A stretch of 38,773 nt of DNA, from contig CALMIC010000301.1 in assembly GCA_937864065.1 (NCBI GenBank), positions 1 through 38,773 of the forward strand. Reading direction: 5' to 3'. Below the pieces are notes generated by a model. It was not told where the DNA came from. It searched no databases and saw only the letters and a list, made by a program, of their open reading frames with translations. A program made the position numbers and the translations under genes. This document shows, piece after piece, positions 1 through 38,773 of the stretch (the first letter of the stretch is position 1; each line of letters starts with the position of its first letter). The stretch is from an uncultured Cellvibrionales bacterium (lineage in GTDB: Bacteria > Pseudomonadota > Gammaproteobacteria > Pseudomonadales > UBA7239).

Positions 1-67
1 CAATACCTAGCTATTACCCCGACCCAAATTCCTCTGGATCTCGTTGACACCTAACACAGTTTATACG

Positions 68-217
68 TCACCAATGACGTCGCGCCCCGCGCGCCCGCGG
101 CTTGCAAAGATGCTCGGCCAGCGACACCGACCCGGCCAGCACCAGCAACACTAGCACCAGCGCGAAGAACGGATGGTAGAGGGCGAAGACAAGCAGGATG
201 AGTTGCACCAGTGGCAT
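68..217 (-). CDS. Possible small hydrophobic membrane protein (49 aa)
   Basis: A short ORF reads from an ATG preceded by GGAG at about 5 nt spacing and ends in TGA. The 49-residue product has one strongly hydrophobic stretch at about residues 3-33 (rich in Leu, Val, Phe and Ala), followed by a basic tail (KPRARGARRH). That is the layout of a single-span inner-membrane peptide with its positive end in the cytoplasm. No family was recognised. It lies downstream of and on the same strand as the HAD phosphatase gene, about 117 nt away. The hydrophobic coding pattern and ribosome-binding site favour it over the longer Arg/Ala-rich overlapping frame, but a chance ORF in GC-rich DNA cannot be excluded. 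Confidence 0.35.
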   Translation of the reverse strand: MPLVQLILLVFALYHPFFALVLVLLVLAGSVSLAEHLCKPRARGARRHW

Positions 218-334
218 GTGGGCTCCATGAAGGTGGCTGCCATGCCAGTCTACGGCCGGCCAGGCGCACCTGGTGAGCCTGCGCTCTCCTAGAATTCATC
301 ATGCAGCCTCCGGAAACGAAGGTGTGCCATGTCC

Positions 335-991
335 CTACGCGCGCAAGCTCACCACCGGCCAGCCGTTCTGCTCGGCAAACGCTTGCAGCTGTTCATCCGG
401 GTCCACGGCGACGGGGTTATCCACCCGCTGCAGCAGCGGCAGGTCATTGTGTGAGTCGCTGTAGAAAAAACTGCCGCGCAGCGATTCATGGTGTTGCGCC
501 AGCCAGGCATTGAGGCGCTCCACCTTGCCTTCGCGATAGCACGGCACGCCGGCCACATCGCCGGTGTACATGCCGTTGCGCAATTCCGGCTCGGTGGCGA
601 GCAGGGTGTCGATACCGAAGCGTTTCGCAATCGGCGCAGTGATGAAGGAATTGGTGGCGGTGATGATCATCAGGTGATGGCCCTGCGCGCGGTGGCTGTC
701 CACCAGGGCCTGTGCCTTGGGCAGGATGATCGGCTCGATTTTCTCGCGCATGAATTCGGCATGCCAGCGCGCGAGTTCGCCCATCGGGTAGCCGGCCAGC
801 GGTGCGAGCACGAAGCGTTGGTAGGCGTAGATATCCAGCGCGCCGCGGCAGTAGTCGGCGTAGAACGCATCGTTCTTAGCGCGGTAGTCGGCGCCGTTCA
901 CCATGCCCAGCTCGGCAATGAACTCGCCCCAGCTGTGGTCGGAATCGCCGCCGAGCAGTGTGTTGTCCAGGTCGAAAATCGCGAGCGTCAT
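335..991 (-). CDS. HAD-superfamily subfamily IB phosphatase (SerB-like)
   Basis: The 218-residue cytoplasmic protein begins with the HAD nucleophile motif FDLDNTL (Asp6 and Asp8). It has a motif II-type Thr in ITATN near the middle and a C-terminal motif IV, SDSHNDLPLL, that binds Mg2+. The helical cap lies between motifs I and II, as in subfamily IB enzymes related to phosphoserine phosphatase. The family hydrolyses small phosphomonoesters; the substrate here cannot be read from sequence. Its ATG overlaps the yggU stop by 4 nt (ATGA), so it is the last clear member of the yggS-proC-yggT-yggU series and is probably translationally coupled. It might be annotated as phosphoserine phosphatase, but it lacks the N-terminal ACT-like region of typical SerB. 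Confidence 0.85.
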   Translation of the reverse strand: MTLAIFDLDNTLLGGDSDHSWGEFIAELGMVNGADYRAKNDAFYADYCRGALDIYAYQRFVLAPLAGYPMGELARWHAEFMREKIEPIILPKAQALVDSHRAQGHHLMIITATNSFITAPIAKRFGIDTLLATEPELRNGMYTGDVAGVPCYREGKVERLNAWLAQHHESLRGSFFYSDSHNDLPLLQRVDNPVAVDPDEQLQAFAEQNGWPVVSLRA

Positions 992-1287
992 GGCGGGGTG
1001 TCCTCGAAGGCTTGCAGGGCAGGCGGCAGCGTGCCGATCCCGTTGATGCGAAAAGTCTTGCGCTTGCCGGTGTCGCCGCTGGCGAGCGCGATGTGTGAGC
1101 GCGGCACATCGAGCACATCGGCCAGGTAGCGGATCAGGTGGGTGTTGGCCTTGCCGTCTACCGGTGGCGCCGTGATGCGGATTTTCAGGCGTTCGTCCTG
1201 CACACCGCTGATCTCGTCGCGCGAGGCTTTCGGCTGCACCAGGCAGCGCAGCACCAGTGTGTCATCCTGCAGAGTGTAGAAAGCCAT
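988..1287 (-). CDS. yggU: YggU/DUF167 family protein
   Basis: The 99-residue protein matches the DUF167 (YggU) family. It has the conserved N-terminal strand with RCLVQPKASRDE, the central IRITAPPVDGKANTHLIRYLADVL and the SGDTGKRKTFRI segment near the C-terminus. The family is small, soluble and of unknown biochemical function. It is usually found beside yggT and proC, as it is here. The stop overlaps the start of the HAD phosphatase gene, and the start lies a few bases after yggT. The length is normal for the family. Confidence 0.88.
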   Translation of the reverse strand: MAFYTLQDDTLVLRCLVQPKASRDEISGVQDERLKIRITAPPVDGKANTHLIRYLADVLDVPRSHIALASGDTGKRKTFRINGIGTLPPALQAFEDTPP

Positions 1288-1293
1288 CGCGGT

Positions 1294-1878
1294 TCAGAAC
1301 AGGCCGGGCACCAGCAGGCGTGGTGCGCCGAGCTGCGCCGCTGCATTCTCGATGAGTACGCGCGCCACATTCAGCAGCAGGAACACGAAAATCGGCGAGA
1401 TGTCGATGCCGCCCATCGGCGGGATGATGCGCTGCACCGGTGCGCACAGCGGCCGCACCAGCTGGATCGCCAGCAGCGCCGCCGGCTGGCGTGTGTACGG
1501 TGCCACCCAGCTGATGACGATCATCGCGATCATGCAGGCGAAATAAATGTAGATCACCAGCGAGGCGAGGCCGAGCGCGCTCCACGCCAGCGCCGCGACG
1601 GGATTGAGCAGGCCGACAAACAGCCCGGAGAGGAACACGGTGGCGAATTGCGCCGCCAGTGCCAGCACGAGGCAGGCGAGGTCCAGGCCGAGCAGGCCGG
1701 GAATCACCCGCCGCAGCGGCAACAGCAGCGGGTTGGTGGCCTTGGCGACAAACTGCGACAGCGGGTTGTAGAAATCCGCGCGGGCGACCTGCAGCAGGAA
1801 GCGCAGCATCACCACGAGCACATAGAGGCCACCGAGGGTTTGCAGTATCAGGATGCCGATTTGCGAGAGAGGGTTCAT
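1294..1878 (-). CDS. yggT: YggT family integral membrane protein
   Basis: The 194-residue protein carries two YGGT modules in tandem. Each has a pair of hydrophobic segments joined by a conserved turn: the first half contains RFLLQVARADFYNPLSQF and LLLPLRRVIPG, and the second contains VISWVAPYTRQPAA and LCAPVQRIIPPMGGIDISP. About four to five membrane spans are expected. Bacterial YggT proteins have been linked to osmotic stress tolerance and membrane or division organisation, but no reaction is established. It lies directly between proC (5-nt gap) and yggU (6-nt gap), the standard proteobacterial order. Confidence 0.9.
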   Translation of the reverse strand: MNPLSQIGILILQTLGGLYVLVVMLRFLLQVARADFYNPLSQFVAKATNPLLLPLRRVIPGLLGLDLACLVLALAAQFATVFLSGLFVGLLNPVAALAWSALGLASLVIYIYFACMIAMIVISWVAPYTRQPAALLAIQLVRPLCAPVQRIIPPMGGIDISPIFVFLLLNVARVLIENAAAQLGAPRLLVPGLF

Positions 1879-1883
1879 CGTGA

Positions 1884-2705
1884 TCAGCCCAGTTGTTCCG
1901 ACAGTTCCTGTGAGCGCACGGCCGCAGCCTGCAGTGCGCCAGCGACGATGTCGCGCAGCCCGCTCTGTTCGAAGTGGGCGATCGCGCGTTCGGTGGTGCC
2001 ACCCGGTGAAGTGACGCGGCGGCGCAGCTCGGCCGCATCCACATCGCTGGTCACGGCCATTTCGGCCGCGCCGAGCGCCGTCTGCAGCGTGAGCGCGCGC
2101 GCGGTCGCCGGGGACAGCCCGAGCTGCTCGCCGGCGGCGGTCATCGCCTCCATCAGCAGGAAGAAATAGGCCGGGCCACTGCCGGAGACGGCAGTGACGG
2201 CGTCAATCTGCGCCTCGCTGTCCAGCCACAGCGCAATGCCGACAGCCTGCAGGATGGCCTCGGCCTGGGCGCGCTGGGCCGGTGACACCTGCGCATTGGC
2301 ATAGAGGCCAGAGGCGCCGCGCTGCACCAGCGCCGGGGTGTTCGGCATGCAGCGCACCACCGGCAGCTCGCCGCCGAGCCACTGGCACAGCGAGGCGATG
2401 CTGATGCCGGCGGCAATCGAGATCACCAGCGGCCGGCGGGCCTGCACGGCAGGTGCCAGCTCGGCCAGCACGGCCTTCATCACTTGCGGTTTTACGGCCA
2501 GCACCAGCACCTCGGCCTGCGCCACCACGGCAGCGTTATCCGCACAGGGCTGGATGCCGTGCTGCCCGGCCAGTGCCTGCAGCGCGGCGGTGTTGGGATC
2601 GGCGGCGAACAGGCGTTGCGGGCTGAAGCCCTGGGCGACGAGGCCGCCGATGAGGCTCGCGGCCATGTTGCCGGCGCCGATGAAGCCGATAGTGGGGTGG
2701 GTCAT
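1884..2705 (-). CDS. proC: Pyrroline-5-carboxylate reductase
   Basis: This 273-residue enzyme catalyses the NAD(P)H-dependent reduction of 1-pyrroline-5-carboxylate to L-proline, the last step of proline synthesis in the cytoplasm. An N-terminal Rossmann motif, GFIGAGNMAASLIGGL, occupies residues 8-23. The family signature PNTPALVQRGASGLYAN and the C-terminal catalytic and dimer region (AVSGSGPAYFFLLMEAM, then VTSPGGTTERAI) are all present. The length is typical. It lies 26 nt downstream of yggS and just upstream of yggT, in an apparent operon common in gammaproteobacteria. Confidence 0.96.
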   Translation of the reverse strand: MTHPTIGFIGAGNMAASLIGGLVAQGFSPQRLFAADPNTAALQALAGQHGIQPCADNAAVVAQAEVLVLAVKPQVMKAVLAELAPAVQARRPLVISIAAGISIASLCQWLGGELPVVRCMPNTPALVQRGASGLYANAQVSPAQRAQAEAILQAVGIALWLDSEAQIDAVTAVSGSGPAYFFLLMEAMTAAGEQLGLSPATARALTLQTALGAAEMAVTSDVDAAELRRRVTSPGGTTERAIAHFEQSGLRDIVAGALQAAAVRSQELSEQLG

Positions 2706-2731
2706 GTCTGGGTCTCCTGGAAGAGCGGCGA

Positions 2732-3421
2732 TTATACGCGGGGGCCGAAGATGTCGGTGCCGACCCGCACGATGGTGCTGCCGGCCTCGATCGCGAGCTC
2801 CAGATCGGCCGACATGCCCATCGACAGCGTGTCGAGCGGCAGCGTTGGGTAGCGCTGCCTGAGGCCGGCGAGCAGGTCGGCCGTGCGGCGGAAGCTCGCC
2901 AGCGTGGCGGCCGGCGGCTGGCCAGCGCGGGGGATCACCATCAGCCCACGCACGGCCAGGCGGTCCATGCCGGCCAGGGCTGCCACCAGGCGGTCGAGCC
3001 CGGCCGGGTCGATGCCGGCCTTGCTGCCCTCGTCGTCGATATTGACCTCGATGCAGACATTGAGCGGCGGCAAGCCGGCCGGCCGCTGGGCCTGCAGGCG
3101 CTCGGCCAGTTTCAGGCGGTCCAGGCTGTGCAGCCAGTCGAAGCGCTCGGCCACCAGCCGGGTCTTGTTGGACTGCAGCGGGCCGATGAAATGCCAGACC
3201 AGCGGCAGGTGGGCGAGGGCGTCGAGCTTGGCCTGGGCCTCCTGGGCGTAGTTCTCCCCGAAATGCACCAGGCCGGCTGCATGCGCCTCGGCGATGGCGC
3301 TGGCCGGCCGGGTCTTGCTCACGGCCAACAAGGTGATCTCGCTCAGGTTCCTGCCGCTTTTGCCGGCTGCTTGTTGTATACGGTCGCGTACCTTGGCTAT
3401 ATTGGGGAGGATGGTTGTCAT
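2732..3421 (-). CDS. yggS: YggS family pyridoxal-phosphate homeostasis protein
   Basis: The 229-residue fold-type III PLP-binding protein (PLPBP/YggS family) controls cytosolic pyridoxal phosphate levels and amino-acid homeostasis rather than acting as a known enzyme. Lys36 in LLAVSKTRP is the expected PLP Schiff-base lysine. Other family signatures are HFGENYAQEAQAK, WHFIGPLQSNKT, IEVNIDDEGSKAG and the phosphate-binding end LSMGMSADLELAI with GSTIVRVGTDIFG. It is the first gene of the minus-strand series and is divergent from pilT, with about 64 bp between the two starts. This is the classic pilT/yggS/proC arrangement. Confidence 0.95.
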   Translation of the reverse strand: MTTILPNIAKVRDRIQQAAGKSGRNLSEITLLAVSKTRPASAIAEAHAAGLVHFGENYAQEAQAKLDALAHLPLVWHFIGPLQSNKTRLVAERFDWLHSLDRLKLAERLQAQRPAGLPPLNVCIEVNIDDEGSKAGIDPAGLDRLVAALAGMDRLAVRGLMVIPRAGQPPAATLASFRRTADLLAGLRQRYPTLPLDTLSMGMSADLELAIEAGSTIVRVGTDIFGPRV

Positions 3422-3485
3422 GGATGCTCGGTCGCGGGTCGGCTGCGGTGTCCGAAGTCTAAAAAAACACTACGGGTCTTTCTTC

Positions 3486-4520
3486 ATGGATATCACTGAA
3501 CTGCTGGCTTTCAGCGCCAAACAGGGCGCTTCCGACCTCCACTTGTCAGCGGGCTTGCCGCCGATGATCCGCGTCGACGGCGATGTGCGCCGCATCAACC
3601 TGCCCGCGCTGGAACACAAGCAGGTGCACGGCCTGATTTACGACATTATGAATGACAAGCAGCGCAAGGACTATGAAGAATTCTGGGAAACCGACTTCTC
3701 GTTCGAGGTGCCCGGTGTGGCGCGCTTCCGCGTTAACGCCTTCAACCAGAACCGCGGCGCCGGTGCCGTGTTCCGTACCATCCCGTCAAAAGTACTGACG
3801 ATGGAAGAGCTGGGCATGGGCCAGGTGTTCAAGGACATCTCGCACACGCCGCGCGGCCTGATCCTCGTCACCGGCCCGACCGGTTCGGGCAAGTCGACCA
3901 CACTGGCAGCGATGATCGACTACATCAACGACAACAAGTACGAACACATCCTCACTATCGAGGACCCGATCGAATTCGTGCACCAGAGCAAGAAATGCCT
4001 GGTGAACCAGCGCGAGGTGCACCGCGACACCCTCGGCTTCAACGAAGCACTGCGTTCAGCACTGCGGGAAGACCCGGACATCATCCTGGTCGGCGAGATG
4101 CGCGACCTGGAAACCATCCGTCTCGCACTGACTGCCGCAGAAACCGGCCACCTGGTGTTCGGCACGCTGCACACCACCTCGGCCGCCAAGACCATCGACC
4201 GCGTGGTGGACGTGTTCCCGGCGGAAGAAAAAGCGATGGTCCGTTCGATGCTGTCCGAATCGCTGCAGGCGGTTATCTCGCAGACGCTGCTGAAAAAGAG
4301 CGGCGGTGGCCGCGTGGCGGCGCACGAGATCATGCGCGGCACACCCGCTATCCGTAACCTGATCCGTGAGGACAAGATCGCGCAGATGTACTCGGCGATC
4401 CAGACCGGTGGCCAGATCGGCATGCAGACGCTGGACCAGTGCCTCTCCAACCTGGTCGCGAAAGGTGTCGTTACCCGCGATGTGGCCCGCGAGAAAGCCA
4501 AGATCCCGGAAAACTTCTGA
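3486..4520 (+). CDS. pilT: Type IV pilus retraction ATPase PilT
   Basis: The 344-residue hexameric cytoplasmic ATPase drives depolymerisation and retraction of type IV pili, and so twitching motility. The start chosen (MDITELL) gives the canonical PilT length. A longer in-frame extension to 3294 would overlap the divergent yggS gene and is not PilT-like. The Walker A motif GPTGSGKST places the P-loop lysine at residue 136. The Asp box, Walker B (PDIILVGEMRD) and His box (GHLVFGTLHTTSAAKTIDRV) follow. The C-terminal helix contains the PilT-type AIRNLIREDK. pilU follows 15 nt after the stop. Confidence 0.97.
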   Translation: MDITELLAFSAKQGASDLHLSAGLPPMIRVDGDVRRINLPALEHKQVHGLIYDIMNDKQRKDYEEFWETDFSFEVPGVARFRVNAFNQNRGAGAVFRTIPSKVLTMEELGMGQVFKDISHTPRGLILVTGPTGSGKSTTLAAMIDYINDNKYEHILTIEDPIEFVHQSKKCLVNQREVHRDTLGFNEALRSALREDPDIILVGEMRDLETIRLALTAAETGHLVFGTLHTTSAAKTIDRVVDVFPAEEKAMVRSMLSESLQAVISQTLLKKSGGGRVAAHEIMRGTPAIRNLIREDKIAQMYSAIQTGGQIGMQTLDQCLSNLVAKGVVTRDVAREKAKIPENF

Positions 4521-4535
4521 GCGGGAGCCTGAGCC

Positions 4536-5684
4536 ATGGATATCAGCAAGCTGCTGCAATTGATGGTAGACAAGGGTGCCTCCGACCTGTTCCTCACGGC
4601 CGGTGTCCCGCCCTCGGTGAAACTGCACGGCAAGGTGGTGCCAGTCACCAACACGCCACTGACACCGGAAAAGACGCGCGAGGTCGTCCTCGGCCTGATG
4701 AACGACAAGCAGCGCGAGGAGTTCCTGGAGAAACTCGAGCTAAACTTCGCCGTGTCGGCGCGTGGTATCGGCCGTTTCCGTGCCAATGCCTTCTACCAGC
4801 GCAACCTGATGGGCGCGGTGTTGCGTCGCATCGAAACCAACATCCCGCAACTGGATGACTTGCGCTTGCCGGAAAGCCTCAAGGAACTGGCGATGACCAA
4901 GCGCGGCCTGGTCATCTTCGTCGGCGCCACCGGCACCGGCAAGTCGACCTCGCTCGCAGCGATGATCGGCCACCGCAACCGCAATTCAAAGGGTCACATC
5001 ATCACCATCGAGGACCCGATTGAATTCATCCACCAGCACCAGGGCTGTATCGTCACCCAGCGCGAGGTGGGTATTGATACCGAATCGTTCGAGATCGCCC
5101 TGAAGAACACCCTGCGTCAGGCGCCCGACGTCATCCTCATCGGCGAGGTGCGCTCGCGCGAGACGATGGACTACGCGATCGCGTTTGCTGAAACCGGCCA
5201 CCTGTGTCTCTGTACCCTGCACGCAAACAACGCGAACCAGGCATTGGACCGTATCATCCACTTCTTCCCGGCGGACCGGCACAGCCAGCTGTGGATGGAT
5301 CTGTCACTGAACCTGAAAGCGATTGTGGCGCAACAGCTGGTGCCAACGCCGGATGGGCAGGGCCGCCGTGCGGTCATCGAGGTGTTGATCAATACGCCGC
5401 TGGCGTCCGACATGATCCGCAAGGCCGAGGTGCATGGCCTGAAAGAGCTGATGAAAAAGTCGACCGAGCTGGGCATGCAGACCTTCGACCAGGCGCTGTA
5501 CACCCTCTACGATGCCGGCGAGATCACCTACGAGGACGCTCTGCTGCACGCTGATGCACCGAACGACCTGCGCCTGATGATCAAGCTGGCGGCCGAGAAC
5601 ACCGGTGGTGGCAGTGCATTGGCCGGCCTCAGCATCGAGCAGACCGACGACGAGAAGAATACCGGCCTGATCCGTCGCCGCTGA
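4536..5684 (+). CDS. pilU: PilT-like type IV pilus ATPase PilU
   Basis: The 382-residue paralogue of PilT assists retraction and works with PilT at the pilus base on the cytoplasmic face. The Walker A motif is GATGTGKST with Lys136. Walker B (PDVILIGEVRSRET) and the His box (GHLCLCTLHANNANQALDRI) are intact. The C-terminal extension beyond PilT length, ending in TGLIRRR, is typical of PilU. A ribosome-binding region (GAGCGGGAGCC) precedes the ATG, 15 nt after pilT, so the two are probably co-transcribed. Confidence 0.96.
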   Translation: MDISKLLQLMVDKGASDLFLTAGVPPSVKLHGKVVPVTNTPLTPEKTREVVLGLMNDKQREEFLEKLELNFAVSARGIGRFRANAFYQRNLMGAVLRRIETNIPQLDDLRLPESLKELAMTKRGLVIFVGATGTGKSTSLAAMIGHRNRNSKGHIITIEDPIEFIHQHQGCIVTQREVGIDTESFEIALKNTLRQAPDVILIGEVRSRETMDYAIAFAETGHLCLCTLHANNANQALDRIIHFFPADRHSQLWMDLSLNLKAIVAQQLVPTPDGQGRRAVIEVLINTPLASDMIRKAEVHGLKELMKKSTELGMQTFDQALYTLYDAGEITYEDALLHADAPNDLRLMIKLAAENTGGGSALAGLSIEQTDDEKNTGLIRRR

Positions 5685-5701
5685 CCTTCCTTCTACACCC
5701 G

Positions 5702-5722
5702 CCCCCCGGTTTTTCCGGGGGG
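5702..5722 (+). terminator. Perfect GC hairpin after pilU (possible terminator)
   Basis: An 8-bp perfect inverted repeat, CCCCCCGG and CCGGGGGG, encloses a TTTTT loop 18 nt after the pilU stop. The stem is strong, but no T-tract follows on either strand. It may therefore be a weak intrinsic terminator, an mRNA 3'-end stabiliser or a Rho-dependent end. The remaining bases up to htpX (to 5857) hold no recognised feature apart from the htpX leader. Confidence 0.5.
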
Positions 5723-5857
5723 TGCCTGCGGAACTTTCCTGACAGCATTTGTCCTACGGGTACACTCGGTTATAAGGGTGTGCCAGTGATCCCCATCGCT
5801 TGCAACCCGGCCGGGTGTGACCATATAGACGACGGATAACCGTCAACGAGGAGTGCC

Positions 5858-6712
5858 ATGAAACGTATAGCCCTATTCCTGATGACCAACCTGGCCGTGG
5901 TGCTGGTGCTGGGCATAGTCCTGAGCGTGTTGCAGTCCTACACCGGCCTAAACAGCAACAGCACGGCCGGCCTGCTGCTGCTGGCCTTCGTGTTCGGCAT
6001 GGGCGGCTCGGTCATCTCGCTCGCCCTGTCGAAATGGATGGCCCTGCGCACGACCGGTGCCGTCGTGATCGAGCAGCCGCGCTCGCCGCTGGAGACCTGG
6101 CTGGTTGAAACCGTGCAGCGCCAGGCCAAGGCTGCCGGTATCGGCATGCCGGATGTGGCGATCTACGATTCGCCTGACGTCAATGCCTTCGCCACTGGTA
6201 TGAACCGCAACAAGGCGCTGGTCGCCGTCTCCACCGGCCTGCTGAACCACATGAGCCGTGACGAGGCCGAAGCGGTGCTGGGCCATGAAGTGAGCCACAT
6301 CGCCAACGGCGACATGGTGACGCTGACGCTGATCCAGGGTGTGGTGAACACCTTCGTCATCTTTCTGGCCCGCATGGTGGCCAGTGTGATCGGTGACCGC
6401 GAGCGCGGCGCCCTGGCTTACATTGCCACCGTGTTTGCGCTGGAAATGGTGTTCGGCATCATCGCCAGCACGATCGTGGCCTGGTTCTCGCGCCAGCGCG
6501 AATTCCGCGCCGATGCCGGCGGTGCCGCGCTCGCCGGTCGCGAGAAGATGATTGCCGCGCTGGAGCGCCTGAAGCTGTCGCACGAGAGCACACTGGAAGG
6601 CCAGCTCACCGCTTTCGGTATCAACGGCAAGAAATCACTGGCGGCCCTGTTCATGAGCCACCCGCCGCTGGAGAAACGCATCGAGGCACTGCGCAACAGC
6701 GCGAGCTTCTGA
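5858..6712 (+). CDS. htpX: Membrane zinc metalloprotease HtpX
   Basis: The 284-residue M48-family inner-membrane protease degrades misfolded membrane proteins alongside FtsH. Two N-terminal spans (about residues 4-26 and 34-56) are followed by the zinc motif HEVSH (His143, Glu144, His147) within [14 protein letters not shown] further hydrophobic pair lies at about 155-175 and 188-210. The third zinc ligand is probably Glu215 in [11 protein letters not shown]. The C-terminal [14 protein letters not shown] is a family signature. The start is supported by GAGGAG just upstream. Unlike many enterobacterial copies, no sigma-32 promoter was evident. A terminator follows the gene. Confidence 0.96.
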
Positions 6713-6755
6713 TGGCCGTCACTGACAGTTGATCCTGTCCTGTCACCACCTTCTC

Positions 6756-6779
6756 ACGGGCCTGCGGGCCCGTTTTTTT
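6756..6779 (+). terminator. Rho-independent terminator of htpX
   Basis: A 7-bp perfect stem, ACGGGCC and GGCCCGT, has a 4-nt loop and is followed directly by seven T residues on the plus strand. It lies about 44 nt after the htpX stop and just before the convergent end of the minus-strand arsenic operon. Confidence 0.9.
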
Positions 6780-6788
6780 GCTGCGGCT

Positions 6789-7565
6789 TCAGTCCTCCAG
6801 CGGGTTGTGGTGGTTCATCGCCATCCGTTCGACAATCTGGCGGAATGCCACCGGATAAAGTTTGTCGAGCTGTGCGGCACGGGACAGCAGCACCTTCTGT
6901 GAAAACCCTTCGCCATCGCCTGCAGCCGGTTTCAGGGCAAACACGACCTTGTTGGTGCAGGCTTCGGCCTTGACGACGATGACATGGTCGCTGCCGAACA
7001 CACGCTGCATGCGTTTGATGAAGCCGGCATGTTGCTTGGCATTTTCCGACAGGTTCACAGCCATCACGCCGCCGGCCGCCAGCGCCGCGTGGCAGTCGCG
7101 GTAGAACGTTTCCGTGCAGAGGGTGGGCGCCTGGCCGCCGACGTCGAAACCGTCGACGATAATCACATCCTGCTGGCGGCGCAGGGCGGCGATGTAATCC
7201 GCGCCATCGGCACAGTGCACGGCAAAGCGCTGGTCGTCTGCCGGCACGCGGAACGTGTCGCGCAGTGCAATGACATCCGGATTGATTTCCACCACGTCGA
7301 TACGCATGGCCGGAAAGTGGCGGTAGCACCAGGTTGGCAACGCGCCGCCGCCGAGGCCGATCATTGTCACCTGTTGTGGCTGCGGCACGAACAGCAGGAA
7401 ACCGAGCAGTGTACGCGTGTAGCCGAGCAGCAGGCGGTCGGGCTCGTCGGGGTTGAGCTGGCTCTGGATGCTGGTCGGACCGAACTGCAGGATCAGTTCG
7501 TTGCCGTCGCGCTCGACGTAGGGTTTGCCGGCGAGGAAAGCGGCGCGGAGAGAATCAAGGTTCAT
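6789..7565 (-). CDS. Spermidine-synthase-like methyltransferase-fold protein at end of ars operon
   Basis: The 258-residue cytoplasmic protein has the spermidine/spermine-synthase-type Rossmann fold. A glycine loop, GLGGGA (residues 70-75), is followed by the acidic strand end DVVEINPD (Glu93), a CADGADY segment (residues 118-124) and VDGFDVGGQAP with Asp138 and Asp141. The canonical GGGDGG of polyamine aminopropyltransferases is altered to GLGGGA, so the donor and product are uncertain. The start MNLDSL is chosen because its ATG overlaps the thioredoxin stop as TGATG, which implies translational coupling; a start six codons earlier would intrude further. It is the distal gene of the arsenic operon, but it could equally be an unrelated passenger. 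Confidence 0.75.
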   Translation of the reverse strand: MNLDSLRAAFLAGKPYVERDGNELILQFGPTSIQSQLNPDEPDRLLLGYTRTLLGFLLFVPQPQQVTMIGLGGGALPTWCYRHFPAMRIDVVEINPDVIALRDTFRVPADDQRFAVHCADGADYIAALRRQQDVIIVDGFDVGGQAPTLCTETFYRDCHAALAAGGVMAVNLSENAKQHAGFIKRMQRVFGSDHVIVVKAEACTNKVVFALKPAAGDGEGFSQKVLLSRAAQLDKLYPVAFRQIVERMAMNHHNPLED

Positions 7566-7804
7566 CAGTCGGCAGTAAGCCACTGCACCACATCGGCCTG
7601 GGTGGGAATCTTTCCCTGGCAGACCACTTTTTCGTTTACCACCATTGCTGGTGTGGACAGGATGTCATAAGACAGCATGTCGGTATGGTTGGTGACCTTG
7701 ATGAAGTCGGCTTGTATGTTGGCCGAGTCGGCTGCAGCGCGCGCTACAGCTTCCAGTTTCTTGCAGTTGGCACAGCCTGAACCGAGAATTTTTACCGTCA
7801 ACAT
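7565..7804 (-). CDS. Small redox-active thioredoxin family protein (MTH895/TM0996-like)
   Basis: The 79-residue protein has the short thioredoxin fold seen in archaeal MTH895-like proteins. The active site is Cys11-x-x-Cys14 (GSGCANCKK), and the cis-Pro loop is STPAMVVNEKVV. Such proteins commonly follow DUF318 permease genes in arsenic loci and may supply electrons or shuttle metalloid. Here it starts 9 nt after arsP and overlaps the downstream spermidine-synthase-like gene by one base. It might serve as reductant for ArsC, which is inference from context. Confidence 0.88.
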   Translation of the reverse strand: MLTVKILGSGCANCKKLEAVARAAADSANIQADFIKVTNHTDMLSYDILSTPAMVVNEKVVCQGKIPTQADVVQWLTAD

Positions 7805-7813
7805 GCCTGATCC

Positions 7814-9175
7814 TCACTGGATGACAACGCCAACATTATCAACCCAGCTGCCGAACAGCAAACCGGCGACAACGCTGAAAACCGCAACCAGCCCGACGTA
7901 GGACAAGGCCTTCCTGCGGCCGATCACGGCCGAAATCATCAGGATGCTCTGCAGGCTCAGTTCCGGGTCAGCCATCAGGTAGGCGAGCAAGGGGCCGGGA
8001 TGCATGCCGAGTTCGAGGAACATTTTTGCCACCGGCACTTCCACCAGCGTGGGGAAGTACATGAAGACGCCGAAGAAAACCGCGGTGAGGTTGCCCTGCA
8101 AATTGTTCTGGCCGGCCAGTGCCTCGATCCATGCCGGCTGGATGATCGCCCGCGCCATGCCAACCACGAATACGCCGGCCACCAGCAACAGGAATATCTG
8201 TTTGACGAAGCGCCACGCTTCCCACAACCAGGCTTGCCAGTCTTCCGCCGTGAGTTGCCTGGCGAAATAGATGACGGCCAGCATGGACGCTGCTTCTGCC
8301 AGCACGCGTCCGGTCAGGCCGATCACCAGGCCACTGCTGTCTGCTTTCACTGACAGGGTGGCAAAGAGCAGTGTCAGCGCAGTGAGCGCCAGTGTGAGCC
8401 AGGTCCAGCGGTTGGCGCCTTCGATGATGTTTTCCATGCCCTTCCAGGCGGTGATGCCGATCGCAAACAGCAGGGCGATCAACATGGAACCCTGGACGCT
8501 AACCCCTTCCTCGCCTTTGCTGGCGTCGAACGGCACCCACGCGAACAGCTGCGCCTGCCAGGCATCGGCGAATGACAGCGGCAAGGTGAACTGGAACAGC
8601 ACCGCGGACAACACACTCACTTTCAGTGTGCCGGCAATCAGCAACGTGACGAGTGACAGCAGTACGCCAGTCGCTGCAGCACCGATCACGGCTTTTTCGG
8701 CAAACATCGCGTCGGTATTGGCATCATGTTGCGCGTCATCCTTGTAAAACAGCATCGCCATGATCATGCCGATGCCGATGCCGAACAGCAGGCACAGCAG
8801 GAAACGCGCTGCAGCAAACTCGGGCCCCAGTACGCTGCCGGTGTAGGCGAGCGCCAGGATGTTGCCGGCGGGGGCGAAGAACAGGAAAGTCATCGCCGGG
8901 CCAATGCCGGCGCCCTTGCGATAGACGCCGGCAAACAGCGGCACGATGGTGCAGGAGCACACGGCAATCAGTGAGCCGGCGGCGGCAGCAGCCGGATACG
9001 AAATATAGCGCGGGGTGTGGCGCCCCAGCCAGCGTGTGATACTCGCTTTCGGGATCAGCGCAACCATCGCCCCGGCAATAAAGAAAGCGGGCAGCAGGCA
9101 TAGCAACACATGGGCGGCCAGATAGGCGGCGAGGTTACCAGCACCACTTTCTATAACCCGGATGAATGTTTCCAT
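7814..9175 (-). CDS. arsP: ArsP-type permease (DUF318 family)
   Basis: The 453-residue polytopic inner-membrane permease belongs to PF03773, whose characterised ArsP members export trivalent organoarsenicals. The first conserved half contains AVCSCTIVPLFAGVYRKGAG and FFAPAGNILALAYTG. The second repeats the theme with FFGVFMYFPTLVEVPVAKMFLELG and LLAYLMADPELSLQSI, the expected inverted-repeat architecture. About ten or more hydrophobic spans are present, split by a hydrophilic loop near DDAQHDANTD. The Cys pair in CSC is a likely metalloid contact. Close relatives are sometimes annotated as Cu/Zn efflux permeases (SO_0444 type). The ars context makes an arsenic role more likely here. Confidence 0.85.
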   Translation of the reverse strand: METFIRVIESGAGNLAAYLAAHVLLCLLPAFFIAGAMVALIPKASITRWLGRHTPRYISYPAAAAAGSLIAVCSCTIVPLFAGVYRKGAGIGPAMTFLFFAPAGNILALAYTGSVLGPEFAAARFLLCLLFGIGIGMIMAMLFYKDDAQHDANTDAMFAEKAVIGAAATGVLLSLVTLLIAGTLKVSVLSAVLFQFTLPLSFADAWQAQLFAWVPFDASKGEEGVSVQGSMLIALLFAIGITAWKGMENIIEGANRWTWLTLALTALTLLFATLSVKADSSGLVIGLTGRVLAEAASMLAVIYFARQLTAEDWQAWLWEAWRFVKQIFLLLVAGVFVVGMARAIIQPAWIEALAGQNNLQGNLTAVFFGVFMYFPTLVEVPVAKMFLELGMHPGPLLAYLMADPELSLQSILMISAVIGRRKALSYVGLVAVFSVVAGLLFGSWVDNVGVVIQ

Positions 9176-9203
9176 GCGAAGCCTCTTTTTCGTCTTTATA
9201 TCA

Positions 9204-9926
9204 TCAAATGGAACGCTGGTTTACGCGCTTCGATAATTCTTCCGCGCTTTCCTTGCGTTCGGAATAACGGTCGACCAGATAGTCGCTGCGGTCGCGCACT
9301 AACAGGGTAAATTTCACCAGCTCTTCCATCACATCAACAATCCGGTCGTAGTAGGCCGAAGGTTTCATGCGGTCATTGTCGTCAAATTCCAAAAACGCCT
9401 TGGCAACGGATGACTGGTTGGGAATGGTCAACATGCGCATCCAGCGGCCCAGCACGCGCAGCTGGTTCACGGCGTTGAACGATTGCGAGCCGCCGCATAC
9501 TTGCATCACGGCGAGTGTTTTACCCTGGGTCGGGCGCACAGCGCCGAGTGCCAGCGGAATCCAGTCGATCTGTGCTTTCATGATCCCCGTCATGGCGCCG
9601 TGGCGTTCCGGGGAACACCACACCTGCCCTTCGGACCACTGCACCAGTTCGCGCAATTCCTGTACTTTCGGGTGATCGGCCGGTGCGTCATCCGGCAGTG
9701 GCAAACCCGATGGATTGAAGATACGTGTGTCAGCGCCGAATGCTTGCAGGATACGGGCACTTTCCTGCACGACAAGACGGCTGAACGAGCGTTCGCGCAC
9801 TGAGCCATACAGCAGCAGGATGCGGGGTGGGTGGGTCGAGGCTGTTGCCGCAAAAATTTTCCGGGTGTCCGGTATGTCGATCAGTTCAGGCTGGATATTC
9901 GGTAATTCACTGAAATCATGGCTCAT
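9204..9926 (-). CDS. arsH: ArsH organoarsenical/NADPH-FMN oxidoreductase
   Basis: The 240-residue flavodoxin-fold protein is of the ArsH type. ArsH uses NADPH and FMN, and characterised members oxidise trivalent methyl- and aromatic arsenicals to less toxic pentavalent forms. The FMN phosphate loop is [13 protein letters not shown]. The family motifs [21 protein letters not shown] and [26 protein letters not shown] are present, and the length is standard. Its ATG overlaps the acr3 stop (ATGA), and arsP lies 28 nt downstream. Together arsH and arsP suggest this operon handles organoarsenicals as well as inorganic arsenic. Confidence 0.95.
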
Positions 9927-10960
9927 GCGTGTTTCCTCGCGCTGCCTTGCTCATACCAGCCCTTGCTGGCATTCACCACATTCACTACGGCCAGCATGAC
10001 TGGCACCTCGATCAGCACGCCGACGACGGTGGCCAGTGCGGCACCGGATTCAAACCCGAAGATGGAAATCGCAGCAGCGACGGCGAGTTCGAAAAAATTC
10101 GACGCCCCGATCAGGGCAGAGGGGCAGGCCACGTTGTGTGCTTCGCCGACAGTGCGGTTCAGCCAGTAGGCCAATGCTGAATTGAAAACCACCTGGATCA
10201 GGATCGGCACGGCCAGTAATGCAATCACCAGCGGCTGTTGGATGATGGCTTCACCCTGGAAGGCAAACAGCAGCACCAGCGTGGCGAGCAGCGCGGCGAT
10301 AGACCAGGGGCCGATCTTGTCCATCACCGCGTCAAACGAGGCCTGGCCATTCGCGAGCAGTTGCTTGCGCAAGGCTTGCGCGATGATGACGGGAATCACG
10401 ATATAAAGAATGACTGAAGTCAGCAGGGTGTCCCATGGCACGGTGATACTGGACATGCCGAGCAGGAAAGCGACGATCGGTGCAAAAGCGAACACCATGA
10501 TCGTGTCGTTGATCGCAACCTGTGACAGCGTGAACAGCGGGTGGCCGTTGGTGAGCTTGCTCCAGACAAACACCATCGCCGTGCACGGTGCGGCGGCCAG
10601 CAGGATCAGGCCGGCGATGTAGCTGTCGATCTGCTCAGCTGGCAGCAGCGGTGCGAACAGTTCGCGGATGAATAGCCAGCCGAGAAAGGCCATCGAGAAC
10701 GGTTTCACCAGCCAGTTGACGAACAGCGTCACGCCGATGCCGCGCACATGCTGGCGCATTTCTGCCAGCGCGCCGAAATCCACTTTCATCAGCATCGGGA
10801 TGATCATTACCCAGATCAGCAGGCCGACCGGCAGGTTGACGTTGGCGTATTCCATGGCGCCCACCGCCTGGCTAACACCCGGCAATAACTTGCCCACAGC
10901 AATGCCGGCGACGATACAGAAAAAAACCCACGCGGTGAGATGGCGTTCAAAAAAACTCAT
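9923..10960 (-). CDS. acr3: Arsenite efflux transporter Acr3
   Basis: The 345-residue inner-membrane carrier of the ACR3/bile-acid:sodium-symporter superfamily extrudes As(OH)3. About ten hydrophobic spans are visible. The functionally required cysteine is Cys126 in [14 protein letters not shown], and the conserved glutamate is Glu318 in [11 protein letters not shown]; both are intact. The [13 protein letters not shown] motif typical of the family is also present. It overlaps arsC and arsH by 4 nt at each end, so the operon is tightly coupled. In some annotations this gene is called arsB, but the sequence is ACR3-type, not the ArsB family. Confidence 0.96.
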
Positions 10961-11436
10961 GTCACTTGCTCCGCGATGCGATCCATGGCGGTTTTCAGTT
11001 GCTCAGGATTTTTCCCCAGCTGTTCCAGCGGCAATGCCAGAAATGCCTCGATGCGCTTGCGCAAAATGGTGTAAGCCATCATGAATGCCGCATCGATTTC
11101 TGCATCGGTGCCGGTGGCATGGGCGGGATCGTCCACCCCCCAGTGCGTGCGCAGCACATTGCCGAGGTAGGCAGGGCAGGTTTCGCCAGCAGCACTGCCG
11201 CAGACGGTGATGACGATATCCGGTGTCACCGGCAAATCGTCCCAGGACTTGCTGTGATAACTCGCGGTACTGATACCTTCGCGCGCCAGCAAGGCCAGCG
11301 AGCGCGGGTGCACGTAACCGGCCGGTTGGCTGCCTGCACTCACGGCGTGCCAGCCGGGCGGTGCCAGGTGGTTGAAAGTGGCTTCAGCGAGGATGGACCG
11401 GCACGAGTTGCCGGTGCAAAGGAACAGCACATTCAT
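10957..11436 (-). CDS. arsC: Arsenate reductase, low-MW phosphatase type
   Basis: The 159-residue cytoplasmic enzyme reduces As(V) to As(III) for export by Acr3. The start MNVLFLC is chosen because its ATG overlaps the arsR stop (ATGA); an upstream in-frame ATG adds five residues. The P-loop is CTGNSCR (Cys7 to Arg13). A redox Cys pair, Cys79 and Cys87, lies in TVCGSAAGETCPAY. The late motif WGVDDPA supplies the general acid. This layout is that of the phosphatase-derived ArsC class coupled to thioredoxin or related thiols, unlike the glutaredoxin-linked plasmid R773 class. Confidence 0.95.
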   Translation of the reverse strand: MNVLFLCTGNSCRSILAEATFNHLAPPGWHAVSAGSQPAGYVHPRSLALLAREGISTASYHSKSWDDLPVTPDIVITVCGSAAGETCPAYLGNVLRTHWGVDDPAHATGTDAEIDAAFMMAYTILRKRIEAFLALPLEQLGKNPEQLKTAMDRIAEQVT

Positions 11437-11783
11437 GGTCTTGGCTCGCAAGTAGGGTTAATGCAGGAAGGCTGTGAAGGCAGGGCACAGGCCGCTGGCT
11501 GGCCGTTGCAGCACTCGGCAGTCAGGTAGCTGACCAGCTCGCCCATCACTGCCATGTTGGCGCGGTAGCGCTGGTACCGCCCCTGTGGTTCCACACTCAG
11601 GAGGCCGGCCTGCACCAATGCCTTCAGGTGAAAGGAAGCATTGTTCGGCGCCAGTGACATGGCGGCAGCGATATCGCCGGCGACCAGCCCGGTGGGACCG
11701 GCTTTCACCAGCAGGCGGAAGATGTCGAGGCGGGTGCCAGAGGCCAGGGCTTCGAAGATCGGGATGGCAGTCATGGTATCCAT
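11433..11783 (-). CDS. arsR: ArsR/SmtB family arsenic-responsive repressor
   Basis: The 116-residue winged-helix repressor heads the arsenic operon. The HTH region is AGDIAAAMSLAPNNASFHLKAL (about residues 35-56), followed by the wing LLSVEPQGRYQRYRAN. The R773-type CVC sensor in the DNA-binding helix is absent. Instead the C-terminus has Cys91, Cys92 and Cys99, with further Cys107 and Cys112. This resembles the C-terminal As(III) site described in the Acidithiobacillus ferrooxidans ArsR, although the spacing to the third Cys is one residue longer. Arsenite binding should release the repressor from the operator just upstream of its start. Confidence 0.93.
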   Translation of the reverse strand: MDTMTAIPIFEALASGTRLDIFRLLVKAGPTGLVAGDIAAAMSLAPNNASFHLKALVQAGLLSVEPQGRYQRYRANMAVMGELVSYLTAECCNGQPAACALPSQPSCINPTCEPRP

Positions 11784-11787
11784 GGCT

Positions 11788-11815
11788 CAATATTACAAGA
11801 AGTATTGAAATATTG
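11788..11815 (-). promoter_or_regulatory. Candidate ArsR operator
   Basis: A perfect inverted repeat, CAATATT and AATATTG, is separated by 14 bp. A further half-site, TATTG, ends at 11807 inside the spacer. It lies 5 bp upstream of the arsR ATG in an AT-rich island within GC-rich DNA. Position and symmetry suit autoregulation of the ars operon by ArsR. Confidence 0.5.
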
Positions 11816-11933
11816 GTATTGGCGGGCTGGTCTGGTGGAAAACCTCCCCCGGCTAGGCAGTTGCCGAAAATTGGGTTTGTTATTCCAATCAATGCCCCTA
11901 TTTTGTGAACTCGATCACAGAAAGGAGATTGTC

Positions 11934-12179
11934 ATGCGAATCGATACCTACATGGTTGGCGGCGCCCTGTCCGTCCTCGCCCTGCTGGCAATGCCCTTCA
12001 ACAGCAACGCCATGGTGGCGGAAGTGCTGTTCAGTGCCGTGCTGGCCGGTCTCGCGCTGATTGCGCTGGACAGCTGGGTCAACCCGTTGCTGGTCCGCTT
12101 CTACACCTGGTCGTCCGTCCGCGCCGAGCGCCGGGCCGCCTGCCGGAAGAAGGCAGCGCTGAAGGAAAAAACCGTCTGA
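11934..12179 (+). CDS. Small two-span membrane protein of unknown function
   Basis: The 81-residue product starts at an ATG preceded by AAAGGAG, a strong ribosome-binding site. Two hydrophobic segments are visible: about residues 7-20 (VGGALSVLALLAMP) and 25-45 (NAMVAEVLFSAVLAGLALIAL). An amphipathic linker and a strongly basic C-terminus rich in Arg and Lys (RAERRAACRKKAALKEK) follow, probably cytoplasmic. No family was recognised. It is divergent from arsR with about 150 bp between starts, so it could share the ars control region, though it is not a known ars gene. Confidence 0.7.
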   Translation: MRIDTYMVGGALSVLALLAMPFNSNAMVAEVLFSAVLAGLALIALDSWVNPLLVRFYTWSSVRAERRAACRKKAALKEKTV

Positions 12180-12268
12180 GGACACTGCGCCCGGCATGAC
12201 CCAGCGCAAGGCCTGCGCCCGGCCAGCTGCTTCAATGGCGGCAGGCCAGCTAGCAGGGAGATGGAATC

Positions 12269-12568
12269 ATGCAGCAGGTCTTCAAGAAAATGGCCGGCAC
12301 GTCGGCGGTGTTCGTCGCCGCTGACCACGCCGGCCCCTCACCGGTCGAGCGCGATGGCCTGAGCTGGACGGCGCAGGAGCTTGGCCTTGATACCTGTCCC
12401 CGCCGGCTGCGCTGGCGCGAACCGATGGATAGCAGCCTCGCCCTCGAGGGGCTGGAAGAATACGATCCCCCGCAGCAGGGCGATGCCCGCTACGTCAGCA
12501 AATTGCATTCCGCCTTTGTGTTTGTCGACAAGATCCGCGGCTGGGTGGAGATTACTGCTTTCGGCTGA
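12269..12568 (+). CDS. Hypothetical soluble protein (99 aa)
   Basis: The ORF starts at an ATG with AGGGAG about 8 nt upstream and encodes 99 residues with no signal peptide or membrane span. The sequence is acidic in the middle (ALEGLEEYDPPQQGDARY) and ends with an aromatic/hydrophobic stretch, SAFVFVDKIRGWVEITAFG. No domain was recognised. It lies between the small membrane protein gene and the Pho-box-like array of the phosphatase gene. Codon use and the ribosome-binding site support real coding; function is unknown. Confidence 0.6.
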   Translation: MQQVFKKMAGTSAVFVAADHAGPSPVERDGLSWTAQELGLDTCPRRLRWREPMDSSLALEGLEEYDPPQQGDARYVSKLHSAFVFVDKIRGWVEITAFG

Positions 12569-12594
12569 ACAGTCATGACGGTTTGCTGACAGGA

Positions 12595-12623
12595 ATGTCA
12601 CCAAACCATCATGCGACTGTCAT
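12595..12623 (+). promoter_or_regulatory. Pho-box-like array upstream of phoA
   Basis: Three 7-bp elements repeat in exact 11-bp phase: ATGTCAC, CCATCAT and CTGTCAT, separated by CAAA and GCGA. The third matches the PhoB half-site CTGTCAT perfectly and the others match five of seven bases each. The array ends about 51 bp before the phoA start. An additional CAGTCAT lies at 12570-12576, out of phase. This predicts induction of the downstream phosphatase by phosphate starvation. Confidence 0.65.
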
Positions 12624-12674
12624 GGCTGCCTTCTAGTGTGGCGACTCCTGTCCACACCCGAGAGGGAAGCCGCG

Positions 12675-14237
12675 ATGAAAATCAATGCCGCCAGAAAATC
12701 ACTGACCACCGCCATTGCCGCCGCCATGCTGACCGGCACCAGCCTGCCGCAAGCCGCCGAAGCCCCGGCCTCTGCCGAGGAATGGTATGCACAGGGCCAG
12801 GAAGACCTGCTCGTGCAGCGCAAGGCCAAGACGAATAACCGCAAGGCGAAAAATGTGATCCTGTTTGTCGGTGATGGCATGGGCGTGTCCACGGTTACCG
12901 CAGCACGCATCCTCGAGGGGCAGATGAATGCCGGCGATGGCGAGATCAATCGCCTCAGCTTTGAAAAATTCCAGCATCTCGCGCACTCGGTCACGGCCAG
13001 TGCCAACCAGCAGACGTCAGATTCGGCACCGACTGCCACCGCGATGGTAGCCGGCATCAAGACCAATGACGGGGCCATCTCGGTTGACCAGACCATCAAC
13101 CGCACTGAACCGGATGCTGCAGTCACTGCGTCAAAAAGCGTGAAGACAATCCTCGAAATCGCCGAAGAAAAAGGGATGTCTACTGGTGTGGTATCGACTG
13201 CGCGTATCACACACGCTACACCGGCAGTGAACTATGCACATATATCCAACCGCGACTGGGAGGCGGACAGCAACCTGCCGGCTGGCGCGACGGTGAAAGA
13301 CATTGCGCGCCAACTGGTCGAATTTCCATTTGGTGATGGCCTCGAAGTGGCGCTCGGCGGTGGTCGCAGCTATTTCATGCCGAACACAATGAGCGACCCG
13401 GAGAACACATCGCTGAAAGGCCGGCGCAAGGATGGTCGCGACCTGACTGCAGAATGGGTATCGAATTACCCGCAATCCGCTTTCGTCTATGACCAGGCCG
13501 GATTCGATGCTGTCGACACCGAAAACACCCAACACCTGCTTGGCCTGTTCGAGCGCTCACACATGCGTTACGAGGCTGATCGCGCCACTGACGTGGCCGG
13601 TGAGCCTTCGCTAACCGAAATGACAGAAAAAGCTATAGAGGTTCTTAACAATAACAAGAAAGGTTTTTACCTGATGGTGGAAGCTGGTCGTATCGACCAT
13701 GCGCACCATGCCGGTAATGCCTACCGCGCGCTGACGGACACAATCGAGTTGTCCAATGCCGTGCGCAAGGCCATGGAAATGACCAACCCGAAAGACACGC
13801 TGATCATTGTCACCGCCGACCACAGCCATGTGTTCACCATCGCCGGCTACCCGTCCCGCGGCAACCCGATTCTGGGCAAGGCAGCCATCAATGGCACGCC
13901 GTTGACCGATTCGCTGGGCCTGCCGTACACAACGGTGTCCTATGCCAACGGGCCGGGCTGGACCGGTGGCACGCAGCGCAAGGAGTTTGACGGAGCGACG
14001 GAGGGCACCGTTGCTGCCACCTATACCGGCAGCGCCTTGCGCCCCGACCTGACGAATGTCGACACCACCGTGCCTGCGTACATGCAGGAAGCGACCGTGC
14101 CGATGGGATCGGAAACCCACGCAGGTGAAGACGTGGCAATCTACGCCCAGGGACCGCGCGCGCAGCTGTTCAAGGGCACGCGTGAGCAGCACTACATCTT
14201 CCACGTGATGGCCAATGCACTCGGCTTCGACAAGTAA
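12675..14237 (+). CDS. phoA: Periplasmic alkaline phosphatase (PhoA family)
   Basis: The 520-residue protein has a Sec signal peptide (MKINAARKSLTTAIAAAMLT, probable cleavage near residue 30). It is a metal-dependent phosphomonoesterase releasing inorganic phosphate in the periplasm. Catalytic residues are in place: metal ligand Asp67 in VGDGMG; nucleophile Ser117 in SDSAPTATA; Asp341 and His345 in EAGRIDHAHH; Asp382 and His383 in TADHSH; and His482 in ETHAGEDVAI. The start is set by GAGGGA spaced 7 nt from the ATG, and it makes the signal peptide begin properly; an upstream GTG would bury it. A Pho-box-like array precedes it, and a lipoprotein gene follows 13 nt later. Confidence 0.94.
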   Translation: MKINAARKSLTTAIAAAMLTGTSLPQAAEAPASAEEWYAQGQEDLLVQRKAKTNNRKAKNVILFVGDGMGVSTVTAARILEGQMNAGDGEINRLSFEKFQHLAHSVTASANQQTSDSAPTATAMVAGIKTNDGAISVDQTINRTEPDAAVTASKSVKTILEIAEEKGMSTGVVSTARITHATPAVNYAHISNRDWEADSNLPAGATVKDIARQLVEFPFGDGLEVALGGGRSYFMPNTMSDPENTSLKGRRKDGRDLTAEWVSNYPQSAFVYDQAGFDAVDTENTQHLLGLFERSHMRYEADRATDVAGEPSLTEMTEKAIEVLNNNKKGFYLMVEAGRIDHAHHAGNAYRALTDTIELSNAVRKAMEMTNPKDTLIIVTADHSHVFTIAGYPSRGNPILGKAAINGTPLTDSLGLPYTTVSYANGPGWTGGTQRKEFDGATEGTVAATYTGSALRPDLTNVDTTVPAYMQEATVPMGSETHAGEDVAIYAQGPRAQLFKGTREQHYIFHVMANALGFDK

Positions 14238-14250
14238 GGCGGGCCATGCA

Positions 14251-14982
14251 ATGAAAAAAGCAGTTGTTTATTTGCTGCTGACACTGGTAACCGTGCTGGC
14301 AGGTTGTGCCAGCACGCGTCCGGTGCCGGTTCTGGATCTCGCCGCAGATACGGTGCCGGTGGCGGCCGAATTCGTTACGGTTCGCGAGCAGGCTGATCAC
14401 AGCCATGATCACGCAGGCCATGGCCGGGATGAAAGCAAGGAAGTGCGCTGGCACATGTTCCGCAGCACCAACCGCATCGATATTGACAATGTCACGGTGA
14501 ACACCGGGGAAACCTGGTTGCGTGACGGCAAGCTGCTGGTGATGCGGCAACTGTTCCATGAAGATCGCAAAGGCATTGAATACCTGGCCGATGATTTTGC
14601 AGTGTTGGGAATGCAGCCATCATGGCAGCGGCAGGCCATGCTGATCGACCCGGCAGTGCTGCAAGCCCTGCAAGAGACCGGCAGCAGCTGGCAAGACGGC
14701 AATCCGCTGCGTCATTACCGCGGCGATGTCGATGGGCAGCGCTTTGAGGTGATGTGGCGGGTAGACGTGAACCTTCCGTACTCACTGGTGCGCGAACGTG
14801 ATGGCCAGCGTGAAACCACCCGGCTGTTGGCGGTGCATCCGCTGGCCCAGTCGCCGTGGAAATACGAAAACGGTGATGGATACGAGCTGATTGACTACGC
14901 GGACCTTGGTGACCGCGAGCGTGATCCGTTTGTGCTCAAGATCCAGTCGCAGTTGCCGGGCGGTGACATGCATCACCATTGA
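14251..14982 (+). CDS. His-rich lipoprotein downstream of phoA
   Basis: The 243-residue product starts with a lipoprotein signal and the lipobox L16-A-G-Cys19, so it should be lipid-anchored after cleavage. A short histidine cluster follows (His50, His52, His54 and His57 in ADHSHDHAGHGRD), and the last residues are MHHH. Both are possible metal-binding sites. The rest is a soluble domain with aromatic-rich segments such as MWRVDVNLPYSLVRERDGQRE; no family was recognised. It lies 13 nt after phoA and is probably co-transcribed. A role in zinc or magnesium supply to the phosphatase is only a guess from position and composition. The ATG chosen gives an intact signal peptide. Confidence 0.8.
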   Translation: MKKAVVYLLLTLVTVLAGCASTRPVPVLDLAADTVPVAAEFVTVREQADHSHDHAGHGRDESKEVRWHMFRSTNRIDIDNVTVNTGETWLRDGKLLVMRQLFHEDRKGIEYLADDFAVLGMQPSWQRQAMLIDPAVLQALQETGSSWQDGNPLRHYRGDVDGQRFEVMWRVDVNLPYSLVRERDGQRETTRLLAVHPLAQSPWKYENGDGYELIDYADLGDRERDPFVLKIQSQLPGGDMHHH

Positions 14983-15047
14983 AGTGGCGTCCTCCGCGTG
15001 TTGTGCCGGTATACTCGTGGTTAACACCGGCAACGATAAGCGGCTCG

Positions 15048-17570
15048 ATGCAATCACCCGAACAACCGACAGGCCTGACCGCCGCTGCCGCCGCTGCGCG
15101 GCTGGCACAGGACGGCCCCAATGCCTTGCCAGCGCCGCAACAGCGCACCTGGCTGCGCATCCTGCGCGACACCTTGCGCGAACCGATGTTCCTGTTGTTG
15201 TTCGGCGCGGGGGCGTTGTACCTCGCGCTGGGTGACCTGCAGGAAGGCATCGCGCTGTTTGGTTTCGTGTTGGCAACCGTTGGCCTGACGCTGTACCAGG
15301 AAGGGCGCACCGAGAAAGCGATCCAGGCCTTGCGTGAGCTGGCCAGCCCGCGGGCACTGGTGCTGCGCGACGGCCAGGCGGTGCGCATCGCCGGACGCGA
15401 GGTGGTGGTCGGCGATGTGTTGCTGCTGGCGGAAGGGGATAGGGTGCCGGCCGATGCAGTGTTGTTGTCGGCCAATGAGCTGCAAGCTGACGAATCGCTG
15501 CTGACGGGCGAATCGCTGCCTGTCGACAAGCTGGCTGGAGACGTTACCACGGCGCAAGCAGTGCCAGGGGCCGAAGGCCAGTCGTATGTCTACGCCGGCA
15601 CGCTGCTGGTGCGCGGGCAAGGTGTGGCTCAGGTGACGGCGACCGGTGTGCGTAGCGCGATGGGTCGCATTGGCAGCGCACTGGAAACCATCGGCGAATC
15701 GCGCCCCCCGCTGCAACAGCAGACAACCGGATTGGTGCGCAGGCTGGCCCTGCTGGCGGTGTTGCTCAGTGCGGCGCTGGTGGTGCTGTATGTGGGCTTG
15801 CGCGGCGAGTGGGTCGAGGCACTGCTGGCCGGTATCGCCTTGGCCATGGCGATGTTGCCGGAAGAATATGCCGTGGTGCTGACTGTTTTTCCAGCGCTGG
15901 GTGCCTGGCGCCTGTCGCGGCAGCGCGTGCTGACACGCCGTATCGCCGCGATCGAGACACTCGGTGCGACGTCGGTGTTGTGCACCGACAAGACCGGTAC
16001 GCTGACGGAAAACCGCATGACTGTGGCGCAATTGCACAACGGCACCGGGATGCACCGCGTTGACTACCACGACAACGCGGCGTCACTGCCTGAACCATTT
16101 CACGCTCTGGTCGAGTACGCGATCCTTGCGAGCGAAAACAATGCGATCGACCCGATGGAACAGGCATTTCATCGCCTGGGCAAACATTTCCTCGCGGAGA
16201 CAGAACATCTGCACAGCAACTGGCAGCTCGTGCACGAGTACGGCCTGTCACCGGTCTTGCGTGCGATGGCGCATGTCTGGCAGGCGGTCGATAGTGAAGA
16301 CTATGTCGTGGCCGCCAAGGGTGCCCCCGAGGCGATTATCGATCTCTGTCATCTTGAAAGTGCAGAGGCTGGCCGGATTGCCGCAGCGGTCAATGGCATG
16401 GCGGCGGACGGCCTGCGCGTGCTGGCTGTGGCGCAGGCGCGTTTTCGTGGTGATGCATGGCCGCAACAACAGCATGATTTCGACTTCCGCTTCGTCGGCC
16501 TGCTCGGGCTGGATGATCCGCTGCGCAGCGAGATTCCGGCAGCGGTTGCCGAATGCCGCAGTGCCGGTATCCGCGTGCTGATGATCACCGGCGATTACCC
16601 GGCCACCGCCCGTACCATCGCGCAGCGTGCTGGGTTGCCGGCTGGTGACGTGCTGACAGGCGACCAGCTGGCGACACTCGATGACAAGCAGTTGCAACAG
16701 CGCTTGCGCACCGTGCAGGTGTGCGCCCGCATTGCGCCGGAGCAGAAGTTGCACATCGTGCAGGCGCTGAAAGCCGATGGCGAAATCGTGGCGATGACCG
16801 GCGATGGTGTGAACGACGCGCCCGCGCTGAAAGCTGCGCATGTCGGTGTGGCGATGGGCCAGCGCGGCAGCGATGTGGCGCGCGAGGCATCGTCGCTGGT
16901 ATTGCTGGACGACAACTTTGCCTCGATCGTGCGCGCGGTGACGCTGGGCCGGCGCATATTCGACAACCTGCAGAAGTCGATGTCGTACACCCTGTCCGTG
17001 CATGTGCCGATTGCTGGCATGGCACTGTTGCCGGTGCTGTTCGGTTTGCCGGGTTTTCTGTTGCCGATGCACATCGCTTTTCTCGAGCTGGTGCTGGACC
17101 CTGCCTGTTCGCTGGCGTTCGAGAACGAGCCGGCAGAAGATGACCTGATGCAGCGCCCACCGCGCGCGATTGATGCGCCATTGTTCGGTGGTGAGACCTT
17201 GCGCGCGGCGCTGCTGCAGGGCGCGGTGGTACTGCTGGCTGTGTTGGCAGCTTACGCCTGGGGTGTGCATAACATGCCAGCAGAAGTGGCGCGGGCTTTC
17301 GGTTTTGCGCTGTTGGTGTTGAGCAATGTGCTACTGATTTTTTCCCACTCTGCGCAGCGCAAGTCGCTGCTGGCATCGCTGGCCAGTGTGACGCCGATGG
17401 TAGCGGCAGTCGCCAGTGGAACCTGTGCCTTGCTGTTACTGGCGCTGTACCTGCCATTGCCGGCGCGCCTGCTCGGCTTTGCGTTCCTGCCGCCGCCGCT
17501 GTTGCTGGCGGCCGCTGTCATCGCGCTGCTTGCTGTTGCTGCGTCCGGTCTGGTGAGGCGCTTGCGCTGA
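15048..17570 (+). CDS. P2-like P-type cation-transporting ATPase
   Basis: The 840-residue integral membrane pump has all P-type ATPase elements: an N-terminal cation-ATPase domain (about residues 6-35), an actuator with TGES (Thr153 to Ser156), phosphorylation site Asp314 in CTDKTGTLTENRMT, nucleotide-binding KGAPEAI, MITGDYPATART and hinge GDGVNDAPALK (from residue 585). Transmembrane helix 4 carries MLPEEYAVVL (Pro271, Glu272, Glu273), not the PEGL of Ca2+ pumps nor the CPx of heavy-metal pumps. Helix 6 has LELVLDPACS. The ion is therefore uncertain; Ca2+, Mn2+ or Mg2+ are possibilities. The start MQSPEQ gives a normal length and avoids overlap with the lipoprotein gene. It lies 65 nt after that gene and may share the Pho transcript. 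Confidence 0.88.
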   Translation: MQSPEQPTGLTAAAAAARLAQDGPNALPAPQQRTWLRILRDTLREPMFLLLFGAGALYLALGDLQEGIALFGFVLATVGLTLYQEGRTEKAIQALRELASPRALVLRDGQAVRIAGREVVVGDVLLLAEGDRVPADAVLLSANELQADESLLTGESLPVDKLAGDVTTAQAVPGAEGQSYVYAGTLLVRGQGVAQVTATGVRSAMGRIGSALETIGESRPPLQQQTTGLVRRLALLAVLLSAALVVLYVGLRGEWVEALLAGIALAMAMLPEEYAVVLTVFPALGAWRLSRQRVLTRRIAAIETLGATSVLCTDKTGTLTENRMTVAQLHNGTGMHRVDYHDNAASLPEPFHALVEYAILASENNAIDPMEQAFHRLGKHFLAETEHLHSNWQLVHEYGLSPVLRAMAHVWQAVDSEDYVVAAKGAPEAIIDLCHLESAEAGRIAAAVNGMAADGLRVLAVAQARFRGDAWPQQQHDFDFRFVGLLGLDDPLRSEIPAAVAECRSAGIRVLMITGDYPATARTIAQRAGLPAGDVLTGDQLATLDDKQLQQRLRTVQVCARIAPEQKLHIVQALKADGEIVAMTGDGVNDAPALKAAHVGVAMGQRGSDVAREASSLVLLDDNFASIVRAVTLGRRIFDNLQKSMSYTLSVHVPIAGMALLPVLFGLPGFLLPMHIAFLELVLDPACSLAFENEPAEDDLMQRPPRAIDAPLFGGETLRAALLQGAVVLLAVLAAYAWGVHNMPAEVARAFGFALLVLSNVLLIFSHSAQRKSLLASLASVTPMVAAVASGTCALLLLALYLPLPARLLGFAFLPPPLLLAAAVIALLAVAASGLVRRLR

Positions 17571-17579
17571 GCCAGCCGC

Positions 17580-18428
17580 TCACGCGCGCGAACCGAGCCA
17601 CGCTCCCGCGGAAGTCAGCAGCAAACCGGTCACCAGCAGCCACGAAAACGGTTCGCCCAACACCAGCACTGCGCCGAGGCCGGCGACGGCGGGCACGGTC
17701 GCCATTACCGCACCCAGCCGTGCGGGGCCAAGCCTGGCCATTGCCTGCATGAAGGTCAGCATCGCGACGATCACCACCAGTACGCCATGGAAAACACCTT
17801 GCACGATCAGCGTCGTCCACGAGGCATCCGGCAACCCTTTCGGCAACAGCAGTGCATACACCGGCAGGTACAGCAGCGCAGACAGCAGCGCGACACCGAT
17901 CGTGATATCCCACGGCCTGAACGCCCAGCGTTTTACCAGCACGGTGTACAAGGCCCACAACGCCGACGCAGTGACCAGCAGCAAGTCGCCCGGCCAGCTG
18001 TCTTGCAAGCCGGCGAGGCTGTAGCGCGCCAGACACAACACGCCGAGCCCGATCACACCGAGTGCCAGCCAGCGCGCGCGGCTGGGGATTTCATGCAGCA
18101 CGGCCCACGCCATCAGCGTGACAAAGAACGGCAGGATGCCGGATAACAGCACGGCACCATGCGAAGCGGGAGAAAACCGGAACGCGGAATACACGCACAG
18201 TGCATAGCCGATGCCGCCACTGGCCACCAGCGCCAGCATGCGCCGGTTGAACAGCGGCACCCGGTGCCAGAACAGCCACGCCGGCAGCAGGAAAATCGCC
18301 GCTACGCCGAAGCGAAGCGCGGTCAGGTCATAACCGTTCAGGCCATGGTGGCCGGCGAGGCGCGCCAGCAAGACAAAACCGGCCCAGACAGCGACAGTCG
18401 CTGCGCCGTACAGATAGCCGCTGTTCAT
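17580..18428 (-). CDS. EamA/DMT family transporter
   Basis: The 282-residue protein has ten hydrophobic spans arranged as two five-helix EamA repeats. The first contains YDLTALRFGVAAIFLLP, and the second contains a WALYTVLVKRW helix and VPAVAGLGAVLVLGEPFSW, a typical EamA end motif. Family members export amino acids, metabolites or drugs across the inner membrane; the substrate cannot be predicted. Its ATG overlaps the stop of the upstream formate/nitrite-family gene (ATGA), so the two form an operon. It converges with the P-type ATPase gene, with only 9 nt between stops. Confidence 0.9.
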   Translation of the reverse strand: MNSGYLYGAATVAVWAGFVLLARLAGHHGLNGYDLTALRFGVAAIFLLPAWLFWHRVPLFNRRMLALVASGGIGYALCVYSAFRFSPASHGAVLLSGILPFFVTLMAWAVLHEIPSRARWLALGVIGLGVLCLARYSLAGLQDSWPGDLLLVTASALWALYTVLVKRWAFRPWDITIGVALLSALLYLPVYALLLPKGLPDASWTTLIVQGVFHGVLVVIVAMLTFMQAMARLGPARLGAVMATVPAVAGLGAVLVLGEPFSWLLVTGLLLTSAGAWLGSRA

Positions 18429-19246
18429 GATCCCGGCGTCGCGCGGCGATAGATGACGTGATAGACCATGCCGACCAGCACGCCGCCACCGAGCAGGTTG
18501 CCGAGAATCACCGGCACGATGTTGTGCAGGAAGCCGGCGATGCTGATCGCGTCATAGCCGGCAACACCGCCGTGCAGCTTGATCATCCACGCAAGCGGGA
18601 TGAAATAGAAATTCGCCACGCTGTGTTCGAGCCCGGCCGCGACAAATGCCGAAATCGGGAACACGATGGCCACGGCCTTGTCTGTCACGCTGCGCCCTGC
18701 CATCGCCATCCACACCGCGAGGCAGACCAGCACGTTGCACAGCGCGCCGCGCAATAGCGCCTGCAGGAAAGGCAGCTGGCATTTGGCATTGGCAATGTTC
18801 AGGTATTGCTCGGCAATATGGCCGTCGTTCATTGCCGTATGGCCCGAAAGGAACACCAACAGCGCCAGGCCAGCCGCACCGACAAAATTGGAGCAGCAGA
18901 CGATCACCCAGTTGCGCAGCAGTTCGCGCGTGGTGATGCGCCCGTCGGCCCAGGCCATCGCCAGCAAGTTGTTGCCGGTGAACAGTTCCGCGCCGGCGAC
19001 AATCACCAGCAGCAGGCCGAGTGAGAACACCAGGCCGCCCAGCACGCGGCTGGCAGCAAAAGGCAACGAGGCATCGGAAGTGACGACGGTGAAATACAGT
19101 GAGCCCCAGCCAATGAACGCACCGGCCAGCAATCCCAGCATCGCCATCGACAGGAAGGGCAGACGGGCTTTCTTGACGCCGACGCTCTCGATTTTCTCGG
19201 CAATCTCGGCGGGAGAATAGGCGTCGGAACCGAACAGGGCGGGCAT
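18425..19246 (-). CDS. Formate/nitrite transporter (FNT) family channel
   Basis: The product is a 273-residue six-span inner-membrane protein of the FocA/NirC family, pentameric channels for formate, nitrite, hydrosulfide or related monovalent anions. Family motifs include LFTGNNLLAMAWADGRIT, VCCSNFVGAAGLALLVF, GALCNVLVCLAVWMAM and GLEHSVANFYFIPLAW. The LFTGN segment corresponds to the half-helix that shapes the pore. The start MPALFGSDAY is preferred over a longer frame because GGAG lies about 7 nt upstream and the length then matches the family. Substrate choice between FocA and NirC types is not clear, and no formate or nitrite enzymes are next to it. Confidence 0.9.
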   Translation of the reverse strand: MPALFGSDAYSPAEIAEKIESVGVKKARLPFLSMAMLGLLAGAFIGWGSLYFTVVTSDASLPFAASRVLGGLVFSLGLLLVIVAGAELFTGNNLLAMAWADGRITTRELLRNWVIVCCSNFVGAAGLALLVFLSGHTAMNDGHIAEQYLNIANAKCQLPFLQALLRGALCNVLVCLAVWMAMAGRSVTDKAVAIVFPISAFVAAGLEHSVANFYFIPLAWMIKLHGGVAGYDAISIAGFLHNIVPVILGNLLGGGVLVGMVYHVIYRRATPGS

Positions 19247-19347
19247 GGTTTTTCTCCGGCGGGCAGGCTTGTCAAATGGCGGCGCGTGGCTATAGTGCCG
19301 CACTATATAACACGCAGGTAAAACCGTAACACGGAGGTCACGACGTC

Positions 19348-20373
19348 ATGTTCGCATGGAAGATGCAATCCCTGGTCTGGTTGTTTCTCCCAGAAAGCCG
19401 GGATATCAATTTTTCGCTGTTGTTGCTGGCCCTGTTGTTGGGGTTTTGCGCATTGCTGTTTGCGGCGGGAAGGTGGCTGCGGCGCCCAGGCTGGTCGCGT
19501 AGCGCGCTAGTGCTGGGCTTCGCCGTGCTGTGCATATCGGCGGTGATGTATCTGATGCGCCCTCACTGGCTGGAAGTGGCGATGCGGCCGGTGGTGCCGA
19601 TGCCTGCGCTGTCGCCGTTGCAGTGGCAGCAGCCCGCGCCGGGGCTGGAAACGGCAGAGACTGTCCTCAGTGTCGACGGTGTTGCCGTCGACCGCATGGT
19701 GCTGGTGCGGCTAGACCCGCAGCAATACCGGCTTTCTGTGCACTGGGATCCTGCCGGCAGCAAGACAGCCGAGCAGTGGCAGGCGGCGCTGGGCGCCGCC
19801 GTGGTCGTCAATGGCAGTTATTTTGCACAGGATTTCACCCCGCTGACGCCCTTGCGCCACGCCGGTGAACACTACGGGCCGCTGCAATATTCCTCGGACC
19901 ATGGTGCGCTGGTGCTCAACGGCCTGCAGCCGGCCATCATCGACCTGAAAGGCCGCGATGTCGACGCGGCGATTGCGCCGTTTGCCGACGCTATGGTCTC
20001 CTACCCCTTGCTCATTGATGCCGATGGCAGGAATCGCGCCACCGAGAGCCGGCACTGGCTGGCGGCGCGCAATTTTGTAGCGCTCGATCGGGCGGGCAGG
20101 GTGATCCTCGGTTCGACCGAAACCGGCTTCTTCACGATTTACCGCCTCGGTGAATTCTTGCGCCAGGCGCCGCTTGATCTCCAGTTGGCACTGAACCTCG
20201 ATGGCGGGCCGCTGGTCAGCCAGGTCGTCAAGGCAGGCACCTTCGAACGCCGTTTCCACGGCACGGCGGAGATCAGCAATGGCCATGACATCCTGCGGGT
20301 ATTCTGGCATCCGCTGTTCAAGACGCACTGGACCCTGCCGATTGTGCTGGCGGCAGTGCCAGTGCAGCGCTGA
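19348..20373 (+). CDS. Membrane-anchored phosphodiester glycosidase (NAGPA-like) domain protein
   Basis: The 341-residue protein has two N-terminal hydrophobic helices (about residues 22-41 and 51-69), then an extracytoplasmic domain like PF09992. That family is related to the mammalian enzyme that uncovers mannose-6-phosphate by removing N-acetylglucosamine. Family landmarks are AAVVVNGSYF, a central block ending GRVILGSTETGFFTIYRL, and LALNLDGGPLVSQV containing the conserved Asp-Gly-Gly. Bacterial members are believed to cleave sugar phosphodiesters in the envelope, but few have been tested. GGAGG lies about 12 nt before the ATG. It faces the feo operon tail to tail, with 5 nt between the stops. 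Confidence 0.85.
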   Translation: MFAWKMQSLVWLFLPESRDINFSLLLLALLLGFCALLFAAGRWLRRPGWSRSALVLGFAVLCISAVMYLMRPHWLEVAMRPVVPMPALSPLQWQQPAPGLETAETVLSVDGVAVDRMVLVRLDPQQYRLSVHWDPAGSKTAEQWQAALGAAVVVNGSYFAQDFTPLTPLRHAGEHYGPLQYSSDHGALVLNGLQPAIIDLKGRDVDAAIAPFADAMVSYPLLIDADGRNRATESRHWLAARNFVALDRAGRVILGSTETGFFTIYRLGEFLRQAPLDLQLALNLDGGPLVSQVVKAGTFERRFHGTAEISNGHDILRVFWHPLFKTHWTLPIVLAAVPVQR

Positions 20374-20378
20374 AGCTG

Positions 20379-20525
20379 TCAGGTGTCTCGCCCGGCGCAG
20401 GACTTGTCCTTGTCACCGCAACCCTGGCAGCCGCCACAGCCCGGCTGGCGCCGGAACAGGTAGCGCCGCAGCACGAACAATAGCGCGAGGAGTACGCAAA
20501 TGCCGACAATCAGTTCCTGCCACAT
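20379..20525 (-). CDS. FeoB-associated Cys-rich membrane protein
   Basis: The 48-residue ORF has a hydrophobic helix (about residues 5-19, LIVGICVLLALLFVL), then a basic turn (RRYLFRR) and a compact cysteine cluster, CGGCQGCGDKDKSC. This is the pattern of the FeoB-associated Cys-rich family (PF12669), found after feoB in many bacteria in place of FeoC. Its start lies 10 nt after the feoB stop. The cysteines may bind iron or act as a redox element, but the function is not established. The frame is open further upstream inside feoB, but only this short tail is coding-like. Confidence 0.85.
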   Translation of the reverse strand: MWQELIVGICVLLALLFVLRRYLFRRQPGCGGCQGCGDKDKSCAGRDT

Positions 20526-20535
20526 CGCGCTCACC

Positions 20536-22389
20536 TCACAGCAACCATAAGGCGATCCGGTAGACCAGCCACGCTGCCGCATAGGCGAGCGCAAACAGGT
20601 AGCCGGTGAAGAAAGCTGTGGCAGCCAGCGAGTTGGTTTCGCGCCGAACCACGGCAATGGTCGAGATGCACTGCGGCGCGTAGACAAACCACGCGAGGTA
20701 GGCGAGCGCCACAGGCAGGCTCCAGTCTGTGGCGAGCAGTGTGCCCAGAGTCGCATCCAGCTGCTCGCCGCCCACGGCATAGACCGTGGCGAGCGCGCTG
20801 ACGGCCACCTCGCGCGCCGCCATCGCCGGTATCAGCGCAATACACATCTGCCAGTTGAAACCGAGCGGTCCAAACAGGGGTTGCATCCAGTGGCCGAGCT
20901 GGCCGGCATAGCTGTATTCAATGGCGGCGCGCGTGGCATCCACCGGCGCTGCCGGGTAACTGGCAAGGAACCATAGCAGCACGGACAGCGCTAGGATGAT
21001 GGTTCCGACACGGTAGACAAAGATCATCGTGCGTTCTCGCAAACCGAGGTACACGTGGTAAGGCATGGGCCAGCGGTAGCTCGGCAATTCCAGCAACAGC
21101 GGGAATTCCTCGCGCGCAGCACGCCGGCGCAGCATGAAGGCGACCACGGCGGCACTGACGATGCCGGCGATATACAGCGCGAATAGTGTCAGCCCTTGCA
21201 GGTTCAGGAAACCGAGAATAGTGCGGCGAGGGATAAAGGCCGCAATGATCAGGGCATACACCGGCAATCGCGCCGAGCAGGTCATCAGCGGCGCCGTCAT
21301 GATCGTGATGAAGCGTTCGCGCGGGTCCTGGATGGTGCGTGTCGCCATCACGCCGGGGACTGCGCAGGCAAAACTTGACAGCATCGGGATGAAGGAGCGG
21401 CCGGACAGGCCGACCGCACGCATCGGTCGGTCAAGCAGGAAAGCGGCGCGCGGCAGGTAGCCGCTGTCTTCCAGCACCAGGATGAACAGAAAGAGGAAAA
21501 TGATCTGCGGCAGGAACACCAGCACGCCGCCGGTGCCGGCGATAACGCCGTTGACGAGGAAATCCTTCAGGATGCCTGCGGGCAAATGGCTGCCAAGCCA
21601 GTCGCCAGCCAGTGTGACGCCGGCATCAATCACATCCACCAGTGGTGCGGCCCAGGCAAACACGGCCTGGAACGTCAACAGCAGCACGCTGAGCAGCACC
21701 AGCCAACCCAGCAGGGGATGCATGACGATGCTGTCGAGCGTGTCTTGCCACGCCGGGGCGCTGGCCGGTTGTGTGACGAAATCGCGCAACAGGTTCTCGA
21801 TCCGGCTGTACAGCGCCTCGACCGATTCCTCACGCGCCAGTTGGTCGCTGCGCATCGGCGTGGCCGGTGACGGTGGCGCACTGGCAAAACGCTGCAGTTC
21901 AGCCAGCACCTCATCGACCCCGCCGCGCTGGATCGCTACGCTTTCCACTACCGGCAGGCCGATGGCGCGCGCCAGGCCGGCATCGTCAATGGTGATGCCG
22001 CGCTGGCGGGCCGCATCCATCTGGTTCAGCACCAGCAGCATCGGCCGCTGCAATGCTTTCAGTTCCAGTACCAGCCGCAGGCCGAGCCGCAGGTTGGTGG
22101 CATCGACCACGGCGACCAGCACATCCGGCACAGCTTCGCCGACAAACTGGCCGAGGATGATATCGCGGGCGACCTGTTCGTCGGGGGAGGTCACATGCAG
22201 GCTGTAGGTGCCGGGCAGGTCGACCAGCTCGGCGCGCCGGCCCAGCCCGGCAATCTCGCCCGCCCGCCGCTCGACAGTGACGCCGGGATAGTTGGCCACC
22301 TTGGCGCGGGCGCCGGTCAGGCGGTTGAACAGCGAGGTCTTGCCGCAGTTCGGGTTGCCGACCAGCGCGAACCGGATCGGTGTGTTCAT
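20536..22389 (-). CDS. feoB: Ferrous iron transport GTPase FeoB
   Basis: The 617-residue inner-membrane Fe2+ transporter has an N-terminal G domain. G1 is GNPNCGKTS (residues 11-19), the switch contains NYPGVTVERRAG, G3 is DLPGTYSL and G4 is LNQMD. A GDI-like helical linker follows. The membrane part has two Gate domains (for example FLPQIIFLFLFILVLEDSGYLPRAAFL and SFACAVPGVMATRTI with its conserved Cys) and the FeoB core. It is shorter than the 773-residue E. coli protein, chiefly by lacking the long C-terminal extension, as is common in other bacteria. Its ATG overlaps the feoA stop (ATGA). Confidence 0.97.
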   Translation of the reverse strand: MNTPIRFALVGNPNCGKTSLFNRLTGARAKVANYPGVTVERRAGEIAGLGRRAELVDLPGTYSLHVTSPDEQVARDIILGQFVGEAVPDVLVAVVDATNLRLGLRLVLELKALQRPMLLVLNQMDAARQRGITIDDAGLARAIGLPVVESVAIQRGGVDEVLAELQRFASAPPSPATPMRSDQLAREESVEALYSRIENLLRDFVTQPASAPAWQDTLDSIVMHPLLGWLVLLSVLLLTFQAVFAWAAPLVDVIDAGVTLAGDWLGSHLPAGILKDFLVNGVIAGTGGVLVFLPQIIFLFLFILVLEDSGYLPRAAFLLDRPMRAVGLSGRSFIPMLSSFACAVPGVMATRTIQDPRERFITIMTAPLMTCSARLPVYALIIAAFIPRRTILGFLNLQGLTLFALYIAGIVSAAVVAFMLRRRAAREEFPLLLELPSYRWPMPYHVYLGLRERTMIFVYRVGTIILALSVLLWFLASYPAAPVDATRAAIEYSYAGQLGHWMQPLFGPLGFNWQMCIALIPAMAAREVAVSALATVYAVGGEQLDATLGTLLATDWSLPVALAYLAWFVYAPQCISTIAVVRRETNSLAATAFFTGYLFALAYAAAWLVYRIALWLL

Positions 22390-22658
22390 GCGTCCACCGG
22401 TTGCACGAGCACCTTGGCGGCCTCCGTGCTGCGCAGGGCGAACTTGGTGCCGTTGACCTGCACGGCCAGCGGGTCGCGGCCCAGCAGGCCGAAGCCGATC
22501 ACGGTCACCCGATTACCGGGCAGGAATCCCAGCTCCTTCAGCCGCATCGTGACCGGGCCGTCCTGTGCACCGAAGCGCGGCTGCGGCAGCAGGGTCACGA
22601 TCTGGAAGCAGCGGCGCTTGTCGCACTGGTCCAGTGTCAGGGTCTCGGTGGCGGGCAT
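22386..22658 (-). CDS. feoA: Ferrous iron transport protein FeoA
   Basis: The 90-residue SH3-like FeoA domain protein is thought to interact with FeoB at the cytoplasmic face and modulate its activity. The family core RLKELGFLPGNRVTVIGFGLLGRDPLAVQVNGTKFALR is present, ending in a short tail. An N-terminal segment with two cysteines (DQCDKRRCFQI) precedes it. The start at MPATETLTL is the first Met giving a FeoA-sized product; the same frame stays open far upstream but is not coding-like there. The 147-bp gap to divergent coq7 should hold the feo promoter. Only a weak, imperfect Fur-like stretch was seen near 22674-22697. Confidence 0.92.
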   Translation of the reverse strand: MPATETLTLDQCDKRRCFQIVTLLPQPRFGAQDGPVTMRLKELGFLPGNRVTVIGFGLLGRDPLAVQVNGTKFALRSTEAAKVLVQPVDA

Positions 22659-22805
22659 GGCGGCATGGATGAGATCGATTATCGCCAATGATAGGGGATT
22701 GCCGGCGCTGCCGTCCAAGAATCCGCTTGCTGCAGGGTTGATGCAGCGCAACAGCAAACCGACTAACATTCCAGTCATGGCCAAACAGCTTTTGCAGGCA
22801 AGACG

Positions 22806-23462
22806 ATGTCGCACTACACCACCGGTCGCCAGTTGAGCGGCCTGGACCATGCCCTGATGACAGCAGACCGCGCCCTGCGCACGCTGACCGGCAACACGCA
22901 ACCCGCCCTGCGCCAGTCGCCGGCGCGGGCGGAGCCGGAGTGTTCGCTCACGGCCGACGAGCGCAAGCTGTCCCGCGGCCTGATGCGCGTCAACCACACC
23001 GGCGAGGTGTGCGCCCAGGCCTTGTACCAGGGCCAGGCGCTGACGGCCCGCTTGCCGGAGGTGCGCGCCGAAATGGAGCGCGCTGCCGACGAGGAAATCG
23101 ATCATCTCGCCTGGTGCGAGGAGCGCGTGAAACAACTGGGTGGCCATCTGTCGCTGCTGAACCCGTTGTGGTACGGCATGTCTTTCGGCCTGGGAGCAGC
23201 CGCCGGGCTGGTGGGTGACAAGGTCAGTCTCGGTTTTGTGTCCGCGATTGAAGACCAGGTCTGCGAACACCTTGAAGAGCACTTGCAAACGCTGCCGGTG
23301 CATGACGACAAAAGCCGTGCGATTGTCGCGACAATGCTCGAGGACGAAGCGCGCCACAGCCACACGGCACTGGCTGCCGGTGGCGTCCAGTTCCCGCTGC
23401 CGGTCAAGCGTGGCATGACGCTGGTGTCACGTATCATGACGCGCACCAGTCGTTACATCTGA
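22806..23462 (+). CDS. coq7: Demethoxyubiquinone hydroxylase Coq7
   Basis: The 218-residue di-iron monooxygenase hydroxylates 2-octaprenyl-3-methyl-6-methoxy-1,4-benzoquinol in ubiquinone synthesis, using O2, at the membrane. Di-iron ligand motifs are intact: [42 protein letters not shown] and [11 protein letters not shown]. The length and the C-terminal membrane-associated stretch ([16 protein letters not shown]) match proteobacterial Coq7. The presence of this oxygen-dependent step is evidence for aerobic metabolism. It is divergent from the feo operon. Confidence 0.96.
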
Positions 23463-23528
23463 GTAACACCCCTCCATAAAAAATAATAACGATCAGGACG
23501 GCCAACCTTTTAGTTGGAGAAGGAATCG

Positions 23529-24049
23529 ATGAAGATCAGCCAGTGGTTTGATCGCCTGGTTGGCAAGTGCCTATGCCGCTGACCAGGAGATCCTCTACAA
23601 GGCCCGTATCCTGGTGGCCTCGTCATTGCTGCTCATGATGGGTGGCTATCTCTACATCCTCCGGTTACTGAAATTTCGAGTCGATCAATCACCGGCTGAA
23701 ATTCGAGCGGGATGCCGAAAGGGATCGCTATGCCTACCTTGCCGCACACGATCCGCTGATAGGGCTGGCCAATCGCAGCATGTTTGACGCACAGCTGACG
23801 CGTGCACTGGCGAGCAGTGATCGTAACAAGAACATTGTCGGTTTGATGATTATCGACCTGGATGGTTTCAAGCCGGTGAACGATACGCTGGGCCATGACG
23901 CGGGCGATCTTGTGTTGCGCACGATTGCCGCAAGGTTGCGTGCCTTGCTGCGCAAGGAAGCAGCCCAATGGCTACCGGATCTTTTCTGCGGAAATGGACC
24001 CGGCCCCTGCCTGAGGCGGGTGGTTACAACTTGCCTTTGGCTGTGTTGA
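23529..24049 (+). pseudogene. Decayed diguanylate cyclase (GGDEF) gene fragment
   Basis: After a good ribosome-binding site (GGAGAAGG), an ATG opens a frame (MKISQWFDRL) that stops after 17 codons. The reading continues one frame over as LIAWLASAYAADQE and a membrane span, LVASSLLLMMGGYLYILRLLKF. At 23674-23676 an extra T in AAATTTCGAG shifts the frame again. In the third frame one reads RYAYLAAHDPLIGLANRSMFD and IDLDGFKPVNDTLGHDAGDLVL, the N-terminal half of a GGDEF domain including the metal-binding DLDGFK. Homology ends just after RALLRKEA, before the GGDEF loop, and the tail is unrelated and overlaps the next gene's 3' end. Two frameshifts plus a lost active site mean it cannot make c-di-GMP. 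Confidence 0.85.
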
Positions 24050-24668
24050 GCATGTTGGCCATGCGCTCACGACGGGCCTGCTGGAACAGGGGTCGCTGGG
24101 GATCCTGCGGGGTGGCCAGTCCGCGTTGCAGGATATTGACCGCTTCCTGCCAGCGTTCCTGCTTGATCAGGAAGTCGGCATAGAAATAGTGGGCGTCCAG
24201 GTCCTGTGGGCCTAACTCCAGGCCTTTTTTCAGCATCTGCTCGGCTTTCTCATCGTCGCCGAAGCCTACTGGCCAGCCTGGTACCTGATAATAGAGAGAG
24301 CCGGCGCTGGTCCAGGCGGCGCCGGCCAGGGCATTAGGGTCAACGGCAATGGCCTGCTCAAACAGCGCCTTCGCAGTCTTGCACTCGCCGAGCGCACCCA
24401 GGCCGCCCTTGGCGCCGGCATAGGTGGCGTGGATGATGCCTTCCCAGATCAGGGCCGGGGCATTGCCCGGATTAGCCTGGCTGACGGCGTGGGCGCGAGC
24501 GATCAGGTTTTCCAGTGGCTTGGCCTGCTCTTCTTTTTTCATGGTGAAATTGATCTGGTCCCATTCGCTGCGCAGGCCGGCAACGTCCGAAACCACGTCT
24601 GCCTGCGAAATGGACGCGAACAGGATTGCGGCCAGGCATGCTGCGGCCACTAGAGAAGGTGATTTCAT
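24024..24668 (-). CDS. Secreted TPR-like repeat protein
   Basis: The 214-residue protein has a Sec signal peptide (residues 1-23, probable cleavage after SQA) and a helical, TPR-like body. Repeat-like units include AKPLENLIARAHAVSQANPGN, CKTAKALFEQAIAVDPNALA, DEKAEQMLKKGLELGPQDLD and WQEAVNILQRGLATPQDPQ, with the characteristic Ala/Leu and Pro-Asn/Asp turns. A glycine-rich aromatic insertion (SLYYQVPGWPVGFGDD) interrupts the middle. It is probably periplasmic and may be a protein-interaction scaffold; no specific partner is evident. Its 3' end abuts and overlaps the decayed GGDEF fragment. Confidence 0.85.
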   Translation of the reverse strand: MKSPSLVAAACLAAILFASISQADVVSDVAGLRSEWDQINFTMKKEEQAKPLENLIARAHAVSQANPGNAPALIWEGIIHATYAGAKGGLGALGECKTAKALFEQAIAVDPNALAGAAWTSAGSLYYQVPGWPVGFGDDEKAEQMLKKGLELGPQDLDAHYFYADFLIKQERWQEAVNILQRGLATPQDPQRPLFQQARRERMANMLNTAKGKL

Positions 24669-24916
24669 GTCGAGTCTCCGTTCTGGTATGCAGAGCGAGC
24701 AACTTTAAACCTATTAGCTTAATAAAGGCTTAAGGCCCCCCAGTCGCTGGAGGCATGTTGGGGCGCTAGTTGCCAGGGAAAAATGCTTGTGGTATTTTCA
24801 AGGGGCAATTAAACCTGATGGCGAGCTGTCAAAAGCTCCTGGCAGGGTGGCAAGAATGGGTCACGAACAAAATGTGGCTTATAAAACAATAAGTTATATC
24901 TAAGGGGTATCCGAGG
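24669..24916 (+). other. AT-rich divergent intergenic region
   Basis: These 248 bp separate the starts of the secreted TPR-like gene and the large FG-GAP gene and are visibly AT-richer than the flanks. They must hold both promoters. No convincing operator, terminator or coding ORF was seen. AAGGGG at 24903-24908 is the likely ribosome-binding site of the downstream gene. Confidence 0.5.
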
Positions 24917-27589
24917 ATGAAAAAAGTAATCTCGATGAAGCCTTTGGCAGTGGCGACAGCCATTGTTGCGGGCTCGACTGTAAGTATGGTTGCCACTGCT
25001 CTGCCGGGTGGCGATACGCTTGGAGCGGTCGGCGTCGTCAGTGAATCGGTTTGCGTGCAAGGTGTTGACGTGACCATCGCAGGCGGTGTCCGCACGGTCA
25101 CTACCGGTACGGCTGATTGCCAGCTGCGCACCTTGCCGCCAACCAAGGGTCTGGTGCTGGCAGACTCAACGCAGGCTGGTGAAGTGGTCACCGACAGCAG
25201 TGCGCTGGTTAACGCCGGCGGCGAGCTGTACGAAGCGTATGTCCGCAACCATCGCGATGCAGCAGTCCTGTTGACGCCTAACCGCGCCCTGTCTTCTGCT
25301 CGCCACATCACTTTCACTGCCGGTGTGGCTGGCTCAGTTGACTATGATCTGTCGTTTGCCGTACAGCCTTCGACTGGCCTGCAGTCATCATGGCTGACTG
25401 GCACCTACCGCATCGTCAGCCGCAACCACAACTGGAGCCAGATGGCGTCAGGTCTGGAGCGTTCGGTTTACGCTGTGCCCAACTTCGCATTGGCGGAGCG
25501 CAACTACACCCGCACCATGGATGTTTCTTTCAATGGTGACGGTACCTGTACCATCAATGACATTGACAGCCACCAGTCAGCAACCCTGGTCAAGGATCCC
25601 CTGATCGGGGATGGCTACGTCGGTGTTATGGACTTAGACTGCACCATCGGCTTGGGTTTCTGTGGCCAGAATGATGGCTGGAACTATCTCGCGCAGGGTG
25701 TTGTTAACACGGGTACTACTGCATCGGTGGTGGCGGGCGAAGCTGACTGGCTGGATCAATACCAGGTCGGTGATGGACAGGGTGCGCGCCCATTGTCTTG
25801 TACTTACACCATTCCGGAAGCAGGCAAAATCACCGTCAACTACGTGACTGAATATGGTGATTTGAGTGGTGATGTTGGCAGCCTGACTGCTAACAACTGG
25901 ACTGAAACCTATGATGTTTCAGCAGACCTCCGTTACCTGGTATCGGATGGCGTAGATACCGTTGACCACATCAGCAACGGTTCGGCTGGCGACCAGAAAG
26001 GCGGTATCGCTGTCGGTGTGCGCAAAGGTGCAGTCGCGCTGGAAGGCAAGACCTACCTTTTCAACGCACTGGATGCAACCTACTCTGCCAGCACGCCTGT
26101 GACGCCTTCCTATGAGAACCCGGCCACGCCGGTCTACCAGGAAGAAGAGTGCGTTGTTCGCGGTTCGCTGACATTGAATGCTGCCGGCGCTTGTGTGGTT
26201 GATACTGCCAGCACTTGCAGTGGCCGCAACAAGTCAGGCTACGAAGAAACTGTGGCTGATGCCGGCGACGGCACCGTCAGCGACAGCCTGACTGTTTTCG
26301 ATGGCACGCCGGTGGATCCCCCGGGCTGTTCATGGTCTGGCGATGCGCAAAGCCTGGTAATCAATCTGGACGTTCTTGACCAGGAAGGTAACCCGGTGAC
26401 TGTCGTCTATCGCGGATCCGCTTCTGATAACGGCGAAACACTGGCATTGCATGGTATTTACAATGTCACTGGCCCGGCACCTGACGAGCAGAACCCGCCG
26501 CTGCTGCCGCAAATGAAGACCAACACCTTGTCGTTCCTGGTGGCCCAGCAGTACCAAGGCAGCCTGGCAGGTGATGCGGATGCCGATGGCATCAGCAACT
26601 TCGATGAGTTCCTGTGGGCAGAAGGCTACCAGCGCGCTGGTCGCAATGACTTCACCAGCGACCTGACTGGCGACATCTACTGGTATCGTCCGACTGACGC
26701 TGGCGCCGACAAGCCGGCTGGTGGTACCCAGGTTTGGGAAATGCACAAGAATCAGCGTGCAGCCCAGCTCTATCCGGGTAACATGACCGATCTCCAGCTG
26801 GTGCCGAAAGTCCTCGCTGACCTCGACGGTAACGGTTTGACTGACGTTATCTTCCACAACTCAGTTACTGGCCTGAACAACACTTGGCTCAGCGACAACA
26901 ACTGGGTGGGTGGCATCAAAGGTGGCCATGTGAAGTCAACACTGCCGTCAACCGCTCCTGGCTATACTGTAGCCGGCGCTGGCGACTTCGATGGTGATGG
27001 CGACGCAGACGTGCTGGTACGTAACGCTACCACTGGCGCTATCCACGCCTGGTTGTTGCAGAATCCTGCAAACTGTGTGGCTGGTGCTTGTCGTGTAGGT
27101 GAGTCTTACCTGCCAGTTATATCTGGCGCATTTGCAGTAGCAGCAGTAGCTGACTTCGACAAGGACGATGTGGCTGACATCCTGTGGTACAACAGCTCCA
27201 ATGGTTCAAGCCAAATCTGGAAAATGTCTGGTGGTGTAAGGGTTGGTGTAACCTACCTCCCTGTTATCAACACTGCCTACAAGCCGGTTGGTGCCTCTGA
27301 TACCGACGGTGATGGCGATGCCGACATCGTGCTGCACAATGAGTCTACCGGTCAGGTGCAGATTGCCAAGATCGAGAGCGGTGCTCGTGTAGGCACCAGC
27401 TATCCGCCTGTACTGCCGACCAGCTTCAAATATGCTGGCTCAGCTGACTACAATGCAGATGGTGTAGAAGACTTGCTGTGGCGTGTTGATGCTACCGGTG
27501 CTAACCGCGTCTGGCAGATGAAACACCATGACAGGGTCAGGGAAATCTATCTGGACAGCGCACACCCGGCTCTCAGGGCTGTGTACTGA
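24917..27589 (+). CDS. Large secreted FG-GAP/VCBS-like repeat protein
   Basis: The 890-residue protein has a Sec signal peptide (about residues 1-32, ending ...SMVATALPGG). Residues 33-540 form a Cys-containing, beta-rich region with no recognised family. A calcium-loop-like GDADADGISNFDEF lies near residue 552. The C-terminal third has five FG-GAP/VCBS-type units whose Asp-rich loops begin at about residues 634 (ADLDGNGLTD), 689 (GDFDGDGDAD), 745 (ADFDKDDVAD), 794 (SDTDGDGDAD) and 843 (ADYNADGVED), a period of 49-56 residues. This suggests a calcium-binding beta-propeller. It is probably a cell-surface or matrix protein. It is monocistronic, with its own terminator, next to a polysaccharide locus. 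Confidence 0.85.
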   Translation: MKKVISMKPLAVATAIVAGSTVSMVATALPGGDTLGAVGVVSESVCVQGVDVTIAGGVRTVTTGTADCQLRTLPPTKGLVLADSTQAGEVVTDSSALVNAGGELYEAYVRNHRDAAVLLTPNRALSSARHITFTAGVAGSVDYDLSFAVQPSTGLQSSWLTGTYRIVSRNHNWSQMASGLERSVYAVPNFALAERNYTRTMDVSFNGDGTCTINDIDSHQSATLVKDPLIGDGYVGVMDLDCTIGLGFCGQNDGWNYLAQGVVNTGTTASVVAGEADWLDQYQVGDGQGARPLSCTYTIPEAGKITVNYVTEYGDLSGDVGSLTANNWTETYDVSADLRYLVSDGVDTVDHISNGSAGDQKGGIAVGVRKGAVALEGKTYLFNALDATYSASTPVTPSYENPATPVYQEEECVVRGSLTLNAAGACVVDTASTCSGRNKSGYEETVADAGDGTVSDSLTVFDGTPVDPPGCSWSGDAQSLVINLDVLDQEGNPVTVVYRGSASDNGETLALHGIYNVTGPAPDEQNPPLLPQMKTNTLSFLVAQQYQGSLAGDADADGISNFDEFLWAEGYQRAGRNDFTSDLTGDIYWYRPTDAGADKPAGGTQVWEMHKNQRAAQLYPGNMTDLQLVPKVLADLDGNGLTDVIFHNSVTGLNNTWLSDNNWVGGIKGGHVKSTLPSTAPGYTVAGAGDFDGDGDADVLVRNATTGAIHAWLLQNPANCVAGACRVGESYLPVISGAFAVAAVADFDKDDVADILWYNSSNGSSQIWKMSGGVRVGVTYLPVINTAYKPVGASDTDGDGDADIVLHNESTGQVQIAKIESGARVGTSYPPVLPTSFKYAGSADYNADGVEDLLWRVDATGANRVWQMKHHDRVREIYLDSAHPALRAVY

Positions 27590-27616
27590 TCCCAGACAGA
27601 AGTATCCTAGAAACTG

Positions 27617-27648
27617 AAAAAGAGCATCGAAAGATGCTCTTTTTCTTT
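27617..27648 (+). terminator. Rho-independent terminator
   Basis: An 8-bp perfect stem, AGAGCATC and GATGCTCT, has a GAAA tetraloop and is extended by AAAA/TTTT pairing. TTTTCTTTCT follows on the plus strand. It ends the FG-GAP gene transcript about 28 nt after its stop and separates it from the polysaccharide genes. Confidence 0.92.
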
Positions 27649-27663
27649 CTGTAGTCCGGAAAA

Positions 27664-28956
27664 ATGCTGAAGAAAATCCAGTCGCTGTTGGACCTTAAGG
27701 TCTACAGGTTCATGACGCTGACACTTGCAGGGATGGTGCTGTCACTGCTGGTGGATATGCTGGTATTCAAGAAATTTGGTGCCGGCACGATTGCAGACCT
27801 ATACGTGCTCATCAATACGATTCCCTTGATTCTTGAAGGAATAATCAGAGAAGGAACGCGTACGGCGTTGGTGCCGGTCTTTGCAGAATGCCGATCACAA
27901 AAGGGTGGAGATAGGCAGATCAGTGCAGTCATAAACCTGTCGGTTCTGGCTGGCTTTATCGTGATGATTGTCTTGTGGTCGTCAACGGGGCCTCTGGCGC
28001 AGGCATTAGCAACTGAACAGATGCGGCATGAACACTACGAGTTGCTGGAAAGTTGCCTTGGCTTGCTGCTTCTGATCATTCCTCTAGGGATAGTTGGGGC
28101 AGTGTTGGCGGCAATGCTGGTGCTGTGTGGGGAAAATGGCGCATTGGCCCAGCGAAATATCATTCCTCCCTTGTTTGCCATGGCAGTGATCGCATCGCAG
28201 GGGGATGTGACGATTGCAGGTGTAACAAAAGGCACTGTTGCCGGGTATGGAGCCTATATACTGTTCCTGGTTTACAAGATAAGAGGGAAAAACTTTGCCT
28301 ATGCGGTGGATGTGTTGCCGGATCGGCAGCTGCTCGACAAACTGTTGGGTGCAGTCACCTGGACTGTGCTGTCGATGGCGATCGGGCAGGGTGGGCGCCT
28401 GCTTGAACGTCTGGTGCTGACAAGGCTGGGAGTGGGCTTGTTGGCCAAATACTACATGGCTTTCAGGATAGTGGCTGCAATCCAGACCCTGGTTGGGCAC
28501 AGCTTTGCCGTAGTGGGTATCAACCGGCTGGTAAGGGAAAACACGGTGGCTATGCTGCTGAGAAACGTGAAAGCAGGATTCGTGCTGGCGGCGGCGGCAA
28601 CACTGGTAATCGAGGTGTTTGCCAAGGAAATCATTGTGCTGCTGTTTGGCGGAGAGGGAATGAGTCCGGTGGCCATCAACGAGGTGACTACGATCTTGAG
28701 GATCCTCGGGGTAGGGCTGGTGTGCCAGTGCCTGATTCCAATTCTCGAATTGCCCTTTTATACCGACAAGAAGACCTGGCTGGTGACGATTAATGCCTTG
28801 CTGATGTTTGTGCTGAAATTGCTGCTATTGTTGGCACTGGCCAGGATGTTGATGGCGGAAGGTGTGGCAATAGCTGCTACAGTTGCTGCCATAGCGGGAT
28901 GCGTGCTGCCGGCCATGTACATCTACAGACTAAAGAACAGAAAAAATGATGGTTGA
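27664..28956 (+). CDS. MurJ/MviN-like polysaccharide flippase
   Basis: The 430-residue inner-membrane protein has about twelve hydrophobic spans and belongs to the MOP exporter superfamily near MurJ/MviN. Indicative segments are KKFGAGTIADLYVLINTIP, IIREGTRTALVPVFAE (compare the MurJ motif around its essential Arg) and LLFGGEGMSPVAINEVTTILRILG. Within a locus with a polymerase and glycosyltransferases, it probably flips lipid-linked sugar units to the periplasm, like Wzx. It is shorter than housekeeping MurJ (about 510 aa). Codon use is noticeably more AT-tolerant than in neighbouring housekeeping genes, suggesting acquisition. It overlaps the polymerase gene by 11 nt. Confidence 0.82.
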   Translation: MLKKIQSLLDLKVYRFMTLTLAGMVLSLLVDMLVFKKFGAGTIADLYVLINTIPLILEGIIREGTRTALVPVFAECRSQKGGDRQISAVINLSVLAGFIVMIVLWSSTGPLAQALATEQMRHEHYELLESCLGLLLLIIPLGIVGAVLAAMLVLCGENGALAQRNIIPPLFAMAVIASQGDVTIAGVTKGTVAGYGAYILFLVYKIRGKNFAYAVDVLPDRQLLDKLLGAVTWTVLSMAIGQGGRLLERLVLTRLGVGLLAKYYMAFRIVAAIQTLVGHSFAVVGINRLVRENTVAMLLRNVKAGFVLAAAATLVIEVFAKEIIVLLFGGEGMSPVAINEVTTILRILGVGLVCQCLIPILELPFYTDKKTWLVTINALLMFVLKLLLLLALARMLMAEGVAIAATVAAIAGCVLPAMYIYRLKNRKNDG

Positions 28957-30151
28957 ATACATAGCGACATATGTCGCTATTACCGTGGTGTCATTGTGGT
29001 TGGATCGGAAAAGACCCGCTGCGAGCCCGGTCAAATTGTTCATGTTTGTTTTCTTGGTGTATTACGGCCTCGGGGCGCCGTTGTATGAGATGCTGTTCCC
29101 GCGGCAGCATATTGACACCAATTACTATTACACCCTGCTCGGCTATTCCGCTTGCTTGCTCAGCATGTTGGTATGGAGCCCGAAAACAGACTTCCGCGAT
29201 ATCCATTTTGATGGGTATAGTATCAGCAAGGGCTATATGTTGCTGTTCCTGGCCATGCTGGGCACCTTGGGTTTCACGACATTATGGATATGGCAAATCG
29301 GTGAAATTCCGATTTTCTCCAGTGACATAGAATACGCAAGGACAGTCAAGGCAGAAGGTACATACCATATTCGGCAGCTGACAACCCTGGCAGTGCCTGT
29401 TTACTACATGATGCTGGCTGTGGTGCTCAACAGGAAGCGAGCCTTGCTGGCGCTGATTCTTACTGGCCTGTTGCTGATAGGCTGTATTGCCTTGCAGGGG
29501 TACAGGACATTCTTTGTCAGTATTATTGCTGTCAGCGCCATGATTGCCTACAGGGTGCGAAAGGAACTGTTCAACGTGCCATTCCTGGTTTTGAGTGCGG
29601 TTGTGATGTTCCTTGCCAGTGTCGCGTATGGTTACAGCCGATACCTGTCTGGCATAACCACCGTCAAGAACATGATGAATGTTTATGAATACACCGCGCA
29701 GAATTTCTTTATCAGGACAACATCGCTGCAGCGTATCGTGGAATATTTCCCTGCGTCGGAGCCATACCAATACGGGTATTTCTACCTGCGCGGCTTCAAT
29801 TTCCTGATACCAGGCAAGCAGACGGGGCCTGGTGAGTGGCTCAAGAAAGAGGTTTTTAACCTGGATTTTGCCGGGGATGGCTTCAATCCTGGCATCATCG
29901 GCGAGTTTTATCTCAACTTCGGTGTGTTGGGCATCATTTTTGGCATGATGTTCTATGGTTTCATCATCACGGCGTCTTATGGCATGTTTGCCCGTGGCAA
30001 GAGCCCGGGCAAGCTGGTTTTCGGGGCCTGTGCCTACTTTTACATTTTGCTGGCAATGGCGCCGGGATTGGCGACCACGATTGTGATGCTGGTGTGGTAT
30101 GGATTGTTGATTTTCTTTTTTCAGTTGCTGTTCAGGGTCAGGATTCGCTGA
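28946..30151 (+). CDS. Wzy-like oligosaccharide repeat-unit polymerase
   Basis: The 401-residue polytopic membrane protein has about ten or eleven spans and large loops, in the style of O-antigen or exopolysaccharide polymerases (Wzy/EpsG/O-antigen polymerase class). A characteristic late loop, LNFDFAG-like DFAGDGFNPGIIGEFYLNFGVLG, followed by FGMMFYGFII, resembles the conserved polymerase region. Wzy proteins join lipid-linked repeat units on the periplasmic side. Assignment rests on topology, this loop and the gene context, since the family is poorly conserved. Lower GC than the rest of the window is visible. Confidence 0.75.
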   Translation: MMVEYIATYVAITVVSLWLDRKRPAASPVKLFMFVFLVYYGLGAPLYEMLFPRQHIDTNYYYTLLGYSACLLSMLVWSPKTDFRDIHFDGYSISKGYMLLFLAMLGTLGFTTLWIWQIGEIPIFSSDIEYARTVKAEGTYHIRQLTTLAVPVYYMMLAVVLNRKRALLALILTGLLLIGCIALQGYRTFFVSIIAVSAMIAYRVRKELFNVPFLVLSAVVMFLASVAYGYSRYLSGITTVKNMMNVYEYTAQNFFIRTTSLQRIVEYFPASEPYQYGYFYLRGFNFLIPGKQTGPGEWLKKEVFNLDFAGDGFNPGIIGEFYLNFGVLGIIFGMMFYGFIITASYGMFARGKSPGKLVFGACAYFYILLAMAPGLATTIVMLVWYGLLIFFFQLLFRVRIR

Positions 30152-30182
30152 CTGGATTGGACAGCCGGGAAACAGGGTTCAG

Positions 30183-31400
30183 ATGAATATCCTGAATATC
30201 CACCAGAAATACTATGCTTTTGGTGGTGCGGAAAAATATTTCATGTCCCTGGAGGCATTGTTAAAAAGCCATGGCCATCAGGTCATCCCCTTTGTAGCGA
30301 GGGATGACAGGAACCGGCCCAGTCCGTGGCAGGATTATTTCCCCTGGGGCAGCGACTTCGAACGGAAGAGCCTGCAAGACATACTTGGTTTTATCTACAG
30401 TCCTGCCGCCAGCAGGTCGCTCGATAGTCTGTTGGGCCATGCGGCGGTTGATCTTGCGCACCTGCATATCTACTACGGCAAGTTGACGGGATCAATATTG
30501 CCGGTACTGAAAAAGCGCGGCATTCCGGTGATACAGACGCTGCATGATTACAAGCTGGTATGCCCGGTTTACAGTTTGCAGCGACATGGCACGGACTGTC
30601 GCGACTGTAGCGGCGGCCACTTCTACCGCGGTGCTATGCACCGTTGCAACCGCGGGTCACTTTCGCGCTCATTGCTCAGTGTTGCTGAGATGTATGTGGC
30701 GCGCCTGCTGGGATCCATGGACAGTATCGACCGGTTCCTCTGTGTCAGCCATGCGCAGAAACGTATCTTGTGTGATATGGGCGTTCCGGCAGGGAAAATG
30801 ACCGTGCTGCACAACTTCATTGATGTGCAGGAATTCCAGCCGGAATATGCGGTGGGTGATTACCTGCTGTATTTTGGCAGGATGGAAAGGGTCAAGGGCA
30901 TATACACGCTGATCGAAGCCGCCAGACAGGCAGGGCAGACACTGGTGATGGCAGGTGATGGTGCGGAGCTGGAGAATATCCGCCAGCTGGAAGCCGCAGC
31001 AATCCGTGACGGCCGTTTGGTGCTGACCGGCATGCTGACCGGGCAGCCACTCAAGGATCTGGTGCGCAATGCTGCTTGTGTCGTGATCCCCAGTGAATGG
31101 GGGGAAACATTCGGCCTGGTCGCTGCCGAAGCGATGGCGAGTGGCAAGGCGGTGATTGCGGCCAATATCGGCGGCTTGCCGGAAGTGATCGAGGATGGTG
31201 TGACGGGCTATCTGTTTGAGCCAGGCAGTGTGGATGACCTGGTCGCGAAAATCCGCCAGCTGCTGTCAGATCCTGAGCGTGTCAGCAGCATGGGTGCTAA
31301 TGGCCGCCTGCGTGTTGAAAAACATTTCTCGCCACAGTCGCATTATGAAAAAATGAACAGTATCTATGCCGATGTCATCGGCAGTTCCCGTAACACCTGA
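30183..31400 (+). CDS. GT4 family glycosyltransferase
   Basis: The 405-residue GT-B-fold glycosyltransferase transfers a sugar from a nucleotide donor, probably to a lipid-linked glycan on the cytoplasmic face. The N-terminal acceptor domain has the glycine-rich GGAEKYFMSLEALL. The C-terminal donor domain starts around LLYFGRMERVKG and contains PSEWGETFGLVAAEAMASG, the E-x7-E type motif of family GT4, then GGLPEVIEDGVTGYLFEPG. A central Cys-rich insert (CPVYSLQRHGTDCRDCSGG and a later Cys) resembles that of several capsule GT4 enzymes. It lies 31 nt after the polymerase gene. The sugar is unknown. Confidence 0.9.
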   Translation: MNILNIHQKYYAFGGAEKYFMSLEALLKSHGHQVIPFVARDDRNRPSPWQDYFPWGSDFERKSLQDILGFIYSPAASRSLDSLLGHAAVDLAHLHIYYGKLTGSILPVLKKRGIPVIQTLHDYKLVCPVYSLQRHGTDCRDCSGGHFYRGAMHRCNRGSLSRSLLSVAEMYVARLLGSMDSIDRFLCVSHAQKRILCDMGVPAGKMTVLHNFIDVQEFQPEYAVGDYLLYFGRMERVKGIYTLIEAARQAGQTLVMAGDGAELENIRQLEAAAIRDGRLVLTGMLTGQPLKDLVRNAACVVIPSEWGETFGLVAAEAMASGKAVIAANIGGLPEVIEDGVTGYLFEPGSVDDLVAKIRQLLSDPERVSSMGANGRLRVEKHFSPQSHYEKMNSIYADVIGSSRNT

Positions 31401-31416
31401 CAGGCGTACAGCATTC

Positions 31417-32409
31417 ATGGTTGCCCAGATTGACCAGACCTACAAACGCTTCGGCTGGACAAAAGTCCTGCGCCGCCTGGTCTGCTACTTGCTGGAAGGA
31501 CGGCCGCTGACCACGCGCGGCCGTGCCCTCAATCCGCTGACGCGGTTCTTTCTCCAGCAGTGTTCTCGACCATTTGCCGGTGCTGCAGTAGACCGGCCGG
31601 TATTCATCCTGGGGATGGGGCGCAGTGGTACCACGTTCCTCGGCAATGCGATGTCTGTGCATCCGGCTGTTGCCTATTTCAATGAGCCCAAGCTGATGTG
31701 GAGCCTGGCATTCCCGCAAGACGATCTCGTCGGCAATTACGTGCTTGGCCCTGCCCGTTACCGCATGGATGAAGGCGGTGTTACCGAACAGGGTGCACGC
31801 GCCATCCGCGCGATGTATGCACTGTGCTGTGCCTGCACGCGCTCACCGCGCATCGTGGACAAATACCCGGAAATGATTTTCCGGCTGCCATTCCTTGCGC
31901 AGATTTTCCCGGATGCCCGCTTTGTGGCCATCGTACGCAGCGGGCATAACGTTATCCGCTCGGTCGCCTCATGGAACCGCCGCAATGCCATTGAGCTGGA
32001 TGGCTCGAGGGAAAACTGGTGGGGGCTGGATGACCGGAAATGGCATTTCCTTTGCGACCAATTACTACCAGGCCATCCTGATTTTGCCGCCCATGTCGAT
32101 ACCCTCCGTGCGATTACCGATGATACACAACGCTCGGCTATCGAATGGATACTGACGATGGAAGAAATCGCCGCGCGCCAGGCGCAATGGGGTGACAAAC
32201 TGTTCGTTATCCGTTACGAAGATCTTATGAATGACACCGCTGTGTCAGTCGATAACCTGACCGCATTCTGTGGTTTGCGACAGGATCGCAGCATCCTGGA
32301 ATATGTAGAGGCTGCGAAGGATTTTTCCCCTGAAGTTGCATCCTGTGAGCTTCCTGATTTCATCCAGGCTCCCTTTGATCGCATGATCCGGCATTTCGGT
32401 TATCGCTGA
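31417..32409 (+). CDS. PAPS-dependent sulfotransferase family protein
   Basis: The 330-residue soluble protein has the sulfotransferase 5'-phosphosulfate-binding loop FILGMGRSGTTFL (P-loop at about residues 66-73). Downstream is the 3'-phosphate region FPDARFVAIVRSGHNVIRSVASWNRR, with the conserved Arg and Ser. It would transfer sulfate from PAPS to a hydroxyl, here probably on a sugar of the polysaccharide built by its neighbours. The start MVAQIDQTYK follows the GT4 stop by 16 nt; a longer frame beginning at 31366 overlaps that gene and lacks support. Its stop overlaps the next glycosyltransferase start as TGATG. Confidence 0.88.
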   Translation: MVAQIDQTYKRFGWTKVLRRLVCYLLEGRPLTTRGRALNPLTRFFLQQCSRPFAGAAVDRPVFILGMGRSGTTFLGNAMSVHPAVAYFNEPKLMWSLAFPQDDLVGNYVLGPARYRMDEGGVTEQGARAIRAMYALCCACTRSPRIVDKYPEMIFRLPFLAQIFPDARFVAIVRSGHNVIRSVASWNRRNAIELDGSRENWWGLDDRKWHFLCDQLLPGHPDFAAHVDTLRAITDDTQRSAIEWILTMEEIAARQAQWGDKLFVIRYEDLMNDTAVSVDNLTAFCGLRQDRSILEYVEAAKDFSPEVASCELPDFIQAPFDRMIRHFGYR

Positions 32410-33524
32410 TGGCTGCTTCTCCTGCACAACAGCGACAACTGCTGATTGCCGGTATTCGCGGGGTGCCGGCGGCCCATGGCGGCTTCGAGACCTTTGCCCA
32501 TGATTTTGCCCTTTACATGGTCGATCGCGGCTGGCAAGTCACGGTTTTTTGCCAGGAAGTCGGCAAGTTTGCCGTGGTTCGCGATGACTGGTGTGGCGTG
32601 CAACGGGTCAGGATTTCCCTGCCGGCGGATAACCAGGTTTCCACCATCCTGTTTGACCTGGCGAGTACTGTGTTGGCTCTGCGTATGCCTGGCAAGGTGT
32701 TAGTGCTGGGTTACAACACTGCGGTGTTTTCCTTGCTCTACAAGCTCTTCGGTCGTTTCAGTGCAATGAACATGGATGGTGTCGAGTGGAAGCGGGCAAA
32801 GTGGGGGCGCCTGGCCAAGGCCTGGTTCTATCTCAACGAAAAATTCGGCACCTGGTTTTCTGACCAGCTGATTGCCGATCACCCGGGCATCCGGCGCCAT
32901 TTGCTGGGCCGGCAAACGGATGACAGCAGGATCACCGTCATTCCCTATGGCGCCCGCCGGGTCGACACGGCTGATGCTGCGCTGCTCACCCCTTATGGTT
33001 TGCAGCCTGGCGGCTATTGCATCCTGATTGCCCGGCCCGAGCCGGAAAACAGCATCCTCGAGATCGTGCGGGCGTTTTCCCGCCGCAAGCGGAAGCTGCA
33101 GCTGGTCGTGCTTGGCAACTATGTGCAAGGCAATGCCTACCACGATGCCGTGAGGGCGGCTGCCTCGGATGAAGTGATGTTTGTTGGCGCCATCTATGAC
33201 AAGCCTGTCGTCGAGTCGCTGCGCTTCCACAGCCTGTTCTACCTGCACGGCCATACCGTTGGTGGCACCAATCCGTCACTGGTCGAGGCACTCGCTGCCG
33301 GTTCGCCGGTCATTGCCCACGATAACGAATTCAACCGCTGGGTGGTCGGTGAGCAGGCTGGATTGTATTTTGCGAACATCGAGCAGTGCGACCAGGCCAT
33401 TACAGCGCTGTGCGGGGATCCGGCGCAATGCCGTGCCCTAGGCGAGGCCGCCCGCATCCGCCATGGCGAAGTATTCACTCTGGAAGCTGTGCACGGTGCC
33501 TATGAGGCGCTGCTGTTGCGCTGA
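32409..33524 (+). CDS. DUF1972/GT4-type glycosyltransferase
   Basis: The 371-residue GT-B glycosyltransferase has the N-terminal DUF1972 signature found in bacterial rhamnosyl- and related sugar transferases: IAGIRGVPAAHGGFETFAHDFALYM. The donor domain includes ITVIPYGARRV, RPEPENSILEIVRAF, GHTVGGTNPSLVEALAAGSPVIAHDNEFNRWVVGEQAGLYF. This gives an E-type catalytic region (PSLVEALAAG). It starts on the sulfotransferase stop (TGATG), so the two are translationally coupled. Probable cytoplasmic-face assembly of the polysaccharide repeat; the donor sugar is unknown. Confidence 0.9.
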   Translation: MAASPAQQRQLLIAGIRGVPAAHGGFETFAHDFALYMVDRGWQVTVFCQEVGKFAVVRDDWCGVQRVRISLPADNQVSTILFDLASTVLALRMPGKVLVLGYNTAVFSLLYKLFGRFSAMNMDGVEWKRAKWGRLAKAWFYLNEKFGTWFSDQLIADHPGIRRHLLGRQTDDSRITVIPYGARRVDTADAALLTPYGLQPGGYCILIARPEPENSILEIVRAFSRRKRKLQLVVLGNYVQGNAYHDAVRAAASDEVMFVGAIYDKPVVESLRFHSLFYLHGHTVGGTNPSLVEALAAGSPVIAHDNEFNRWVVGEQAGLYFANIEQCDQAITALCGDPAQCRALGEAARIRHGEVFTLEAVHGAYEALLLR

Positions 33525-33529
33525 TGCCT

Positions 33530-34255
33530 TCAGGGCTTGCGGATAATGTAGAGCAGGTTCGTGTGTTCTGCACTGAGCGCACCCAGTGACAGAAGATTGA
33601 CTGCTTTTTTCACGAAACGGATCAGGGGCTTGGCCAGCCCTTTGCCGGGCTGGTAATACTTCTCGCCCATTTCCACCAGCAGCTCCGCGTTGTGGTTGCG
33701 GCAGAATTCCCGCATCCCCTCGCGCGAGATAGCGGGGTGGTAGTGGGTGGGGTAGGGCGCGTAGCCCGGCTTGCCGGCATTGGCCTGGCCGAGGGCATAG
33801 CGGTAATAAAGGACGTGGAACCAGTGCGGTGTCACCCGTGTGATGAAGCCATGCACCGACTTCGCATCCGGCACCCTGATGACGATGATCCCACCCGGCT
33901 TCAGCCAGTGCAGGAAATTCTCCAGCACCTTGTCTGCCTGCCGGATATGCTCCAGCACATACGAGTTGTAGACCACATCGTAGCTGGCGGCAGGGGCGGA
34001 CACGGTTTCCAGGTCGCCCACGATGCACTCGTGGATGTCATTGTATTTCTGCTTGCGGATGGCCATCGCCTCGGCATCCAGGTCGATGCCGGTCAGGTGG
34101 TGCGGGATGTCCTGCAGATCCAGGTGGCACCAGGAGCCGCAACCTGCTTCGAGGATGTGCACCGGCGACGTGGTCGTGGACTGGCGGATATGCTGCTTGA
34201 TCAGGGCCATCTCTTCGGTCTGGCTGGCCAGCAATGGCAGGGTAGGCAATGACAT
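33530..34255 (-). CDS. Class I SAM-dependent methyltransferase
   Basis: The 241-residue Rossmann-fold methyltransferase has motif I ILEAGCGSWCHLDL, motif II GIDLDAEAMAIRK, the acidic GDLETV stretch and post-motif YDVVYNSYVLEHIRQADKVLENFLHWLKPGGIIVIRVPD. This pattern is typical of Methyltransf_11/25-like enzymes that act on small molecules, lipids or sugars. It is convergent with the glycosyltransferase gene (5 nt between stops). It may methylate a sugar of the polysaccharide or belong to an unrelated function; the strand switch prevents operon linkage. Confidence 0.88.
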   Translation of the reverse strand: MSLPTLPLLASQTEEMALIKQHIRQSTTTSPVHILEAGCGSWCHLDLQDIPHHLTGIDLDAEAMAIRKQKYNDIHECIVGDLETVSAPAASYDVVYNSYVLEHIRQADKVLENFLHWLKPGGIIVIRVPDAKSVHGFITRVTPHWFHVLYYRYALGQANAGKPGYAPYPTHYHPAISREGMREFCRNHNAELLVEMGEKYYQPGKGLAKPLIRFVKKAVNLLSLGALSAEHTNLLYIIRKP

Positions 34256-34375
34256 CGGTTGGCTGTACTCCCTTGTCGTCCGGGGCGTGGCTGCCCGTAA
34301 ACGCGCTCATTCAGGATGCTGTGACTGGTTACAGGCAGCGACTATACCATGACCATTCAGGTGCTTGCATGAAAA

Positions 34376-34391
34376 CTTACTCGCGAGTAAG
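34376..34391 (+). promoter_or_regulatory. Perfect 16-bp palindrome, candidate TetR operator
   Basis: The sequence CTTACTCGCGAGTAAG is a perfect palindrome ending 8 bp before the tetR ATG. Length, symmetry and position fit an autoregulatory operator for the encoded TetR protein controlling the tetR-activator-corrinoid-methyltransferase operon. CTTGCAT also occurs on both sides of it (34363-34369 and 34395-34401). Confidence 0.7.
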
Positions 34392-34399
34392 ATACTTGC

Positions 34400-35056
34400 A
34401 TGTCAGTAAGTCAAGCCAGCAACCTGCCCCCCCGCCGCACCACCCTCAAGGCGGACGAAACGCGCGAAATGATCCTCGGCGCGGCGGAGCTGCGCTTTGC
34501 CGCCAAGGGTTTCTACCCGACGCGGCTGGAGGATATCGCCGAGGACGTTGGCATTACGCGTACAGCGATCATCTACCATTTCCAGGACAAGGAAACCCTG
34601 TACAACGCCGTGCTGGGAAAGCTCTTCACCCAGCTCAATGACAGGATAGTGGCTGCCCTGGCCTTGCCGGCGAGCCTGCCGGAGCGGGTGGAGGCGGCCG
34701 TGGAAGCCTGGCTTGATTTCGCCGGTGAGCGCCCCGCCCTGATGCGCCTGTTCATGCGTGAAGTGGCCGGATCCGAAGGCGGCCTGCGGCCGGAGGTGCA
34801 GCGCTATGTCGAGCCGATGTTCGCGCGCCTGATTGCAGCCCTGGGCGAAGGGCAACAATCCAGCGCCTTCCGCGTCATGGATCCGGTGCAGTTCTGGTCC
34901 ATCCTCGCTGGCGCGTCGATGTTTTTCATCATGGATGCCCCTTTGCTGGCCGGGGGTGAAAACAATGCTGTGCTGGAGGCTTTCCGCTTGCAGACCTATA
35001 AACAGGAGCTGAAGCGTGTGGCCCGCCAGATGCTCGGAGTGGAAGACAAGTCATGA
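34400..35056 (+). CDS. TetR family transcriptional regulator
   Basis: The 218-residue TetR/AcrR-type regulator carries an N-terminal helix-turn-helix, AAKGFYPTRLEDIAEDVGIT with RTAIIYHFQDKETLY (about residues 33-70). The C-terminal ligand domain is of the TetR_C type with no recognisable specificity. The ATG overlaps the palindromic region and the stop overlaps the next start (ATGA), so it is the first gene of the corrinoid methyltransferase operon and probably its local repressor. The inducer may be the methylated substrate; this is inference. Confidence 0.93.
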   Translation: MSVSQASNLPPRRTTLKADETREMILGAAELRFAAKGFYPTRLEDIAEDVGITRTAIIYHFQDKETLYNAVLGKLFTQLNDRIVAALALPASLPERVEAAVEAWLDFAGERPALMRLFMREVAGSEGGLRPEVQRYVEPMFARLIAALGEGQQSSAFRVMDPVQFWSILAGASMFFIMDAPLLAGGENNAVLEAFRLQTYKQELKRVARQMLGVEDKS

Positions 35057-37131
35057 GTGATGTGGAAAAGTTTGAAGTGCTGTTCCTGCCGTCCGGCCAC
35101 AAGGGCCGTTTTGCTGCTGGCACGCACTTGCTGGATGCTGCGCGGGAGCTGGGCGTCGGCATCGAGTCGATCTGCGGTGGCACCGGTGCCTGCGCCAAGT
35201 GCAAGTGCCAGGTGCTCGACGGCACTTTTGATGATGAAGGCCATGAATTGTCGATGGGCCATATGGTCACCGCAGCAACCCGCCATGGCATGCGCTCGCG
35301 CGAGAGTCATGTCACCGCGGCCAGCGAGCATGAACAAAGGCTGGCGCGCAAGCACCACTTCAAGAACAGCGAAAGGCTGAGTTGCCAGGCGCGCGTGCTC
35401 GGTGATGCCGTGGTATTCATCCCGGAAGAAGCGCGCGTGCGCGAAGCCATCGTGCGCAAGGCAGCCGGCAAGCCGGTTGCGGTGCGTGACTTGGTCACAC
35501 GCAAGTACTTTGTCACCGTGCCGGCACCGACACTGGAAGACCATCGCGGCGACTGGGAGCGGTTGCGCGATGCGCTGAAGGCTGAGCATGATGTCGAGGC
35601 GGATATCGATTTCATGGCACTGAAGCAGTTAAGCGACATGGCCAAGCCGCAACGCGCCAAGGTCATGCAGCTGACAGCGACTGTCTGGCGCCAGGATCCG
35701 CAATGCAAAGGCGAGGTGGTGCGCATCGAGAACGGCGATACGTCGGGCACCTTGCTCGGGCTGGCCGTCGACCTCGGTACGACGACCATGGCGTCCTACC
35801 TGTGCGACATGCACACCGGCGAGACCATCGCCACCGAGTCGGTGATGAACCCGCAGATCAAGATCGGCGGCGACGATGTAATGAACCGCATAGCGGCCAG
35901 CGACAATCCAGAAAAACTGCACCGCATGCAGAAAGCGGTGACTGGCGCGCTGTCGGAACTGGCTGACCGTGTGACGCAATCCGTCGGTTACACCGCGGCA
36001 GATATCAGCGAGATCGTGCTGGTAGCCAACACCTGTATGCACCATATTTTCCTGGGCCTGGATCCGGATTCGCTGGGCAAGTCGCCCTTCAATCCGCGCA
36101 TTGCCCATTCCGTGAATATCAAGTCGCGCGACCTGCATCTCGCGCATGTGTTGCCATCGATCAATGTGCATCTGCTGGCGAACCAGGCCGGCTTTGTCGG
36201 CGCCGACAACACGGCAGTTGCGATAGCGCTCGAACCATATAACTCCGACGAGCTGGTGGCGATTGTCGATATCGGCACCAACGGCGAGATTCTGGTCGGC
36301 AATCGCGACAGGATCTATTCCACGTCATGCCCGACCGGGCCGGCACTGGAAGGCGCCAGCATCAAGTACGGCGTTCGCGCTGCACGCGGTGCTATCGAGA
36401 AAGTGCGCATCGAACCAAAGACTTTTGACGTGCGCTTCAAGGTCATTGGCAAGGAGGCCTGGAACACACGCCTTGAACCGTCGGACATCGGTGCCATCGG
36501 CCTGTGCGGTTCCGCCATCATTGACACGGTCGGCGAGTTGTACAAGGCAGGCATCCTGGCTGCCAACGGCAAGTTCAACATGGAAATCGAGACGCCCCGC
36601 TTGCGGCGTGGCGAGGACGGTGATGCGGAGTTTGTCATTGCCTGGGCGGCGGAGACGGCGATCGGGCGCGACATCACAATGACAATCGACGATGTGCGTA
36701 ACGTGCAGCTGGCCAAGGCGGCTGTCTACTCCGGCATCCAGGTGCTGCTCGACAAGCTGGGTCGCGACAAGCCGGAGAGGGTCATCCTGGCCGGGGCTTT
36801 CGGTTCGCACCTGGACCTGCGCCGCTCGCTGATGCTCGGCCTGTTCCATGATGTCGGCTTCGAGCACATGCATTCGGTCGGCAACGCGGCCGGGGACGGG
36901 GCGCGTATGGCGCTGATGAACCGGGCCAAGCGTGAGGAAGCCGAGCACATCGCCCGCCGTATCCATTATGTCGAGTTGACCAACGAGCCGGGCTTTGTGC
37001 CGCACTTCGTCGACGCGACCCTTTTGCCCCACAAAAAACATGCATTTCCGTCGCTGGCGCGGTATGGTATTGACCCCGCGCCGCCCCCGGCGGAAACACG
37101 CAAGCGCCGCCGCGACCGCGCTGCGGCCTGA
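35053..37131 (+). CDS. Reductive activator of corrinoid enzymes (2Fe-2S/ASKHA, DUF4445)
   Basis: The 692-residue protein combines an N-terminal plant-type [2Fe-2S] ferredoxin domain with a C-terminal ASKHA ATPase fold. Cys41, Cys47 and Cys50 lie in SICGGTGACAKCKC, with a later Cys in the C-terminal half of that domain. ASKHA motifs include LAVDLGTTTMAS, the second phosphate loop VAIVDIGTNGEILVG, LCGSAIID and VILAGAFGSHLDLR. This is the RACE architecture, which uses ATP to drive reduction of inactive Co(II) corrinoid to Co(I). It overlaps tetR by 4 nt and lies 38 nt before the corrinoid protein gene. The C-terminus is a basic tail, KRRRDRAAA. Confidence 0.93.
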   Translation: MSDVEKFEVLFLPSGHKGRFAAGTHLLDAARELGVGIESICGGTGACAKCKCQVLDGTFDDEGHELSMGHMVTAATRHGMRSRESHVTAASEHEQRLARKHHFKNSERLSCQARVLGDAVVFIPEEARVREAIVRKAAGKPVAVRDLVTRKYFVTVPAPTLEDHRGDWERLRDALKAEHDVEADIDFMALKQLSDMAKPQRAKVMQLTATVWRQDPQCKGEVVRIENGDTSGTLLGLAVDLGTTTMASYLCDMHTGETIATESVMNPQIKIGGDDVMNRIAASDNPEKLHRMQKAVTGALSELADRVTQSVGYTAADISEIVLVANTCMHHIFLGLDPDSLGKSPFNPRIAHSVNIKSRDLHLAHVLPSINVHLLANQAGFVGADNTAVAIALEPYNSDELVAIVDIGTNGEILVGNRDRIYSTSCPTGPALEGASIKYGVRAARGAIEKVRIEPKTFDVRFKVIGKEAWNTRLEPSDIGAIGLCGSAIIDTVGELYKAGILAANGKFNMEIETPRLRRGEDGDAEFVIAWAAETAIGRDITMTIDDVRNVQLAKAAVYSGIQVLLDKLGRDKPERVILAGAFGSHLDLRRSLMLGLFHDVGFEHMHSVGNAAGDGARMALMNRAKREEAEHIARRIHYVELTNEPGFVPHFVDATLLPHKKHAFPSLARYGIDPAPPPAETRKRRRDRAAA

Positions 37132-37169
37132 ACCAGAAGCTTCCACAATCACAGCGACAGGAGACTGTT

Positions 37170-37823
37170 ATGGATCAAAATGATATTGCCGAAATTGCCG
37201 AGCTGATTGCCGACCTGGATGACGAGGCGATCGAGCTGGTGCAGGAGTGTCTCGATGCGGGCCTCGATCCGGTCTCCGTACTGAAAGACGGTGTCGTCAA
37301 GGGGCTGGAAAAAATCGGCCAGCTGTTCGAGGCCAAGGAATACTTCCTCGCCGAGCTGATGGTGGGTGGCGAGCTGGCCGAGAACTGCATCAAGATCATC
37401 AACCCACACCTGCCGAAATCCGGCGAAGGTGACCGCCAGGGTTGCGTGGTCATCGGCGCGGTAGCCGGCGACCTGCACGACATCGGTTATGGCCTGGTCG
37501 CCAAGCAGCTGGAACTCGCCGGTTTTGAAGTGCACCAGCTCGGCGTCAATGTCGATGCGATGGATTTCATCAACGCGGCAAAAGACAAGAATGCCAATAT
37601 CATCGGCTTGTCAGCCTTCCTGGTGACCACGATCCCGAATTGCCGCGACGTGGTCAACTATGTGCGCGACATGGGCCTGCAGGATCGTTTCAAGGTCATC
37701 ATGGGCGGTGCGGAAACCAACCAGGAGAAGTCCGACATGATGGGCGCTGACGGTTGGGCTCCGAACGCAATGGAAGCAGTAACCCTCTGCAAGAACATCA
37801 TGGCAGCACACTTCGGGAGATAA
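37170..37823 (+). CDS. Methyltransferase cognate corrinoid protein
   Basis: The 217-residue protein has an N-terminal four-helix B12-binding-2 (cap) domain (residues 1-90, containing VKGLEKIGQLFEAKEYFLAELMVGGELAE). A C-terminal Rossmann domain carries the base-off/His-on motif DLHDIG (Asp101, His103, Gly106) and a later SAFLVTTIPNC and GGAETNQEKSDMMGADGWAPNA. This is the MtmC/MttC-type corrinoid protein that receives methyl from a substrate methyltransferase and passes it on. AGGAG precedes the ATG. It is 3 nt upstream of the methyltransferase gene, so they probably form one functional pair. Confidence 0.95.
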   Translation: MDQNDIAEIAELIADLDDEAIELVQECLDAGLDPVSVLKDGVVKGLEKIGQLFEAKEYFLAELMVGGELAENCIKIINPHLPKSGEGDRQGCVVIGAVAGDLHDIGYGLVAKQLELAGFEVHQLGVNVDAMDFINAAKDKNANIIGLSAFLVTTIPNCRDVVNYVRDMGLQDRFKVIMGGAETNQEKSDMMGADGWAPNAMEAVTLCKNIMAAHFGR

Positions 37824-37826
37824 GAC

Positions 37827-38773
37827 ATGGCTGGCAAACTGTTGGACATCATGGAATTCCAGGGCCGCGCGGAAACCGGCGAGGTCATCGAGAAGTCAAG
37901 CAAGTTCGATATCAAGTGGTCGCGCGTATTGCGCAAGGCTGCCGAAGAATTTGGCGTGAAGTACACGCCAGACAGCACCGTTATTGATGACGCAACCGCT
38001 GATGGCGTATTCAATGCTGCCGTCAAGCTGTTGTCCGAGTGTGGCATCTACCACAACAATACCTTCCGCGTGATTTCACTCACGGAGCAGGAAATCCGCG
38101 ATACCGCCGAGTACTACAGCTCGAATCCGCATGTGTCGAAATTCGGCCAGGGCGATGACCGCATCGAGTACACCTACCGCAAGGCTTTCGAGAAAAAAAT
38201 GCCTATCCTGGCGGGTGGCCCATGCGGTGTTATCGGCGAAGAGTGGCACGATGCCTATATCCGCTCGTTCGTGAAGGAAAAAACCAACCTGGCGATGGGT
38301 ATCACCGGCGGTATCGAGGTGATCCACGGTCACTCGGCCAAGGCTGGCACCCTGTCGGAAATGTATGCCGCCCAGTGGGAGTGTGCGCAGATCCAGCGCA
38401 TCTGTCGCGAGGAAGGTCGTCCTGGCATGCACCAGGGCCTGCTGTGTACGGCATCGTCTGCCGCAGCATCCTTTGCCTGTATTGATGACCACAACCCTGA
38501 TCGCCGCAAGACCTGGAACACCCAGATCGGCATCCACATCATTCCGGAAATGAAGATCGACTGGAACGCGTTCCAGATGGCGAAGTTCTGCCAGGATCGC
38601 GGCATCGAGCCGTGGACTTCCTGTGTGTCGCTGACCGGCGCGCTGTGCCGCGACGGTGCCGAGACGGCTATCGGTATCGTCTGTAATGCCCTGGCGCAGC
38701 TGGCCTACGGCCACGGCGGCATGGTGCAGATGTTTGCCAACCACCTCGACGGCACCTGGTCTGACCAGGAAAC
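37827..38773 (+). CDS. MtmB-like corrinoid methyltransferase (3' end cut by window)
   Basis: 315 complete codons are visible before the window ends; no stop is present. The sequence resembles the monomethylamine:corrinoid methyltransferase family (PF05369). Shared features are LLSECGIYHNNTFRVISLTEQEIRD near residues 70-90, an EEGRPGMHQGL block near 195, CIDDHNPD, and a later NHLDGTW. No UAG occurs in frame. Archaeal MtmB carries pyrrolysine in FGG-Pyl-AGG; the aligned stretch here is near SLTGALCRDGAETA (Ala272, Leu273, Cys274). It is therefore a non-pyrrolysine homologue, and its methyl substrate need not be monomethylamine. It starts 3 nt after the corrinoid gene with GGGAGA upstream. Confidence 0.85.
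   Translation, partial: MAGKLLDIMEFQGRAETGEVIEKSSKFDIKWSRVLRKAAEEFGVKYTPDSTVIDDATADGVFNAAVKLLSECGIYHNNTFRVISLTEQEIRDTAEYYSSNPHVSKFGQGDDRIEYTYRKAFEKKMPILAGGPCGVIGEEWHDAYIRSFVKEKTNLAMGITGGIEVIHGHSAKAGTLSEMYAAQWECAQIQRICREEGRPGMHQGLLCTASSAAASFACIDDHNPDRRKTWNTQIGIHIIPEMKIDWNAFQMAKFCQDRGIEPWTSCVSLTGALCRDGAETAIGIVCNALAQLAYGHGGMVQMFANHLDGTWSDQE

Follow-up and report, generated by a model that had tools for sequence, protein, structure and literature searches.

What does a compact corrinoid methyl-transfer operon do in a gammaproteobacterium that appears to respire oxygen, and to which acceptor would its methyl groups pass? We approached this question from a window of 38,773 nucleotides, the entire contig of a fragmented MAG (G000; 2.57 Mb in 323 contigs, 91% complete, 7.3% estimated contamination), and from three further Pseudomonadales/Cellvibrionales MAGs of the same family (G001, DDBK01000163; G002, JANQLY010000004; G003, JAGRJA010000130), two of which (G002 and G001, loci L015 and L016) hold a complete mtmB-like gene along with tetR and the operator. 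As the sequence-only reading of the window had proposed, four genes follow one another in tandem on the + strand: a TetR-family regulator of 218 aa (34400-35056; PF00440, E 1.7e-10, and PF17938), RACE, an ATP-dependent reductive activator of corrinoid proteins of 692 aa (35053-37131; PF00111, PF17650, PF17651 and PF14574), a corrinoid (cobalamin-binding) protein of 217 aa (37170-37823) and the N-terminal 315 aa of an MtmB-family substrate:corrinoid methyltransferase (37827-38773). The first two genes overlap by 4 nt, a gap of 38 nt separates RACE from the corrinoid gene, and 3 nt lie between the corrinoid gene and its mtmB-like neighbour. RACE carries its [2Fe-2S] domain at the N-terminus and its ASKHA domain at the C-terminus (Pfam matches Fer2, RACo_linker, Raco_middle and RACo_C_ter, E down to 4.7e-86), and both halves align with the solved RACo structure 3zyy (E 2.8e-99), including the CGGxGxCxKC ferredoxin motif. 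The profile comparison that the same reading had suggested bore it out for the two proteins that follow: the corrinoid protein matches PF02607 (B12-binding_2) and PF02310 (B12-binding), has the base-off DLHDIG motif and finds its closest solved relatives in 1y80 and the MttC chain 7xcn, and the methyltransferase matches PF05369 (E 2.2e-29) over profile positions 1-279 of 450, where the end of the contig cuts the gene. Structure prediction was of low confidence (pLDDT 32 and 36), and an Rfam search of the operon region returned no match, hence no cobalamin riboswitch. Just upstream of the operon (28946-33524), the window holds glycosyltransferase, sulfotransferase-like and polysaccharide-type genes that are absent from the relatives' loci; since this neighbourhood is not common to them, the conserved unit begins at the tetR operator.

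Heme-copper oxidase genes occur in all family genomes and Coq7, whose presence had been claimed, is indeed encoded on the window contig (22806-23462; PF03232), so that the gene content makes oxygen respiration by the host likely. Together with the four genes and the recurrence of the locus in all four family genomes, this sustains the description of a TetR-controlled corrinoid methyl-transfer operon in an oxygen-respiring gammaproteobacterium. Elsewhere in the window (7814-10960) lies an apparent arsenic cassette composed of an ArsP-type permease, an ArsH-like FMN reductase and a sodium/bile-acid-symporter (ACR3-like) permease. PF05369 was detected in 4/4 genomes of the family, which span three genera, and outside it in 1/388 other genomes of the order, 0/368 of the class and 0/398 of the phylum, samples that overlap, are not exhaustive and were drawn within the phylum; a search for named relatives among plasmids and viral contigs yielded no MtmB-like match. 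The GC content of the operon in G001 is 52%, matching its flanks. In G002 it is likewise 52% with flanks at 45%, and because operon and flanks differ there, the operon may have been imported separately into that genome.

Membership of the MtmB family did not extend to the use of pyrrolysine. When aligned with the pyrrolysine-containing MtmB of Methanosarcina (1nth, 1l2q; residues 3-457, E 1.7e-21), the MtmB-like protein places Gly204 of the window protein (codon at about 38436-38438) at the position of Pyl202, as do the three relatives and a distant homologue in G034, and Glu229 of MtmB likewise falls on a Gly. Neither an in-frame amber codon nor another internal stop occurs in the five PF05369 loci, and a search for PylS (TIGR02367) gave no match over the cut-off in the five genomes; stretches below the cut-off were found in these genomes and likewise in most control genomes, one control even exceeding it. 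On these three counts we rule out pyrrolysine use. The substrate enzyme is thus a PF05369 protein over the curated cut-off that lacks pyrrolysine and has its cognate corrinoid gene directly upstream. Nor does it belong to the plain MtgB type, which the sequence-only reading had named as an outcome that would overturn it: only PF05369 was matched, and PF06253 (MtgB/MttB superfamily, COG5598) was not. The homologue in G034, a genome of the same order (L026 397-3945), is 27% identical, also without pyrrolysine, and its gene adjoins those of a thymidylate-synthase-like/PterinBD-DUF4346 protein and of another TetR-like regulator; it represents a second kind of non-pyrrolysine MtmB locus, perhaps with another methyl acceptor.

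The module had been described as lacking its methyl acceptor, a gap that proved to reflect the end of the contig rather than a property of the operon, and the earlier suggestion to read further downstream was fruitful in the relatives. Their MtmB-like proteins are 84-85% identical to the portion in the window (G001, G002 and G003); G001 and G002 have the whole gene (458-460 aa, no internal stop), and the G003 contig begins within it. It is directly followed in each of the three by the gene of a PF00809-type methyltransferase of ~310 aa, which in both relatives tested exceeds the cut-off of NCBIfam NF005719 (methyltetrahydrofolate:corrinoid/iron-sulfur protein methyltransferase). The G001 protein has its best solved relatives in 4o0q and the AcsE-type 2yci, and shares the DSxNP, IDPLI and GLSNVS motifs with solved AcsE-type enzymes. 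On the basis that this gene follows in the relatives, the acceptor step is assigned to folate and the gap in the window to the assembly end. A search of the whole MAG G000 found the MetH domain only; we infer that the acceptor gene is nonetheless part of this genome. Substrate methyltransferase, corrinoid protein, activator and, as seen in the three relatives, the methylcorrinoid:tetrahydrofolate (THF) methyltransferase are therefore encoded together.

The promoter of tetR shares its operator sequence with that of a second set of genes. Operator 1 of the proposed TetR site, a perfect 16-bp palindrome (CTTACTCGCGAGTAAG, 34376-34391, + strand), ends 8 bp before the tetR start and is conserved in both relatives (L015 6419-6434, L016 6494-6509). 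A degenerate operator 2 (CTTGCATGTCAGTAAG, 34395-34410, + strand) lies 19 bp downstream of it and overlaps the tetR start codon. Both fall within ~45 bp of almost unchanged sequence in L015 and L016, with the other upstream DNA diverging. In L015 the frame opened by an ATG within operator 2 closes at a stop three codons later, and tetR itself begins further down; because the same 16 bp thus fall outside the tetR frame there, operator 2 is conserved as DNA and not as coding sequence. A search of the four whole genomes with the 19-bp pattern, allowing up to 2 mismatches, returned only the tetR promoters (G000, G001 and G002) and the promoters of a second operon beginning with metV (G001 and G002), and the 19-bp register is identical in all five tandem sites from these three genomes. 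Each of the five matches 27-28 of the 28 positions of the consensus, against 19 for the best unrelated site in ~1.28 Mb of DNA; as the consensus was derived from these same five sites, the evidence lies in the gap between the scores and not in their absolute values. In G003 the tetR region is not assembled beside mtmB, and no site within 2 mismatches was present. The regulator itself has the TetR_N DNA-binding domain and a conserved palindrome at its own promoter, and is 83% identical to its G001 and 62% to its G002 orthologue, features from which we predict that it represses its own operon and would bind, and repress from, the tandem operator. At its cut-off, a simple scan for promoters gave no sigma-70 site; a weak TTGCNT-N17-TAAGNT reading, overlapping operator 1 at each of the three tetR promoters, is no more than suggestive. 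No clear Shine-Dalgarno sequence precedes the tetR start where operator 2 overlaps it; in the window and in G001, tetR may be translated from a leaderless mRNA, while the gene in G002 starts downstream, at a GTG.

The second operon, preceded by the same tandem arrangement in G001 and G002, encodes MetV (PF12225), MetF (PF02219), a protein weakly resembling the MetH activation domain (E 0.002) and PurU (L066 8291-11374 in G002; L067 6984-11131 in G001). The G001 operon has an additional, acyltransferase-like gene behind metF, and its metF frame is broken by a stretch of uncertain bases. Directly upstream of the G001 metV operon sits a three-gene 2-oxoacid:ferredoxin oxidoreductase operon that could feed RACE with low-potential electrons, and in G002 a formate-THF ligase gene lies ~3.2 kb from tetR. 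The metV genes were not found in the ~0.88 Mb of the window's own MAG that was scanned, about a third of the genome, which would nevertheless be expected to carry them.

Taken together, we propose a TetR-repressed, folate-linked corrinoid demethylase operon, a reading to which we assign a probability of about 0.78. An effector, either the substrate or a metabolite, would release TetR from the tandem operator at the tetR promoter, and RACE, with ATP and its [2Fe-2S] cluster, would maintain the cob(I) form of the corrinoid protein. The MtmB-family enzyme would then move a methyl group from a methylated compound to the corrinoid, from which the PF00809 methyltransferase would hand it to THF; MetV and MetF would oxidise methyl-THF to methylene-THF, FolD, whose part we infer, would carry this on to formyl-THF, and PurU would release formate. 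A formate/nitrite transporter gene (PF01226; 18425-19303) that could export such formate lies 15 kb from the operon without an operator link. As the predicted regulon joins methyl capture to the oxidation of methyl-folate to formate, demethylation would be the implied direction. Against this reading, no transporter or substrate-specific gene adjoins the operon, MetF and PurU are also biosynthetic, so that co-regulation is no proof of catabolism, and methyl-THF could also feed methionine because MetH is present. Related corrinoid methyltransferases, moreover, can run either way (PMC7448270). By analogy with MtqB, a quaternary or otherwise N-methylated amine is the leading but weak guess for the substrate. 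More tentative, and in our estimate somewhat short of even odds, is the larger claim of an aerobic demethylation pathway, undescribed before and largely restricted to one uncultured Pseudomonadales family. In it, a non-pyrrolysine MtmB from a branch not yet studied would bring a new class of substrates within reach of corrinoid demethylation in oxic habitats, and one TetR would coordinate methyl capture with the oxidation of methyl-folate by means of operator pairs spaced 19 bp apart.

Choline-type compounds are common in natural waters and sewage, and in a narrower form of the demethylase reading the operon would encode an orthologue of Methanococcoides MtqB that demethylates choline or tetramethylammonium, which we regard as unlikely, if the best placed of the alternatives. 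MtqB is reported as the first non-pyrrolysine MtmB homologue whose function has been demonstrated, and homologues in proteobacteria are noted by its authors, but most of the roughly 1,000 non-pyrrolysine MtmBs have no known function (PMC13044021). In addition, the contexts examined show neither a quaternary-amine transporter nor a downstream dehydrogenase next to the operon.

The module might instead serve to methylate a steroid-like acceptor, with methyl groups passing from the C1 pool via the corrinoid to the substrate. This improbable reading has a precedent in EmtABCD, whose EmtA is a proteobacterial relative of MtmB that lacks pyrrolysine (PMC7448270); KshA-type oxygenases in G002, G003 and G034 suggest steroid breakdown, and TetR regulators often sense hydrophobic ligands. 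A steroid role is weakened, however, because KshA_C was not found in G000 or in G001 of the same genus (both incomplete MAGs), and both have the operon. Furthermore, an AcsE-type folate methyltransferase belongs to the operon, and the operator is common to MetV-MetF-PurU, which ends in formate, whereas the emt cluster has SAM-regeneration genes (PMC7448270), none of which we recognised by inspection beside the operon in L015 or L016. Demethylation is thus favoured over SAM-driven methylation of the EmtABCD kind because the regulon logic would match that of the aerobic chloromethane and MtgBCD systems.

Less probable still is a split methionine synthase or another C1-biosynthetic device, as formed by MtgC and MtgD in Roseobacters that lack MetH. 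In Ruegeria these proteins take part in making methionine as well as in demethylating betaine (PMC12478193). Two proteins of the present system also recall MetH: the folate methyltransferase does so in part, and the third protein of the metV operon bears a weak likeness to the MetH activation domain. Yet full-length MetH-like frames are present in G000 (1222 aa) and G002 (1231 aa; shorter elsewhere), which makes such a role unlikely, the operon has no homocysteine-binding gene, and a device of this kind would not need an MtmB-type substrate enzyme. Finally, we reject, as scarcely credible, the notion that the contig is a contaminant or misbinned piece from an anaerobe, an objection raised with the initial description and one to which the fragmentation and estimated contamination of the MAG (323 contigs, 7.3%) lend some colour, because the operon and the remaining contig both have a GC content of 60.2%, its GC3 resembles that of neighbouring genes, Coq7 lies on the same contig and orthologues exist in three other MAGs of the family, one of them on a 438-kb contig.

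The main new result is the tandem operator shared by the tetR and metV promoters, which offers a way to define the genes of a pathway ahead of its biochemistry. Relative to the open-licence literature, what is new is the combination of an MtmB-type substrate enzyme, a folate acceptor, an oxygen-respiring Pseudomonadales host and a TetR regulon; aerobic corrinoid/folate demethylation by MttB-type enzymes and CmuA was already known, as were non-pyrrolysine MtmBs in archaea (MtqB) and a denitrifier (EmtA). Most non-pyrrolysine MtmBs are functionally uncharacterised, MtqB having been shown to be a demethylase and EmtA assigned to estrogen methylation, and the system described here is compact, bacterial and oxygen-respiring, with five genes and, in the relatives, a co-regulated four-gene oxidation operon, and its substrate can be tested for directly. 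If confirmed, it would extend the 2025 finding of aerobic marine corrinoid demethylation from MttB-type to MtmB-type enzymes.

How does the operon compare with known systems, judged for MtqB, EmtA and AbeA by their descriptions and not by their sequences? From the pyrrolysine MtmB of Methanosarcina, a member of the same family, it differs by the Gly in place of Pyl202 and by having no pyrrolysine system. Non-pyrrolysine MtmBs are a recognised set (the tree in the MtqB paper comprises 1,061 pyrrolysine and non-pyrrolysine sequences; PMC13044021), and MtqB/MtqC of Methanococcoides methylutens Q3c, which demethylates choline and tetramethylammonium (PMC13044021), likewise pairs such a methyltransferase with a partner corrinoid protein. 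That system is archaeal and anaerobic and transfers methyl groups to coenzyme M, whereas the operon has a folate acceptor, an oxygen-respiring host, and RACE and TetR within the operon. EmtABCD of Denitratisoma methylates estrogens with SAM (PMC7448270), and AbeABC of Phosphitispora, described as 57% identical to EmtAB, demethylates androgens (PMC12507874). EmtA resembles the enzyme studied here as a proteobacterial MtmB relative without pyrrolysine whose neighbours include a corrinoid protein and a RACE-like activator; by contrast, the operon has an AcsE-type folate methyltransferase, an operator common with MetV-MetF-PurU and an inconsistent steroid oxygenase marker. A haloarchaeal plasmid, from Halomicrococcus (L036 5929-10635), carries a corrinoid methyl-transfer set made up of a corrinoid protein, an ASKHA activator, DUF1638 and an MtrH-like methyltransferase beside FAD-dependent oxidoreductases, with no annotated substrate methyltransferase nearby.

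The initial association of such modules with anaerobes was overstated, given that aerobic B12/folate demethylation is established (PMC12478193, PMC3621897) and that comparable loci with RACE, a folate methyltransferase and MetV-MetF occur on replicons of Paracoccus, Sinorhizobium and Azoarcus; what is unusual is the MtmB-type enzyme without pyrrolysine and the TetR regulon. MtgBCD of Ruegeria is an aerobic corrinoid/folate glycine-betaine demethylase (PMC12478193), and it and the related loci share with the operon the aerobic host, the corrinoid protein, the folate methyltransferase, the ASKHA/RACE activator and MetV-MetF, the Azoarcus locus also having PurU nearby, at component identities of about 31-39%. 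Their substrate enzyme, however, is MttB-type (such enzymes adjoin two of the three replicon loci) and that of the operon MtmB-type, and GlxA-type regulators adjoin the Paracoccus and Azoarcus loci. In the cmu pathway of Methylobacterium extorquens CM4, methyl groups go from a corrinoid to tetrahydrofolate and end as formate by way of FolD and PurU, and a MetF2 is dedicated to this route (PMC3621897). The proposed pathway would be alike in its aerobic corrinoid-to-tetrahydrofolate methyl transfer followed by folate-linked oxidation to formate; CmuA is a methyltransferase-corrinoid fusion of another family, plasmid-borne and specific for chloromethane, whereas here an MtmB-type enzyme is encoded apart from its corrinoid protein, and the MetF and PurU genes are linked to the module by the same tandem operator in G001 and G002.
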